Positions 1 through 61,638 of a DNA stretch of 61,638 nt are shown in pieces. The notes beneath the pieces were generated by a model. It saw nothing but the letters and a program-made list of their open reading frames with translations, made no database searches and was not told where the DNA came from. Position 1 is the first letter of the stretch; each line of letters opens with the position of its first letter. Made by a program: the position numbers and the translations under genes. The DNA is from an uncultured Geobacteraceae bacterium (lineage in GTDB: Bacteria > Desulfobacterota > Desulfuromonadia > Geobacterales > Pseudopelobacteraceae): assembly GCA_903845365.1 (NCBI GenBank), contig CAIMXI010000262.1, positions 1 through 61,638 on the forward strand, read 5' to 3'.

Positions 1-20
1 ACACTGAAATCGGTCACCTC

Positions 21-48
21 ATACGGAACAGAATAATACGGAACAGAA
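21..48. repeat. Short direct repeat at window edge
   Basis: A 13-base unit (atacggaacagaa) occurs at 21-33 and again at 36-48, next to ggtcacc- and gatcacc-like words. This resembles the repeated ends of IS21-type insertion sequences, but no transposase is visible, so the assignment is a guess. It lies just beyond the stop of the truncated sensor gene. Confidence 0.35.
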
Positions 49-60
49 CAGGATGATCAC

Positions 61-972
61 CTACAAACAATTCTTGCCAAGCGCTATTATACGACTTAGG
101 CTCATTTTATAAAGATCAAAAAACTTGAACATCGAGTTATATATTTCTGGTGGCGTTTCACCTGATTGCAGTATTCGGGGATTTTGGCCAACGACCTCTT
201 TAGCAGAGTAGCCGGTAAGTGTTGTAAAATACGGATTAACATATTCAATATTGCCATTGATATCAGTCAACACTATTGTGATCGGACTCTGCTCTACGGC
301 GTGAAGTAACTTGAGTTGATCGGCTTGCAACTGGTCAATGAAGCGGATCAGTTTGCGCCCCCCCAACAAAACAATTATTAAACAGACCGCAGTGATAAAT
401 ACGAAGAAGATTGTTGCCTGGTGTGTATCAGCATCAATAGCCCCTTTTGCTGCGGAGATATTTTTGTCATTTTCAACTGCAACGGCCTCAATCATGTCCT
501 CTGCCTGATGTATTGATCCCTTGCCTGATTGGATAGCTTTAATTGCATTCTCTGAAGAGGTTATTGTTCCGTTCTTTATCTGTGCGATGACTTCTAAAAA
601 AATTGTTTTGTACTCTTCGATTTTTTTTGATGTATCAATCACCTTCTGTTTGTGCTTAGGTTCAGACTCTAGCTTTTGTAAAACTTCCAGACAATTTTTG
701 GCCCTCTCGTAGACACCGACCCATTTGGTACGGTACTCTTCAACCTTGGCGGGATCTCCTACAGATAAGAAGGCATCCTTCTCAAATCGGCGCATAATGT
801 TGATGTCGGCTCGTACTCGATGAGCATATTCGACCAGCCTGGAATCGGTGTCAACGATCTGTACGCACTTAGTAATGGATGTATTCAGTTCATAAATTCC
901 GGTACCTCCAAGCAATAATATTAATGATAAACATGTCCCGAGTGCATAAATAATCAGTTTTCTGATGTTCAT
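61..972 (-). CDS. Truncated membrane sensor with PAS domain
   Basis: A 303-residue sensory protein. The N-terminal transmembrane helix (about 8-28), a periplasmic four-helix-bundle-like region with no clear ligand signature, and a second transmembrane helix (about 188-206) match the input half of a histidine kinase or chemoreceptor. A PAS domain begins near 225 (EQSPITIVLTDINGNIEYVN) and shows the usual GQNPRILQSG segment. After about residue 280 the sequence stops resembling a PAS domain and ends without a kinase, GGDEF or MCP output module. The gene therefore looks cut off at its 3' end by rearrangement. It may be non-functional, or may still make an orphan membrane sensor. The start is the ATG at 972. 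Confidence 0.65.
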   Translation of the reverse strand: MNIRKLIIYALGTCLSLILLLGGTGIYELNTSITKCVQIVDTDSRLVEYAHRVRADINIMRRFEKDAFLSVGDPAKVEEYRTKWVGVYERAKNCLEVLQKLESEPKHKQKVIDTSKKIEEYKTIFLEVIAQIKNGTITSSENAIKAIQSGKGSIHQAEDMIEAVAVENDKNISAAKGAIDADTHQATIFFVFITAVCLIIVLLGGRKLIRFIDQLQADQLKLLHAVEQSPITIVLTDINGNIEYVNPYFTTLTGYSAKEVVGQNPRILQSGETPPEIYNSMFKFFDLYKMSLSRIIALGKNCL

Positions 973-1550
973 AAGGCTCCTTGTTGCCCTTACATTGTTG
1001 CTATTTATATCTTTTCAATAGGTTAAAAAATTAGCAAATATTTTGTAGAAGTCTTTTCCACTATCATTAATGCATTTCTGCAATAGATTCTTATCTCAAA
1101 GATACGAGGTACACTCGACTATTCTGAAGACTGGCACAACAAACTCACCTTGCTGTTTTCCCACATCCGCCAATCCGATACACTTAAGTTGTCCCTCAAG
1201 TCTCCCTCGGCATCCAGCCATGGGGGCCTTTTGTTTGCCCAGCGTAGCGGGCAAACAAAAGGCCTGTTGCAAGAAACAGGCGTCACCCCGACCGGGGGGA
1301 AGACAATCCGAATCGCAAGTGCGTTGCTGGCAATGGCAGGGTATGAAGGAAGCGATAGGAAGTGAGCTGCACACAGCGCAAGCGAACCAGATTACGACAC
1401 AATGCTTAAAAAACACTTTCGTGGATACCAGTAATTAATTTCTTATTCTTCTGAAAATTTTTACAATCATGGATTACAGGCAATTAAACTCCGTGGTAAA
1501 TGGCTTCCACTGCCTGCGGTATTTCTATAACCTCCTATTTATCACTATAT
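973..1550. other. Non-coding stretch with hairpins
   Basis: About 580 bases with no gene I can support. Overlapping open frames exist on both strands (for example 1096-1416 minus, 106 codons), but they are Cys/Pro-rich, have no recognised domain, and run straight through perfect palindromes, so they look spurious. The stretch contains two adjacent stem-loops, listed separately, and the 3' flank of metY. Confidence 0.5.
1225..1281. repeat. Two adjacent perfect stem-loops
   Basis: A 16-base perfect inverted repeat (ggccttttgtttgccc at 1225-1240, its complement at 1249-1264, 8-base spacer) directly abuts a second hairpin (gcctgtt at 1262-1268 with aacaggc at 1275-1281). There is no T-tract, so this is not an obvious terminator. 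It looks like a dispersed palindromic repeat or a structured RNA. Confidence 0.6.
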
Positions 1551-2858
<1,308 letters not shown>

Positions 2859-2874
2859 CTATTTCTGAAGTGGG

Positions 2875-2903
2875 ACAATACTGTTTACACGAAAAGGAGT
2901 CAA
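2875..2903 (-). promoter_or_regulatory. Predicted sigma-70 promoter of metY
   Basis: On the minus strand a TTGACT -35 (2898-2903) is separated by 17 bases from a TATTGT -10 (2875-2880), about 38 bases before the metY start codon. Box identity and spacing are good, but the call rests on sequence alone. Confidence 0.5.
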
Positions 2904-2948
2904 GTTCAAAACATTGGTTCAAAATATTAGATCGACTGTTCAAGAGTA

Positions 2949-3947
2949 TTACCAGCCACCGGTACAGATCCCCATGGTCATCCCGTGAAGGAGAGTGTAC
3001 GACTGCCCGCCGCCTGTCTTCGAAGCAACGTCACAGCGATAAAATTCTTCAAAAATACGTTTCAATTCTATTCTGGTAAAATTACGTGCCTGCGTAACGG
3101 TTTCCCCTAAAAAGTAGGAATTGATCGATAGCTCACTACCGATATCCGCCTGTGACATTTTTTTATCAAGGAGCTCTCTTACCCGCCATAATTTGCGAAA
3201 ATGACTGGTGAGAGCGCCGATTATCATCGGTGCATCCTCGCCGTGAAGAAACAGAGCATCAAGACATCTGAGCGAACCTGGCAGATCACGCAAACTGAGA
3301 AATTTAGCCAGCTCAAAGGCACTAAACGCCTTGCTGCTGCTTGCCATAATCCTTACATCATCCACTGTAATGCGCTGTTTCGTCCCTGCATAAACCACCA
3401 GTTTTTCGATCTGCGAACTCAATTCCTGCAGATTATTGCCTATCAGTGCGGCCAATAGTTCGGCAGCAGCATTTTCAAAGGGTTTTCCGTGCGTCACCGC
3501 TTCGGCTTGAATAAACCCCGCCAGCTTATTGTCGTAATAGCGCTTGTATTCGACAAGAACACCATGTTTTTTAAATTCCAGGAAAAACTTCTTGCGCTGG
3601 TCAATCTTCGTACCGGTAAGAAGCAGGCAGGTGCCTGGCGAAGGATTCAGTATGTAAGGAAGTATTATTTCGAGAGCCTCTGCCTTTAACAGTTCGGCCC
3701 GCTTCACCAGCACCGCACGCCGTTCAGAAAACATCGGCAGAGTCTGGGCGGCGTCTACAATATCCACCCCTTTCGACTCATTTCCGTAGTAGACATTAAA
3801 ATTGAAGTCCTTGAGCGAAGGGTCAATCGCCTTGGCAAGCAGCATGTTGACGGCCCGTTCAACCAGAAACTGCTCTTCGCCATACAAAAAACAGACTGGC
3901 GGGATAATCCCCTTTTTCAGCAATGTTTCAAATTCCTGAGGTGTCAT
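2949..3947 (-). CDS. holA: DNA polymerase III subunit delta
   Basis: A 332-residue clamp-loader subunit that opens the beta sliding clamp during replication. The N-terminal PPVCFLYGEEQFLVERAV segment, the LLLTGTKIDQRKKFF region and the C-terminal helical collar domain (SKAFSAFELAKFLSLRD, then LTSHFRKLWRVREL) match the HolA family, whose members are usually 320-345 residues. It starts 2 bases after the lptE stop, so it is the last gene of a leuS-lptE-holA operon. The lptE-holA neighbourhood is widely conserved in Proteobacteria. Confidence 0.93.
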   Translation of the reverse strand: MTPQEFETLLKKGIIPPVCFLYGEEQFLVERAVNMLLAKAIDPSLKDFNFNVYYGNESKGVDIVDAAQTLPMFSERRAVLVKRAELLKAEALEIILPYILNPSPGTCLLLTGTKIDQRKKFFLEFKKHGVLVEYKRYYDNKLAGFIQAEAVTHGKPFENAAAELLAALIGNNLQELSSQIEKLVVYAGTKQRITVDDVRIMASSSKAFSAFELAKFLSLRDLPGSLRCLDALFLHGEDAPMIIGALTSHFRKLWRVRELLDKKMSQADIGSELSINSYFLGETVTQARNFTRIELKRIFEEFYRCDVASKTGGGQSYTLLHGMTMGICTGGW

Positions 3948-3949
3948 GG

Positions 3950-4474
3950 TTAATACGACTCTTCTATGGCAGAAATAAATTTATGAGCGAGAATACGTGC
4001 GGCGGCGTCAAGCGCTTGTTCTTCGGCGTTACGCTGCAGAGCCATGTTTAAATTTGCCGGATACTGCCTGGAACTTTGGAGCTGCCCTTTCCAGACAGGC
4101 GACAGCTCTCCCTTTTTATAGGCTTCAAGTTCCACATTCAGAGAGAGCCGGTATTCGCGAACTTCATCTTTGGCACTGTACGAAACGGCTCTGCTGGAAT
4201 AGGAAATTATTTTCGCTTTCATGGAGAGATCCGCTGTTTCCTGACTATCCGCAGGACTAATTCCACGAAGGGCGTGTATTTCATCATAAAATGCCCGCCT
4301 CAGCACAGTTTGCGCGGTCGGACTAATACTCTCGTTACTGAAAAAAGGTATCCAGATATTCTGGAAACTCTGTTTACGGTTGGCTGATGAGTTTGTCAGA
4401 TGATAGCCGCAGCCGGAGAGTGTGATCAGCAGAAGCGCTGACAGAAACGTTCTATACAACATCCTCGTCAGCAT
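3950..4474 (-). CDS. lptE: LPS-assembly lipoprotein LptE
   Basis: A 174-residue outer-membrane lipoprotein that plugs and helps fold the LptD lipopolysaccharide translocon. A lipobox (LSGC, Cys22) follows a short signal peptide. The mature protein begins GCGYHL and has the SYSSRAVSYSAKDEVREYRL strand region and a C-terminal amphipathic helix, as in LptE/RlpB. It sits between leuS and holA with gaps of only a few bases, the usual context of this gene. The start could also be the ATG four codons later. Confidence 0.88.
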   Translation of the reverse strand: MLTRMLYRTFLSALLLITLSGCGYHLTNSSANRKQSFQNIWIPFFSNESISPTAQTVLRRAFYDEIHALRGISPADSQETADLSMKAKIISYSSRAVSYSAKDEVREYRLSLNVELEAYKKGELSPVWKGQLQSSRQYPANLNMALQRNAEEQALDAAARILAHKFISAIEESY

Positions 4475-4477
4475 TCC

Positions 4478-6949
4478 CTAACCCGCCACGATATTGACCA
4501 GTTTACCCGGTACACAAATCACTTTACGAACAGTCAGGCCGGCAAGGAACGTAGCGATCTTTTCATCAGCCAGAGCCAGAGTTTTTAGTTCATCTTCCCC
4601 GGTATCGGCGGCAACGGTCAACTTGGAACGGAGCTTGCCATTCACCTGCACTACCACCAGCAACTCCTCATCAACCACAGCATCCGGATCATATTCAGGC
4701 CAAACCATCTGCGATAACGGCTGCGAGTTGCCCATTATCTCCCAGAGTTCTTCTGTGATATGAGGAACCAATGGAGACATCATGAGAATCACACTCTGCA
4801 GAGCTTCCTTCATAACAGCCGGGAATTGTGGCGATGTCAATTCCGCAGGCTGAAGAGTATTTAGCAGCTCCATTACGGCAGCAATAGCGGTGTTGAAATG
4901 AAAACGCTCATCCAGATCTTCGGTGACTTTCCGGATTGTTTTATGTACCGCTCTGCGCAGATTTCGTTCTTCTGCCGATAACGATGACGGATCAAGCATA
5001 CCGGCACCCTGTATCATGTCAAGTCGATCGTGAACCAGTTTCCAGATACGGCTGAGGAAGCGGAAAGAGCCATCAACACCCTGATCATTCCAATCGAGAT
5101 CCTTCTCAGGTGGCGCAGCAAAAAGAGAAAAAAGACGAGCGGTATCAGCGCCATATTTTGAGATCAAGGCGTCAGGATCGACCACATTCCCCTTCGACTT
5201 GCTCATTTTTGCGCCATCTTTTATCACCATCCCCTGTGTCAGCAGATTGATAAAGGGTTCACTCGCTGAAATGTGCCCAAGGTCGCGCATTACCTTGGTA
5301 AAAAAGCGCGCATAGAGGAGGTGCAGTACGGCATGCTCGATACCGCCGATGTATTGATCGACAGACATCCAGTAGTCAACGGAGTCACGGTCAAGTATGC
5401 CGTCCTTGTGGTCGGGGCAGCAGTAGCGCAGGAAATACCAGGATGACTGCACAAAAGTATCCATCGTATCGGTTTCACGACGGGCATCCTTTCCGCATAC
5501 AGGGCATGAACAGTTTACAAAAGATTCCATCCTGGCGAGAGGACTCCCCCCTTCGCCACTGAAAGCAACATCTTTCGGCAGTACCACCGGCAGGTCATTT
5601 TCCGGCACCGGTACCACACCACAACTTTCGCAGTAGATCACCGGAATCGGATTGCCCCAGTAACGCTGGCGTGAGATCCCCCAGTCCCTGAGGCGGAAAT
5701 TGACAGTTTTGGCTCCCCTACCCTGCTCGTGCAGAAAGTCAGCTATTGCCTCTTTTGCATCAACGCTCTGCATACCGTCAAACTTGCCGGAGTTGACCAT
5801 TATCCCGGCTTCAGTAAATGCTTCACTCATAGTTGCAGAATCAAACGTTACCCCTTCCGGTTGGATGACAACTTGCAGAGGCAGGTCGTATTTTTTGGCA
5901 AACTCAAAGTCACGCTGATCATGGGTTGGCACCGCCATGACGGCGCCAGTTCCGTAATCCATCAGGACAAAATTTGCCAGATACACCGGCATTCTGGCTC
6001 CGGTCACCGGATTCGTGCAGTAGGAACCGGTAAAAACCCCCTCTTTTTCCAAATCATCGGCGGTGCGTTTGATACGTTCTGTTTTTCTGATTTTGTCGAT
6101 AAAAGCGCCGACCGTCTCCCTGTTTTCAGGAGTTGTCAGCTCAAGCGCCCGAGGGTGTTCAGGAGCCAGCGACATAAAAGTCGCACCAAAGACGGTGTCC
6201 TGACGCGTGGTGTAAACCCGGATCGGGTTCGCGCTGTTTTCAACCGCAAAGTCAATCTCGCAGCCGAAACTTTTGCCGATCCAGTTGCGTTGCATGACAA
6301 GCACTCGCTCCGGCCAACCGGGAAGCGTATAGGTGTTTTCAAGAAGTTCATCGGCATAATCGGTTATCCGAAAAAACCACTGATCCAGCTCTTTTAAATT
6401 GACGTCACTGTCACAGCGCCAGCAACCGCCGTCCTCAACCTGCTCATTGGCAAGAACGGTCTCGCACTTCGGACACCAGTTGACAAAAGATGTTTTTTTG
6501 TAGGCGAGACCCTTGGCAAACATTTCCAGAAACAATTTCTGTTCCCACCGGTAGTAATCAAGATCACAAGTTGCCAGTTCGCGATCCCAGTCGTAAGAGA
6601 AACCCATTTTTTTGATCTGGTTCCGCATATATGCAATGTTTTCATGAGTCCATGTGGCTGGATGACTCTTATTCTGGATAGCGGCATTTTCGGCCGGCAT
6701 ACCAAACGCATCCCACCCCATCGGGTGCATGACGTTAAAGCCGCGCATTCTTTTAAATCTGCCGACTACGTCGCCGATCGAATAATTACGAACGTGGCCC
6801 ATGTGGATGCGCCCTGATGGATAGGGAAACATTTCCAACAGATAATACTTTTGCTTGTTCTTGTCCGCCGACGCCTTGAATGTTTTCTCGTTTTCCCAGA
6901 TGGACTGCCATTTTTGTTCAATCTCTTTAGGTGAGTACTTCAATTCCAC
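4478..6949 (-). CDS. leuS: Leucyl-tRNA synthetase
   Basis: An 823-residue class I aminoacyl-tRNA synthetase charging tRNA-Leu. The HIGH signature appears as HMGH (49-52) in [20 protein letters not shown], and the KMSKS loop near 581 as KMSKSKGN. The CP1 editing domain carries [11 protein letters not shown] and the [13 protein letters not shown] motif. A four-cysteine cluster (CPKCE and CWRCD) lies near 160-180. Length and domain order are those of bacterial LeuRS. It is the first gene of the leuS-lptE-holA operon. The untranslated region upstream holds a long inverted repeat and no T-box. Confidence 0.97.
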
Positions 6950-7020
6950 GGTAATGTCCTTTCGTTCTTTGAATGTGAATTAGTAGTGTCCGGCCAGTTT
7001 TTTGCGGAACGTCAAAATCA

Positions 7021-7131
7021 CCCCTCATCCGCCCTATCGGGCACCTTCTCCTTTAGGCCCTGTGGGTCCTAATGGAGAAGGAATAATGCCCACTACCCCG
7101 GGGAGAAGGTGGCCGAAGGCCGGATGAGGGG
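7021..7131. repeat. Long imperfect inverted repeat between cheB and leuS
   Basis: Outer arms cccctcatccg (7021-7031) and cggatgagggg (7121-7131) enclose a second pair, caccttctcc (7042-7051) and ggagaaggtg (7102-7111). The element can fold into one long cruciform or RNA stem. It fills the gap between the end of the chemotaxis operon and the leuS start, so it may act as a factor-independent stop or be a dispersed repeat of the ctcatccggcc type seen in many genomes. Confidence 0.65.
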
Positions 7132-7148
7132 AGAAGGCAGGGTTTTTG

Positions 7149-8222
7149 TTAAGCCGCTCCGCCTTGAAAAATTATTTCCGATGCAATCTTATCAAGCGGG
7201 ACGCAGCGATCGACAACTCCCGTCGCAACCGCTTCGCGCGGCATACCATACACAACGGCTGACTCTTCGGACTCGGCAATAACGTACCCACCATGTTCTT
7301 TAATAGCCCTGACACCCTTGCTGCCATCGTTACCCATCCCGGTCAGGATCACCGCAGTTACTCGGCTGCGGTAAATTGCCGCGCACGATTGTAACATGAG
7401 ATCAACTGACGGAATATATCTGTCCGTTTCAGATGGCTGTACTGTGCGGACAACTACCTGCTCCCCGCGTACTTCAAAGATCATATTTTTCCCCCCTGGA
7501 GCTATATAAGCCCTGCCAGGCAGAACAAAATCGCCATCTTCAGCCTCTTTAATATCATAATGTGAGTTCCGATTAAGGCGCTCGGCAAACGCTTTGGTAA
7601 AGCCGAGCGGCATATGTTGTGAAACGGCTATAGCAAAGGGGTATTTTTGATCAAATGCTGAAAAAATCTGGTGCAAAGCAGACGGGCCGCCGGTTGAAGA
7701 TCCTATCGCAACGAGGTCGGCAGGATGCTGAATGCCAATTCTCGCAATTCCTGCCGGTGTCACAGGCTTGGCATCTCTGTTTACAACGACGGCATTTTTT
7801 GACTCCGGGCTGACTCGATCTTTATGCGTGAGCGAAAGAATTTGCAGTACTTTTTTGTGCAGATCTTCCTGAATATTTAAAAGATCTATCGATGCCGAAC
7901 TGGAAGGCTTTGCAACAAAGTCGAGCGCCCCTAATTCAAGTGCCTTAAAAACCTTGTCAGCTCCGCTCAGAGCACTGATAACGATTACCGGCAGTGAAAA
8001 ACGTGTCGTCAGGATACGTAAAAGCGTGAAGCCATCCATTTTCGGCATTTCAAGGTCCAGAGTCACCAGATCCGGCTTTAAAGCTATGACTTTTTGAATA
8101 CCCTCCTCTCCGTTTGTGGCATAACCTACCACTTCAACGGAGTCGAGACTCTCGAGCATGCGACTTATGGTACGGCGGCTGAAGGCCGAATCATCAACAA
8201 CAACAATTTTAATTCTTTTCAC
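7149..8222 (-). CDS. cheB: Chemotaxis methylesterase/deamidase CheB
   Basis: A 357-residue two-domain enzyme that removes methyl groups from chemoreceptor glutamates. The receiver domain (1-120) has the acidic pocket VVDDS and phospho-acceptor Asp56 in TLDLEMPKMDG. The catalytic domain has the triad motifs IGSSTGGPSAL (Ser), VSQHMPLGFTKAF (His) and ILTGMGNDGSKG (Asp). It overlaps the cheR stop by 14 bases and is the last gene of the operon. It balances the neighbouring CheR in adaptation. Confidence 0.96.
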   Translation of the reverse strand: MKRIKIVVVDDSAFSRRTISRMLESLDSVEVVGYATNGEEGIQKVIALKPDLVTLDLEMPKMDGFTLLRILTTRFSLPVIVISALSGADKVFKALELGALDFVAKPSSSASIDLLNIQEDLHKKVLQILSLTHKDRVSPESKNAVVVNRDAKPVTPAGIARIGIQHPADLVAIGSSTGGPSALHQIFSAFDQKYPFAIAVSQHMPLGFTKAFAERLNRNSHYDIKEAEDGDFVLPGRAYIAPGGKNMIFEVRGEQVVVRTVQPSETDRYIPSVDLMLQSCAAIYRSRVTAVILTGMGNDGSKGVRAIKEHGGYVIAESEESAVVYGMPREAVATGVVDRCVPLDKIASEIIFQGGAA

Positions 8223-9099
8223 AGAGAACCTCTTGCAAAAAAAGATCTGATTTTTGATAAACCATATCGTTTTTAAAGTGTCTGAGGATAAAAGAGCTTT
8301 TTATGTTTATTAGCGATTCAGAGTGACCCAACAGGAGAAAGCCACCCTCATATAACGCTGAATGAAAAGATTCTATGACGCGATTCCTGGCCGCCACGTT
8401 AAAATAGATAATAACATTACGGCAAAATATAATATCGTACTGACCAGACAGTGAGAGATGAGATGTATCAAACAGATTGAGGTAGGTGAAGGTTACCAGT
8501 TCACGAACGGAGCTGTTTACCTTGTAGCTGTCATCTTGCTGGACAAAAAAGCGCTTCAGATCTTTCTCTTCCGTGGCACGAAAAGATGGTTTAGCGTACA
8601 CGCCCCGTCTGGCCTGCTGGAGAACTTTCTGACTGATGTCAGTCCCGATTATTTCTATCTTCCACCCGGCAAGCTCCGGAATATCGCTCAGCAGCATGGC
8701 AATGGTGTATGGCTCTTCCCCGGTAGAGCAGCCAGCGCTCCAAATCCGCAGCGAATGATTACCGCGAGCAGCTTTATGTTTTATCAGTTCAGGGATTATT
8801 TCATCAGAAAAAGCCTTCAACTGGTAGGATTCACGGAAAAAATAGGTTTCATTAGTGGTAATAATACTCATGATATCCATGAGTTCCTGCTCTTTACGAC
8901 GATTATATTTCAAATAATGATAATAATCATAAAAAGATGCGAGATTTAAATCAAGTAAGCGGTGTGAAAGCCGGTTTTCAATAAAGTATTTTGATTCCAA
9001 CTCAAAATAAATACCACAGTGCGCATAAATACAGTCCCGTAAAAGGATGAATTCATCGTCAGACATGGTGTGAGTTTGCTTGAAGGAGAATGAAGTCAT
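8209..9099 (-). CDS. cheR: Chemoreceptor methyltransferase CheR
   Basis: A 296-residue SAM-dependent methyltransferase that methylates chemoreceptor glutamates. The all-helical N-terminal domain (about 10-75) is followed by the SAM-binding motif RIWSAGCSTGEEPYTIAM and the CheR signature FCRNVIIYF. No C-terminal TPR or pentapeptide tether is present. Its ATG overlaps the stop of the HEAT-repeat gene (ATGA), and its 3' end overlaps cheB, so translation is probably coupled through the three genes. Confidence 0.95.
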   Translation of the reverse strand: MTSFSFKQTHTMSDDEFILLRDCIYAHCGIYFELESKYFIENRLSHRLLDLNLASFYDYYHYLKYNRRKEQELMDIMSIITTNETYFFRESYQLKAFSDEIIPELIKHKAARGNHSLRIWSAGCSTGEEPYTIAMLLSDIPELAGWKIEIIGTDISQKVLQQARRGVYAKPSFRATEEKDLKRFFVQQDDSYKVNSSVRELVTFTYLNLFDTSHLSLSGQYDIIFCRNVIIYFNVAARNRVIESFHSALYEGGFLLLGHSESLINIKSSFILRHFKNDMVYQKSDLFLQEVLCEKN

Positions 9100-9749
9100 T
9101 TACAATCTGGGTTGAGCGAAAGGAGGTGGGCACTCTTAATGGCAGCCACACAGTCAAAAACGGCTTTCCTGAGAATCTCATTATCAGCCAGTTGCAGAAG
9201 TTCGCCGGGTATCGGTATCGGCTTTGCCAGAACTCTCAAAGCCCCGAGAACAGCAAAATGGAAAAATAGATCGTCCCGCAAAAAAAGCGCCTTCATCAGA
9301 TGTTCTGCAGCATCCGTATCCCCCAAAACACCCAATCGCTCTGCTGCGGCAGAGGCGACATTAGCTTCGGGGTCATTCAACGCACGAATCAATGAAGGGA
9401 CAAAGAGAGAGTCACCGATTCCCCCCATGATATCTATTATAAACTTGCGCAGAGCGGCATCACCGTCATCCATCATTTTTATCAGGAGCGGTGCGGTGAG
9501 AGAGCCGAGCCTGATTGCGGCTTCAGCGGCTGAATTTCTTAGGCCGGCGTTATCTTCATTGCGGATAAGTTCCAGCAGAAGTTGAACAGAATCGTGATCG
9601 GGAGTTGACTGTACGTAAATCTCAACCGCTTCTTTTCGTACCAGCCAGCTTTCGTCCCCCATAGCAGCGAATATATTTTGTTGATCAATCACCGTAATAC
9701 TCCTGTCTGCAGATGGTACGGCATCATTGAAATAGAAAAGATTTTTCAT
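9096..9749 (-). CDS. HEAT-repeat protein of the chemotaxis operon
   Basis: About 217 residues from the ATG at 9749. A TTG start at 9776 would add nine residues. Repeated two-helix units (LVRKEAVEIYVQ, LRNSAAEAAIRLGSL, LRKFIIDIMGGIGD, VASAAAERLGVLGD) mark HEAT/PBS-lyase-like repeats, a scaffold for protein contacts with no catalytic residues. The 5' end overlaps the upstream cheW and the 3' end overlaps cheR, so it is part of the same coupled operon. It may act as an adaptor for the signalling array or for CheR/CheB, but that is inference from position. Confidence 0.75.
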   Translation of the reverse strand: MKNLFYFNDAVPSADRSITVIDQQNIFAAMGDESWLVRKEAVEIYVQSTPDHDSVQLLLELIRNEDNAGLRNSAAEAAIRLGSLTAPLLIKMMDDGDAALRKFIIDIMGGIGDSLFVPSLIRALNDPEANVASAAAERLGVLGDTDAAEHLMKALFLRDDLFFHFAVLGALRVLAKPIPIPGELLQLADNEILRKAVFDCVAAIKSAHLLSLNPDCK

Positions 9750-10188
9750 GACTCTGGTTGTGAAGCAGTGAATCAATATCCAGAATCATATATACGCTGT
9801 TTCGATGCATACATACGCCTATCAGGAACTCCATTCCCACACCGGTTACATTTTGCAGAGGCGGTTTAATGTCGCTGATCTGCACTGAGATAACTTCCAT
9901 AACATCATCAACAACAATAGCAAGTAGCTGTCTGACCAGTGATACGACAAGCAGCTTACCGGCAGACAGATCATCTCTTGCAGGCATTCCGAAGCGCTTG
10001 CGCATATTCATAACTGGTATAACAGCCCCGCGAAGATTAATAACTCCCTCCAGCAGATCTGAAGCACACGGCAAAGGAGAAAGCACCTGCGGCACAAGAA
10101 TCTCACGAATTCTCATTATATCAACAGCGAACTGGGTATTTCCGATACTTAAACATGCAAGTTCAATATGAGTTGGCGCCTCTTCCAT
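9724..10188 (-). CDS. cheW: Chemotaxis coupling protein CheW (second copy)
   Basis: A 154-residue single-domain CheW that bridges chemoreceptors and CheA. The fold markers are FAVDIMRIREIL, the LEGVINLRGAVIPVMNMRKRFGMP core and DDVMEVISVQISDIKPP. The length is normal for CheW. It is transcribed after a longer CheW homologue with a 15-base gap, and its 3' end overlaps the HEAT-repeat gene. Two CheW copies in one operon suggest two coupling roles, or a paired interaction with CheA and the ATPase. Confidence 0.93.
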   Translation of the reverse strand: MEEAPTHIELACLSIGNTQFAVDIMRIREILVPQVLSPLPCASDLLEGVINLRGAVIPVMNMRKRFGMPARDDLSAGKLLVVSLVRQLLAIVVDDVMEVISVQISDIKPPLQNVTGVGMEFLIGVCMHRNSVYMILDIDSLLHNQSHEKSFLFQ

Positions 10189-10203
10189 AAGGTTGTTCCT
10201 TAA

Positions 10204-10860
10204 TCAGTTCAAATCGATGTCAGCACAATTTTCCACATTTAAAATTATTATAAGTCGTTCGTCAGAACGCCCTATCCCACTGATAAAGTCGCGGTCAATA
10301 CCATCCATGACAGCAGGCGCTTCTTCAAAAGCGCCTGTTTTTACCCGTACAACCTGAAACACTTCATCAACCAGCAGACCGCTGAAAGAGTTTTTGCCTT
10401 TAACCACAATTATGCGTTCTTTACCCCCCTGCCCACATCGAGCCAGACCAAGGCGAAGACGCATGTCAATAACAGGAATGATGACTCCTCGCAGAGAAAG
10501 TATCCCTGAAACAAAGGCCGGGGCACGGGGGACTTCGGTCACTTCTCTCTGTATAATAATCTCTTTGATATCCATGATATCTATACCATAGATTTCATTG
10601 GAAACGCGAAAACAGAGAAATTCACGACTGGATTCGGCACTGGATTCAGAAGTGCTATAATCGGCATCGGCAGAGTCGGCGCCACACCCTGCGGCAGTTC
10701 TACCGGCAAGAATTGCTTCCAGAGGGGTGCGTGGCTCGGCGAAACTTTGCAGCATCGCACTTTCAAAGAGCGGCACAACAGCCATTGAGGAGAGAGCGGG
10801 AGTGAGAACATCATCCTCAGCCGGTTGCAACGATTTTTTTCTTATTTTTGCGAGATCCAT
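10204..10860 (-). CDS. cheW: CheW-domain protein with N-terminal extension
   Basis: A 218-residue protein. The first 75 or so residues (LQPAEDDVLTPALSSMAV onward) are low in predicted structure and match no domain I know. A CheW domain follows, with FRVSNEIYGIDIMDIKEIII, SGILSLRGVIIPVIDMRLRLGL and GLLVDEVFQVVRVKTGAFEE. It starts a few bases after the ATPase gene ends. The extension might carry a partner-binding segment. Function as a coupling protein is from family knowledge. Confidence 0.88.
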   Translation of the reverse strand: MDLAKIRKKSLQPAEDDVLTPALSSMAVVPLFESAMLQSFAEPRTPLEAILAGRTAAGCGADSADADYSTSESSAESSREFLCFRVSNEIYGIDIMDIKEIIIQREVTEVPRAPAFVSGILSLRGVIIPVIDMRLRLGLARCGQGGKERIIVVKGKNSFSGLLVDEVFQVVRVKTGAFEEAPAVMDGIDRDFISGIGRSDERLIIILNVENCADIDLN

Positions 10861-10871
10861 CCCTAAACCGC

Positions 10872-11672
10872 CTACATCATCAATTCATCTTTAATTTCGT
10901 TGATTATGCGTGAATCTATCAGCGCAGCGTCACATCCGAATGCGACCAGCAAGGCGTTCGTTGCCATTGAATTGATTTTACGAGGTACTCCGCCACTTAG
11001 CTCATGAATTCGCTGAACCGCATCAGGAGTGAACAGACCAGGGGCGCCCCCTGCCGTTTCGAGCCGAAAATCAAGGTATTCCATGACTTCATCGAGCGAC
11101 AGCGGCTTTAAGTGGTAATTAAGCGAGACACGCTGACGTAGCGGCTCAAAACGACTGGAGGCCATAATCTGACGGAGTTCCGGTTGTCCCATTATAACAA
11201 CGGCAAGCAGATTACGGTCATCAAGCTGGAAATTTGTCAGCAGCCGTATTTCATCAAAAACTTCCGCATCCGTTATCATTTGAGCTTCATCAACAACAAG
11301 AACCGGACATATATCACGTTGATTAAATGAGTAAACAGCCGTGTGAATCTGATTAATAAGGGTATCTTTTGCGTCAGCCGGCTGTTCTACTTCAAGTATC
11401 CGGGCAATCGTCCTCAGAAATTCAACTGCATTCAAACGGGGGTTGATGATATAGCAAAAACGGAATCCGGCCCCCAGTCGATCCATAAGAGCGCGCGACA
11501 GTGTGGTTTTGCCACACCCGATGTCTCCTGTTAATACGGCCAGTTCACGTTCTTCAACAACAAATTCGAGTCTGGCAAGAGCCTCTTCATGGCCAGAACT
11601 CAAATAGAGAAAACGAGGATCAGGGGTCTTACTGAATGGTTTTTCTTTAAAACCGAAATAACGTTTATACAT
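10872..11672 (-). CDS. ExeA-like AAA ATPase in chemotaxis operon
   Basis: A 266-residue AAA+ ATPase of the ExeA/GspA type. The N-terminus MYKRYFGFKEKPFSKTPDPR is the ExeA signature, Walker A is GDIGCGKTTLS, Walker B is PVLVVDEAQMI, and an arginine-finger-like RFEPLRQRVSL and GGVPRKINSM follow. It has no transmembrane helix or peptidoglycan-binding domain, unlike the longer ExeA at 38935-40401, so it should be cytoplasmic. It lies between cheA (5-base gap) and cheW. Its role in chemotaxis is unknown. Positioning or remodelling the array is a guess. Confidence 0.85.
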   Translation of the reverse strand: MYKRYFGFKEKPFSKTPDPRFLYLSSGHEEALARLEFVVEERELAVLTGDIGCGKTTLSRALMDRLGAGFRFCYIINPRLNAVEFLRTIARILEVEQPADAKDTLINQIHTAVYSFNQRDICPVLVVDEAQMITDAEVFDEIRLLTNFQLDDRNLLAVVIMGQPELRQIMASSRFEPLRQRVSLNYHLKPLSLDEVMEYLDFRLETAGGAPGLFTPDAVQRIHELSGGVPRKINSMATNALLVAFGCDAALIDSRIINEIKDELMM

Positions 11673-11677
11673 GTACG

Positions 11678-13795
11678 TCAGTTCCCCGAACGCATCGTTT
11701 CGTTAATGATTCCACCGGCATCCAAAACAAGAATCGTACGCTGATCACCAAGGTCTGCGGCGCCTGAAATACCACGGATGCGCTTGAATGAGTCGCCAAG
11801 CGGTTTTATCACTATATCCTGCTGGCCGACCAGATCGTCAACGGCAATTCCGAGTCGTTTTTCAGCGACGCCAACTACGACTACATAAAATTCCTCCGGA
11901 CGTTTGGCATTATTTTGAATATCAAAATAGTTCTCAAGTCTAAGGAGAGGCAGTGTCGATTCACGAAGCGTAATGACCTCCCTCCTCTCTACCGTCATGA
12001 CATCTCTGCTTTGTACAAGTAGTGATTCGAGTACCGACATGATCGGCAGAGCATATATTCTACCGCTGCAGCGTATGATAAGCGCCTTAATAATAGCCAG
12101 CGTGACCGGCAGAGTAATGATGAAGCGACTCCCCTCCCCCTTCCATGTTTCAATATCAACCATACCGGAAACCGCAGCGATGTTGTTTTTCACAACATCC
12201 ATACCAACGCCACGCCCGGAAATCTCACTTACGGTGTCGTTGGTTGAAAACCCCGGGAGAAAAATAAAATTCAGAACTTCGCGGTCGGTAATCGCAGTTG
12301 TCTCGGTAATCAATCCCTTTTGTAATGCCTTGCTTTTTACCTTTTCGACGTCTATGCCACCGCCGTCGTCTTCAACTTCAATAACTACATGATTTCCTTT
12401 TTGATATGATGAAATCCGAATAGTGCCTTTTTCAGCTTTGCCCAGCGCCAGTCTAACCTCTCTTGATTCGATGCCATGATCTATGGCATTACGGATAAGG
12501 TGCATCATCGGGTCAGATACATCCTCAACAATCAGTTTATCCAACTCCGTATCGGCTCCGTAAAATTTGAGATTCACGTTTTTACTCTGCTCCCGGGAAA
12601 TTTTACGGACAACGAGTGACATTTTTTCGTACAACTGCCCAATCGGGATCATGCGAATATCCATAACCCCTTTCTGCAGATCTGACAGTTTGCGTTCGAG
12701 TCCCTTTGCAGCCTTGCCGAGTTCAACAGAGAGACCCGAATATCCGCCATCACGCATCCTAAACGAGACTGCTTCAATAGCTGAGTTTGCCAAGACAAGC
12801 TCACCTACTATATTCATCAATTCATCCAGTTTTCCGATGTCAACGCGAACTGTATGGCTCATGCTTTTGGCACTTGATACGGCCTCTTCCGGCTTTTGAG
12901 GCGGGGACGCCATCATGGTTTCGGCGGAGAGTGATCTGGAAGCGGATACTTTAGCCGGCTCCACGCTTTTATTCACCATGGTGGCGATGACCGGCATGGC
13001 TGACGACTCCGTTTCAGTCGGTGTCTCAAGTATTCCGGAGCCTAGTCTGGTTACAGAGACAGTGTCACGTTCAACGGCGGTAATTAACTCTTCAAGTGAG
13101 CGTTTTGAACCAAAAAGAATATCAAAATCTATATTAGCTTCATTGTTGGCACTCACGCACGGCAGTGTACTGATAACCTCTCCACGCTCTTTGAGAGTGT
13201 CAGTAACCGCTGATAAATCGGTATCAAACGTTGACAGGTCAAATGATGCGTGAACATTGTAAATGGTCAGTTTTTTCGTAAGATTATCTCGAAGGCGATG
13301 TTCTTCATACTCCGTAAGTGAGTTAAGCATATGAGAAGGAAGAGCTAGAGTGTCGAGCGATAATATGGTGCTGCTATTGCCAGACGGTGCGAGACAACCG
13401 TTGATGTTTGCAACACATCTGGTGATATCCAGAGACATTTCGCTCTCTTCGCCTGAAGCAAAACTCCGCAGCATGGCAGCTAACAGTTCATTGGCATCAA
13501 ACAGAACAGCCATAAGTTGCTGAGTCAACGGTAGTTTCCCCAGGCGCAGACTGTCGAGCAGATTCTCCATATTATGAGAAAGCTCGGCAACATCACCAAA
13601 GCTGAACATCCCTGCCAGACCCTTTAGAGAATGGGCACCACGAAAGATAGAATTTAGAACATCCGGATCAAACTCACCACTTTCTGCCATATCGGAGAGG
13701 TCAGCTAATTCGGAGCCGAGCTGTTCAATTATTTCCTCAGCTTCAGCTATAAAATCCTGATTTATTTTCGTATGTGGTGAGCCCTGTTCACTCAT
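11678..13795 (-). CDS. cheA: Chemotaxis histidine kinase CheA
   Basis: A 705-residue kinase. P1 (Hpt) holds the phosphorylated His55 in FRGAHSLKGLAG. A P2-like region (about 190-250) follows, then a linker rich in Ser/Glu/Thr. The dimerisation helices start at VDIGKLDELMNIVGELVLAN. The ATPase domain has the N box HLIRNAIDHGIESREVR and G box EVEDDGGGIDVEKV, with a second glycine motif in EISGRGVGMDVV. The C-terminal CheW-like P5 domain begins around IETWKGEGSRFI. It phosphorylates CheY and CheB encoded in the same operon. It starts 2 bases after cheY ends. Confidence 0.96.
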   Translation of the reverse strand: MSEQGSPHTKINQDFIAEAEEIIEQLGSELADLSDMAESGEFDPDVLNSIFRGAHSLKGLAGMFSFGDVAELSHNMENLLDSLRLGKLPLTQQLMAVLFDANELLAAMLRSFASGEESEMSLDITRCVANINGCLAPSGNSSTILSLDTLALPSHMLNSLTEYEEHRLRDNLTKKLTIYNVHASFDLSTFDTDLSAVTDTLKERGEVISTLPCVSANNEANIDFDILFGSKRSLEELITAVERDTVSVTRLGSGILETPTETESSAMPVIATMVNKSVEPAKVSASRSLSAETMMASPPQKPEEAVSSAKSMSHTVRVDIGKLDELMNIVGELVLANSAIEAVSFRMRDGGYSGLSVELGKAAKGLERKLSDLQKGVMDIRMIPIGQLYEKMSLVVRKISREQSKNVNLKFYGADTELDKLIVEDVSDPMMHLIRNAIDHGIESREVRLALGKAEKGTIRISSYQKGNHVVIEVEDDGGGIDVEKVKSKALQKGLITETTAITDREVLNFIFLPGFSTNDTVSEISGRGVGMDVVKNNIAAVSGMVDIETWKGEGSRFIITLPVTLAIIKALIIRCSGRIYALPIMSVLESLLVQSRDVMTVERREVITLRESTLPLLRLENYFDIQNNAKRPEEFYVVVVGVAEKRLGIAVDDLVGQQDIVIKPLGDSFKRIRGISGAADLGDQRTILVLDAGGIINETMRSGN

Positions 13796-13797
13796 TA

Positions 13798-14178
13798 TTA
13801 CCCGCTTTTGTGAAGATACTGATTGAGCAATGACTGGAGCGCCGGAGTGGAAAATGGTTTGATAAGGTACTCATTCGCACCCAACTGTTTCCCCTTTGCA
13901 ATATCCTTTGCGCTCCCCTCGGATGATATTATAAAAACAGGAATAGCTTTGTAATTCGGATTTTTACGGATATAGCTGATCAGTTCGAGACCGTTGATAT
14001 CCGGCATGTTTATGTCGGTTAAAATCAGATCGATATGACCGCGCGGCAGCAATTTCAATGCGTCAAAACCACTTGAAGCCTCGACCACATTATAGTCACC
14101 AACTGATTCTACAACTGAAAGCAGCATGGCCCGCATTGTTGCCGAATCGTCAACAATTAAAATTGTCTTGCTGCTCAC
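13798..14178 (-). CDS. cheY: Chemotaxis response regulator CheY
   Basis: A 126-residue single receiver domain. The acidic pair VDDS, phospho-acceptor Asp55 (LILTDINMPD), the conserved Ser (VFIISSEG) and Lys (YLIKPF) are all present. It starts with GTG at 14178 behind a strong GGAAGGGG ribosome-binding site. It is the first gene of the chemotaxis operon, 51 bases after der, so it may share der's transcript or use a promoter inside der. Confidence 0.93.
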   Translation of the reverse strand: MSSKTILIVDDSATMRAMLLSVVESVGDYNVVEASSGFDALKLLPRGHIDLILTDINMPDINGLELISYIRKNPNYKAIPVFIISSEGSAKDIAKGKQLGANEYLIKPFSTPALQSLLNQYLHKSG

Positions 14179-14229
14179 ACTCTGCCCCTTCCGTTCAATA
14201 GATGAAAGTCAATGTTTCGGCACTGCTCT

Positions 14230-15582
14230 CTATCTGGCATGTTCGCCCCCCGCTTTACGTGATGTATCAGTTTTGTCCCTACCACGGAACATCAATCTCA
14301 AAGGGACACCGTCAAAACCGAACGCTTCGCGAAACTTATTGATAAGATAGCGTTCATACGAATAGTGGATACTATCAGGCTGATTGGTGAAAATGACAAA
14401 GGCAGGTGGCCGTGTGGCAACCTGGGTGGCAAAATAAAACTTCACTCTCCGGCCGTGCGACAGTGGCGCGTGGTGCGATTCAATCGCATCAGTGAACACA
14501 TGGACGAGTTCTGATGTCGTGACCCGGCGGCAGTACTGCTCCATAACCTCATCAACCGTCGCGATGATTTTGCCTGAGCGCTGCCCGGTTTTAGCCGAAA
14601 CGCAGACGATCGGGGCGTACGCCAGATATTTAAACCCTTCCCTGATTTTCGCAATATAAACGCCGAGAGTGGAGTTATCCTTTTCGAGCAGATCCCACTT
14701 GTTGATGACAAAAACACACCCTTTACCCGCTTCATGAACATATCCCGCAATACGCTCATCCTGCTCGGTAACCCCCTCTTCGGCATTGATCACCATTAGC
14801 ACAACGTCAGCTCGTTCAATACTGCGGAGCGCATCACAGACGCTGTATTTCTCAAGTTTTTCGGTCGTCTTACCCTTGCGGCGGATACCGGCGGTATCGA
14901 TAAGGACATACGGCTTTTTGTTACAGGTAAACGGGGTGTCAACAGAATCACGGGTTGTACCGGCCGTCGGGTTAGCAACAACCCGGTCAAATCCTAGCAG
15001 ACGGTTGACCAGTGACGATTTACCGACATTTGGCCGCCCGACAACGGCGATGCGGGTCGCATTCTCTGCAGGGTCAACTGCATCAGCAGGGGGAAAAACA
15101 TCCAGTATATCTTCGACCAAGTCGATGACTCCACGATTGTGCTCTGCCGAAATAGTGTACAACTCGGCAATGCCGAGTGAATAGAATTCTGCCGAGTCAT
15201 TCTCCAGTTTTTCGCCGTCAACTTTGTTCACCACGAAAAAAACCGGCTTTCTGACGCGCCGCAGCATACCGGCGACCTCGATATCGGCAGGAGTCAGGCC
15301 GCTTCTGGCATCCATCATAAAAATGATAACGTCAGCCTCTTCAATGGCAAGCTTGGATTGCTCACGCATCTGCTGCAGCAGAAGATTCTCGGTTACCGGT
15401 TCGAAACCGCCGGTATCGATGAGAATAAAAGGCTTGTCGAAGCGGGTAATGTTGGCGTAATTGCGATCACGGGTAACGCCGGGGGTATCATCGACAATTG
15501 CGCGGCGATGTCCGAGCAGGCGGTTAAAAAGGGTTGATTTACCCACGTTTGGACGGCCGACGATGGCTACTAAAGGTTTCAT
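14230..15582 (-). CDS. der: Ribosome biogenesis GTPase Der (EngA)
   Basis: A 450-residue protein with the tandem GTPase domains unique to Der. Both halves carry [21 protein letters not shown]-loops (residue 8 and about 180), DTPG/DTAG and NKVD/NKWD motifs, followed by a C-terminal KH-like domain ([20 protein letters not shown]). It matures the 50S ribosomal subunit. Its stop lies just upstream of the chemotaxis operon in the same direction. Confidence 0.97.
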
Positions 15583-16014
15583 TTGGGTTCCTGGTTATTT
15601 AAAATGCCATCATGCCTGGAACGGAGTTTATCTAATATCCAGTGCTTTGTATAGTCCAGTTTGCAAACTACATCTAATCTGCTCAGTGGGAAAATTCTTT
15701 CGCACGTCGGCAGGTACTCTGTGACGGAAGTGATAAGTATGTCAACCCATTTGAAGATGCATCCAGATAACCACAGCATATACAATTTGGCTATTGAGCG
15801 AATCAACAGCAAGTGAAGACACAAAATTTGAATATGATTACCCGCTTCTGACTGATGACCACGATATGCAATCATTTCGTCTCTACTTCCTACCACTTCG
15901 AAATAGCACGTGTTTTTGGCAAACGAATTGAATTGGGATTTGTCCAGCAATCCTACCTCTTCGGCTGAAGCTCTATGGCAACTTCGCCTGATTCAAAGAA
16001 GGTAGCAGGCAGGT
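15583..16014. other. Non-coding or degenerate stretch upstream of der
   Basis: About 430 bases between the CsgG-type gene and der. One minus-strand frame of 123 codons (15579-15950) is open and would overlap der by four bases. Its composition (Cys, Trp and Ile-rich with no domain) does not look like a normal protein and I could not recognise it. It is more likely leader or decayed sequence, and should include der's promoter. Confidence 0.4.
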
Positions 16015-18879
16015 TTACTTCGTCAACACAAGGTCATTTGGCGCAATCGGCTGCTCGCGGAAGCGGCCACCAAGTTGCATTTTGGAGAAATTCTCTTGAA
16101 CATCGTGCAGATATCCCTCACCCAGCTTGACTGTATCAAATCCCAGTGACCTACCGGTTTGCGGATGCTTGATCTCATTTCCCTTACGGTAGATGATAGC
16201 GCCGGTGCGCTGACGCACTTTCAAAGGGCTTCCGATGTCTGTCATCACCTTGTCGTCATCACGACTGATCACGATACCCTCAACTACAGGAAAACTGCGG
16301 GCGATCTTGGCGGCCAGGGCGATCATCAGCTCCTTTACAACCAAAGGGCGTTTGTCTTCGGTGTAGACATCAAGTACTTCCATGATCTCGGAAGTTTCGG
16401 TGTTGATAATACGGGAGGTAACCTCAAAAGACTTATCAGTTTCGCGGACAGTGCTGGCGACAATCGCCTCTGCCGCGACAATCTTGCCGAGCTCGGCTAC
16501 CTTGTCAGTGTCCTGAGCCAATGCCTGGGTCATTTTCTGCTCTTCGATAAGCTGCTTCAATTTCTTGCGCTCCACCACCTGAAAGCGCTTCTGCTCGGCC
16601 ATCGCGCCGGCCAAATAGTCTCCGGCAAGCTGTATCGGAGTCCCGACCCTATTCTCGAAATCAAACGGTAGCACAAGCACGCTCATGCGTGAGCTGTTCA
16701 GGTGTACGGACGGAATCTTGCGAGTTACATTGGTGCGGGAAGTGGTTTTATTACCAAAAACGTTGAAGACATCGACAGTGATACTGTTTTCGCCTGACTC
16801 AAGCTTGACGATGCGACTGAAATATACCTGCATCCCTTTCCTGATCGGGATATCCAGCCCATTAACCACTACCCGTTCCACGCCGCAGTTATCGAAAGCC
16901 TCGCCGTCAAGTGGATAGGCATCTACAAAGACAAATGGAACCGAACTGGCATCCTTGATAGTGATGACAGGCTTCTCGGCAGTTCGCTTGCGGCAGGCAT
17001 TTTTGTTCACACGAGCTGGCACAGCGGTTTTTGCCTGAGTCGCAACAGGTAACCTGGCGGGAGGAGTGTAAGCCTTTGTCCCTCCTCCTGCGATGAGCAG
17101 ACCGGTGGAAAGCTGTTTGTCGCCATCGGTAGAGAGTGCCTGGCTCAATTTTATTTCGTCGACGACCGCTTTCAGTTTCTGGCGCTCTACAATAATCGGT
17201 GGCGCGGTCACAGCTTTAGATCGCCCCGCCTCCTGACTCTCACGCTCTCTGGCATCGCTGGCCAACTGTTCAAGAGCTCTCTTTGCACGGGCTTCCTCTT
17301 CAGCCTTCCTTGCTGCAAACAATTCCTCTGCTTTCTTTGCACTGGCGAGCTGCTCCTCTTCAGCCTTCCTTGCGGCCATACGCTGCTGTTCCTCAGCGGC
17401 ACGTGACATTCGCTCAATTTCTGCACGTTCCCATTCAACGCGGCGCCGCTCTACAGCTTCGCGAGCCTCACGCGCCAGACGCTCGATCTCAGCCTGTTCC
17501 TGCGCGATACGTTCGCTCTCTGCCTTTTCCAGCGCAATACGTTCTTGCTCCGCCTTCTCCCGCAGGCGCTGTTCAAGCTCCGCCGCCTGACGCTGCCGTT
17601 CCGCCTCTTCCTGTTTCAGGCGAGCTAGTTCTGCTTGTTCCTTCCCTACCCTCTCCTGCTCCGCTGCCAACTGTTCCAACCGCTCTTTCTCAGCGGCAAT
17701 GCGCTTGCGCTCTTCCTCGGCAAGCAGCAGCTTCTCCTGTTCCGCCTTTGCCTTTATCTGGTGAAGCCGTTCTTCTTCTTTGCGAGCCTGCAGCACCCTC
17801 TCCTCGGCTTCTTTGGCAATACGAAGCAACTCCGCCTGTTCCTGTGCAGCCACGACACGTTGACGTTCAGCCTCTGCCAGCGCCAGGCTCTCCTGCTCCA
17901 CTTTTTCATCGGCAGCGCGAGACAGTGCGGTCTCCTCTGCAACCTCTTCTGCGATGATCCTGGAAAGATCAACTTCTGCCAGGGTATCATTGCCAATACT
18001 GTCCACGGCACGAATGACCAAGGCGGCGTCGCCGGTTCGCTCCACCAACAGGTCGAAGGAATAGGAGTGGACACCATCCGTGTTCTTATCCAGAGTGCCA
18101 ATCCGAACGGCTTGTACACCTAAGTCATCGGTAACCTCGCCGCCCACGCGGGTGAAGCGTTTTCCATCTCGCTGTTCGGTGCTTATACCGGATATGGCGA
18201 TGGTAGGGCCGTTCCGCTTGACGGTGATCGGCACCTCCTGCTCTACCCTGTTGCCCAGTAAGTCCTCGGCCACAATTTTAATTCCGGTCAGATCATCCCC
18301 AAGGGTAATCTCCTGTCGGACATCAATCTGCTTCTCCGCTTTTTCAACCCGATAGTCGATGCCGTTAACTGTTATGCGTGATATATACGCTGCGCCGCTG
18401 ACTTTGGCCCTGACTTGAATGGTATGATTTCGAGTAATGACCGAACCTGTCGGATTTTCAAATACAATCTTCGGTGGTGTAGGAGGAATTTCCTTTTTCC
18501 CGGATATCTGTGACTTGCGAGCCAGATTAAGGTAGAAGACCGCTCGAGACGATTCTACGGAACGGATCGACTCCTCCAGCTCTTTGATCGCTGTTTCGAT
18601 ATTGCCCTTGTTAAAATGGACAATACCCAACTCACGGTGGGGAAAGTAATCGATAAAGTGCATCCCGTAGGTTCGGGCCATGCGCTGGTCTTTATCGCGC
18701 ATTTTGCCGGCTTTGGTAAGGTCGCTCAAGGACTTTTCCAACTCTCCCCTGTCAGAGTAGTCAACACCCCGCTCATAATAATGCCACCATTTTCCACGGA
18801 ATTCGTCGGCGGTGGCAAAAATAGGCGTCAAGAGAAGAATCAGAAAAACAGCCAATGCTTTCCGTACAATTTTAGCCAT
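16015..18879 (-). CDS. Large secreted CsgG-domain protein with coiled coil
   Basis: About 954 residues from the ATG at 18879, which has AGG eight bases upstream. An in-frame ATG four codons earlier has no ribosome-binding site. A signal peptide (about 1-25) is followed by a TPR-like helical segment (30-135), a beta-rich Ig/cadherin-like section (about 150-310), and a charged Ala/Glu/Arg coiled coil of some 240 residues (about 320-560). The C-terminal domain is of the CsgG/LpoB type (MSVLVLPFDFENRVGTP, then VVERKKLKQLIEEQKMTQAL). Just after the coil there is a second, shortened copy of the same motif (VERQKLKAVVDEIKLSQALS). There is no lipobox. CsgG-family proteins act at the outer membrane or as lipoprotein activators. 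The role here is unknown. Confidence 0.8.
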   Translation of the reverse strand: MAKIVRKALAVFLILLLTPIFATADEFRGKWWHYYERGVDYSDRGELEKSLSDLTKAGKMRDKDQRMARTYGMHFIDYFPHRELGIVHFNKGNIETAIKELEESIRSVESSRAVFYLNLARKSQISGKKEIPPTPPKIVFENPTGSVITRNHTIQVRAKVSGAAYISRITVNGIDYRVEKAEKQIDVRQEITLGDDLTGIKIVAEDLLGNRVEQEVPITVKRNGPTIAISGISTEQRDGKRFTRVGGEVTDDLGVQAVRIGTLDKNTDGVHSYSFDLLVERTGDAALVIRAVDSIGNDTLAEVDLSRIIAEEVAEETALSRAADEKVEQESLALAEAERQRVVAAQEQAELLRIAKEAEERVLQARKEEERLHQIKAKAEQEKLLLAEEERKRIAAEKERLEQLAAEQERVGKEQAELARLKQEEAERQRQAAELEQRLREKAEQERIALEKAESERIAQEQAEIERLAREAREAVERRRVEWERAEIERMSRAAEEQQRMAARKAEEEQLASAKKAEELFAARKAEEEARAKRALEQLASDARERESQEAGRSKAVTAPPIIVERQKLKAVVDEIKLSQALSTDGDKQLSTGLLIAGGGTKAYTPPARLPVATQAKTAVPARVNKNACRKRTAEKPVITIKDASSVPFVFVDAYPLDGEAFDNCGVERVVVNGLDIPIRKGMQVYFSRIVKLESGENSITVDVFNVFGNKTTSRTNVTRKIPSVHLNSSRMSVLVLPFDFENRVGTPIQLAGDYLAGAMAEQKRFQVVERKKLKQLIEEQKMTQALAQDTDKVAELGKIVAAEAIVASTVRETDKSFEVTSRIINTETSEIMEVLDVYTEDKRPLVVKELMIALAAKIARSFPVVEGIVISRDDDKVMTDIGSPLKVRQRTGAIIYRKGNEIKHPQTGRSLGFDTVKLGEGYLHDVQENFSKMQLGGRFREQPIAPNDLVLTK

Positions 18880-18891
18880 GGTAAACCTCAT

Positions 18892-19212
18892 GTTATCTCT
18901 GCGGACCTCCGCGTCCTCTGCGGTGCGACTGCCGTTTTTGTAAAAAGGTTTTATCCGCCTTTATCTTTCTTTATCCCTGTTAAAAGTCTTTGAAGTTAAA
19001 AACAAAACCTTTTATTTACAGGGATAAAAGGGATAAAGGCGGATAAAGGCAAAAGCAAAAAGATTTTTTGTTTAATACCATATTTATTAACATCTTGGTT
19101 CCGGCTCGTCCGGGTTGGGTTAAAAGTAGATACGCTTTCACCCCCTAACTATTCTTGATTTTGAAGAGTCAGAGGGTGAGGTATTCAAGCGGTATCCAGA
19201 TTGAAGTTTTGT
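18892..19212. other. Intergenic stretch dominated by an inverted repeat
   Basis: About 320 bases between the FadL-like and CsgG-type genes. It holds a ctctgcgg/cctccgcgtcctctgcggtg-like repeat near 18895-18925 and a long inverted repeat (next entry). No gene is evident. On the minus strand it would form the untranslated region after the porin gene and the leader of the CsgG-type gene. Confidence 0.5.
18951..19046. repeat. Long inverted repeat built on ttatccgcctttatc
   Basis: The left arm 18951-18986 (ttatccgcctttatctttct onward) and right arm 19009-19046 are nearly complementary over about 36 bases, with a loop of some 20 bases. The same word, ttatccgcctttatcc, occurs once more at about 35540-35556 after the pilX gene. 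A repeat family is therefore present in this genome. It may act as a bidirectional transcription stop. Confidence 0.7.
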
Positions 19213-20508
19213 TTAGAATCTATAGATAAACGAAGTCAGAACCGTATGTTGCATTGTGGTTGATGTGACAGTACCGTCAGCAACAATCTCAGGAGCGCTT
19301 ATGTTGTTCCCTTTGCGAAGCTGATAAGCAATATCGAAAGAATATTTTTGATAGGTATAGCCACTCCCAAGTGAGAAACCATAATAGTCATCCACCTTTT
19401 TGAATCCTGGTTGCGGATCGTAGAAGAGGCCAGCACGCACAGGAATTACCGATTTATCGTTTATAAAAAGGTATTCAGCGCCGAGGCGTACCGAAGTAGT
19501 GTCGTCAGGTTTGCCAACATTTGCTGTCAAATCACCTGCTATCGGATTCCACTCTGCACCAATAAAATCCTTCCATACTGATGCCGACCACTGGGTCCAA
19601 TAGGCGTCGATGCTTGAGCTAAATTTATCACTGAAGCGATAGGCAAGACCTAAGCCGACTGACATCGGCATTTTCCAGGTTTCTTTTTTATCCGGCATCC
19701 CGCCGCCGCCAATATCTTTCTGATGTATGGTCGCATTGAACGGCGACTTCACAACCGCGCCAATGCTGAGTTTGTCAAGATTGACCAAGGCCCCGACAGT
19801 GGCGTTCAGTCCGGAAAAGGTATATTTATATTTATTCCTGAAAAGTCCTCCAGCCAGAGGAATATCTCCCTCCTGAGTTGACTCCCAACTGGAGGCACCA
19901 AGGAAATCATTCCAGATATTGAGTGCAACACCAACGTAAAGTTCCGGCATAACCTGAATGGCAAATGCCGGACTTATGGTAGAGAGATACCCGTTCTGGG
20001 AATACTTAAAATTATTCATCTGTGTTGTAGGATCAAAATTGTAAGTCGGTATGCCATACGACTTGTTCATGTCGATAAGGCGCTGATAGTTCAGAGAGGT
20101 CACGACGTTCTTTCCGAAAAGCGTGAAAGGAACGGCAACACTCGCATAGTTTATGCCGTCGGCATTCATAGACTGATCATTACCGCTTACTTCCGGATGC
20201 ACGCCGGAAGAAAAAGACTGATCACGATTGAAATAGCCATAGACTAAAGAAAATTCCGGCTTTTCCAAATGTACGAGTCCCGCCGGGTTCCAGGATGCCG
20301 CAGTAGCATCGTCAGCCGTGGCGATAAAAGCGCCCCCCATGCCGGCGGCCCTGGCACCGGAACCAACCGGATTGAGCGATGAAGCCCCTTCGATGGCAAA
20401 CGCAGGAGTTGCATAAATGGCCACAGACAACGCCACCGCCGCAACACCCGAAACCATTTCCAAAACAGAACGCCCAAGACTCCAATGCCGTTTTTCAGAT
20501 TTTCTCAT
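19213..20508 (-). CDS. FadL/OmpP1-family outer-membrane channel
   Basis: A 431-residue outer-membrane beta-barrel of the FadL/TodX (OMPP1) family, which moves hydrophobic compounds across the outer membrane. A long signal peptide ends at ATPAFA (about residue 38). The mature N-terminus has the family signature LNPVGSGARAAGMGGAFIATADDATAASWNPAGL, here split as SGARAAGMGGAFIA and ASWNPAGL. It ends in an aromatic residue (FIYRF), as barrels do. A strong GGGGG precedes the ATG at 20508. It follows the FlgT-like gene by 41 bases and is probably co-transcribed with it. The substrate cannot be told from sequence. Confidence 0.87.
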   Translation of the reverse strand: MRKSEKRHWSLGRSVLEMVSGVAAVALSVAIYATPAFAIEGASSLNPVGSGARAAGMGGAFIATADDATAASWNPAGLVHLEKPEFSLVYGYFNRDQSFSSGVHPEVSGNDQSMNADGINYASVAVPFTLFGKNVVTSLNYQRLIDMNKSYGIPTYNFDPTTQMNNFKYSQNGYLSTISPAFAIQVMPELYVGVALNIWNDFLGASSWESTQEGDIPLAGGLFRNKYKYTFSGLNATVGALVNLDKLSIGAVVKSPFNATIHQKDIGGGGMPDKKETWKMPMSVGLGLAYRFSDKFSSSIDAYWTQWSASVWKDFIGAEWNPIAGDLTANVGKPDDTTSVRLGAEYLFINDKSVIPVRAGLFYDPQPGFKKVDDYYGFSLGSGYTYQKYSFDIAYQLRKGNNISAPEIVADGTVTSTTMQHTVLTSFIYRF

Positions 20509-20549
20509 TTTTTCCCCCTTTTGAATAGTTGACTACCAGCAATAATAAA

Positions 20550-21761
20550 TTATTTTCGGTACGAAATCTTTATCATATACGGCTCATATTTGTCCACCTT
20601 CAGATGCGGATTACGGCTGAGAGAGTTTGCCAGATAGAGACTGTTTTCCGGATAGCTGACAACAAATTCGTCAAGCCCTACCGCCTCGACAGCGGTCACC
20701 CAGGTGATGCCGCCCAGTGTCGACTTCAAGTCAAGAGTTTTCTCTACACCCTGTAATCCATCCACCTTAACAGTTATCTTGCGCGTAGAGCCTTTAATGT
20801 GCCTGGCAAATTTATCGAGGAGAGTAGGAATTACCTTGTCGGATAACGATTGCAACCCCTTGGCGGTGGCATCCTCAAGGCTTGCGGCATTCCCGTGGGC
20901 TTCGGCGGTGCCGGCGCCAAGAATTACAAACTGATTTGTCTCCTGCGACCTGGACATCAGCCGGTAGGTCAGTCTGACTGTGACCCTGTTATAAGGCATC
21001 TCAACGTCATAACCGATGTCCTCCCCCTTATTCTGAGTAACATTATAGTCCACCTTGCCAATCAGGATAACATTGCTGAGAAATTTATAGATCAGGCTTC
21101 GCATGGTCAGGAAGTTGCCGCTTTTCATCGCTTTTTCAACAGATTCCGCATCCATCGCCTGGGTTGCGGCCACGTCGGTAACTGTAAATCCCTGATCGAC
21201 CAGTTTGTCGATGAGACTTTCGGAAAATATGTTCGTTTCATCCTGCTCGTCGGTCGTATGTGACTTTCTTTTGGTGGTTTTAGATCCCTCCTTGGATACC
21301 ACCGTGGTCGACTCAACTTCGGTATGTACCTTGGGTTTTCGGGCTGGAACAAACACAGCCACCGAACGGTTGAGAGCCAGAGAGGAAATAGCCTCAGCCG
21401 CAATTGCCGGTTCAACGCAGGCATTAACCGTTATGTTATAGATATCACCATCCCGTTTTTCATCCAGAGTTTTGTATGAGGATATGTACCCTTTTACCTG
21501 TGTGCTGACCATGTCATCCAGAAGCAATGAATTCTGCACCAGACTCTGTGCCCGCACCTCAACACCAACTACCGTTTCCACGGCAGCCCAACGGGCACGC
21601 GCTACAGCCTCAAGCTTCGCGGAAGGCATATCATTATTGATTATTGCAGCCGCCCCTTTAGAATCAATACACTTCAACTCAGCAGCAGTCGCTGTTTTAC
21701 CATGCGCGAGATGGAGGATTGCAGTGATGATAACGATTAGTGCAGTTTTCGGAAGGCTCAT
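20550..21761 (-). CDS. Secreted FlgT/LPP20-like protein
   Basis: A 403-residue exported protein with a signal peptide (cleavage near ATAAE, about 27). The first mature domain (SAKLEAVARARWAAVETVVGVEV, then LLDDMVSTQVKGYISSYK) has the repeated alpha-beta pattern of the FlgT N-terminal and LPP20 families. The middle resembles the anticodon-like FlgT region, and the C-terminal 75 residues are beta-rich. A good AAGGAG lies ahead of the ATG at 21761. It is upstream of the FadL-like gene. No flagellar genes are near, so a flagellar role is not supported. An envelope-assembly role alongside the CsgG-type protein is possible. Confidence 0.6.
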   Translation of the reverse strand: MSLPKTALIVIITAILHLAHGKTATAAELKCIDSKGAAAIINNDMPSAKLEAVARARWAAVETVVGVEVRAQSLVQNSLLLDDMVSTQVKGYISSYKTLDEKRDGDIYNITVNACVEPAIAAEAISSLALNRSVAVFVPARKPKVHTEVESTTVVSKEGSKTTKRKSHTTDEQDETNIFSESLIDKLVDQGFTVTDVAATQAMDAESVEKAMKSGNFLTMRSLIYKFLSNVILIGKVDYNVTQNKGEDIGYDVEMPYNRVTVRLTYRLMSRSQETNQFVILGAGTAEAHGNAASLEDATAKGLQSLSDKVIPTLLDKFARHIKGSTRKITVKVDGLQGVEKTLDLKSTLGGITWVTAVEAVGLDEFVVSYPENSLYLANSLSRNPHLKVDKYEPYMIKISYRK

Positions 21762-21786
21762 ACATAATTCTCCTTTATATTTTTAT

Positions 21787-21879
21787 AGCCCTAAAAATGA
21801 ATTGATTACCTTCTGCACCTCGGCAATAGAGACGCTATTATTGCTGTCAATATGAACACACATCAGTGTCGGGTCTCCA
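21787..21879 (-). pseudogene. Dockerin-like C-terminal tail, first copy (fragment)
   Basis: The minus strand reads HIDSNNSVSIAEVQKVINSF followed by LGL and a stop at 21787-21789. This is an EF-hand/dockerin-like tail as found at the ends of many Geobacter secreted proteins. No start codon or body precedes it before dinD, so it is a remnant. A near-identical tail occurs at 23125-23210. Confidence 0.55.
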
Positions 21880-21880
21880 C

Positions 21881-22696
21881 CTATGACAATTTTTTATCCG
21901 CCTTGACTCTCCGTTCCAACTTCTTGATATCCTCTTCCGGCGGCAACTCCTCCGGTTTGATGTCGCTTTTTGCGAGCAATACTCTGACGTCCTTGTTGTT
22001 TTTGACATGCTCAGCAGTAATTCGCACTTCGCCGTGCAAGTCGTCCCGCTTGACGTTAAAATTGGTGATTTCCGTCGCCAAGTCCTTCGCCTTAATGGTT
22101 ATGGTCGGGAGAAAATCCGCCAATGGTCTGTTTTCGGGCATCCCCAATCGTTTCTTCATTTGCAGAGTCGTATGCCCTCCGAAAAGAGCATGATCACCTT
22201 TACTTCTTATTCGACCAAAGCCTTGATTATCGACGCCCCGCTCATAAATAATCTGGGAAAGTTCCGTTTCTGTGGCAACCAGCTTTTCCCGCGCCTGCAT
22301 ACGCTCGACCAGCAGTATCCGCTCTTCAAGAAGTTCCTGTTTGCGCGCCTGAATGGCAAAATAGCTCTGGGCAAATGCGATCTGTTCCTTGCGCGGATCA
22401 CCGTTTTGAGCAATAAGGTAGCAGGCGTAGCGGGTCAGCATGATGTCATTAACTTCTCGCTCGCTACCTGAACCAAGCTTGACCATTTTGTTGACGTCAA
22501 CAAAATGGTCATCAACACGCTGAGCAGAGTTCTCGCAGGCTATTTTCGCCTTGTCGATGACCTTGGAAAAGTTCCGCCATTCGTCGTAATCAAGCAAAAG
22601 CTGCAAATCTCTGGCAAACCAGTATTCAACGCCATCCTCCTGGTAGGAAGATCCCTCAAAACTTTTATTCAGCCTGACAATAGTTTCCTTCTTCAT
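21881..22696 (-). CDS. dinD: DNA-damage-inducible protein D-like
   Basis: A 271-residue DinD family protein. The N-terminal BRO-N-like domain (VEYWFARDLQLLLDYDEWRN, then YACYLIAQNGDPRKEQIAFAQSYFA) and the middle GVDNQGFGRIRSKGDHALFGG motif are diagnostic. In E. coli DinD is SOS-induced and modulates RecA. It stands alone, flanked on its 5' side by a REP-type palindrome and on both sides by dockerin-like fragments, which suggests it arrived as a cassette. I did not find a clear LexA box upstream. Confidence 0.85.
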   Translation of the reverse strand: MKKETIVRLNKSFEGSSYQEDGVEYWFARDLQLLLDYDEWRNFSKVIDKAKIACENSAQRVDDHFVDVNKMVKLGSGSEREVNDIMLTRYACYLIAQNGDPRKEQIAFAQSYFAIQARKQELLEERILLVERMQAREKLVATETELSQIIYERGVDNQGFGRIRSKGDHALFGGHTTLQMKKRLGMPENRPLADFLPTITIKAKDLATEITNFNVKRDDLHGEVRITAEHVKNNKDVRVLLAKSDIKPEELPPEEDIKKLERRVKADKKLS

Positions 22697-23073
22697 ATCC
22701 GATGCTTCCTTTTTATTATCGTTCCCACGCTCCAGCGTGGGAATGCAGCTCCGGACGCTCCAGCGTCACGTACAGCTACCACAACCGGTAAATCGCAACC
22801 AACCCATCTTCTCCAGCATAATGAGAAAAAGGGCAGCCATGATCAATGTTCAATGGTTCTGCCTGACGTGACGCTGGAGCGTCACTGGCTGCATTCCCAC
22901 GCTGGAGCGTGGGAACGATTTCAATGCCGTGGTCAACGTTGTTTATTTGCATTTATAAATGTGGTTTTTGTAGGGGGCTGCCGCACAAATCGCGGAGCCA
23001 ACTGCAGTGTTGTTGTTTCACCAATAAAATAATGATTTTTTTGTATACGATCAATATCGCTATGTCAAGAATT
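22697..23073. other. Gene-free stretch carrying a REP-type palindrome
   Basis: About 375 bases upstream of dinD. The left 220 bases are a composite palindrome (separate entry). The rest (22920-23073) shows no gene and no clear signal. Any dinD promoter must overlap or lie within the palindrome. Confidence 0.5.
22720..22917. repeat. Composite REP/BIME-like palindrome
   Basis: Outer arms at 22720-22749 and 22888-22917 are exact inverted copies of a 30-base word beginning cgttcccacgctccagcgtg. Inner arms at 22754-22771 and 22866-22883 are exact inverted copies of gacgctccagcgtcacgt. Each arm is itself a small hairpin (ccacgct/agcgtgg). This is the layout of REP elements mobilised by REP-associated tyrosine transposases. 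No such transposase is in the window. Confidence 0.8.
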
Positions 23074-23337
23074 CTAATAGTTCTTATTTATGAGACACAA
23101 ATCACTTTCATGTATCCGGGCGATAAACTGATCCTCAATCCCCAAAAAGCTGTTAATCACCTTCTGTACCTCGGCGATCGAGACGCTGCCGCTGCTGTCA
23201 ATATCCACCGCATAAACTCTTAATCCGTTTTCTGTGTTATGCAAAATTTTCATAGAGAAAGCTTTGTTTAAAAGATATGTGAACTGATTTGTTTGAAATA
23301 TATTTGAATCCCAAATAACATCTGTATATTGCATCAT
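23074..23337 (-). CDS. Small ORF with dockerin-like segment, second copy
   Basis: An 87-codon frame containing DIDSSGSVSIAEVQKVINSF near residues 45-64, matching the first tail at 21787-21879. The flanking residues match nothing I know. There is no signal peptide and no convincing ribosome-binding site. It is most likely a decayed end of a secreted protein gene that has been extended by chance, not a functional gene. Confidence 0.35.
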   Translation of the reverse strand: MMQYTDVIWDSNIFQTNQFTYLLNKAFSMKILHNTENGLRVYAVDIDSSGSVSIAEVQKVINSFLGIEDQFIARIHESDLCLINKNY

Positions 23338-23508
23338 ATCTGGAGCGCTACATTACTATATTGCCCATTTTTTTGTCGGTGGCACTGAAATTGCTTAGTT
23401 TCATTCTTCCATAGCGACACGCCTGCTACGAATGAGGTTATATACTTGACAGTTGGTTTAAGGTTCCTGGTGGGTACGTGAACATAGATTTAAAAAGAGG
23501 GATGACCC

Positions 23509-23694
23509 ATGTCTGGCTGTTTTGAAAATCCTGAATTGATGCCGCTTATTCAGACGTTGCGAGAATTGCAATCAAGCGGAAAGATAAAGCTTGCCCTCCT
23601 TTATGGTTCTTTTGCGAACGGTACCCAGCATTGTCGTTCTGATATAGACCTTGCACTTTCTCTCTCTCCAGACACTAACGATCGTGAAATTTAA
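23509..23694 (+). pseudogene. MNT-type nucleotidyltransferase, truncated
   Basis: A 61-residue fragment with the minimal nucleotidyltransferase signature LLYGSFANGTQHCRSDIDLALS (GS...SDIDL metal-binding loop), then a stop within the fold. Full MNT antitoxins have about 100-140 residues. Further short frames follow, such as 27 codons at 23752-23835 with GAGGAG ahead, but they do not complete the domain. It looks like a decayed antitoxin from an MNT/HEPN module. The ATG at 23509 follows a GAGGG site. Confidence 0.6.
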
Positions 23695-23891
23695 TTGCCG
23701 ACTGGGCACTGCACGAAAGTGAAAGTATCAGATCGAGGAGACAAAAAAACCATGCCGACTGATGAGCGTTTGATAGCATTTCTGCGGGAGTCTCTGGAGT
23801 ATTTTGAGACAAAGTTTACACTCTTGAAAAAGTGAAATGAGAACTGTACTGTAGGCGTTAAGTTGAGTTGATAATAAGGAGATAAAGAGCC

Positions 23892-24485
23892 ATGGCACTA
23901 CCAAAATTCAAGGAAGAAGATCGCTTCACCTACGCAGACTATCTGACATGGGATGACGACCAGCGTTGGGAGCTTATTGACGGAGAGGCATCCTGCATGA
24001 GTCCGGGGCCAAATCGGCTTCATCAGAAATGGCTTGGTGAGCTGTATAGGCAATTTGCAAATTACCTTGTGGGCAAGCCATGTGAAGTATACATGGCTCC
24101 ATTTGATGTCCGTCTGCAGGATCATTCGGATGCATCTGATGAACAAACCGTTACGGTTGTACAACCTGATTTGGTGATTATCTGCGACCTTAACAAGCTT
24201 GATGACCGTGGTGTCAAAGGTGCTCCTGACCTTGTGGTAGAGATCATTTCACCAAGCACCGCCAAGCGCGACATTAAGACCAAATTTGAACTTTATCAGC
24301 GCCACGGGGTAAAGGAATACTGGATTATATATCCAAATGACAGTACGCTTCTTGTTTATCGGCTTACTGATGATGCCGGATATTCGTCTCCAGAAGTTTT
24401 TGGAGAGGGAGATACAGTACCGGTTCCGCTCCTTGGAGATTTGGCAATAGATATGGGTAAGGTTTTCACAGGTTTGTTCCGCTGA
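23892..24485 (+). CDS. Uma2-family (DUF820) putative nuclease
   Basis: A 197-residue protein of the Uma2/DUF820 family with a PD-(D/E)XK-like fold. Signature segments are FTYADYLTWDDDQRWELIDG, VVQPDLVIICD, GAPDLVVEIISPST with the acidic core, and KFELYQRHGVKEYWII. The biological role of the family is not established. It is expanded in some cyanobacteria and Geobacter relatives. Two paralogues lie at 35627-36211 and 36267-36851. A strong AAGGAGAT precedes the start. It sits in an island of toxin/antitoxin-like genes. Confidence 0.85.
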   Translation: MALPKFKEEDRFTYADYLTWDDDQRWELIDGEASCMSPGPNRLHQKWLGELYRQFANYLVGKPCEVYMAPFDVRLQDHSDASDEQTVTVVQPDLVIICDLNKLDDRGVKGAPDLVVEIISPSTAKRDIKTKFELYQRHGVKEYWIIYPNDSTLLVYRLTDDAGYSSPEVFGEGDTVPVPLLGDLAIDMGKVFTGLFR

Positions 24486-24576
24486 AAAAAGAGATTTTAA
24501 GTGGGTATGAGTTTGTCGTGGTTAATGGAGGTTACTGGTTTGATCCTTGAGAATGATGAAGGTATATAGGGGGTAA

Positions 24577-25275
24577 ATGTCTATGTTTAGCACACGCAAT
24601 CTCCGTTGCGCCACAAACTCGGAGCAGGAGTATTATAACTCCTGTCTGTATCCTCTTCAGGATCAGGTTTGTCAGCTTGTTGGTTTTGGAGGGCTCTATC
24701 TCTCTGGTGGCACTGCCCTTTCCCGGATGTATTTCAATCATCGTTACTCAGATGATCTTGATTTTTTTTACAATGGCCATTTGCATCCCAAAGAAAACTT
24801 TGCAGTTGAGGTACATGAGAGCATTGAGCGTCTAGCATCGGTTTATCAGGTTGAAATAATTCTCAATAGCGATTACTTCAAGCGGATCATGGTAACGGAA
24901 CAAGAAACAATCCTTAAAGTTGAGTATATATATGAACCTTATACCCACATTGGTGATTTAGTTGAATGGTCAGGCTGTTTCGTTGACTCTCTCGAAAATA
25001 TTGGAGTCAACAAAATAACTGCAGCACAGGACAGAAAGACTGCAAAAGATTTTGTTGATCTCTATTTTTTGCTGCAAAAACTTGATTTAGAGCGACTGAT
25101 TCAGGGGGCAAAAGAAAAAATTGTGCCATTGGATTATGAAAGTACCGTATTGGCTTTTTCGGATCGCGTACTTGAAGGCACAGTAGTTATGAAGCAGACG
25201 CTTGAACCAGAGGAAATGAACCGGTTTGGCTCAGATCTGATAAGGAAATTAATCAATCATGCAAGAACGGTTTAA
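24577..25275 (+). CDS. AbiEii/AbiGii-type nucleotidyltransferase toxin
   Basis: A 232-residue nucleotidyltransferase. LYLSGGTALSRMYF and RYSDDLDFFYNG carry the GG(T)-x-SDDLDF catalytic loop of the AbiEii family, and ITAAQDRKTAKDFVDLYFLL is the conserved C-terminal motif. Family members modify RNA or tRNA and act as toxins of phage-defence systems. GGGGG precedes the ATG. The 3' end overlaps the next small gene by 17 bases, suggesting a two-gene module. No AbiEi-type antitoxin (winged-helix protein) was found upstream, where it usually lies. Confidence 0.82.
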   Translation: MSMFSTRNLRCATNSEQEYYNSCLYPLQDQVCQLVGFGGLYLSGGTALSRMYFNHRYSDDLDFFYNGHLHPKENFAVEVHESIERLASVYQVEIILNSDYFKRIMVTEQETILKVEYIYEPYTHIGDLVEWSGCFVDSLENIGVNKITAAQDRKTAKDFVDLYFLLQKLDLERLIQGAKEKIVPLDYESTVLAFSDRVLEGTVVMKQTLEPEEMNRFGSDLIRKLINHARTV

Positions 25276-25522
25276 TAAATATTTCTGGGATGGTGGTATC
25301 GATTGCTGCTCCGGGGTATACCGGCTTCGCCGCATAATCGAATATGCTTCATTTCCGGATTTAATCACGTATCCTTTTGAAGAGGTTAAGCAGTATTTGC
25401 CTCAGATAGATCTTCAGCGTTTAAGAACATCGCAGAACCGGATAGAATTTATGCAGTTAGTGAAGGGGAAAACGAACTCAGTAAACACTTGGGATGAAAT
25501 ATTTAAAGCAACTTACTTATAA
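25259..25522 (+). CDS. Small partner of the AbiEii-type gene
   Basis: An 87-residue protein overlapping the AbiEii-like gene by 17 bases. The KYFWDGGID start and the helical LITYPFEEVKQYLPQIDLQR segment recall small YFWD-type proteins often found next to AbiEii nucleotidyltransferases. I cannot name a domain with certainty. Position and size suggest an antitoxin or accessory subunit. That is inference. Confidence 0.6.
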   Translation: MQERFNKYFWDGGIDCCSGVYRLRRIIEYASFPDLITYPFEEVKQYLPQIDLQRLRTSQNRIEFMQLVKGKTNSVNTWDEIFKATYL

Positions 25523-25541
25523 GTGGTCGTTTGGGGGCAAT

Positions 25542-25862
25542 ATGGTGGAGTTTGGTGACATTTTGAAACTTTCGGAAAAGATACAACGGGAGTTTAAGCC
25601 TGATAAAATTATTTTGTTTGGCTCATACGCATGGGGAACACCGCAGGATGATTCAGATGTTGACCTTCTCGTAATCCTGCCATATCAGGGTAAGGCGTGG
25701 CGAACTGCTTCATCAATCAGAGAGCGAATACAAGCCAATTTTCCTTTGGATATTCTGGTGCGTAATGTTGAACAGATTCAATCAAGGCTGGCGATAAACG
25801 ATTCCTTCTTAACCGAAATTATGACAAGGGGAAAGGTTGTCTATGAAACCAGAAACTGCTGA
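25542..25862 (+). CDS. MNT-type nucleotidyltransferase (antitoxin-like)
   Basis: A 106-residue minimal nucleotidyltransferase. IILFGSYAWGTPQDDSDVDL shows the GS and DxD residues of the active site, and the length is complete. The ATG at 25542 is chosen because TTTGGGGGC lies just upstream. A longer frame from 25494 has no such site. In MNT/HEPN pairs this enzyme adds AMP to the HEPN toxin and silences it. Its 3' end overlaps by 20 bases a HEPN start, but that HEPN gene is truncated. Confidence 0.8.
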   Translation: MVEFGDILKLSEKIQREFKPDKIILFGSYAWGTPQDDSDVDLLVILPYQGKAWRTASSIRERIQANFPLDILVRNVEQIQSRLAINDSFLTEIMTRGKVVYETRNC

Positions 25863-25974
25863 ATGGATTGCAAAGGCGGAGGCTGATCTGGCGACTGCTC
25901 GTCGCGAGGCTGATGTAATTGATTCCGCCAATTACGACGCTGTCTGTTTTCATTCTCAACATGGAAATGTGTGA
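25843..25974 (+). pseudogene. HEPN-domain gene, truncated
   Basis: A 43-codon frame reads KPETAEWIAKAEADLATARR and then NYDAVCFHSQH before a premature end. The family continues as QxAEKxLKA with the RX4-6H ribonuclease motif, which is missing here. It overlaps the MNT gene, the standard arrangement. The toxin therefore appears dead while its antitoxin is intact. Confidence 0.65.
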
Positions 25975-26011
25975 TTTTGAGTGGTCATGGGCTTGGTGTG
26001 GTCTGTGCTTG

Positions 26012-26040
26012 TTGATGGTTGTATTTCAAATTTGAATAAT
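26012..26040 (+). promoter_or_regulatory. Predicted promoter of the PilY1 operon
   Basis: TTGATG (26012-26017) and AATAAT (26035-26040) are 17 bases apart. The spacer end and -10 overlap a perfect palindrome, ttcaaatttgaa, which could be an operator. The next gene start is at 26083. Confidence 0.45.
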
Positions 26041-26082
26041 ACGGGAAGTCCCTAGTTATTCATGTACGAGGAAGGGGGCGTT

Positions 26083-26418
26083 ATGAGTTGCATCAATATT
26101 AAGTTTCTAACATTTGTGTCATGTCTCTTGCTTTTGGCAACTGTTACGGTATCGACAACTTTTTCTGAAGAAACCAACGTTAAAAAGGAAGGTTATTACG
26201 TTGTAGTTGAGGGAAACGTAAGCCAGATCAGTGCCCTCATGCTTGTGATGGATGGCCAACAGTATCCGCTTTCTGGTTTTTGTAAAGTTTTTATAGGCGA
26301 TCTCCAAGGGCAGAAAACAACATTGCAGATGATAGCAGGCGTTGGAAAGATTGACTTGGCAAGAATTTACCTCCTTGGAGGCAGGGTCGAACAAATAGTC
26401 ATATTGAAGAATATCTAA
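26083..26418 (+). CDS. Small secreted protein heading the pilus-tip operon
   Basis: A 111-residue protein from the ATG at 26083, which follows AAGGGGGC. An upstream in-frame ATG at 26062 is less well placed. A signal peptide (FLTFVSCLLLLATVTVSTTF, cleavage near residue 30) leads into a short beta-rich domain (YYVVVEGNVSQISALMLVMD). I do not recognise the family. It lies 29 bases before pilY1 in the same direction, so it is likely co-expressed with it and periplasmic. Confidence 0.6.
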   Translation: MSCINIKFLTFVSCLLLLATVTVSTTFSEETNVKKEGYYVVVEGNVSQISALMLVMDGQQYPLSGFCKVFIGDLQGQKTTLQMIAGVGKIDLARIYLLGGRVEQIVILKNI

Positions 26419-26447
26419 GGCGTTTTTTACTTCGGATGAGGTGAACT

Positions 26448-29400
26448 ATGAATAAGGAATTGAGAAGTCCCAGTCGAGGTGTTTATTCAACTTTAGTTGC
26501 CATTATGGTGCTGCTGGTCTCCATTCTTTCGTGTCAAGTTTCCGAAGCCGCCACTAATACGCTCTATGTGACGCACAGCGTCGCCACAAACCTGCCCGGC
26601 ACCGGCACAGCCAAGGCGACGACCATCACCTCCGGATATACCACGCAGCGGAATATCTCGCTGGCTACCGCCACGACCCTTGCCAGCAATTACTTCTACG
26701 CGCTGATGTCCCCCACCGCGCCGACTGTCACCGGAACCCGCATGTCCGGCAGAGCCACAACGGTCAACACCTATCACACGCTTGGCAGAGCCTATTATAC
26801 ATCTACCCTGAGCAGCACCGCCGCCTATATTTCCGCCACCGGAATCACCGGGATTTTTTACGCTTCCAGCACCTCCACCAGCGACAAATTCAAGTTCATC
26901 CTCTATGACTTCGATCCGGCTACAAGAGCATCCGGTACCGTCGGCACCCAGATAGTTGCCAGCGCCGAGTACAGTTCCCCCTCTGCAGGCACCACGGCAA
27001 CCCTCATCAACGGAGTCACTGGTGTCTCTTTCAGCCTCGGTGCTGACTATACGCTGGCTGCGGGGCATCTCCTGATGCTTGAAATCCAGTACAAGCCCGC
27101 TGCCGCCAACAATGTCGGATACCTATTTTGCAACAGCAACGCAATATCTAAAATAGACTTTGACCTCAAATTTGATGTGACCACCGTAAGAACCGACACT
27201 AACGGCACAATTACGCCTCTTGGGATTACAACCGTACTCAAGGGAGCAAATCCAAGCTTCAGCATAACGCCAAACAGTGGTTACATGATAAATTCGTTGC
27301 AAGACACCGGTGCATCGCCCACAACAATATCTGCTGCAACCAACCAAACCTCAACTTATAACCATACCGCAACCAATGTGATTTCCAACCGTACTATTAC
27401 GGTCGCCTTCTTAAATTCTACCGGGATATTTACCATCGCACCAGGTGTGGGCGGCGCCATAACCTATCCCGCTGGAGGGATGAGTTGGTCCGGATCGCCG
27501 TATACGTTTAATTATTCAAATGTATGGCCAGGTACATATTCCTTTACCGTGACTCCCGACCCTGGTTACGGCATTGACTGGGTCCGGGTTAACGGGGTCG
27601 ATCAACCGGTTACCAGGGGCCAGACTTCCCCCATCAACGTATCGGCGACGGCTACGGCGGGGGGAACCACAACAATATCAGTACAGTTTGTGCCATATTA
27701 TATTGTGTCATTTAGTGGAAATGCCGGAGGTGCAGCAGGCGTTGGAGGGAGTATTTCCACTGCCGCCGGAGCATCACCAGTGTCGGTTCTATCTGGCGAT
27801 GACATAAACTTCCAGATCGATCCTGACACCGGCTATCGTATTTACTCAATTACCGACAACGGTGTTACGGTACCAAATCCGACGACAACCTACACAATTA
27901 GTAATGTAACGACAACGCATACGGTGGTGGTTACCTTCCTGCCGGTCTGCACTATCCACGCAGTTGCCGGGCCAAATGGAACCATATCGCCAATTAGTGA
28001 TGTTATCGTAGACTCCGGTAGCAACAGGAACTTCTCAATTACCGCCGATACCGGCTTCCGGGTAGATACTGTTGTAATAGACGGTGTTGCGCTTGCTGAA
28101 CCGGTTACCTCCTATACATTCACAAACGTGACTGCCGACCATACAATTGAAGTCACTTTTGTCCAATTTACCGTTCCAAGTACCTATTGCGCTGTTCCTG
28201 CCTTTATTACCACTCCGGTACCGCCAAACGTCATGTTGATGATGTCGGTTGAATCACCCATGGAAGGTGCGGCCAACCCTTCAGTAACCTGTACAGGTAC
28301 ACCGTCATCCCTAAACTATACATGCAGTTCCAGCGGACTGGGGGCGTATGACAACAGCAGAAACTATTATGGCTATTTCGAAAACTATAAATGTTACACC
28401 TACTCTGGGAGTGGAGCCACCGGTCTGTTCATCCCTTCCGGAGCGGCAACAAACCACCAATGCACGGCCGGCACGGCCTGGAGCGGAAATATGCTCAATT
28501 GGGCCACAATGCTGGCGGTTGATGCTTTCCGCAAGGCATACACCGGAGGTAATCGGGCAGTTGATACGACGACCGAAACTGTTCTGCTGGGAGCTGTAAA
28601 TGATGGCAGTTGGTTTCCGGTCAACCCGACCATCAGCAGCGCCGAGCGGTATATGCCGATCACCGGAACGAATCAGACGCGCACCATTATGAGGCAGGGT
28701 GCTGGAAGCGGCTTTGTACTCTGCCCCTCCGGATCGTCCTCGTGCAATGCGGGTAAATCTGGAAGCGGTGAAGCACAATGGCCTACCACAACCACTTCCG
28801 GCGCCAGCGCGTACAGCCTGCGCATCCTGGCCTGCAGTGCCACCGGCGGCGTTGAGGCTCGTTGTAACACCACCACCAATAAACCGGAAGGAACCATTCA
28901 GAGATATATGGGGAATCTCCGCTTTGCCCTGATGTCTTACGCTGCCGATAACAATCAGAACAGGGACGGGGGTATTCTGAGGGAAAAGATGAAATGGGTG
29001 GGGCCGAAAATTCCGTATGGTCTTAAATATCACGATGCCTCAAACGTTGTACAGACCTGTACTACTTCAACCGATTGTGACAACCCAGAGAAAGAGATCA
29101 ATACCGACGGCACCTTTGTCAACAATCCGGACGGCGTTTCCGGCGGCAACAGTGGTGTAATCAATTACATTAACAAATTTGCCTATAGTGCCGGCTACAA
29201 AGGGTACGATCCCGCCGGTGAAATGTATTACGAAGTGATCCGATACTTTAAAAACCTGTCGCCATCGGTAACCAACTACTGCAGCGGCGTAACCGAGCCG
29301 AATGACAACTTTGCAGTCTACTGCAACGCAACCAAGACCAATGCCAGGGGGTGGCGCGACCCGACCCTGTATCCCTGTTCACAGAATTTCGTTATTGCAA

Positions 29401-32400
29401 TCAACGATGCCAACCCCTGGCTTGACAAGCGCATTCCCGGATCTGCCTTTAAAGCCAGTTATGGCGGCAACGCGGCAAACGACTACTGTGGTAGCGGAGC
29501 TGGAGCGTGTGATACCGATTTTCTGGATAACGGTGTCCAGATCGATGTTGAAGGTTGGACCAATAAAGTAGGTGATCTTGAGGGGCTTACCGGTACGGTT
29601 TTAAACGTTGCCTGCGAAGTGAATGCCTCGGGAGCATGTATTGGTGGTTACTCTGCAGGCAAAAACGTCACTATCAGCAAGCTTGGCAGAATTATTGGCA
29701 CACCACCATACCCGGCCAAAGATAATTCCTATAATATCGCAGGGCTTGCATATTATGCCCATAGCGTTGACCTGCGCCCTGATCTCACGTCAACCGGCCG
29801 AATCCGCAACCTGACCACCTACATGATTGACACTCAGGAACCTGGTGGCAGCATGCTGGTTGGCCCCAAAAATATGCTCCAACTGGCTGCCAAGTATGGC
29901 GGTTTTGAAGACAAGGATAACGACCAGAGTGTTACTATGGGTGGTAATAAATATAACAGCCCGTTTAAAAACGCCACATGTGGTGGTGTAAGCTCGACAC
30001 CCAATGTGTATTGTTCCGAATGGGACTCAGACAACGACGGTTATCCGGACAATTATTTCTTTGCATCAGATGCTTCAAGAGTCGAGTCGGGACTCTACAA
30101 AGCATTTGCCAGCATACTAAATCGCGCCACATCGGGTACTGCCGCTGCTGTTGCCAACAACAGAAGTGGCGAGCGTGGCGCAAACATAATTCAGGCGCTC
30201 TTCTATCCGCAGTGGCCAAACGATATGGGGGTAAAATGGCTGGGTGATGTCCAGGCACTCTGGTTTTACCTCGATCCGTTGATCAAATTCAGCGGAATCT
30301 ATGAGGACACAGATGGTGATAAGCAACTGAACCTTGCAGCAGACCTTCCACCTGGATCGGATGCGACAAAAGTCAATGCCCTCTGGAAGGCAGGTAATCT
30401 ACTTCAAGCCAGGTCCGCTTCGGACAGAAATATCTACACCCTGCTGAGTTCTGGTTCATCGCTGACAAATTCGGCAAATACGTTTACTACCACCAACAAG
30501 GCAGCATTAAAACCGTTGATCGGTATTGGAACGTATACGGATACACAAGCTGATACTTTGATCAATTACATTCGCGGCCTTGATGGCGGAGCCTACAGAT
30601 CACGTACCGTTACTATTTCCGGAGTTACCAATGATGCTTCCTCTGGAGTAGGTGTTTGGAAACTGGGAGATATAATCAACTCAACCCCTCAAATTCAGGG
30701 TTCAGACCCCTTAAACAACTATACCCAGGATTATGGTGATTCATCTTACTCAAAATTTACTAGTTCAAGTGACTATAGAACCAATAATTTTGTTTACGCT
30801 GGATCAAATGACGGCATGCTGCATGCTTTCAGACTTGGACTGGTTCAGAAAACATCTGATGCGTCAAATCGCTACCGCATCGCCTCAATTGTGGATGATA
30901 CTGATCTTGGCAAGGAAGAGTGGGCATTTATTCCTTCGAACGTACTGCCGTTTATTAAAAACTGTGCCGACGGTGGCTATTGCCACCAGTATCTGGTTGA
31001 CGGAACACCGACCGTTTTAGATGCATCGATACACAAACCGACAGCTTGCTCGGAATCCGATTACTGGAGTTGTGAGAGGACTACAGTGTATTCATCGGGA
31101 ACAACTCTCAGTCTTGCAGCATCCACCTGGAAATCTATTCTTATCGGCAGTATGGGTCTCGGAGGTGCTACTCGAGAAGGAAACTGTAACGAAACGTTGA
31201 GCAAAGACGATGAGCCATCAAATAATACGGACTGCATAAAAACACCGAATACCGGCACCGTCGCTTCTCCAGTTACCGACAAAGGGTACTCTTCGTATTT
31301 CGCTCTTGACATAACCACACCTACTAATCCCGGTTTTATGTGGGAATTTTCCGATGCGAGCATAGAGGCGGATTCATCGCTTACTGCTGCACAAAAGATC
31401 GCTTTCAAGGGGCTGGGTCTGACAACATCCGGTCCAGCAATTGTGAGAATAAATACCCCTGCCGATAATCACAAAAACAATGGCAGATGGTTTGCCGTGT
31501 TTGCGTCAGGGCCAACAGGTCCGATCGATACCGCAACCAAACAGTTTCTTGGCCATTCCGATCAGAATCTTAAGATCTATGTCGTTGATATCAATCCATT
31601 CTCTGACTCGTTGACCACATTCAAAAAATGTTCGGGGGTCGGGGCTACCGGATGCAACTACTGGGTATTTGACGCCAATAAACCGTTTGCATTTGCCAAC
31701 TCACTGATTAATTCAACCATCGATCTCGATAAGGGTGATGCTTCCAGTAATGGATACTGGAGTGATGACGTCGTGTATATCACGTATACCAAGGCGAGTC
31801 TTGCAACAACCGGTACACAATCAGGCTACCCGATAGCCTGGGACAAGGGTGGGGTCCTCCGGCTTATCACAAATAATGATCCTGACCCTGGCAATTGGTT
31901 TTTAAGCACACTAATCGACGATATCGGGCCGGTAACGCGTTCTGTTGATGTTCTCCAGAACAAGCTTACTAAAAAATTGTGGGTCTTTTTTGGTGAAGGT
32001 CGCTATTTTTTTAATGGTGATGACCTGACAACACAAAGGAAAATATACGGCGTTGCCGACCCCTGCTACAGCTATGACCTTGGCCACATTAACAAGCTTA
32101 GCACTGAATTAAGCAATTGCCCGGCAGTCACTTTGTCCCAATTGAAGGATCAGACTTCAACCCCCAACAGTGCTCTAGCATCCACAGATAAAGGTTGGGT
32201 CATAAGCATGTATACCGCTTCCGGCACATCTGGAGCGGAGCGTATGACCGGCGGTATATCGGCAAACGTCAATGGTGTTGTATTTTTTACTACATTTGTT
32301 CCCAGCAGCGACCTTTGCGTTGCCGGTGGTTACCCTTCCGGTTGGGCGGTAAATGCTGAAACCGGAGGTACACCACCTGCAGCATCAATGGTAGGGAAAC

Positions 32401-32591
32401 TGGTATTGACAACTTCGGATCAACCGATTGCAAAAACTATTAATATCAAGTCATTGTATACTGAAGAGGGAGGACGGAAGATGAGTACCGCTATTTCCCA
32501 AAGCATCAAAGGAATGCCGCCCCCTCAGCCGCCACCTATTGTTTTATTGCCACAACCATCAAAAAAGATACTTAATATTCAGGAGCGTTAA
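26448..32591 (+). CDS. pilY1: PilY1-like type IV pilus tip/assembly protein
   Basis: A 2047-residue exported protein. A signal peptide (about 1-35) and a unique beta-rich domain (36-240) are followed by four repeats of about 80 residues (starting near 245, 327, 422 and 502) of the type NGTISP...ITADTGFRVDTVVIDG, ending in TTHTVVVTF-like strands. A VWA-like region starts near 591 (VPPNVMLMMSVESPM). There the MIDAS serines and aspartate normal for PilY1 (DxSxS) are not present. Calcium-type loops follow (DSDNDGYPD near 1193, EDTDGDKQLN near 1285), and the C-terminal beta-propeller includes FVYAGSNDGMLHAFRLG near 1446. PilY1 controls pilus extension and adhesion. It is followed 2 bases later by pilin-like genes. 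Confidence 0.88.
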   Translation: MNKELRSPSRGVYSTLVAIMVLLVSILSCQVSEAATNTLYVTHSVATNLPGTGTAKATTITSGYTTQRNISLATATTLASNYFYALMSPTAPTVTGTRMSGRATTVNTYHTLGRAYYTSTLSSTAAYISATGITGIFYASSTSTSDKFKFILYDFDPATRASGTVGTQIVASAEYSSPSAGTTATLINGVTGVSFSLGADYTLAAGHLLMLEIQYKPAAANNVGYLFCNSNAISKIDFDLKFDVTTVRTDTNGTITPLGITTVLKGANPSFSITPNSGYMINSLQDTGASPTTISAATNQTSTYNHTATNVISNRTITVAFLNSTGIFTIAPGVGGAITYPAGGMSWSGSPYTFNYSNVWPGTYSFTVTPDPGYGIDWVRVNGVDQPVTRGQTSPINVSATATAGGTTTISVQFVPYYIVSFSGNAGGAAGVGGSISTAAGASPVSVLSGDDINFQIDPDTGYRIYSITDNGVTVPNPTTTYTISNVTTTHTVVVTFLPVCTIHAVAGPNGTISPISDVIVDSGSNRNFSITADTGFRVDTVVIDGVALAEPVTSYTFTNVTADHTIEVTFVQFTVPSTYCAVPAFITTPVPPNVMLMMSVESPMEGAANPSVTCTGTPSSLNYTCSSSGLGAYDNSRNYYGYFENYKCYTYSGSGATGLFIPSGAATNHQCTAGTAWSGNMLNWATMLAVDAFRKAYTGGNRAVDTTTETVLLGAVNDGSWFPVNPTISSAERYMPITGTNQTRTIMRQGAGSGFVLCPSGSSSCNAGKSGSGEAQWPTTTTSGASAYSLRILACSATGGVEARCNTTTNKPEGTIQRYMGNLRFALMSYAADNNQNRDGGILREKMKWVGPKIPYGLKYHDASNVVQTCTTSTDCDNPEKEINTDGTFVNNPDGVSGGNSGVINYINKFAYSAGYKGYDPAGEMYYEVIRYFKNLSPSVTNYCSGVTEPNDNFAVYCNATKTNARGWRDPTLYPCSQNFVIAINDANPWLDKRIPGSAFKASYGGNAANDYCGSGAGACDTDFLDNGVQIDVEGWTNKVGDLEGLTGTVLNVACEVNASGACIGGYSAGKNVTISKLGRIIGTPPYPAKDNSYNIAGLAYYAHSVDLRPDLTSTGRIRNLTTYMIDTQEPGGSMLVGPKNMLQLAAKYGGFEDKDNDQSVTMGGNKYNSPFKNATCGGVSSTPNVYCSEWDSDNDGYPDNYFFASDASRVESGLYKAFASILNRATSGTAAAVANNRSGERGANIIQALFYPQWPNDMGVKWLGDVQALWFYLDPLIKFSGIYEDTDGDKQLNLAADLPPGSDATKVNALWKAGNLLQARSASDRNIYTLLSSGSSLTNSANTFTTTNKAALKPLIGIGTYTDTQADTLINYIRGLDGGAYRSRTVTISGVTNDASSGVGVWKLGDIINSTPQIQGSDPLNNYTQDYGDSSYSKFTSSSDYRTNNFVYAGSNDGMLHAFRLGLVQKTSDASNRYRIASIVDDTDLGKEEWAFIPSNVLPFIKNCADGGYCHQYLVDGTPTVLDASIHKPTACSESDYWSCERTTVYSSGTTLSLAASTWKSILIGSMGLGGATREGNCNETLSKDDEPSNNTDCIKTPNTGTVASPVTDKGYSSYFALDITTPTNPGFMWEFSDASIEADSSLTAAQKIAFKGLGLTTSGPAIVRINTPADNHKNNGRWFAVFASGPTGPIDTATKQFLGHSDQNLKIYVVDINPFSDSLTTFKKCSGVGATGCNYWVFDANKPFAFANSLINSTIDLDKGDASSNGYWSDDVVYITYTKASLATTGTQSGYPIAWDKGGVLRLITNNDPDPGNWFLSTLIDDIGPVTRSVDVLQNKLTKKLWVFFGEGRYFFNGDDLTTQRKIYGVADPCYSYDLGHINKLSTELSNCPAVTLSQLKDQTSTPNSALASTDKGWVISMYTASGTSGAERMTGGISANVNGVVFFTTFVPSSDLCVAGGYPSGWAVNAETGGTPPAASMVGKLVLTTSDQPIAKTINIKSLYTEEGGRKMSTAISQSIKGMPPPQPPPIVLLPQPSKKILNIQER

Positions 32592-32593
32592 TC

Positions 32594-33118
32594 GTGCCCT
32601 TTAGAATTATTAGACAAAACGATATTGATGGTTTTTCAATTGTTGAGTTGGCAGTGGTTCTAGCGATTATTGCAACTCTGCTGGCCATGTCCACTATTTC
32701 GTTTAATACTTGGCTGGTCAGGCATAATGTTGAAGCCCAGGTAAGGCAAATGGTAGCAGATTTTAATGAAGTAAGAGTGCGCGCCTTGACAATGAAACAG
32801 CGGCACAGTATTACCCTTAATGCAAACAGTTATGTTTTTCGTTCTTACGACAGCGAAGAGGAGGATCTGGATACGGGAGGTACTATAATACCTGGAGGGA
32901 CTCGTACGGTTACCTATAAATTGAAAAAAAACTCCACTGCTGACTATGCTGCTGATGTTTACGAGATTGACCAAAGAGGGACTAATGCCAGTAGTGTTGC
33001 AACCATCTACCTTGAATATCCAGGCACAACGCCAGGACTTAATTGCATCAAACTGCACACTGTAAGGATCAACCCAGGCAACAGTGCAACTATTGGAGGC
33101 ACATGTAATGACAAATAA
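32594..33118 (+). CDS. GspH/FimT-like minor pilin
   Basis: A 174-residue pseudopilin starting with GTG at 32594 behind AGGAGCG. The prepilin cleavage site DG/FSIVELAVVLAIIATLL has Phe at +1 and Glu at +5. The membrane helix, the QVRQMVADFNEVRVRALTMKQ helix and a beta-rich globular domain match GspH/FimT. It should be processed by PilD and prime pilus assembly. It directly follows pilY1. Confidence 0.88.
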   Translation: MPFRIIRQNDIDGFSIVELAVVLAIIATLLAMSTISFNTWLVRHNVEAQVRQMVADFNEVRVRALTMKQRHSITLNANSYVFRSYDSEEEDLDTGGTIIPGGTRTVTYKLKKNSTADYAADVYEIDQRGTNASSVATIYLEYPGTTPGLNCIKLHTVRINPGNSATIGGTCNDK

Positions 33119-33500
33119 TTGCTCCGGTTTTACCTTGGTTGAGTTTCTTGTTGCGATTGTGATTCTGATGGTAGGAATGCTCGGTTTACTGCAGTCCATA
33201 AATGTAGCTATTGATAAAAACCTAGAAACAACGTTCCGCAATGAGGCGATAATGTTGGCCGATGATGGTATGATGCGCAAACGTGCTGCTGGATTCAAAG
33301 TGTTTTCAAGTGCTGATACAATTGATGTTGTTGACAGATATTCGCAGGTAAAAGTGCGGGGCATATTCAAAAATTATTCCGTTAAAGAAACTATCCAGAA
33401 AACAACGAATAATTCACAACAACTTATCATCAACGTTTCGTGGAAAAAGAAAAATGCAAGATATTCGCACTCTGTTTCATCTTTTGTATCAACTTTTTAG
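33108..33500 (+). CDS. pilV: PilV-like minor pilin
   Basis: A 130-residue prepilin starting at the ATG at 33108 (GGAGGC seven bases upstream), which overlaps the end of the previous gene by 11 bases. The site SG/FTLVEFLVAIVILMVGMLG is typical of PilV, with Glu at +5 and the VGMLGLLQ helix. The globular part is short. It is coupled to the FimT-like gene ahead and precedes a PilW-like gene by 16 bases. Confidence 0.85.
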   Translation: MTNNCSGFTLVEFLVAIVILMVGMLGLLQSINVAIDKNLETTFRNEAIMLADDGMMRKRAAGFKVFSSADTIDVVDRYSQVKVRGIFKNYSVKETIQKTTNNSQQLIINVSWKKKNARYSHSVSSFVSTF

Positions 33501-33516
33501 ATAAGATGAGGGTTAC

Positions 33517-34821
33517 GTGAAACAAGCCAATTTTACACATAATGCACATGGTTTTACTCTTATCGAGTTGATAATTACGATGGCTGTTTTTATGTTCATT
33601 ATTATTATAGCAGCACAAACATTTAACACGGTTGTCACTGAATCAGCAAAGATCGCAAAATTCGAAGAAAGTAATATTGAAGGTGTCGTCGGCCTTGAGG
33701 TGATGAGACACGATCTTGAACAGACCGGATTCGGGTTATTTTGGGGATTATTACCTGGTCATACTGTACCCTATGATGAGGCAGTTACTGCAAACTGGAT
33801 TGCTGATGCTACCAATTATGCAAAAATGAATGATGATGCCGCGTCACCACCTGTGCCACGAGCTTTTGTAGGTTTTGATTCTTTTGCTAATGATGGTACG
33901 AATTTTTTAGGAGATTTTATCGGGGTTAAGGGAACTGCTGTCGGTCGTTCAAAGGCGGCGCAGTTATGGAATTACATCCCTTACCGAAACTTTACTACAG
34001 CATCCGGACGCGAATCAAGACCGGTCGCATGGCCGTCAAACAATCTTGCATCAGGTGACAATGTAATAGCGGTTCGTACCAATTTTAATAATCCTGATGA
34101 CGACCATCTGCTTGTTGACTCTTCAGGGACATTTCCGTTCAATTATAATACAACCGGTTCAATACATTCTGATTTCCTGCCGACTGACAGCCTGCAAATC
34201 CATATGATATATGGAATCGAGCGAAGTACAGCCCTTAGAATGCCCTTCAATCGAACTGATTTCTTCGTTAAAATCCCCACTTCATTGCCTGCTTTTTGTG
34301 CACCTGGGACAGGGGTTCTGTATAGGGCAACGGTTACCCATGGTGCAGGCGAATATAACTACATGCCTCTTCTTGATTGTGTCGCCAATATGCAGGTTGT
34401 TCTTGGCTGGAGTTTTAACTCTGGAACTGAAAAGCTGCAGGATTCTGTCCATGTGTATTCATCAATGCCAGACAAAACAAATTATATGCCTCTTAATGTT
34501 GTACCTGCACCAGGTATTACCCTGCCTTTAACAACTAACGCTGATATTCAAGGTTGGTTTCAGGATCCTAAAGGGCTCAGGGAACACTTGAAGCTGATAA
34601 AAATTTACATACTGGTACAAGAAGGAAGGAGGGATCCGAATTATACCTACCCTTTAAGTAGCATTCTTGTAGGAGATCAGATTGCTGACGGATCATCGAC
34701 CCTGACACAACAAACGTCTTCAATAATCGAATACCCCTTGAGTGCTGAACAGCGCAAATATCGCTGGAAGTTGTACCGGATCATTGTACGGCCTAAAAAT
34801 CTGGTAAGTAATCAACGATGA
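33517..34821 (+). CDS. pilW: PilW-like minor pilin
   Basis: A 434-residue prepilin starting with GTG at 33517 after GAGGG. The cleavage site HG/FTLIELIITMAVFMFIII has Glu at +5. The long globular domain (SDFLPTDSLQIHMIYGIERS, then MPLLDCVANMQVVLGW) resembles PilW, though it is somewhat longer than the Pseudomonas protein. Its stop overlaps the next start by four bases. It belongs to the minor-pilin priming complex with PilV, PilX and PilY1. Confidence 0.85.
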   Translation: MKQANFTHNAHGFTLIELIITMAVFMFIIIIAAQTFNTVVTESAKIAKFEESNIEGVVGLEVMRHDLEQTGFGLFWGLLPGHTVPYDEAVTANWIADATNYAKMNDDAASPPVPRAFVGFDSFANDGTNFLGDFIGVKGTAVGRSKAAQLWNYIPYRNFTTASGRESRPVAWPSNNLASGDNVIAVRTNFNNPDDDHLLVDSSGTFPFNYNTTGSIHSDFLPTDSLQIHMIYGIERSTALRMPFNRTDFFVKIPTSLPAFCAPGTGVLYRATVTHGAGEYNYMPLLDCVANMQVVLGWSFNSGTEKLQDSVHVYSSMPDKTNYMPLNVVPAPGITLPLTTNADIQGWFQDPKGLREHLKLIKIYILVQEGRRDPNYTYPLSSILVGDQIADGSSTLTQQTSSIIEYPLSAEQRKYRWKLYRIIVRPKNLVSNQR

Positions 34822-35525
34822 CAAGCGGAAAGGCACTTATGAAGTTCATAACTAATGATAAAGGTGTTGCGCTGATTACTGCACTTATGTTTACGGTGCT
34901 TTCGCTTGTAATTAGCATGTCACTGCTGTACATGGTAACGTCAAGTATCAAAGTATCCGGTGCCATAAAACGGTATAAAACTGTTATGGATGCAACGTAC
35001 GGAGGGACCGAAATAATGACCAAGGATCTGCTTACAAAAGCATTGTCTTATGGTAGTGATTCAACAGGTACTTTTGCGCAATACGTGGCAGGTCAAATGG
35101 GAAGTTTGAATCCAACTTTCTCGTCATGCTTCCAAGATCGTCTTGAAAATACCAAAAATAACTGGAGTTCTGCTTGCGCAAATGTAACTGGAGATCCAAA
35201 AAGCTCGCCTGATGTTTCATTTTCACTTACACCGGCAACAGGAAGTCCTTATACTGTTTACAGCAAAATAGTTGATACCACTGAGTGGAGATTTGTTTCT
35301 TTTTCCTCTCCATCTACTGGGGGCACACCTGTGCTGTTAGATAAGACTATAGCGGGTAATTCCGAAAGAGCTGTTCCAACAGGGTTTAGTACAAAAGGAG
35401 GTACTGTTACTCAAAAACAGCCTGGTATCCCTCACTATCCTTACTTGTACAGAATTGAAATCCAAGGAGAGCTCCAGCAAAATCCGAACGAAAAAGCTAA
35501 CATTTCCGTTCAGTATGCTTATTAA
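34818..35525 (+). CDS. pilX: PilX-like minor pilin/assembly protein
   Basis: A 235-residue protein overlapping pilW by four bases. The N-terminus KGVALITALMFTVLSLVISM is the PilX type, with a glycine-valine cleavage-like site and no Glu at +5. The remainder is a soluble domain with a possible disulfide (CFQDRLE and CANVTGD). In Pseudomonas PilX links the minor-pilin complex to PilY1. This is the last gene of the operon. Confidence 0.75.
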   Translation: MTSGKALMKFITNDKGVALITALMFTVLSLVISMSLLYMVTSSIKVSGAIKRYKTVMDATYGGTEIMTKDLLTKALSYGSDSTGTFAQYVAGQMGSLNPTFSSCFQDRLENTKNNWSSACANVTGDPKSSPDVSFSLTPATGSPYTVYSKIVDTTEWRFVSFSSPSTGGTPVLLDKTIAGNSERAVPTGFSTKGGTVTQKQPGIPHYPYLYRIEIQGELQQNPNEKANISVQYAY

Positions 35526-35626
35526 ACTCTTTGTTTTTGTTGTTATCCGCCTTTATCCTTTTTATCCCAGTTAAATAAGGGTGTTGGTTTTAATGTTTAT
35601 TGTTATTTAAGTAAAGGAGTAGGTAA

Positions 35627-36211
35627 ATGCTACAACCGAAACCAAACGCAAATGAACGACACAGTTATGCCGACTATCTTACGTGGGACGACGGTAAACG
35701 TTGGGAACTGATTGATGGTCAGTCCTTCTGCATGAGTCCTTCACCCATGCGACAGCATCAACTGATTTCAAAGCGTCTGGAGCGCCAGTTAGACTCATAT
35801 CTCTTGGATAAGCGCTGTGAAATGTACCATGCCCCTTTTGATGTCCGTTTTGTTGAAACGGAAGATGATGTAGCTGATGACTACATAGATACGGTTGTTC
35901 AGCCTGATATTGTGGTAGTTTGTGATCCTAAAAAGCTTGATGACAGAGGCTGTAAAGGATCACCAGATTTGATAATAGAAATACTTTCACCATCAACTTC
36001 AAGAATGGATATGACAGTAAAATTTGAGTTGTATCAGCGTTTTGGTGTCAAGGAATACTGGATTGTCCACCCTAAAGATCAAACAATCCTTGTTTTTAAA
36101 CATCTGGAGAGTGGTATGTACGGTGTTCCTGATCGTTACTGTGCTGAAGACTCCATCCCTGTTACTTTGCTTGGTGATCTGGTAATTGATCTCACGAGAG
36201 TATTCAGTTGA
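35627..36211 (+). CDS. Uma2-family (DUF820) putative nuclease, tandem copy 1
   Basis: A 194-residue Uma2 protein. HSYADYLTWDDGKRWELIDG, VVQPDIVVVCD, GSPDLIIEILSPST and KFELYQRFGVKEYWIV are the family motifs. AAAGGAG precedes the ATG. It is followed 55 bases later by a close paralogue. The two share identical stretches at their 5' (28 bases) and 3' (36 bases) ends, showing recent duplication or conversion. Function is not established. Confidence 0.85.
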   Translation: MLQPKPNANERHSYADYLTWDDGKRWELIDGQSFCMSPSPMRQHQLISKRLERQLDSYLLDKRCEMYHAPFDVRFVETEDDVADDYIDTVVQPDIVVVCDPKKLDDRGCKGSPDLIIEILSPSTSRMDMTVKFELYQRFGVKEYWIVHPKDQTILVFKHLESGMYGVPDRYCAEDSIPVTLLGDLVIDLTRVFS

Positions 36212-36266
36212 CGAAGGCGTCGCCGTAATCAATCAACATAATTAGATAAATCGTAAGGAGTACGTA

Positions 36267-36851
36267 ATGCCACAATCGGAACCACGTGAAAAAGAACGAT
36301 ACAGTTATGCCGACTATCTTACGTGGGATGACGGCAAGTGCTGGGAGTTAATTGAAGGCGAAGCGTTCTGTATGAGTCCAGGACCGGGGCGTCAGCACCA
36401 GAAATTGTCTGTTTCACTTTCCAATCTTTTTTACAACCACTTACAAGGTAAAACGTGCGAAGTCTACACCGCCCCCTTTGATGTGCGCCTTGTTGATACA
36501 GATAAAGATGTGTCGGATGAATACATTGAAACAGTAGTGCAGCCTGATATTCTTGTTGTATGTGATCTCAAAAAGCTCGATGAAAAAGGCGTAAGGGGTG
36601 CGCCGGATCTTGTTATAGAGATCCTTTCGCCAAGTTCGGCCAGAAACGATATGATTGTAAAGTATCAGATTTATGAGCGTTTTGGTGTCAAAGAGTATTG
36701 GGTTGTTCATCCTTTTGAGCAGTTGGTTCAGGTGTTTAAGTTGCAGGGTAATGATAAATTTGGTGTTCCGGATAGATATGGAATAGGTGACGTTATTCCT
36801 GTTGATTTGCTTGGTGATCTGGTAATTGATCTCACGAGAGTCTTTAGTTGA
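36267..36851 (+). CDS. Uma2-family (DUF820) putative nuclease, tandem copy 2
   Basis: A 194-residue paralogue of the gene just upstream, with the same motifs (SYADYLTWDDGKCWELIEG, GAPDLVIEILSPSSARND, YERFGVKEYWVVH). The last 20 or so codons are almost base-for-base the same as in copy 1. The start follows GTAAGGAGT. All acidic core residues of the PD-(D/E)XK-like fold seem intact in both copies. Confidence 0.85.
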   Translation: MPQSEPREKERYSYADYLTWDDGKCWELIEGEAFCMSPGPGRQHQKLSVSLSNLFYNHLQGKTCEVYTAPFDVRLVDTDKDVSDEYIETVVQPDILVVCDLKKLDEKGVRGAPDLVIEILSPSSARNDMIVKYQIYERFGVKEYWVVHPFEQLVQVFKLQGNDKFGVPDRYGIGDVIPVDLLGDLVIDLTRVFS

Positions 36852-36947
36852 CTTGTACTGTTAAGTGAAACTAAGATTATGTTATTTTGGGTGGACTTAA
36901 TCGTAGATATCTTGGGAATGACTAAAAACTTCTGTCCGGCATGATAA

Positions 36948-36965
36948 CTCGCAATTTATCGCGAG
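36948..36965. repeat. Small hairpin upstream of the lytic transglycosylase gene
   Basis: ctcgc (36948-36952) pairs with gcgag (36961-36965) around an 8-base A/T-rich loop. It has no T-tract. A TTGACA -35-like box lies at 36984-36989, but the matching -10 (attatt, 37007-37012) is poor. Confidence 0.3.
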
Positions 36966-37017
36966 GGCTTAACGGAATAACTCTTGACAAATTCTAGGCT
37001 TTTAGGATTATTGGACG

Positions 37018-37656
37018 ATGTACTCTAATCCCCAGGCATATTATGCACGACGCTTTACTATCTCCTGCAGTTTGTTACTCATCTGTGCTTTAACAACTCC
37101 TCGTAATCTCAACGCTGATATATACCGGTATGTTGATGAAGATGATGTTGCTCATTTCACCGATGCACCAACTGACAAGCGTTTCAAAATTTTCATGCGT
37201 GACCTCAAAAAAGATAAAGAGCTGCGCACAAAGCTTAGGTACGCTTCCTCGGCTAATCCGGCTGAATATGAACAACTCATAAAGAGTTGCTCGGAAAAAT
37301 ATGGCGTAAATCAAAGCCTGGTGAAAGCGGTAATCCATGCTGAATCAGGGTTTGACCCGAACGCGGTCTCCAGTAAAGGCGCAAGCGGCTTAATGCAGTT
37401 AATGCCTGCAACGGCCAGATCTCTAAAAGTTGCAGACAGATTTGACCCCAAAGAAAACGTTGATGGCGGTGTAAAATATCTCAGATTTTTGCTTGACACT
37501 TTTCGGGGCGATGTCTCGTTGGCAGTTGCAGCATATAACGCCGGACTTAATAAAGTTGCAAAATATGGCGGAATTCCACCCTACAATGAAACCAGAACAT
37601 ACGTAAGTAGAGTTCTTTCCTACATGAAGTCATATCAGGAGAGCGGAATTCAATGA
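37018..37656 (+). CDS. Lytic transglycosylase with DUF4124 domain
   Basis: A 212-residue periplasmic enzyme that cleaves peptidoglycan glycan strands. A signal peptide (about 1-35) leads into a short DUF4124 segment (DIYRYVDEDDVAHFTDAPTD). The SLT catalytic domain follows: the catalytic Glu is in AVIHAESGFDPNAVSSKGA, then GLMQLMPATAR and VAAYNAGLNKV. It is small for the family but complete. Its stop overlaps the pgsA start (ATGA), so the two are coupled. Confidence 0.92.
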   Translation: MYSNPQAYYARRFTISCSLLLICALTTPRNLNADIYRYVDEDDVAHFTDAPTDKRFKIFMRDLKKDKELRTKLRYASSANPAEYEQLIKSCSEKYGVNQSLVKAVIHAESGFDPNAVSSKGASGLMQLMPATARSLKVADRFDPKENVDGGVKYLRFLLDTFRGDVSLAVAAYNAGLNKVAKYGGIPPYNETRTYVSRVLSYMKSYQESGIQ

Positions 37657-38249
37657 AGACAACCGGTCAGCCAAATCAAATAATGAACCTGCCGAATACA
37701 CTCACCGTGGCTCGGATTGCCGTTATCCCGATTCTTGCCCTGATTTTGATGTCTCCATCCCGATCAGCCGGTTTCTGGGCTGCAATACTCTTTGCAGTTG
37801 CGTCAATTACCGACTGGCTGGACGGATATCTGGCTCGCCGCATGGGTATCGTCACTATTTTTGGTAAATTTCTTGATCCAATTGCGGATAAACTTATTGT
37901 TATGGCAGCGCTGATAATGATTCTGCCATTTAACCGGGTTCCGGCCTGGATGGTGCTGGTTATCCTCGGACGGGAAATTATTATTACCGGCCTGCGAGGT
38001 ATTGCTTCAAGTGAGGGGATTGTCATTCAGGCCAGCGATCTTGGCAAGTACAAGACTATTTTTCAGATTGTCGCCATTCTCGGCTTGGTTCTTCACTACG
38101 ACTACAACTGGTTCTTCGGGCTTTCGCACCCGCTTCTTACTGTCAATATGCACAACTTCGGCATGTTCTTTCTCTGGATTGCCACTATACTGACGGCCTG
38201 GTCAGGTGTAGATTATCTTATCCGCTTCATCAAGATAATTACCCGGTAA
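37653..38249 (+). CDS. pgsA: Phosphatidylglycerophosphate synthase
   Basis: A 198-residue membrane CDP-alcohol phosphotransferase making phosphatidylglycerophosphate from CDP-diacylglycerol and glycerol-3-phosphate. The catalytic motif DG...AR...G...D...D is seen in DWLDGYLARRMG and TIFGKFLDPIADK. Four or more transmembrane helices are evident. The ATG at 37653 overlaps the previous stop. An alternative start at NLPNTLT, ten codons later, is closer to the family's usual N-terminus. Confidence 0.94.
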   Translation: MKTTGQPNQIMNLPNTLTVARIAVIPILALILMSPSRSAGFWAAILFAVASITDWLDGYLARRMGIVTIFGKFLDPIADKLIVMAALIMILPFNRVPAWMVLVILGREIIITGLRGIASSEGIVIQASDLGKYKTIFQIVAILGLVLHYDYNWFFGLSHPLLTVNMHNFGMFFLWIATILTAWSGVDYLIRFIKIITR

Positions 38250-38263
38250 CACCAATTCCGCAT

Positions 38264-38938
38264 TTATCGATTTGATTGCCCCATCAATACTTCAAAAACT
38301 TCCCCGCTATAACTGAACTTCACCCTGTTTTTATAAATTTCTTCGACTTTGACACCGGCAATAATCCCCCCTCTTGAATGCGGTTCTCCATTTACCATGG
38401 CAACAGCTTCGGAACCGTCATCCTGGAAAGCGATGCCGTTAACCCGGATTGCCGGAACTATGCTGTTATTTGGCGGCGCTGACATGGAATTTGCGCGCTG
38501 TGGGGATAAAACCGGGCGCTCCGTCATAACTGGGCGATTGGCAACGACAGGAGCAGTTGTCCCCTGGCTGGAAGGGAGCTGTTTCTGTACCCTTGTCCCT
38601 TCAAAAATATTCTGTTGCTCTGCCGGAACCACAACAATAGCAGGCGGAAGCTGTTCAGTTCTAATATCGGGAGTAGCCGAAAGAGACTGTTGTTTTTGAC
38701 CGGATATGACGCTCGAATTTAAGACCGACAGTTCACCAGTTTTGTCCCGTTTCATGTACAGGTAGGTGGTACCGACTCCCAAGGCGACCAGAAGCAGGGA
38801 AACCAGCAGTATGCCGGATGAGGAAAATTGCGTATGGTTTTCTGTCCGTAATATTTCAGCATCAATCCGTAACTCGTCGGGACGGCGTGATGCGTTATCG
38901 GTTTCAACTTTTTTAAGTGCCTTTAGAATCGAACTCAT
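38264..38938 (-). CDS. gspB: GspB-like general secretion protein
   Basis: A 224-residue inner-membrane protein. The N-terminus MSSILKALKKVE is the GspB signature. One transmembrane helix (about 40-60, GILLVSLLLVALGVGTTYLY) is followed by a Pro/Gln-rich periplasmic linker. The C-terminal GspB domain (AIRVNGIAFQDDGSEAVAMV, then VKFSYSGEVFEVLMG) closes it. With ExeA it would form a complex that opens peptidoglycan for secretin insertion. Its ATG overlaps the exeA stop. Confidence 0.83.
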   Translation of the reverse strand: MSSILKALKKVETDNASRRPDELRIDAEILRTENHTQFSSSGILLVSLLLVALGVGTTYLYMKRDKTGELSVLNSSVISGQKQQSLSATPDIRTEQLPPAIVVVPAEQQNIFEGTRVQKQLPSSQGTTAPVVANRPVMTERPVLSPQRANSMSAPPNNSIVPAIRVNGIAFQDDGSEAVAMVNGEPHSRGGIIAGVKVEEIYKNRVKFSYSGEVFEVLMGQSNR

Positions 38939-40401
38939 TTGGAGCTTCCTGCCGATGAAAGTGCTGGCGTTTTCAGCTCAGGCCTGCCCTTATCAGGATT
39001 ACGTCCGGATTCTTTCCGTACCAAATAGAATATACCAGATGAAATAGAATTTAAATCAAGTTTAGAGAGAGTCCGGTCGCCGAAAAATGCTGGCGATGTT
39101 GTCACGGAATCTTTCCCTGCTGACGTAACCGCTATACAGTACCTCCCACTGGTATCACTGAACTTAGTCGCGACAAGAAAAGGGACGTTAAAGCGGATAG
39201 CATCGTCGAGGGTTCCTTTAAGTTCGGTAACCTTTAAATTTCTCTTCGCTGCAAATTGAGAAAACATTTTGGGAACAGTAAACATCTCCCCACTGAGGAT
39301 AGTGATTTTTCGGACCCCAAATCTTTCAGCTATAGAGTTAAATGCCGACAGGTGAATGCTCTTTTGGTCATGCGAGAGTATCTCCTTTTTCAGCGCCGAA
39401 AACCGTTGGTCCACAGGTGTGACAGCAACAGCTAAAGTTCCGTTGCCCGTAATCGGTAATGCGGCTGTAGGTTTATCACTGCTCGGCCTTTTCGTATCTG
39501 TCATAATCTGAGGCACATTCTTAGTCAGTGTGGTATAAATAACGACGATAATGATCAAACCGGCAAAAGCGAAGAAAAGATGCTTTTTCAGAGAGATATT
39601 TAAAAGTTCTTTGATAGCTCTGGTTACAACACCTGTTGTTATGCGACGTTGCTCATCACCAAATGCGATAAGAAGAGAGCGATCGCAGAGAATATTAATC
39701 ATGCGCGGTATGCCACGGGTATAGAAGTAAATCAGCCTTGTCGCGGAGCGGCTGAAAGATACACCGCCGGTTTCGCCGGCTACTTCCATTCTATGGCGTA
39801 TATAGGATCGTGTTTCGCGCATATCCATCGATTCAAGCCGGTAGCGAACCGCGATACGCTGATCCAGTTGGCGGAGTTCGGGACGCCCTAAAAGAGTAGC
39901 CAATTCAGGCTGACCCGCCAGTACGATTTGTATAAGTTTATCATTTTCTGTCTCCAGATTTGAAATCAGCCGGATCTGTTCCAGAACTACAGGATTCAGA
40001 TTTTGAGCTTCATCAATAACCAGGACGACGGTTCGACCTTCAGATGTCTCAGAGAGCAGAAAATTGTTGATCTCCACAAGATGTTCATTAACACATTCGC
40101 TTTGCACCGTAAGACCGAATTCCTGGCAGACACTCCGAAGCAACTCAACTCCTGTAAGGCACGGGTTGACGATCAGTGCCGTGCGATACGCATCATCCTG
40201 CAATTGACTAAGCAATGTTCGGAGAACGGTAGTCTTGCCGGTGCCAACTTCGCCAATCAGCGCAATAAAACCATAATGGTTATTTATGCCATAGAGAAGG
40301 TGAGCAAAAGCTTCTTTATGATTTTTACTCAGGAAGATAAAACGCGAATTGGGAGTCAGGGTGAAAGGTTTTTCGTTGAAACCGAAATATTTGGTATACA
40401 T
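38935..40401 (-). CDS. exeA: ExeA/GspA-type AAA ATPase, membrane form
   Basis: About 488 residues from the ATG at 40401 (a TTG five codons earlier is possible). The N-terminus MYTKYFGFNEKPFTLTPNSR is shared with the chemotaxis-operon ATPase. Walker A is GEVGTGKTTVL and Walker B is VVLVIDEAQNL, with a GIPRMINILCDRSL sensor region. A transmembrane helix (about 278-298, FFAFAGLIIIVVIYTTL) and a periplasmic domain (C39-peptidase-like or degenerate) follow. It is coupled to gspB. The other type II secretion genes are not in the window. It is divergent from kamA. Confidence 0.87.
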   Translation of the reverse strand: MYTKYFGFNEKPFTLTPNSRFIFLSKNHKEAFAHLLYGINNHYGFIALIGEVGTGKTTVLRTLLSQLQDDAYRTALIVNPCLTGVELLRSVCQEFGLTVQSECVNEHLVEINNFLLSETSEGRTVVLVIDEAQNLNPVVLEQIRLISNLETENDKLIQIVLAGQPELATLLGRPELRQLDQRIAVRYRLESMDMRETRSYIRHRMEVAGETGGVSFSRSATRLIYFYTRGIPRMINILCDRSLLIAFGDEQRRITTGVVTRAIKELLNISLKKHLFFAFAGLIIIVVIYTTLTKNVPQIMTDTKRPSSDKPTAALPITGNGTLAVAVTPVDQRFSALKKEILSHDQKSIHLSAFNSIAERFGVRKITILSGEMFTVPKMFSQFAAKRNLKVTELKGTLDDAIRFNVPFLVATKFSDTSGRYCIAVTSAGKDSVTTSPAFFGDRTLSKLDLNSISSGIFYLVRKESGRNPDKGRPELKTPALSSAGSSK

Positions 40402-40470
40402 AGTGGGTAGCCGCAATAAAATGAAATTTAGATGGAGCTTGAAATTAATTGGGTGCTGGCAGATATTAAG

Positions 40471-40499
40471 TTGTTGTGTATTTCATAAAAGCTTACTAT
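40471..40499 (+). promoter_or_regulatory. Candidate promoter of the kamA-znu operon
   Basis: TTGTTG (40471-40476) and TACTAT (40494-40499) are 17 bases apart, about 60 bases before the kamA start in the gap shared with the divergent exeA gene. Match quality is moderate. No clear Zur palindrome was seen. Confidence 0.35.
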
Positions 40500-40561
40500 T
40501 TTCAAGTGTAATCAAATGTATCCACACTCTGGATCAGTAAATATCGGGCAGGTTGCTGTTA

Positions 40562-41599
40562 ATGCGCTATATTAAACATACATCTGCATCTATCTGTAAT
40601 AAGGTTCAATCTTACTCATCAGATGATTTTCGACTCGTTTCAGCTCGATATCCCGTTAGTGTGACCGACTATTATGCCTCCCTCATCAAACGCCCCGATG
40701 ATCCCATCTGGAAGCAGTGCATGCCGGATCTGCTGGAACTCGAAGATACTGCACAAGACCCCGACCCACTGGACGAATCAGCCTTAAGTCCGGTTCCTGG
40801 GCTTATCCATCGCTATCCTGATCGGGTAGTCCTGCTGGTATCTAATCGCTGTCCGGTGCACTGCCGTTTCTGCATGAGAAAACGGCTTGTGGGAAGTGGT
40901 GACGTTCAAATGAGTAACGACGCCTTTTATAAAATTGTCGAATATATTGCCGTTCACTCTGAAATTCATGATGTGATCTTGTCCGGCGGTGACCCGCTGA
41001 TGCTTGATGACGCATCATTGAAAACAATTCTGACCGAACTTCGTACTATACCCCATGTTGCAATCATTCGTATAGGCACCAGAGTACCGGTAACACTTCC
41101 GTCCCGGATAACACCGGAGTTGTCTGCACTTCTTCAAGAGTTTCACCCGCTCTATATCAATACTCACTTCAATCACCCGGATGAAATCACTCCGGATTCA
41201 ACGACTGCCTGTACATTCCTTGCAGACGCCGGGATTCCTTTGGGGAACCAGACCGTACTGCTTAAAGGGGTCAATGATTCGCTTGAAACCATGCGGTGCC
41301 TGATGACCGGATTGCTCGCACTGCGCGTAAGGCCGTATTATCTGCATCAGATGGATCTTGTTCAGGGGACTGCCCATTTCAGGACATCAGTCCGGAAAGG
41401 TCTTGAAATAATAAAAGGGTTGCGCGGGCATATTTCCGGTCTTGCGATTCCGCACTATGTCATTGATCTGGCGGGGGGAAAGGGAAAGGTTGCGCTTCTA
41501 CCGGATGATGTTACAATTAACGGTTCTACGCTGCTGATACGAACATATACCGGCGAGTTGATAACCTACCGGGACATAAGTGAAAAGGAAGAAGAATGA
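40562..41599 (+). CDS. KamA-family radical SAM lysine aminomutase
   Basis: About 345 residues from the ATG at 40562. AGG lies nine bases upstream, and a TTG at 40553 is possible. SNRCPVHCRFCMRKRLVGSG carries the CxxxCxxC cluster that binds the 4Fe-4S centre. DVILSGGDPLMLDD and RIGTRVPVTLPSRI are KamA motifs, and the C-terminus has the PLP-lysine-like DLAGGKGKVALLP. It lacks the C-terminal zinc-binding extension of clostridial lysine 2,3-aminomutase, which is nearer to EpmB (elongation factor P lysine modification). No epmA or efp is here. Its stop overlaps znuA (ATGA). Confidence 0.85.
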   Translation: MRYIKHTSASICNKVQSYSSDDFRLVSARYPVSVTDYYASLIKRPDDPIWKQCMPDLLELEDTAQDPDPLDESALSPVPGLIHRYPDRVVLLVSNRCPVHCRFCMRKRLVGSGDVQMSNDAFYKIVEYIAVHSEIHDVILSGGDPLMLDDASLKTILTELRTIPHVAIIRIGTRVPVTLPSRITPELSALLQEFHPLYINTHFNHPDEITPDSTTACTFLADAGIPLGNQTVLLKGVNDSLETMRCLMTGLLALRVRPYYLHQMDLVQGTAHFRTSVRKGLEIIKGLRGHISGLAIPHYVIDLAGGKGKVALLPDDVTINGSTLLIRTYTGELITYRDISEKEEE

Positions 41600-42561
41600 A
41601 ATTCAAAATCGCCGGCGTCATTATGTATATCTTATGTTGCACTGTACTTCTTGTTGCTGGCTGCAAAAGAGCTGAAGTGGAGCCTGTAGCCGGCTTAAAG
41701 GTTGTTACCACCCTGTTTCCCTTGTATGATTTTGCCCGTACGATTGCCGGTGACAAGGCGCAGGTGACCATGCTGCTGCCGCCAGGCGTCGAGCCGCATA
41801 CGTTTGAACCAAAACCGGAAGAGATGATCAGGATCAGCCGGGCGGGGCTGTTCATTTACACCAGCAGGTATATGGAGCCGTGGGCGGATAAAATTATCAG
41901 CGGCCTGGACAGTAAAACTCTGCGGGTTATCAATGCAGGTGAAAAAGCCAGCTATCGTAAAGCCTCTGAAAGAGATCAGCATAAAGGCAGCAAAGGGAGT
42001 GATGAGCATAGCCATGATCGGAAAGTAATGGATCCACATATATGGCTCGATTTTTCCAATGCTTCGCAAATGGTCGATGCAATTCTGGAAGGTTTTGTTG
42101 CTGCCGATCCGGCTAACAGCGCACTGTACCGGCTGAATGCAGACACCTTGAAAACCCGTTTGACAGCACTTGACCAACGGTACCAAAACCGGTTAAAGAC
42201 ATGCTTTACCAGAAAACTTCTTCATGGCGGGCATTATACCTTTGCCTATCTGGCTGACCGCTACAATCTTGATTATCGGGCGCTTAGCGGTATTTCATCA
42301 GATTCGGAGCCTTCGGCAGAGCGTATGATCGCCCTTGTCAGGGAGATCAAGTTGTCAGGTGCCACTTATCTGTTCGCCGAAGAGTTGCTATCGCCACGCC
42401 TAACTGAAACATTGGCAAAGGAAGCTGGTGTCGGGGTATTGATGCTTCATGGCGCTCATAATGTATCCAGGGATGATATCTCCCGCTCTGTCACTTATTT
42501 TGATCTGATGGAGCACAATCTCGAACAGTTACAGAAGGGACTTTCATGTCGATCGAGATAG
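41596..42561 (+). CDS. znuA: Zinc-type ABC transporter binding lipoprotein
   Basis: A 321-residue metal-binding lipoprotein of the cluster A-I (ZnuA/TroA) family. A lipobox (VAGC, Cys23) follows the signal peptide. Metal ligands are the His in PPGVEPHTFEPKPEEM, the His in DPHIWLDFSNASQM, and a conserved C-terminal Asp/Glu region. A short His-rich loop (HKGSKGSDEHSHD, about 131-143) favours zinc over manganese. It delivers metal to ZnuBC. It overlaps kamA upstream and znuC downstream. Confidence 0.87.
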   Translation: MKFKIAGVIMYILCCTVLLVAGCKRAEVEPVAGLKVVTTLFPLYDFARTIAGDKAQVTMLLPPGVEPHTFEPKPEEMIRISRAGLFIYTSRYMEPWADKIISGLDSKTLRVINAGEKASYRKASERDQHKGSKGSDEHSHDRKVMDPHIWLDFSNASQMVDAILEGFVAADPANSALYRLNADTLKTRLTALDQRYQNRLKTCFTRKLLHGGHYTFAYLADRYNLDYRALSGISSDSEPSAERMIALVREIKLSGATYLFAEELLSPRLTETLAKEAGVGVLMLHGAHNVSRDDISRSVTYFDLMEHNLEQLQKGLSCRSR

Positions 42562-43298
42562 TGGTAACCGAGTCGCTCTCATGCAGCTACCGGGAAGGGA
42601 AAGTCCTTGATGATATTTCCTTTCAGGTTGAACGCGGCGATTATGTCGGCATTGTGGGACCGAATGGTTCCGGAAAGAGTACCTTGATCAAGGCGTTGCT
42701 TGGTCTTGTAACCATCGGCAACGGTACAGCAAGGCTGTTTGGCACACCTCTGTCAGCATTTCGCGATTGGCACAAAGTTGGCTATCTTCCCCAGAGCCTT
42801 CACTTGGTCAATCCGGTATTTCCTGCTACGGTACACGAAACGGTTGGGCTCGGCCTGTTAAGTCTCAAACGTTTCCCTAAACGGCTGAATCGTGATGATA
42901 CCGCAAAAATAGATGTAATATTAGATGAATTAGGTATTTCAGATCTGAAATATAAACTTATTGGTGAAATGTCAGGTGGGCAGTTGCAGCGAGTTTTACT
43001 TGCCAGAGCCATCGTAAATGATCCGGAACTGCTGGTTCTGGATGAACCGACCGCAGCCCTCGATCCGGAGACAAGGGGTCGCTTTTATGCCATGATTGCC
43101 GATATCAACCGTACACGCGGCGTTACTGTCCTGCTGGTAACACATGACAGCGGTGCGATAGGGGAACATGCTTCCAAAATGCTTTATCTAGATAAAAAGC
43201 TGCTGTTCTACGGCAGTTTCGATCAATTCTGCTGTTCATCCGAGATGTCGTCGCTGTTCGGCGAACACTCTCAGCACCTGATGTGCCACAGGCATTGA
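42546..43298 (+). CDS. znuC: Zinc-type ABC transporter ATPase
   Basis: A 250-residue ABC ATPase: Walker A GPNGSGKSTL, Q-loop LPQSLH, signature MSGGQLQR, Walker B LLVLDEPTAALDP, and a switch His in LLVTHDSG. It powers metal uptake with the binding protein ahead and permease behind. It overlaps znuA by 16 bases, and the znuB start lies 3 bases after its stop. Confidence 0.93.
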   Translation: MSIEIVVTESLSCSYREGKVLDDISFQVERGDYVGIVGPNGSGKSTLIKALLGLVTIGNGTARLFGTPLSAFRDWHKVGYLPQSLHLVNPVFPATVHETVGLGLLSLKRFPKRLNRDDTAKIDVILDELGISDLKYKLIGEMSGGQLQRVLLARAIVNDPELLVLDEPTAALDPETRGRFYAMIADINRTRGVTVLLVTHDSGAIGEHASKMLYLDKKLLFYGSFDQFCCSSEMSSLFGEHSQHLMCHRH

Positions 43299-43300
43299 CT

Positions 43301-44134
43301 ATGAATCTTCTCGAAATCCTCTCATATGGATTCATTCAGCGGGCACTTCTCGCCGGCACCCTGATTGCTCTCCTCTGCTCCGTATTGGGGGTCTTCCTCG
43401 TTTTACGGCGTTTATCGCTGATCGGCGACGGTCTGGCGCACGTCACATTCGGCAGTACCGCCATTGCCCTGGCGCTAAAGTTCTATTCCGTAATGTCGCT
43501 GCTGGTGACCATGCCGATTGTACTACTCGCTTCTCTCGGCATTCTCAAGTTGACCGAAAAGGGGCGCTTAAGCGGCGATGCTGCAATCGGTCTGGTTTCA
43601 GCCCTTGGTATTTCTGCCGGTATTATTCTGGCCAGCGTCGGAGGTGGGTACAACGTTGATCTGCTGAGCTATCTGTTTGGCAACATTTTGTCGATCCGAA
43701 GCGAAGAGGTGGTGATTGCGGCACTGCTCTGCCTCTTGGTCATGCTGATGCTCTCGCTCTATTATCACGAACTGTTCGCCATTTCTTTCAGCGACGAGCT
43801 TGCCAAAGTTTCCGGTATACAGACGTCATTCATCAACTCAATACTGGTGCTGCTGACTGCGCTGTCGGTCGTTCTGGCGATGAAGCTGGTCGGCATCATG
43901 CTTATTTCCTCACTCCTCATTGTTCCGGCGGCGGGGGCATTGCAGTTGGCACGTGGTTTCAAAGTCTGTATAATGCTGGCCGCCATACAGGGGTGCAGTT
44001 CAGTTATTATCGGCATTATTATTTCCATCATGGCCAACCTCCCGGCCAGCGCCACCATCGTTCTGGTCAATCTGCTATTTTTCGCCGCCGCGTGTGTGGT
44101 TCGCCGGGTTATCTATCCGGCACACAGTAACTGA
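43301..44134 (+). CDS. znuB: Zinc-type ABC transporter permease
   Basis: About 277 residues from the ATG at 43301, which follows AGG and is 2 bases after the znuC stop. An upstream in-frame start at 43283 would overlap znuC. The ABC-3 permease fold is visible: 8 to 9 hydrophobic helices with SLIGDGLAHVTFGSTAIAL and the KLVGIMLISSLLIVPAAGAL segment. It is the last gene of the kamA-znuACB operon. Confidence 0.9.
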   Translation: MNLLEILSYGFIQRALLAGTLIALLCSVLGVFLVLRRLSLIGDGLAHVTFGSTAIALALKFYSVMSLLVTMPIVLLASLGILKLTEKGRLSGDAAIGLVSALGISAGIILASVGGGYNVDLLSYLFGNILSIRSEEVVIAALLCLLVMLMLSLYYHELFAISFSDELAKVSGIQTSFINSILVLLTALSVVLAMKLVGIMLISSLLIVPAAGALQLARGFKVCIMLAAIQGCSSVIIGIIISIMANLPASATIVLVNLLFFAAACVVRRVIYPAHSN

Positions 44135-44228
44135 AAATTCAGTGTGTTTGTCATTTATAAACTGAGCACACAGGTTACCGACTGGGCTTACGACTGCATA
44201 ACAAGGAAATCTATAAGGAGAATCAATT

Positions 44229-45329
44229 ATGACCCATCTTTTTGCACCACTCGCCCTGCGCGCTATAACCCTCCCCAACCGGATCGCTGTATCTCCAATG
44301 TGCCAATATTCAAGCATTGACGGCTTCGCCAATGATTGGCATCTCGTTCATCTCGGCAGCCGGGCAACCGGAGGTGCTGGCCTCGTGCTGACCGAAGCCA
44401 TCGCCGTAACCCCGCAGGGGCGCATCAGCCCACATGATCTCGGGCTTTGGAGTGATGACCAGATCGAACCGTTAGAACGCATCGTCAACTTTATCTCCCA
44501 GCATGGGAGTGTTGCCGGCATTCAGTTGGCTCATGCCGGTCGTAAGGCGAGTACTTCACCGCCTTGGACTAACCGGGGCATCACCTTGACGGAAGCGGAG
44601 TGTGGCTGGCCGATTGTTGCTCCAAGCGCTGTTGCGTATGACGATGGCTGCGTTGTGCCATCGGCATTGACCGAAGTGGGGATACAGGAGATTACTGCCG
44701 CTTTTGCCGAGGCTGGCCGACGGGCGTTGATTGCCGGGTTTCAAGTTGCCGAAGTTCACGCCGCCCACGGCTACCTGCTGCACCAGTTTCTGTCACCGCT
44801 CAGCAACCGGCGCAGTGATCGTTACGGCGGCAGCTTCGACAACCGTATCCGCCTGCTTCGGGAGGTAGTAACTGCAGTCCGGAGCATTTGGCCGGAGCAT
44901 CTGCCGCTTATGGTAAGGATCTCTGCGACCGATTGGGTCGAGGGGGGATGGGATCTAGAACAATCGCTGGAACTGGTACGCCAACTCATTCCCCTCGGAG
45001 TTGACCTGATTGATTGCTCCTCAGGCGGTTCGGCACCACAGGCCAAAGTGCCGGTTGGAGCGGGCTACCAGACACAATTTGCCGAGCAGATTCGGCGGGA
45101 GACCGGGAGCAGAACCGGTGCTGTAGGGATGATTACCGATCCGGCTCAGGCTGACCACATCATCCGCTCCGGTCAGGCTGATCTGGTGCTGCTTGCCAGA
45201 GAACTGCTCCGCGATCCGCAGTGGCCGCTCCGCGCCGCCCGCGAACTTGGTCACCTGGTACCCTGGCCCGCCCAGTATATCCGTTCGGCTCCGGCTCACA
45301 CTCCTGCATATCTGCCGGAGGTAAAATAA
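44229..45329 (+). CDS. NADH:flavin oxidoreductase (Old Yellow Enzyme, YqjM type)
   Basis: A 366-residue FMN enzyme reducing activated C=C bonds. The regulatory Cys in VSPMCQYSS and the ligand-binding His pair region QLAHAGRKAS mark the YqjM/NamA (XenA-like) class. EVHAAHGYLLHQFLSPLSN and NRRSDRYGGSFDNR are family hallmarks. The ATG follows TAAGGAG. Its stop is directly followed by a tiny ORF and the topoisomerase gene. The natural substrate is not known. Confidence 0.93.
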   Translation: MTHLFAPLALRAITLPNRIAVSPMCQYSSIDGFANDWHLVHLGSRATGGAGLVLTEAIAVTPQGRISPHDLGLWSDDQIEPLERIVNFISQHGSVAGIQLAHAGRKASTSPPWTNRGITLTEAECGWPIVAPSAVAYDDGCVVPSALTEVGIQEITAAFAEAGRRALIAGFQVAEVHAAHGYLLHQFLSPLSNRRSDRYGGSFDNRIRLLREVVTAVRSIWPEHLPLMVRISATDWVEGGWDLEQSLELVRQLIPLGVDLIDCSSGGSAPQAKVPVGAGYQTQFAEQIRRETGSRTGAVGMITDPAQADHIIRSGQADLVLLARELLRDPQWPLRAARELGHLVPWPAQYIRSAPAHTPAYLPEVK

Positions 45330-45368
45330 ATGCAAGTAACCCCAAAGGCAGCCGCTCCATGCTCATAA
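45330..45368 (+). CDS. Possible 12-codon leader ORF before the topoisomerase gene
   Basis: ATG at 45330 immediately follows the oxidoreductase stop and lies nine bases after a strong GGAGG (45316-45320). The frame reads MQVTPKAAAPCS and stops after the topoisomerase ATG at 45359. Translation of this peptide could carry ribosomes to the weakly marked topoisomerase start. It may also be chance. Confidence 0.3.
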   Translation: MQVTPKAAAPCS

Positions 45369-47188
45369 TTGTTGAATCACCAACCAAGGCAAAAAAAATA
45401 CAGTCGCTCCTAAAAACAAAGGCCATGTCTACAGTGGGTCATTTCAAGGATCTGCCTGATGCCTCACTAGGTGTTGACCTCGCTACATACGAACCGACTT
45501 TTGTTTACCACGAAAAAAAGGCGAACCTCCCGAAAGAGCTGCGCGCCGCTGCCCGTGGTGAAACGGTCATGTTAGCCGGTGACCCGGATCGTGAGGGGTA
45601 TGCCATCAGTTGCCATATCTATGAAGAGGTAAAGTCGGTCGCTAAAGAGTGCCTGCGCATGGAGATCTACGAAGTTACAGAAAAGGGATTAAAAGAGGCG
45701 CTTGCCAAGGCGGTACCGTTTGAAAAGACCAACAGCGGCCTCTATAACGCTTTCCTTGGACGTCGCATCGGCGACCGTCTGGTCGGCTACATCCTCTCCC
45801 CGATTACCAGCAAAGCTCTCCGCAGAGGGTACAGTGTCGGTCGCGTCCAATCTCCGGCGGTCCGGTTGGTGGTAGATCGGGAACGCGAAATCCGGGCATT
45901 TAACTCAGTCCCTTACTGGATGCTGGATATTCTGTTGGATAAAGACGGCACGACCTTTCTGGCTCGTCACGTCAATGGTAAATTTGCGCAAAAAGCGGAT
46001 GCCGAGCGGATCATTGCCGCCATCTCTGCCGAAAATCATGCGCTGGCTGAAAAAGTGGAAAAAAAAGAGGTCAGGCAGTCCCCCAAGCCTCCATTCACCA
46101 CGGTAGATTTACAGGCCGCCGCAGCCACCCGCCTGAAGTTTACCCCGGAACATACGATGAAGCTGGCGCAGGCGCTTTTTGACCACGGAATCATTACCTA
46201 TCACCGCACCGACTCTGTCCGGATGGACGATGCCTTTATCACCGAGATCCGGGAATTTCTTGGGAAAACTCTTGGCAGCGGGTATCTGCCAGATAAGCCG
46301 TATCAGCACAAATCAAAAAACTCACAGGCTGAAGCGCATGAGGGTATCAGACCCACCCATATGCACTCGGTAGCAGATATCTTGACTATTATTAAAAAGG
46401 AGGGGCTTACGCCCGACCATGGCAGATTGTATGAGCTGATCTTCAAACGTGCTGTTGCCAGCCAGATGGCAGCGGCCTGCTACGACTCGACCGTTATGCA
46501 CTTTACAGTTGCAGGTGAACGCTTCAAGGCCGCCGGAAGGGTGCTGACCTTTGATGGCTTTCTCAAGGTGTACGCAGAGGTTGATGAGGAAAAAGAAAAG
46601 AAGGGGGATGAAGAGGCCAGACTGCAGATGCTTCCGCCGGTAGAGGTTGGCGAACTGGTGCCGAAGGTACTGGAAATTCTCGATGAAAAAAAGACCAAAC
46701 CTCCCGGGCGATTTACGCTTGGCTCTCTGGTTAAGGAGTTGGAACGCCTCGACATCGGTCGCCCTTCAACATATGCCGCCATCACAAAAAATATTACCGA
46801 CCGTGGCTACATCAAAGAGGAGAAGGGAAAGGTTGTCCCGCTGCCACCGGGGGAAACGCTGATAGACTATCTTAGAGATAAACATGGCTGGGTCATCGAT
46901 TATGCGTTGACCAGCAAGATGGAGAACTTTCTGGATCTGGTTGTAGAGAACAAGGAGACGTGGCAGCGCTTTTGTAAGGGCGTTCACAACAAGATGGGCT
47001 TTTCCGTACCGCCAGCAAGGGCGTCAGACGGTGGGCCGAGTGAAGCGCAGCAAAAATATGCTGCCTCTCTTGCCCTGAAAAACGGTCTTGTCATACCAAA
47101 AGAAACAGAACAGAGCAGCAAGGCGCTTTCCCTCTGGATTGAGGGTGTTCTTGACACAAAGAGTCGTGCGGAATCTCCATCCAGATAA
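45359..47188 (+). CDS. Accessory type IA DNA topoisomerase
   Basis: About 609 residues from the ATG at 45359, chosen because family members begin with LIIVESPTKAKKI. The longer frame from 45221 reads through the previous gene. The Toprim acidic residues are in AGDPDREGYAIS, and the catalytic Tyr281 is in ITYHRTDSVRM. SVGRVQSPAVRLVVDRE and RPSTYAAITKNI are typical of TopA. No C-terminal Cys4 zinc fingers are present, unlike the main TopA of these bacteria, so this is probably a second, accessory enzyme that relaxes negative supercoils. Confidence 0.87.
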   Translation: MLIIVESPTKAKKIQSLLKTKAMSTVGHFKDLPDASLGVDLATYEPTFVYHEKKANLPKELRAAARGETVMLAGDPDREGYAISCHIYEEVKSVAKECLRMEIYEVTEKGLKEALAKAVPFEKTNSGLYNAFLGRRIGDRLVGYILSPITSKALRRGYSVGRVQSPAVRLVVDREREIRAFNSVPYWMLDILLDKDGTTFLARHVNGKFAQKADAERIIAAISAENHALAEKVEKKEVRQSPKPPFTTVDLQAAAATRLKFTPEHTMKLAQALFDHGIITYHRTDSVRMDDAFITEIREFLGKTLGSGYLPDKPYQHKSKNSQAEAHEGIRPTHMHSVADILTIIKKEGLTPDHGRLYELIFKRAVASQMAAACYDSTVMHFTVAGERFKAAGRVLTFDGFLKVYAEVDEEKEKKGDEEARLQMLPPVEVGELVPKVLEILDEKKTKPPGRFTLGSLVKELERLDIGRPSTYAAITKNITDRGYIKEEKGKVVPLPPGETLIDYLRDKHGWVIDYALTSKMENFLDLVVENKETWQRFCKGVHNKMGFSVPPARASDGGPSEAQQKYAASLALKNGLVIPKETEQSSKALSLWIEGVLDTKSRAESPSR

Positions 47189-47326
47189 GTTGCTCGATTT
47201 GTCCAAAACCAGTCAGAATAAATTTGTCAATATCTGTGTCTGTTTTTCTTGAATCTTCTCAGCTTAGCACCTAAAATATGATTGTAAATAATAAACGAAA
47301 CTACCGCTAATAAAGGAGTAACTGTT

Positions 47327-48622
47327 ATGTCGAGCAAAAACTTAACCTTGAAAGATTTTGAAGCCCAAAGTATCGGCGAAAACCTGCGTCCGTCACCGAT
47401 GAAGAGTCTCTGTTTCTGTGATAACTATGAGCGTCTTCTCTATCATTCAAGCTTTGACGAAATTCAGCAACGCGTTGCCAACAATATAGAACCGCTGTCA
47501 TTTGAAGTCGCGGGCCCTCGCCGAAAGATATTCTTTGATCCCACCTCAATATCCTGCGGAATTGTCACATGTGGCGGTCTCTGCCCAGGAACGAATGACG
47601 TTATCCGTGCCATTGTTATGAGCCTGCACCATCATTATGGTGTTCAGAATATATATGGTTTCCGGTATGGTTATGAAGGACTCGTTAGCCGTTACGGTCA
47701 TGCACCCCTCAAGCTGACCACAGAACTTGTCAGTCGCATAGGAGAGTCAGGAGGAACAATACTTGGCTCATCACGAGGCCATCAAGATCCAGCGGAAATG
47801 GTATCTACACTCTCGGAACTTGGAATCGGTATTCTTTTTACGATTGGCGGAGACGGGACGCTGAGAGGTGCGACTAAAATAGCAGAAGAGATAACCCGAC
47901 AAGGAAAAGCAATCAGCGTTATTGGTATTCCGAAAACCATCGACAATGACATATCCTACCTGCAAACCACATTCGGCTTTGAAACTGCTGTGTCAGAAGC
48001 ACGAAGATCCACATATGCTGCACATACTGAAGCACTTGGAGCTCGCAACGGGATAGGCCTTGTCAAGTTGATGGGGCGAGATTCCGGTTTTATTGCCGCT
48101 TATACAGCGTTGGCTGATTGTCAGGTTAATTATTGCCTGATTCCGGAAACACCTTTTACATTGTCTGGATTACTCGCCGATCTTGAAAAAAGAATCCGGC
48201 AACGAGGCCATGCGGTAATTGTTGTTGCTGAAGGTGCCGGTCAAGAGCTGATGATGGATTCAGGCCAGGTTGATTTATCGGGGAATAAAAAACTTTCAGA
48301 CATCGGAGTATTTCTCAAAGAGAAAATTGTTGCTCATTTTTCAGAGATCGGCGTCGAAATGACTCTGAAATATATTGACCCAAGCTATACAATCCGAAGC
48401 CAGCCGGCCAATCCGCATGATACTACTTTCTGCCTGTCACTTGGCCATAACGCAGTTCATGCAGGGATGGCGGGACGAACTAACATGGTCGTCGGGTTCT
48501 GGAATCACCAATTTGTTCATTTACCTATTAAACTGGCAACGAGCAGCCGGAAGAAGATTGATCCATCCGGCAGGTTATGGGGCGGTGTTATTTCGTCTAC
48601 CGGACAGCCAGCGATACTGTAA
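47327..48622 (+). CDS. 6-phosphofructokinase (PPi-PFK-like family, ATP type)
   Basis: A 431-residue PFK of the long, plant/trypanosome-like group. CGGLCPGTNDVIRAIV binds the nucleotide, TIGGDGTLRGAT (GGDG, not GGDD) points to ATP as phosphoryl donor, and GIPKTIDNDISYL has the Lys found in PPi enzymes and in trypanosomatid ATP-PFKs. LMGRDSGFIAAYTALAD is the MGR motif. The donor should be tested. TAAAGGAG precedes the ATG. It appears monocistronic and convergent with truD. Confidence 0.9.
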   Translation: MSSKNLTLKDFEAQSIGENLRPSPMKSLCFCDNYERLLYHSSFDEIQQRVANNIEPLSFEVAGPRRKIFFDPTSISCGIVTCGGLCPGTNDVIRAIVMSLHHHYGVQNIYGFRYGYEGLVSRYGHAPLKLTTELVSRIGESGGTILGSSRGHQDPAEMVSTLSELGIGILFTIGGDGTLRGATKIAEEITRQGKAISVIGIPKTIDNDISYLQTTFGFETAVSEARRSTYAAHTEALGARNGIGLVKLMGRDSGFIAAYTALADCQVNYCLIPETPFTLSGLLADLEKRIRQRGHAVIVVAEGAGQELMMDSGQVDLSGNKKLSDIGVFLKEKIVAHFSEIGVEMTLKYIDPSYTIRSQPANPHDTTFCLSLGHNAVHAGMAGRTNMVVGFWNHQFVHLPIKLATSSRKKIDPSGRLWGGVISSTGQPAIL

Positions 48623-48627
48623 GGTTA

Positions 48628-49839
48628 CTAAAACACCTTCATCAACTCCCGAAGCAGTGATGTTGCATATGAACCTTTCGGCAGAGAGAAATCCACCGTC
48701 ACAGCATCTCCGGATGCATTCCATGAGAGATTCCCGATAGGAACGCGTAGTGGTCTGCGTTCTCCTTCCAGGCGCAAACCACTTGGCATATCAAACAGGT
48801 GCATATTCAACCCCGACTTTTCTAAAATATCCTGTTCGAGCTCTCCGACAGCACCTTCTGCACGCTTCATCCTGGAGCCGAACATCGGTCCTGTTGCCGA
48901 TATTTCAAATGCCTCTGCCCTTCCCTGCTCAGCTTGGGCATCTTCAACCAGAAAGCAGGCGCCGTTAATATGTTTACAGGCAAGATCGCCGACCATGACT
49001 TCGTCAAGACGAAAGATCCTGCGAGCCACTGCCTCGTCGAAAAGAAATGATTGGGCGGCCGAAAGATACAGTTTTTTCAAGCGTGGATGAACCACCGAAA
49101 ATGCTTTTTCATATTCTCCAGGGCGGCTGATCAGCCGCTGTAGCAGATCAATCTCACTACGACAATGACGCGGGAATATTCGCAACGCTTCTTGCAACTC
49201 CCCCCGCTGATAGGCGCTAATAGCTGCCGACCACGCCTGGTCACGCACCGAGCCCGGTTCGCCGATCAGGCGATTCACGCACTCGAACCAATCCTTGCGA
49301 AGGATGGCTGCCCCGATCAGATGCGAGTTCCCCTGCGCACCATAACGCTGATAGCCGAAATAATTCGGAACGCCACGTTTACCGAGAACATCCAAAATTG
49401 CTGGCACAGTTTGGGCAGCGTCACCTGAAAAACCACGTATTACAATGCAAAAGTGATTTCCCTTGAGATGCCCAATCTTGAGTTTGTTGGAATGACGCTT
49501 TGCCGCAACTACTTTCACTCCTTCCAACTCAAGAGTAAGCGCCTCCGAAGGTGAGAGCCACTGAACAGAAATAGTCTGACGGATAACGCCAACGGCATCC
49601 TTCATACCGGCATAGCCGATATCTCTTTCCGGAACCTTTACTTTTTTTGCGATGCGGCTGATAGCCTCCAAAGTGGTGATTCCACGCTTTTCGATTGTGA
49701 GAAAACAATGCTCACCCGAACCGCTCGGGATATAGGAAGGGATTTCAGTGACCAGAAACTCCTCAGGAGCTCCTTTAATTGTTCCACCGATACCGGGTAT
49801 GTCTGCGGTCAGATACGGATGTATCTTTTCATCAATCAC
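48628..49839 (-). CDS. truD: tRNA pseudouridine(13) synthase
   Basis: A 403-residue TruD. The catalytic Asp is in GYAGMKDAVGVIRQTISV, and the RGFSGDA insertion-like segment, GVPNYFGYQRYGAQGN and SAAQSFLFDEAV motifs are typical. It modifies U13 in tRNA-Glu. Its ATG overlaps the trmL stop by four bases, giving a trmL-truD operon of tRNA modification genes. Confidence 0.93.
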   Translation of the reverse strand: MIDEKIHPYLTADIPGIGGTIKGAPEEFLVTEIPSYIPSGSGEHCFLTIEKRGITTLEAISRIAKKVKVPERDIGYAGMKDAVGVIRQTISVQWLSPSEALTLELEGVKVVAAKRHSNKLKIGHLKGNHFCIVIRGFSGDAAQTVPAILDVLGKRGVPNYFGYQRYGAQGNSHLIGAAILRKDWFECVNRLIGEPGSVRDQAWSAAISAYQRGELQEALRIFPRHCRSEIDLLQRLISRPGEYEKAFSVVHPRLKKLYLSAAQSFLFDEAVARRIFRLDEVMVGDLACKHINGACFLVEDAQAEQGRAEAFEISATGPMFGSRMKRAEGAVGELEQDILEKSGLNMHLFDMPSGLRLEGERRPLRVPIGNLSWNASGDAVTVDFSLPKGSYATSLLRELMKVF

Positions 49840-50300
49840 GCCAGCCTCCCGCTTTGCCGCAACGCTTCATAGAGTACAATCCCGACCGAAGTGGAAAGAT
49901 TAAGGCTGCGAACTTTTTCCGACGGCATCGGAATGGTGAATGATCTCTCCGGATTGGCCTGGAGGAGCTCTTCCGGCAAACCTTTGGTCTCCTTCCCGAA
50001 AACGATATAATCACCCGGCAGAAACCCGGCCTCCAGGTAACTACGGGCGACCTTGGTACTCAGATAAAAAAAGCGCCCCTCTGGAGCTGCCGCATGGAGC
50101 GTTTCCAGATTCGGCCATCTCTTAAGGGTAACAAATTCCCAGTAGTCAAGGCCGGCACGTTTCAGGTAGCGGTCATCCAGAGAAAAACCCAGTTTTCCAA
50201 CCAGGTGCAGGACTGTTCCTGTGGCAGCAGACAACCGGGCAATATTGCCGGTGTTGGGTGGGATTTCCGGTTCGATCAGAACGATATTGAATGGTTTCAT
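49836..50300 (-). CDS. trmL: tRNA (cytidine(34)-2'-O)-methyltransferase
   Basis: About 154 residues from the ATG at 50300 (MKPFNIVL). Three further residues are possible. It is a SPOUT-class enzyme with the knot motifs IEPEIPPNTGNIARL, DYIVFGKETKGLPEELL and IPMPSEKVRSLNLSTSVGI, which bind SAM and tRNA. It methylates the wobble ribose of tRNA-Leu. The length is normal. Confidence 0.93.
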   Translation of the reverse strand: MKPFNIVLIEPEIPPNTGNIARLSAATGTVLHLVGKLGFSLDDRYLKRAGLDYWEFVTLKRWPNLETLHAAAPEGRFFYLSTKVARSYLEAGFLPGDYIVFGKETKGLPEELLQANPERSFTIPMPSEKVRSLNLSTSVGIVLYEALRQSGRLA

Positions 50301-50390
50301 ATAGTGCATGCGTATAACATAACAAAAAATGTGGTAAATATAATATTAAAATCATTGAGGACGGCAACGGGGCGAAACTCAATAAAACAA

Positions 50391-50420
50391 GAGGGGGAAC
50401 TCATTTCTGCGTCCCCCCTC
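50391..50420 (-). terminator. Rho-independent terminator of gltA
   Basis: Read on the minus strand, the arms gaggggggac and gttccccctc close a loop of ten bases and are followed by ttgttttatt. It lies 35 bases past the citrate synthase stop. Confidence 0.8.
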
Positions 50421-50454
50421 AATTTCAAACAATAACGTCAGATACTAATCATGT

Positions 50455-51777
50455 CTACTCACGGCCACCTGCAGCAGCCCATTTTTCAAGCATTGGAGTA
50501 GTAACAGACTTCGGACGCTCGAGAGCGTAGCCCAAGCCGCGATCCCAAGTAATGTTGGCCATGCAACCAAGGGCACGCCCTACACCGAACAGAACGGTGT
50601 AGAATTCAAACTCGGTCAAACCAAAGTACATCTGGATAACGCCAGACTGTGCGTCAACGTTTGGCCATGGGTTTTTGGTTTTGCCGTGCTCAGTAAGAAC
50701 GCCTGGAGCAACTTCGAAAATCATGGCGATAACTTTGAAGAGCGGGTAGTCTTTGAGACCCTCCGTATTCAGGCAGAATTCACGCTGTGAGGTATAGCGC
50801 GGATCAGTCTTACGAAGAACTGCGTGTCCGTATCCCGGAATAACCTGACCGGCATTAAGAGTATCCCATAGAGCAGCTTTGATCAGTTCTGCGGTAGGCT
50901 CAACACCTTTGCAGTACTTTTCCTGGAACTTGAGAGTCCAGTCGAGAACTTCCTGGTTGGCAAGCCCGTGCAGCGGACCAGCAAGACCGTTCAGACCTGC
51001 AGAGTATGCATAGTAAGGATCGGACAGTGCGGAGTGTACAAGATGAGTAGTATGAGCCGAAACGTTCCCGGACTCATGATCTGAGTGCAGGATGAAGTAC
51101 ATACGGGCAACGTCCTTGTACTCTTCTTTCTGGCCGATCATATGGGAAAAGTTGGCACCCATGTCGAGTTTAGGATCGATTTCAATCTGCTTGTCATTGC
51201 GATATTTCAGGTTGTAAATGAAAGCAGCAACGATCGGGATACGAGCAACGATGTCGCTGGCATCTTCGTAAACTGATTCCCATGCAATCATTTTGTTGAA
51301 CTTGCCTGAGTTATAGAAACCGGCGAACTTAGAGTCTTTCTGCATTGCCAGCATGGCTACGGAGAGCATAACCATCGGGTGGCTGTCACGCGGCAGTGCA
51401 CGAACTGCGTCAAATACATACTGAGGAACAACCTGACGTATTTTCCACTCGGCAACAACTTCAGCAACCTGAGCATCGGTTGGAATGTCTCCTGTAAGAA
51501 GCAGGTACCAGAAGGACTCAACGGTAGGATATGTCGAACCGGGAGCCTTGGGTAGAGCAGCAAAAGTCTCTGGGATGGTCATCCCACGGAAACGGATCCC
51601 TTCATGAGGATCCAGATAGGAGATATCGGTTACGAGTGACCGGATATCACGGGCACCACCGATACACTGGTCAATGGTGACTTTGTCGATAACAACTTGA
51701 CCAAATTCTTTGACGAGCTTGGCGGTACGGGGACGGTGTTCCTCGATCTTCAGCTTGAGTGTGTCTTTCAGGGCCAT
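50455..51777 (-). CDS. gltA: Citrate synthase, eukaryote-like type
   Basis: About 440 residues from the ATG at 51777 (GGAG upstream). The frame extends 36 codons further without a family match. Active-site histidines lie in GLAGPLHGLANQEV and IPGYGHAVLR, and the Asp/Arg part is in the last 60 residues (FGVGRALGCMANITWDRGLG). The DPHEGIRFRGMTIPE and FNKMIAWESVYEDA segments and the length resemble mitochondrial enzymes, as described for Geobacter, rather than the short bacterial type. It makes citrate for the TCA cycle with acetate as the fuel. Regulation by a repressor is suggested by the repeat operator upstream. Confidence 0.95.
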   Translation of the reverse strand: MALKDTLKLKIEEHRPRTAKLVKEFGQVVIDKVTIDQCIGGARDIRSLVTDISYLDPHEGIRFRGMTIPETFAALPKAPGSTYPTVESFWYLLLTGDIPTDAQVAEVVAEWKIRQVVPQYVFDAVRALPRDSHPMVMLSVAMLAMQKDSKFAGFYNSGKFNKMIAWESVYEDASDIVARIPIVAAFIYNLKYRNDKQIEIDPKLDMGANFSHMIGQKEEYKDVARMYFILHSDHESGNVSAHTTHLVHSALSDPYYAYSAGLNGLAGPLHGLANQEVLDWTLKFQEKYCKGVEPTAELIKAALWDTLNAGQVIPGYGHAVLRKTDPRYTSQREFCLNTEGLKDYPLFKVIAMIFEVAPGVLTEHGKTKNPWPNVDAQSGVIQMYFGLTEFEFYTVLFGVGRALGCMANITWDRGLGYALERPKSVTTPMLEKWAAAGGRE

Positions 51778-51902
51778 TGTTTTACTCTCCTTTTCGTGGT
51801 GTGGTGTTAAACCTGGATATAGGTTTCTTAACGTCTGATCAAAATGCTGGGGGGAGAAACTGGACTCTTTATTGGCATACCGCATTCAAGATTTACATTG
51901 CC

Positions 51903-51932
51903 GTTATACTTGACCATATATGAACAATGCAA
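51903..51932 (-). promoter_or_regulatory. Predicted promoter of gltA
   Basis: On the minus strand TTGCAT (51927-51932) and TATAAC (51903-51908) are 18 bases apart, about 130 bases before the start codon. The -35 box lies inside the first copy of a 14-base direct repeat. Confidence 0.5.
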
Positions 51933-51960
51933 CAAAAATTTGCTCTTGCAACAAAAATTT
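51928..51960. promoter_or_regulatory. Direct-repeat operator upstream of gltA
   Basis: The word tgcaacaaaaattt occurs exactly at 51928-51941 and at 51947-51960, a period of 19 bases (about two helical turns). One copy covers the -35 box, so a bound protein would block RNA polymerase. Geobacter gltA is known to be repressed by HgtR. Whether this is its site I cannot verify. Confidence 0.6.
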
Positions 51961-51972
51961 TACCATCTGAAA

Positions 51973-53166
51973 TTAACTCAGAATTACCAACTCGTCGCTT
52001 GAGTGAGTAAGGCGTTTAAGACCAGCATTACTCAGATAAAAAGTATTTTCAATGCCAATCGCGCCTTCACCGGGAAACACGACCTTCGGCTCAAACGCGA
52101 ATGTCATGCCTGCTTCCAGTGTCATCTGGTCGTAGCCTCTGGCAATAAAAGGGAATTCGTCTATTTCCACCCCGATACCGTGTCCTATAAATGAGACTTG
52201 CGCACCTTTTGCACCCATGAAGCTGTCAACGTACCCCATTTCAACAGCGGATTTGTGGCAGATTCTGTATAGCTCCCCCCAACTCAGGCCGACTCTGGCA
52301 ACCTCAATCATCAATGTTTGAATTCTTACCATGTCATCGTAGGCTCTTCGCAATAGATCGGACGGAGCTCCGACTGAAAAAACCCTGGTTTGATCAGTCA
52401 GATACCCATCAACACATCCGGCAATATCGACTATTACCGGTTCATTCGGCTCAATGCGCTTCAATCCGGCTCCTTGACCAAAGGAAGGGTTAAGGCCCAT
52501 CCCTCCAAGCGGAGAATCCATGTATGACGGGACGGCACTGTCACTTCCTGAAAAAATCTGACCGTAGCAGATATCCGTATTAAAGCCGCGCATACGTACC
52601 AACCCCTGGTGTCCGGCTTTGCGGAGCGTGTACTCGATTTCGGCGGCTACATCCAGATCACTCTTGCCAACAGCGATTATTTCGCGGGCGCGACGATACG
52701 CCAGATCAACCTGATCGGCGGCATCCTTCATAAGGTGAATCTCGTAATGTGATTTTATCATCCTGACTTTTCGAATCAGGGGAGTTGCGTCACTGAAAAC
52801 AACCCCCGGATAAAGAGCACAATACCGTTCAAAAATTTTTACCGGCAAAACATCTAGTTCCAGCCCGATACGTTTCGGCTCGGAATATCCATAATCCGCC
52901 AGAATTTTTGGTATATCCTTCAATGACAAAAAGGGAATAACTTCCTTCAGGCCAGACTCCATCCTGGCTCGTCCCGCATCTTTGCGCACCATGTAAAGAG
53001 GCTGACCTGACGCGGGCACGTACAAATTTCCGCTCTGAACAGTTCCAGTGAAATAAAACAGATCAGCATTCTGTACAATAATAACGGCGTCCAGCGATTC
53101 GGACTCCATATATCCCTGAAGTTTACTACAGCGATATTCTAGCTCAGCAGCGGGAGTCAGTCGCAT
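51973..53166 (-). CDS. M24-family aminopeptidase (Xaa-Pro type)
   Basis: About 397 residues from the ATG at 53166, with AGAGGAT upstream. The frame extends 26 codons further without support. The creatinase-like N-terminal domain (about 1-140) is followed by the pita-bread domain with metal ligands in DIAGCVDGYLTDQTRVFSV, GHGIGVEIDEFPF, FEPKVVFPGEGA and GIENTFYL. It should cut the N-terminal residue ahead of proline, or serve as a related prolidase. It is cytoplasmic and has no operon partner. Confidence 0.88.
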   Translation of the reverse strand: MRLTPAAELEYRCSKLQGYMESESLDAVIIVQNADLFYFTGTVQSGNLYVPASGQPLYMVRKDAGRARMESGLKEVIPFLSLKDIPKILADYGYSEPKRIGLELDVLPVKIFERYCALYPGVVFSDATPLIRKVRMIKSHYEIHLMKDAADQVDLAYRRAREIIAVGKSDLDVAAEIEYTLRKAGHQGLVRMRGFNTDICYGQIFSGSDSAVPSYMDSPLGGMGLNPSFGQGAGLKRIEPNEPVIVDIAGCVDGYLTDQTRVFSVGAPSDLLRRAYDDMVRIQTLMIEVARVGLSWGELYRICHKSAVEMGYVDSFMGAKGAQVSFIGHGIGVEIDEFPFIARGYDQMTLEAGMTFAFEPKVVFPGEGAIGIENTFYLSNAGLKRLTHSSDELVILS

Positions 53167-53304
53167 GAATATATCCTCTTTCCATGTTCTCAAAAACAGA
53201 GTTGATGCAGATTCCGCCACCACACCCAGTGCCCATAATGACACCGAATACCATTCCGTAGCCTTTCATCTTGGTATGTATAAATTTTCCACTGAGTAAA
53301 CTGA

Positions 53305-54300
53305 TCACAGTGTCATATTCGTGAACTTCATTATCTTATCAACAATTCCCATAACTATTACTACATCATTTACCGCAAGGATCCGATCTTTTGGAGGATT
53401 AAAAATATAGGAACCTGTATCTGAAGTAACAAGAGCAACAACACTTACCCCTTCTATGTCAAGTATCCCAGTATCGCACAAGTTCTTTCCCACAAGTGGA
53501 GAGTCTTTCTGGATTGCTATTTCCTCCACTCTGATGGCGCCAGATTTGTCTCTCAACATTGTATCCAAAAAACTGACAACATTGGGTCTTATCATTTCAG
53601 ACGTCATACGCAACCCGCCAATGTAGTTGGACATCACAACGCGGTCCGCTCCAACCTGGCGCAGTTTACGGGATGACTCTTCATCAATGGCTTTGGAGAT
53701 AATCTTCAGTGTCGGATTCAGGCCTTTAGCAGTCACAACAACGAGGAGATTGTCGGCGTCTATATGAAGGGCCACAAAGAGTCCTGCGGCGTTTCGAATA
53801 TTTGCTGCTTCAAGAACTGCATCATGAGAGGCATCACCTTCAACATTCAGAATATTGGCATCAGCCATCTGTTTAATTCGCACCGGATCTTTGTCTACGA
53901 CAACAAACTTTCGGCCTGTTTTTAAGAGTTCATCTATGATGTAATGACCCGTTGCACTGATGCCGCAAACAACGAAGTGATTTTTCAATCTCGAAATTTC
54001 ATTCTTCATTTTTCTTCTCCTCAAAGCATCGGTAAGTTCACCTTCGACAATAATGGCCGTGCATATCGAAAAACAGTAGATGAGAGTCCCTGAGCCAATA
54101 AGAATCAGCAGCATTGTAAATATACGACCGTTTTCAGTCAAAGGGCGGATTTCGCCATAACCTACAGAGGCGATAGTGATTATTGTCATATAGAGAGAGT
54201 CAAAAAAATTCCAACCATCTATGAGCATGTAACCACATGAACCTGCAAGAATTATTGCAACCAGAGAAACCAGTACCGTAAGCAGTCGCTTAAAAATCAT
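53305..54300 (-). CDS. Potassium channel with RCK domains
   Basis: A 331-residue two-helix K+ channel subunit. TM1 is about 5-28, the pore loop has ITIASVGYGEIRPL (selectivity filter SVGYG), and TM2 is about 62-85. The cytoplasmic part has an RCK-N/TrkA-N Rossmann domain (HFVVCGISATGHYIIDEL, VVDKDPVRIKQM) and an RCK-C domain (about 245-325). It is a MthK-like channel gated by ligands or nucleotides. The next gene upstream encodes an adenylate cyclase in the same direction. Regulation by cAMP is not shown. Confidence 0.9.
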   Translation of the reverse strand: MIFKRLLTVLVSLVAIILAGSCGYMLIDGWNFFDSLYMTIITIASVGYGEIRPLTENGRIFTMLLILIGSGTLIYCFSICTAIIVEGELTDALRRRKMKNEISRLKNHFVVCGISATGHYIIDELLKTGRKFVVVDKDPVRIKQMADANILNVEGDASHDAVLEAANIRNAAGLFVALHIDADNLLVVVTAKGLNPTLKIISKAIDEESSRKLRQVGADRVVMSNYIGGLRMTSEMIRPNVVSFLDTMLRDKSGAIRVEEIAIQKDSPLVGKNLCDTGILDIEGVSVVALVTSDTGSYIFNPPKDRILAVNDVVIVMGIVDKIMKFTNMTL

Positions 54301-54350
54301 ATCGTGTCACCTTTGCTGAAAATGACAAAATGAAGATAGCCCAAAGCTTG

Positions 54351-56669
54351 TCATTTAGAGGACATTGTCCAAACTCCAATCCATGCATCGCCGGGTGGAT
54401 TGATTTTAAGATATTCGCAACGATCTATATAGATTTGGGCGAGTTTATCCTGAGGATTCAAGCGCAGCGACTCACCGAAGAATCTGGCCGCATCATCCCA
54501 TTTCCCGTTCTGATACATCCTGCGCCCTTCCTTGAAATAACCTGTTACCTCCATCAAATTCGGGAAAGTCTCTTCGTTGTGGTAATCCAGCACCTCATAG
54601 ACCCTGACCGGTTGAGTCTTACCCTTTACCACAACATCGTCGATGTCCCTGACACGGTATGTGCCCTTCAGCTTATTGTAGGTATTCTCACTGATCAGTA
54701 TTCTTGCGTTATACTGCTTGCAGGCGGACTCAAGTCGCGAGGCCAGGTTGACGCCATCTCCGATAACCGTATAATCCATCCTTTTTGGTGAGCCTATATT
54801 GCCGGAAACGACAGTATCAGAGTTGATGCCGATTCCTATCAAGACCGGCTTTTTCCCTTGAGAGCTGCGTCCAGCGTTCCATTTCGAGAGAACATTTATC
54901 ATGTTGATGGCAGACCTTACAGCCCGATCCTCGTTGTCATCGTGCGGCAACGGGATACCAAAGGCGGCCATGATGGCATCACCTATGAATTTGTCCAGCA
55001 TACCACCCTCAGCCTGAATGCAGTCCACCATATGCGTAAAATATTCGTTGAGCAGACTGACCGTGCCCTGGGCACCAAGTTCTTCCGTCAATGTGGTGAA
55101 GCCCCGGATATCCGAGAAGAGTATCGTAGCGGATACGCTCTTTCCCCCCAGTATATCATCCCCGCCTGCGAGCAGTTGATCGGCTAGCCCTGGATCCATG
55201 TAGCGCGACATGGTGGATTTCATCCTTTTCTCGCCGGAGATATCCTCGAACATGATCATAGTGCCGAGTTTTTTCCCTTCACTACTCATAAGGGGAAGAA
55301 CCGAGGTGTTGACGGACAACTTGTCGCCGTTGAATTCGAGTTCGGCGTCCATTGTCACCTCCGGAAGCTGACTATTTTCAACCCGTCGCACCTTCTCCAC
55401 AATCCAGCAATTAATTCCTGCGAAAAAACCGGCAACGTCAATTCCAATTATTTCTTCCGGTGACACCCTCATGATTTTCCGACCGGCAGCGTTGCAGGTG
55501 ACGATTCTGCCTTCCTCATCAAGGGTTAGCACTCCATTACTCATACTCTGGAGCATCCCCTCATTATAGTTTTTCATATTTTGGACATCACTGAATAGCT
55601 TGGCATTTTCAAGTGCGATTGAAATCTGTGCCGTAAAAGCCTTGAGACGTGATTCATCCTCATCTGTGAAAGGTCCGCCGCGTTTATTCAAAACCTGTGT
55701 TACACCGATTATCTTCCCCTGTTTGTTCACAACTGGAGTGCATAATATTGAACGTGTAAAGAACCCAGTCTTTTTGTCAAAGGCCGGATTGAAACGCATG
55801 TCAGCGTAAGCATGCGGGATATTTACTGAACTGCCACTTGTAAAGACGGCGCCAGCTATTCCCAAGTGGTTTGGAAACCTGATCTGGATGGCTCCGATCC
55901 CCTCGCCAACCAGAGACCAAAGTTCTTTACTCTTTTCATCGTTTAAAAAGAGGGTGGACCGTTCGGCCTGTAGCATCTTTGTTGCTTCGCCCATAACCTT
56001 TTTAAGAAGTGTTCCCAAATCTATCTCTGAGGTAACATCAGCGACAATATCAAGAAATTCAAGTTCCCGCTCACGGGAACGCTGCATCTTTTCAATAACC
56101 TGCGCACCCTGCAGGAATATTGCGGCCTGAGTGGTCATCTCATCAAGAAGTTCGAGGTCATCCCTATTAAATTTATTTTCCCTCTTGTTCAGAACCTGAG
56201 CCACCCCTATGACTTCACCCTTGGCCGTTCTAATTGGCGTACAGATCATATTTCGTGTCTTGTAGCCGGTCTGTTTATCAACATCACGGTTAAAATTTTT
56301 ATTTTTGTAAACATCGTGAACGATGATTCCTTTTTGCGAATGAAATACCTGTCCCGCTATGCCACTGGTATTAAGCATGCTGATCCGGCGCATGAAATTG
56401 CCTTGGGCGGCAACGGAGTAGAGCTCGCCAGTTTGACTGTCATTCAGGAAAAGTGACCCTCGCTCCGCCCTCAACTCCTGAGAAGTCAATTCGACCAGAG
56501 TCTGGAGAATCTCCTCTAGCGAATCAATTGTTGCAAGCTTTCTAGAGACGCCAAGAAGCATTTCGACTCGGCGCAATCGTTTTTCAGCATCCGCCTGTGT
56601 TAAAATACTTTTGGAGTCTTTGCCACTAGAGTTATTCGGTTTTGTGCGAGCTGTCTTCACCCTTTCCAT
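54351..56669 (-). CDS. GAF-GAF-PAS class III adenylate cyclase
   Basis: A 772-residue soluble signalling enzyme. Two GAF domains (about 45-185 and 210-360; repeated GSLFLND/STLFLND and IGVTQVLNKR segments) are followed by a PAS domain (about 375-480) and a class III cyclase domain (about 490-690). The latter has metal-binding Asp residues in FSDIRGFTTL and KFIGDAIMAAFG, the substrate Lys before the second, and DYTVIGDGVNLASRLE with Asp, Asn and Arg for ATP. A C-terminal TPR-like tail (YQNGKWDDAARFFGESLRLN) ends it. cAMP is the predicted product. The signal sensed by the GAF domains is unknown. Confidence 0.88.
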   Translation of the reverse strand: MERVKTARTKPNNSSGKDSKSILTQADAEKRLRRVEMLLGVSRKLATIDSLEEILQTLVELTSQELRAERGSLFLNDSQTGELYSVAAQGNFMRRISMLNTSGIAGQVFHSQKGIIVHDVYKNKNFNRDVDKQTGYKTRNMICTPIRTAKGEVIGVAQVLNKRENKFNRDDLELLDEMTTQAAIFLQGAQVIEKMQRSRERELEFLDIVADVTSEIDLGTLLKKVMGEATKMLQAERSTLFLNDEKSKELWSLVGEGIGAIQIRFPNHLGIAGAVFTSGSSVNIPHAYADMRFNPAFDKKTGFFTRSILCTPVVNKQGKIIGVTQVLNKRGGPFTDEDESRLKAFTAQISIALENAKLFSDVQNMKNYNEGMLQSMSNGVLTLDEEGRIVTCNAAGRKIMRVSPEEIIGIDVAGFFAGINCWIVEKVRRVENSQLPEVTMDAELEFNGDKLSVNTSVLPLMSSEGKKLGTMIMFEDISGEKRMKSTMSRYMDPGLADQLLAGGDDILGGKSVSATILFSDIRGFTTLTEELGAQGTVSLLNEYFTHMVDCIQAEGGMLDKFIGDAIMAAFGIPLPHDDNEDRAVRSAINMINVLSKWNAGRSSQGKKPVLIGIGINSDTVVSGNIGSPKRMDYTVIGDGVNLASRLESACKQYNARILISENTYNKLKGTYRVRDIDDVVVKGKTQPVRVYEVLDYHNEETFPNLMEVTGYFKEGRRMYQNGKWDDAARFFGESLRLNPQDKLAQIYIDRCEYLKINPPGDAWIGVWTMSSK

Positions 56670-56700
56670 CAGCCGCTATTGCCTCCAATCATTTTCATTT

Positions 56701-57123
56701 CTAAAGTCGATCCCTTAATACCTGTATGGTGTCTTGTAACTGCTTAAGTTCGCCACGACAGGCGCTACGTTCCGCTTCCATTCTTCTTTCGAACTCCATT
56801 GCCTTACGCTCCATCTCATCACGAATTTCCTGCGCGATCGCTTTTAACTGATTATTTTCACTGTTTCTAAGGGAGATCGCTTCCTGAAAATGCTTATCTT
56901 TCTCATAGGCTATCCTCTCCTGTGCTTCTCGCTGTGCGGCGATGGTTTCCCTCAAATGCGCGATCTCACCCATGGCGGTCGCAACAGCATTTTGAATGGA
57001 TTGTACCTTTTCGTACTGCAAGGCTTCAATCTGCTCGTTGAGTTTAGAAATAGTCTCTTTCAGCCTGTTTATTTCGTACTGCGGTTCATTCATATTGTCT
57101 GCTCTGTGAGGTTTTCTTGTCAT
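56701..57123 (-). CDS. Coiled-coil protein next to the cyclase
   Basis: A 140-residue protein that is almost entirely coiled coil from about residue 12 (YEINRLKETISKLNEQIEAL) to the end. It has no transmembrane helix, catalytic motif or family I recognise. A start at residue 11 (ATG, 57093) is also possible. Neither has a clear ribosome-binding site. It lies 31 bases upstream of the cyclase gene and may be a partner of it. Confidence 0.6.
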   Translation of the reverse strand: MTRKPHRADNMNEPQYEINRLKETISKLNEQIEALQYEKVQSIQNAVATAMGEIAHLRETIAAQREAQERIAYEKDKHFQEAISLRNSENNQLKAIAQEIRDEMERKAMEFERRMEAERSACRGELKQLQDTIQVLRDRL

Positions 57124-57193
57124 TTATGCTTTAAGGATGAATAAGGTGACACCATAGGTTGGGCAGTATACTCGCATAAAAATAAATTCAAAA

Positions 57194-57251
57194 GAATGTT
57201 TTTTTGTCGGCAGACCACCTTTGAATGTTTTTTTGTCGGCAGACCTCCTTT
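57194..57251. repeat. Two tandem 29-base repeats
   Basis: The unit gaatgtttttttgtcggcag plus nine more bases occurs at 57194-57222 and 57223-57251 with one mismatch. It lies in the gap (57124-57414, no gene seen) between two diverging genes. Confidence 0.7.
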
Positions 57252-57414
57252 AGTCTGAAACCGTTTTGAAATTAATCCAGGTTCTCCAGGCTAACCAAAA
57301 AAATACATTTGACTGCTAATTGAGTAGTGCCTATAACTCATCAAGTTCTGAATCAAAGAGTAGAGAAATTTTGTACTGACGGAGAATAAATTTTGGTACT
57401 GACAGGATCCGACT

Positions 57415-57993
57415 TTGACCTCTAGGCTACTTAAAATTGCAGGTAGCTTGGCAATGTTAAGTGCATTTCTAACTTTGCCGCTGGTTTACGTGTCTTATAA
57501 ATTGGAGAACAAGGCCGATTTGATTACAATCATCGTTCAGACAGTAATAACGCTTTCAGGAGCTGTTCTCTTTACTTTTATAGTTTTATACCTGATGAAG
57601 TTTATTCACGCTTTTTTTAAATTTCACAGAGTAGATCGAAATTTATTGCTTTTGATTGTGGCAAATATCGTTGTAGCTGTACTCACTTTAGTAGCAATTT
57701 ATTTTACCCAATTGAAGGAATCTATTGAATACGCAGTATTAACGGTAGTTGTAGCTCAAGGAATAGTACAGACCCAGTTAGGTTACAAACTCTTAAAGCT
57801 ACCAAATGACCTCGGGGGTATGCTGAAACCATTCTGTTATGCAAATATTGCAACTGGAGTATTGATGGCTTCAATTTTTCTGATACCTCTTGGAATTGTG
57901 GCAAGTGCAATTTCAGATCTCATGTTGGGAACAATATTTTTGAATATGGGAAAATTGGTACAGAATTATGAATCGATGCGGATAAGGAGTTAG
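57415..57993 (+). CDS. Membrane protein of unknown function
   Basis: A 192-residue protein with five or six hydrophobic helices (for example LITIIVQTVITLSGAVLFTF and LLLIVANIVVAVLTLVAIYF). It has no motif I recognise. The start is TTG at 57415 with AGGA six bases upstream. An ATG 13 codons later is an alternative. Its codon use is A/T-rich compared with neighbours. It stands alone before the aroF leader region. Confidence 0.55.
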   Translation: MTSRLLKIAGSLAMLSAFLTLPLVYVSYKLENKADLITIIVQTVITLSGAVLFTFIVLYLMKFIHAFFKFHRVDRNLLLLIVANIVVAVLTLVAIYFTQLKESIEYAVLTVVVAQGIVQTQLGYKLLKLPNDLGGMLKPFCYANIATGVLMASIFLIPLGIVASAISDLMLGTIFLNMGKLVQNYESMRIRS

Positions 57994-58030
57994 GCGATTA
58001 GCGTTCACTCGAGCGAAACAAAATTCCCTC

Positions 58031-58060
58031 TTGACAACTGCAAGACTGCTGTGCTTTAGT
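58031..58060 (+). promoter_or_regulatory. Predicted promoter of the aroF leader transcript
   Basis: TTGACA (58031-58036, exact consensus) and TTTAGT (58055-58060) are 18 bases apart. Transcription would begin near 58067, at or just before the leader-peptide start codon, which would give a leaderless or nearly leaderless mRNA. A start a few bases upstream is also possible. Confidence 0.6.
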
Positions 58061-58067
58061 GTCGCTC

Positions 58068-58154
58068 ATGAAATCTAACCGCTTCTACGTCGCATTTAGC
58101 TTTTACTTTTGGTTCGGCTTTTATTTCAGGCCGTCTGCCCGGGTAACGCTGTAA
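58068..58154 (+). CDS. Aromatic-rich leader peptide for attenuation
   Basis: A 28-codon ORF starting MKSNR and ending PSARVTL. Residues 6-20 read FYVAFSFYFWFGFYF: seven Phe, three Tyr and one Trp in 15 positions. Its stop (58152-58154) lies 27 bases before a strong terminator hairpin. Such a run is the hallmark of a sensing leader peptide, like that of pheA in E. coli. Ribosome pausing at these codons, when charged aromatic tRNA is scarce, would favour the antiterminator (58133-58194). There is no obvious ribosome-binding site, but initiation could occur near the 5' end. It is not part of a longer protein. Confidence 0.8.
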   Translation: MKSNRFYVAFSFYFWFGFYFRPSARVTL

Positions 58155-58194
58155 GCGAGGAAGCTATTACACGAAACCACAAGCCGGGGCAGAC
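58133..58194 (+). promoter_or_regulatory. Antiterminator pairing of the aroF leader
   Basis: gtctgccc (58133-58140), in the last codons of the leader ORF, is exactly complementary to gggcagac (58187-58194), the 5' arm and flank of the terminator stem. Two further pairs form (gg 58141-58142 with cc 58184-58185) around a one-base bulge. Formation excludes the terminator. A ribosome at the leader stop would cover the first arm. Confidence 0.7.
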
Positions 58195-58214
58195 GCAAGT
58201 CTCCCCGGCTTTTT
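58182..58214 (+). terminator. Attenuator terminator upstream of aroF
   Basis: agccgggg (58182-58189) pairs with ccccggct (58203-58210), extended by agac/gtct with one bulged C. A GCAA tetraloop caps it, and TTTTT (58210-58214) follows. It is a textbook rho-independent terminator, placed between the leader ORF and aroF. Confidence 0.85.
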
Positions 58215-58237
58215 ACTGCCTGTTAATTCAGTGCAAC

Positions 58238-58264
58238 CAAGGCCGGGGAGAACTTCCGGCCTTG
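58238..58264 (+). promoter_or_regulatory. Second stem-loop before aroF
   Basis: caaggccgg (58238-58246) pairs with ccggccttg (58256-58264) over nine bases, with no T-tract. Its segment gccggggag (58242-58250) is exactly complementary to ctccccggc (58201-58209), the 3' arm of the terminator. A third alternative fold is therefore possible, in which this segment also disrupts the terminator. Confidence 0.6.
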
Positions 58265-58289
58265 ACTGTTTGTGGGAAAGGAACAGGGA

Positions 58290-59309
58290 ATGATTATCGT
58301 AATGAAGGCAGGTGCAGCAAAGAGGGATAAGGATGTGGTGCTGAGGCGTATCAAGGAGTTGGGGTACACGTCACACGTTATTCATGGCACGACACGTGAT
58401 GTGATCGGAGCTATCGGTGATGAGCGGGGTAAAGCTGCATTGCAGGCACTGGAGAATCTGCACGGTGTTGAGAATGTGCTGCCAATCCTGCAACCTTATA
58501 AATTGGCTTCACTTGAGGTCAAGAAGGAGTCTAGCATAGTAAAAATCAGTGATACTCTCTCAATCGGCGGTTCGCAGATTGTCGTTATGGCTGGCCCTTG
58601 TGCGGTTGAAAGTGAAGAGCAGATTATTGAATCCGCCCTTGCCGTAAAAAAATCAGGAGCACAGATGCTGCGTGGCGGCGCGTTCAAGCCGCGTACCTCT
58701 CCATATTCATTCCAGGGGCTTGAAGAAGAGGGACTGAAGCTGTTGGCCAAAGCACGCGACCTGACCGGACTTCCCTTTGTAACTGAAGTTATCAATCCTG
58801 AAACAGCCGATATGGTCGCGGATTATGCTGATATGCTGCAGATTGGCGCCCGTAATTCGCAAAATTTTGCGCTGTTAAAAAAAGTTGGCCAGCTTGGCAA
58901 ACCGGTACTCCTGAAGCGCGGTATGGCAATGACAATTCAGGAATTACTGATGAGCGCCGAATACATTATGAGTGAGGGGAACCAGTCTGTCGTTCTCTGC
59001 GAGCGCGGAATTCGTACATTTGAGACAGCCACCCGCAACACCCTTGATTTATCTGCTATTCCTGTATTGAAAGGGAAAACGCACCTCCCGATAGTTATTG
59101 ACCCGTCTCACGGCACCGGAAATCACCATTATGTGGTACCAATGAGCTATGCTGCTGTGGCAGCGGGAGCCGACGGTCTGATTATCGAGGTTCACCCTGA
59201 TCCTGAACATGCCTCATCTGATGGCGCCCAGTCTCTGAAACCGGCGAAGTTTGATGTAATGATGCAGAAATTGAGACTTTTTGCCGAAGCGGACGGAAGA
59301 ACAATGTAG
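58290..59309 (+). CDS. aroF: DAHP synthase, type I-beta with regulatory domain
   Basis: About 339 residues from the ATG at 58290 (AAGGAACAGGGA upstream), the first enzyme of aromatic amino acid synthesis, joining PEP and erythrose-4-phosphate. An N-terminal ferredoxin-like domain (about 1-75, MIIVMKAGA and [14 protein letters not shown]) is the Tyr/Phe-binding regulatory domain known in Thermotoga maritima DAHP synthase. The barrel has [28 protein letters not shown] and [12 protein letters not shown]. Enzyme feedback and transcript attenuation would both sense the end products. Confidence 0.95.
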
Positions 59310-59340
59310 GCTCTAAAATCGAGCTTGACCTGCTTTAGTT

Positions 59341-59346
59341 TATAAT
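59341..59346 (+). promoter_or_regulatory. -10 box candidate for the pyr operon
   Basis: An exact TATAAT lies about 30 bases ahead of the PyrR-type leader element. The TTGACC at 59325 is only ten bases away, too near to be its -35. The promoter may be weak in its -35 or activator-dependent. Confidence 0.35.
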
Positions 59347-59371
59347 GCTACTGTCCACTCGCATAAAAAAA

Positions 59372-59477
59372 TTCCCTTTTAATCTGGTACGAGAGACCAG
59401 CAAAGGCGACACGATGACTACATTAAATTCATAACAGAAGGGCCTTGCCGCTTGAATCGGGGGAGGCTCTTTTTTTT
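59372..59477 (+). promoter_or_regulatory. PyrR-type attenuator of the pyr operon
   Basis: tttaat (59378-59383) followed by the stem ctggt/accag (59384-59388 and 59396-59400) with a GAGAG-containing loop and caaagg (59401-59406) matches the PyrR RNA-binding loop seen upstream of other pyrR genes. About 30 bases later comes a terminator: gggcct (59440-59445) with aggctc (59464-59469), then eight T (59470-59477). When UMP-bound PyrR holds the binding loop, the terminator would form and lower expression of the whole operon. PyrR itself is the next gene, so the circuit is autoregulatory. Confidence 0.7.
59440..59477 (+). terminator. Attenuator terminator before pyrR
   Basis: A stem closed by gggcct and aggctc with an inner ccg/cgg helix is followed by eight consecutive T at 59470-59477. 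It lies 20 bases ahead of the pyrR start codon, between the PyrR-binding loop and the gene. Confidence 0.75.
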
Positions 59478-59494
59478 ATCCACAAGGAGGTTGA

Positions 59495-60034
<540 letters not shown>

Positions 60035-60047
60035 GGGGTAAACAGGC

Positions 60048-60980
60048 ATGGCCGAATTCAAACATAAACACATTATTGCCCTGCGGGACCTGTCAAAAGG
60101 GGATATTGAGCTGTTGATTTCAACCGCAGAAAGCATGCGGGAAATCAACAGTCGAGACATCAAGAAGGTTCCGACGCTGCGTGGTAAAACGATTATCAAT
60201 CTTTTTTACGAAGCTTCAACGCGTACCCGGACATCCTTCGAGATTGCCGGTAAGCGACTTTCTGCCGATACGGTTAATATTACGACCTCCTCAAGTTCGG
60301 CGACCAAGGGAGAGACTCTGGCCGACACGGCTCTTAATCTGCTGGCGATGAAACCGGATATTATCGTCATGCGGCACTCAGTCTCCGGCTCGCACTATTT
60401 CCTGGCGAACAAGGTCAACTGTTCGATTCTTAATGCCGGAGACGGAGCCCATGAACACCCTTCGCAAGGTCTGCTTGACATGCTGACGATGAAAGACCGT
60501 TTCGGGCGTCTGGACGGCCTGAAAGTCGCGATTATCGGGGATATAACCCATAGCCGGGTCGCACGGTCAAACATTCAGGGACTGACCAAACTAGGATCAA
60601 AGGTGTTTCTGGCCGGTCCGCCAACCATGATGCCACCGGGAGTGGAAAAACTTGGCGATGTTACGGTCTGTGCAACAATGAACGAGGCTCTGCAGGACGC
60701 TGATGTGGTAATGATGCTCCGTATTCAGCAGGAGCGGCAGGGTAAAACCCTCATGCCGAACACCCGCGAATATTCCCGCTATTTCGGCTTGAATCCGAAC
60801 AATATCAAACTGGCCAAGCCTAATGCGATGGTCATGCATCCCGGTCCGATCAACCGTGGAGTTGAAATGTCCTCCAGCATGGTTGACGGAAATCAGTCCT
60901 GGATTCTGAAACAGGTGGAGAACGGCGTCGCGGTGAGGATGTCGATGCTGTACCATGTGTGTGGTGGAGAGCTGGAGTAA
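60048..60980 (+). CDS. pyrB: Aspartate carbamoyltransferase catalytic subunit
   Basis: A 310-residue enzyme carbamoylating aspartate, the committed step of pyrimidine synthesis. The carbamoyl-phosphate site [11 protein letters not shown], the [14 protein letters not shown] and [11 protein letters not shown] motifs, and [10 protein letters not shown] are intact. No pyrI-type regulatory gene follows, as expected for the trimeric/dihydroorotase-linked class. GGGGGT precedes the ATG. It is followed by an inverted repeat and pyrC. Confidence 0.97.
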
Positions 60981-60992
60981 TTGGTTAAATGC

Positions 60993-61084
60993 GGTTCAAG
61001 GTTCGTGGTTCAAGGTTTACGGCAAAACCATGAACCATGAACTATGAACCAAGCACCTTAAACCCTGAACCACGAACCACGAAC
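60993..61084. repeat. Inverted repeat inside the pyr operon
   Basis: Sequences built on ggttcaaggttcgtggttca (left, from 60993 to 61020) and its approximate complement (61059-61084) enclose a tract of related words, aaccatgaaccatgaac (61026-61042). It looks like a dispersed gttcaagg/ccttgaac repeat that inserted between pyrB and pyrC. It might shape mRNA stability or polarity there. Confidence 0.6.
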
Positions 61085-61101
61085 TTTATTTAGGAGGAGA
61101 T

Positions 61102-61638
61102 ATGAATCTGCTGATAAAAAACGGCCGGGTAATTGACCCGAGCCAGAACATTGATGACACTCTGGATCTGCTGGTTGAAAACGGTCTGGTTAAGGAGATT
61201 GGTAAGAACTTGACTGCACCCCCTGGGGCTGAGGTTGTCGATGCTGCCGGAAAATATGTTGTGCCGGGGCTGATCGATATGCATGTCCACCTGCGCGATC
61301 CTGGCCTGGAATACAAGGAGGATATCATCTCCGGTACCAGAGCGGCGGTGGCGGGCGGTTTTACTTCTATCTGCTGTATGCCGAACACAAAACCGGTTAT
61401 CGATAACAAAACCGTAGCCAGCTACATCATCAACAAAGCCAGGAATGAAGGCTTCTGCAATGTTTTCCCCGTTGGTTCCATAACGTATGGGCTTTCGGGA
61501 GATCGCATGTCGGAGATGGGTGAGTTAAAGGAATCTGGTTGCGTTGCCGTTTCCGATGACGGCAAACCGGTCAATAACAGCGAACTGATGATGCGCGCCC
61601 TGCAATATGCTGCCGGTATCGGGATAATGGTTATCTCT
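61102..61638 (+). CDS. pyrC: Dihydroorotase (cut by window end)
   Basis: The first 179 codons of a dihydroorotase with ATG at 61102 and AGGAGGA upstream. [14 protein letters not shown] and the zinc motif [19 protein letters not shown] are typical of the type I amidohydrolase family, as are [14 protein letters not shown] and the cluster around [10 protein letters not shown]. The zinc-binding lysine and remaining histidines lie in part beyond the end. It follows pyrB, and carAB may follow. Confidence 0.95.

Follow-up and report, generated by a model that had tools for sequence, protein, structure and literature searches.

The aroF gene of the genome studied here, whose product is a type I-beta DAHP synthase, is preceded by a conserved leader that we regard as highly likely to be a ribosome-mediated (leader-peptide) transcription attenuator, making aroF transcription depend on the charging of tRNA-Phe and tRNA-Tyr; where transcription starts, its termination, and how it responds to Phe and Tyr are inferred from the sequence. 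The window, that is, the whole stretch of 61,638 nucleotides that was analysed, contains the following features of this element, given in order of their first nucleotide.

58031..58036, plus strand: -35 box TTGACA of the leader promoter, read from the sequence, with its position kept in relatives
58055..58060, plus strand: probable -10 box TTTAGT (spacer 18), predicted from the sequence and an alignment of relatives
58068..58154, plus strand: leader peptide ORF MKSNRFYVAFSFYFWFGFYFRPSARVTL, with ATG at 58068, TAA at 58152-58154, and 28 codons; conserved in relatives
58081..58164, plus strand: leader hairpin 1:2, of the protector/pause type, in which segment 2 is buried in the absence of ribosomes (folding and swap tests)
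58083..58127, plus strand: run of aromatic codons, the proposed sensor (residues 6-20, FYVAFSFYFWFGFYF), which holds the modelled stall positions
58132..58144, plus strand: segment 2, the antiterminator 5' strand (folding, conservation)
58177..58182, plus strand: 5' strand of stem P1, CCACAA, pairing with 58270-58275 (swap test, alignment)
58181..58214, plus strand: predicted intrinsic terminator 3:4, with the hairpin at 58181-58211, a GCAA loop, and the T-tract TTTTT at 58210-58214
58183..58195, plus strand: segment 3, common to antiterminator 2:3 and terminator 3:4 (folding, conservation)
58238..58264, plus strand: conserved hairpin P4, GGCCGGGG...CCGGCC
58270..58275, plus strand: 3' strand of stem P1, TTGTGG, ending one base before the aroF Shine-Dalgarno sequence
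58277..58282, plus strand: aroF Shine-Dalgarno sequence AAAGGA, with anti-Shine-Dalgarno pairing in all Geobacterales
58290..59309, plus strand: aroF, type I-beta DAHP synthase with an N-terminal regulatory domain

The assignment of aroF, already made in the first-pass annotation of this DNA, is borne out by NCBIfam PRK08673 (504.9 bits) and by a match over the full length to Thermotoga maritima DAHP synthase (1rzm/3pg9); DAHP synthase catalyses the first step of the pathway making the amino acids proposed to be sensed. The genome of the window (G000) is Geobacterales-like, and its nearest named relatives belong mostly to Geobacteraceae. A plus-strand ORF (57415-57993) precedes the region 58031-58289, and pyrR, pyrB, and pyrC come after aroF. 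Between aroF and pyrR, at 59400-59497, reading by eye shows an inverted repeat rich in G+C (AAGGGCCTTGCC...GGGGAGGCTC) with 8 T after it, directly before the pyrR Shine-Dalgarno sequence, which looks like a candidate pyr attenuator; this repeat is absent from the output of the terminator scan, and Rfam gave no PyrR element in the window.

The leader ORF, its promoter, and its distribution

Within residues 6-20 of the leader ORF, 11 of the 15 residues are aromatic, and both this run and the length of 28 codons agree exactly with what had been claimed at first. The next-best short ORF in the window reaches at most 6 aromatic residues (1041 short ORFs compared, the leader included), and in simulated windows with the same dinucleotide make-up (n = 20) the best short ORF peaks at 6 to 8; the aromatic content of the leader is far above chance. 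Among relatives, position 3 is the most variable position of the leader codons, and in distant groups the leader sequence diverges with its Phe/Tyr richness retained. As expected of an attenuator, this is a short translatable ORF, rich in codons for end products of the pathway and conserved as coding sequence.

The aroF upstream regions were gathered from the class and from named genomes, yielding 162 distinct sequences. Nearly all Geobacterales and other Desulfuromonadia have an aromatic-rich leader ORF upstream of aroF, as do some contigs of Thermodesulfovibrionales, Syntrophaceae, and Desulfobacterales. A covariance model (R1), which spans the element from the Trp codon to the T-tract, has matches in 122 of 127 Geobacterales genomes and in 29 of 29 genera, in single copy in all genomes but one; the genome of the window has one copy, and about 20 matches compared by eye with the positions of aroF lie 63-81 bp before the gene. 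The five Geobacterales genomes without an R1 match include G102, G176, G146, G220, and G245. In G102 (locus L029), aroF is present and 85% identical to that of the window, no leader is found in the region before it, and the upstream sequence resembles the final part of a response-regulator gene, which suggests loss of the element in this genome. No aroF match was obtained for G176, and all matches in G146 and G220 are of the weaker sort typical of the paralogue.

This second type I-beta DAHP synthase paralogue is 49-58% identical (G000:C235:18369-19352, L205, in the genome of the window), and no aromatic-rich leader was found at 11 of its loci in 10 genomes (L202-L212). Four Nitrospirota-labelled contigs (L073, L077, L080, and L081) carry an aroF 74-78% identical to that of the window together with leader and terminator, and gene and attenuator may have been transferred horizontally together. 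The 261 bp upstream of a Bacillota aroF homologue (L107) contain, as read by eye, a hairpin resembling a terminator and a T-box-like motif (GGGTGGTACCGCG); this region has no Rfam match, and the homologue may be controlled by another tRNA-sensing mechanism.

The consensus promoter of the first-pass annotation holds for its -35 box, which is a perfect TTGACA, and not for its -10 box, the best of which, TTTAGT, agrees with the consensus at only 4 of 6 positions and was not reported by a simple consensus promoter scan. TTTAGT is credible because its distance to the leader ATG is fixed in relatives. In all 96 Geobacterales compared, TTGACA, with at most one mismatch, lies 35-38 nt 5' of the leader ATG, and normal promoter geometry would therefore place the transcription start at the leader ATG or 1-2 nt upstream of it. 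A Shine-Dalgarno sequence is almost absent before the Geobacterales leader ATG (mean of -1.8 kcal/mol versus -7.9 for aroF); the leaders of Desulfuromonadales mostly have one (mean of -6.2 kcal/mol; 18 of 26 at -5 or better). Because of the -35 spacing and the near-absent Shine-Dalgarno sequence, the leader of Geobacterales is probably translated from a leaderless mRNA beginning at the predicted start site.

Alternative hairpins and the position of the ribosome

The RNA from 58060 to 58290, which the first-pass annotation had proposed to fold, is 4 standard deviations more stable than its shuffles (z = -4.0), and 0 of 200 shuffles were equally stable. The strong terminator with GCAA loop and T-tract that had been described is present (hairpin energy of -23.5 kcal/mol plus TTTTT) and is kept in relatives; a predicted intrinsic terminator thus lies between the leader ORF and the structural gene. 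The antiterminator had been given as eight exact bases, and gtctgccc at 58133-58140 does pair with 58187-58194, within a complete helix that is longer and has 12 pairs (58132-58144/58183-58195). This antiterminator is conserved and mutually exclusive with the terminator, an arrangement characteristic of attenuators.

The 8-mers at the core of segments 2 and 3 are fully paired (8 of 8) in 107 of 119 relatives, compared with 9.5% when segment 3 is shuffled, and compensatory variants occur, such as GTCCACCC/GGGTGGAC and CTCCGCCC/GGGTGGAG. Without guidance, RNAalifold applied to 33 sequences (Geobacterales and Nitrospirota-like contigs) recovered both antiterminator 2:3 and the inner hairpin of 1:2, with 3 pairs changed on both sides. 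A swap test, which scores the own partner against partners from other species, gave z values for 2:3 of -8.3 in Geobacterales and -4.9 in Desulfuromonadales, and of -7.0 (leader:segment 2) and -10.5 (leader:post-stop) for the leader pairings in Geobacterales; the swap and pair statistics retain some relatedness and are to be judged against the controls, most region pairs not proposed to pair scoring about -3.6 to +3.7. In the closest family, 2:3 is almost invariant (99.5% of cells paired) and therefore little informative. The first-pass annotation had let its reading depend on such a comparison, and the ORF, the Phe/Tyr codons, and the compensated 2:3 pairing all proved to be conserved.

Both hairpins are intergenic, and the plus-strand gene upstream ends at 57993, which would suit a constitutive terminator or the transcript-end hairpins of that gene, with a fortuitous ORF and no regulation. 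This is extremely improbable given that the element has its own promoter at fixed spacing to the leader ATG, that the antiterminator is conserved, and that the aromatic ORF is conserved in 29 of 29 genera.

In the attenuator that we propose, RNA polymerase would start at or beside the leader ATG. A ribosome slowed in codons 6-20 would leave segment 2 (58132-58144) free to pair with segment 3 (58183-58195) before segment 4 exists, and aroF would be read; a ribosome that reaches the stop codon at 58152 would cover segment 2, so that 3:4 would fold as an intrinsic terminator. When there is no translation, 1:2 could sequester segment 2. The same logic of stall and stop had been put forward from the sequence of the window, and folding by ribosome position reproduces it in 100 of 100 species. 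In this nascent-RNA model, the transcript ends just before segment 4 and the RNA is masked to 9-15 nt past the A-site; in each of the 100 species folded, 2:3 is predicted for stalls at no fewer than half of the aromatic codons and is blocked when the ribosome sits on the stop codon. In the window, every stall position inside the aromatic run leaves segment 2 free in the model; F20, the final aromatic codon, is the last permissive stall, and segment 2 is masked from R21 onward.

This attenuator geometry appears in the nascent-RNA model and is not seen in the window with the equilibrium model of the full leader. Because the terminator is the equilibrium fold of the completed leader at every ribosome position in the window, the decision of the predicted attenuator must be kinetic and made during transcription. 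In classical attenuators, the decision is likewise taken while the RNA is synthesised. The nascent fold without a ribosome has 2:3 formed in 59 of 100 species; the state predicted by default in the absence of translation thus varies among species.

It is very unlikely, in our view, that the element is instead a structured RNA or riboswitch binding an aromatic metabolite or a protein directly, with the leader ORF incidental. The RNA is large and conserved, including the sequence of the P4 hairpin, and part of the leader ORF is indeed constrained by RNA pairing, since the PSAR codons are segment 2; however, the aromatic codons stop exactly where a stalled ribosome starts masking segment 2, third positions are the most variable in the leader, and the leader of distant groups has diverged yet is still Phe/Tyr-rich. 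As to attenuation by the leader peptide, the conservation of leader and switchable terminator in nearly all relatives makes it very probable that DAHP synthase is made only under Phe/Tyr shortage. Judged from the sequences compared, the attenuator is real and widespread in Desulfuromonadia.

A second RNA domain before aroF

The long-range stem P1 and hairpin P4 form a second domain before aroF. In the swap test, P1 scores z -7.7 in Geobacterales; its arms differ by genus (e.g., CCGAAA/TTTCGG and CCAAAA/TTTTGG), and 1 compensatory pair is found in alignment A1. In the same alignment, 5 of 11 pairs of P4 are changed on both sides. By its conservation, the P1/P4 domain is real. Desulfuromonadales have a different long helix, between the post-terminator region and the aroF Shine-Dalgarno region (swap z -7.1), and the accessibility of this Shine-Dalgarno sequence is 0.28 versus 0.42 in shuffles (p 0.0007); translational control of aroF through the helix is possible in this order. 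In Geobacterales, the accessibility of the aroF Shine-Dalgarno sequence is not below that of shuffles. At six Desulfuromonadales loci (L112, L118, L126, L133, L137, and L144), a long covarying helix was noted that links the T-tract region of the terminator with the Shine-Dalgarno sequence of aroF.

Such a domain might add a second layer to the attenuator, P1/P4 (or, in the sister order, the helix into the Shine-Dalgarno sequence) controlling aroF translation; since P1 crosses the 2:3 antiterminator topologically, the same leader ribosome might even switch both layers. The arms of P1 match within species, the stem ends one base before the Shine-Dalgarno sequence, and the helix and reduced accessibility in Desulfuromonadales point in the same direction. 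We nevertheless consider this extension doubtful, as the Shine-Dalgarno sequence of Geobacterales is as accessible as in shuffles, forced 2:3 does not free it in either group, and the possible coupling pairing 4:5 is at control level. If it is true, a leader-peptide attenuator that includes a translational arm would be conserved across the whole class.

Two schemes were discarded. One held that 2:3 pairing frees the aroF Shine-Dalgarno sequence, which forced 2:3 does not do in the models of Geobacterales or of Desulfuromonadales. The other was a six-segment cascade, in which a freed segment 4 would open P4 via 4:5; it was tempting because Syntrophia-like relatives have two tandem terminators with complementary arms, and the 4:5 match scores z -1.8 and -2.0, the level of controls. 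Four more distant relatives (L090, L095, L102, and L106) have two tandem terminator-like hairpins between leader and aroF, both with T-tracts, and arm 4 of the first and arm 5 of the second hairpin are complementary.

Comparison with known attenuators

No known leader or riboswitch family of Rfam reaches the gathering score in the window, and the region of the element gives only chance-level matches; a search of a plasmid collection gave no match. A paper on Rfam-based regulons stated that phenylalanine attenuators were absent from Rfam at the time of writing (PMC3766115). The genome paper of Geobacter metallireducens lists, upstream of the Thermotoga-type DAHP synthase Gmet_0346/GSU3142, a "predicted short RNA element" that is conserved (PMC2700814). 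Conservation and a place before a Thermotoga-type DAHP synthase gene in Geobacteraceae are common to that RNA and the element described here, but neither a leader peptide nor a mechanism was proposed for it (PMC2700814). The two may be the same element; gene position in other genomes suggests that the aroF of the window corresponds to the other paralogue, Gmet_0024/GSU3333. Identity to the T. maritima enzyme was rejected as a criterion for the Gmet_R0069 question, both paralogues being 49-54% identical to it.

The probable leaderless leader differs from the textbook attenuators of Escherichia coli and has precedents elsewhere. In 2014, Neshat et al. are said to have called the attenuators of Corynebacterium glutamicum leaderless transcripts. 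The aroF enzyme of C. glutamicum is of type I-alpha, not I-beta. In Sinorhizobium meliloti trpL, the 5' end of the attenuator RNA is the leader ATG and the leader peptide is leaderless, as is predicted here; unlike the present element, trpL senses Trp, controls trpE(G), and belongs to an alphaproteobacterium (PMC7298713).

The mechanism is classical, that of trpL, pheL, and pheST. E. coli pheL-pheA and pheST share with the present element a Phe-rich leader, alternative antiterminator and terminator, and ribosome stalling (PMC11802643), but they control other genes and sense Phe only; the DAHP synthase genes of E. coli are instead under the repressors TyrR and TrpR (PMC11802643).

The first-pass annotation knew of no described case on such a gene in this lineage, and none was found there; no earlier description of the aroF leader came up in the literature searched, which takes in a minority of subscription journals. 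A DAHP synthase attenuator is nonetheless described in another phylum, namely C. glutamicum aroR, upstream of the DAHP synthase gene aroF, which was first noted in PMC4046766. In the passages of PMC11802643 that relay Neshat et al. (2014), the aroR leader contains Phe-Tyr-Phe, and aroF transcription rises under Phe limitation, Tyr availability being without effect in that account. Both systems thus place a Phe/Tyr-containing leader peptide before a DAHP synthase gene, with three aromatic residues in a row in the aroR described there and 11 of 15 here (PMC11802643). What appears new here is the broad distribution of a DAHP synthase attenuator, of which no description came up in the literature searched, together with the conserved second RNA domain before aroF. 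The attenuator would widen the known range of DAHP synthase control by leader peptides from a single actinobacterium to a whole class, and it gives a concrete, testable account of control over entry into aromatic amino acid synthesis in Geobacter-type bacteria.
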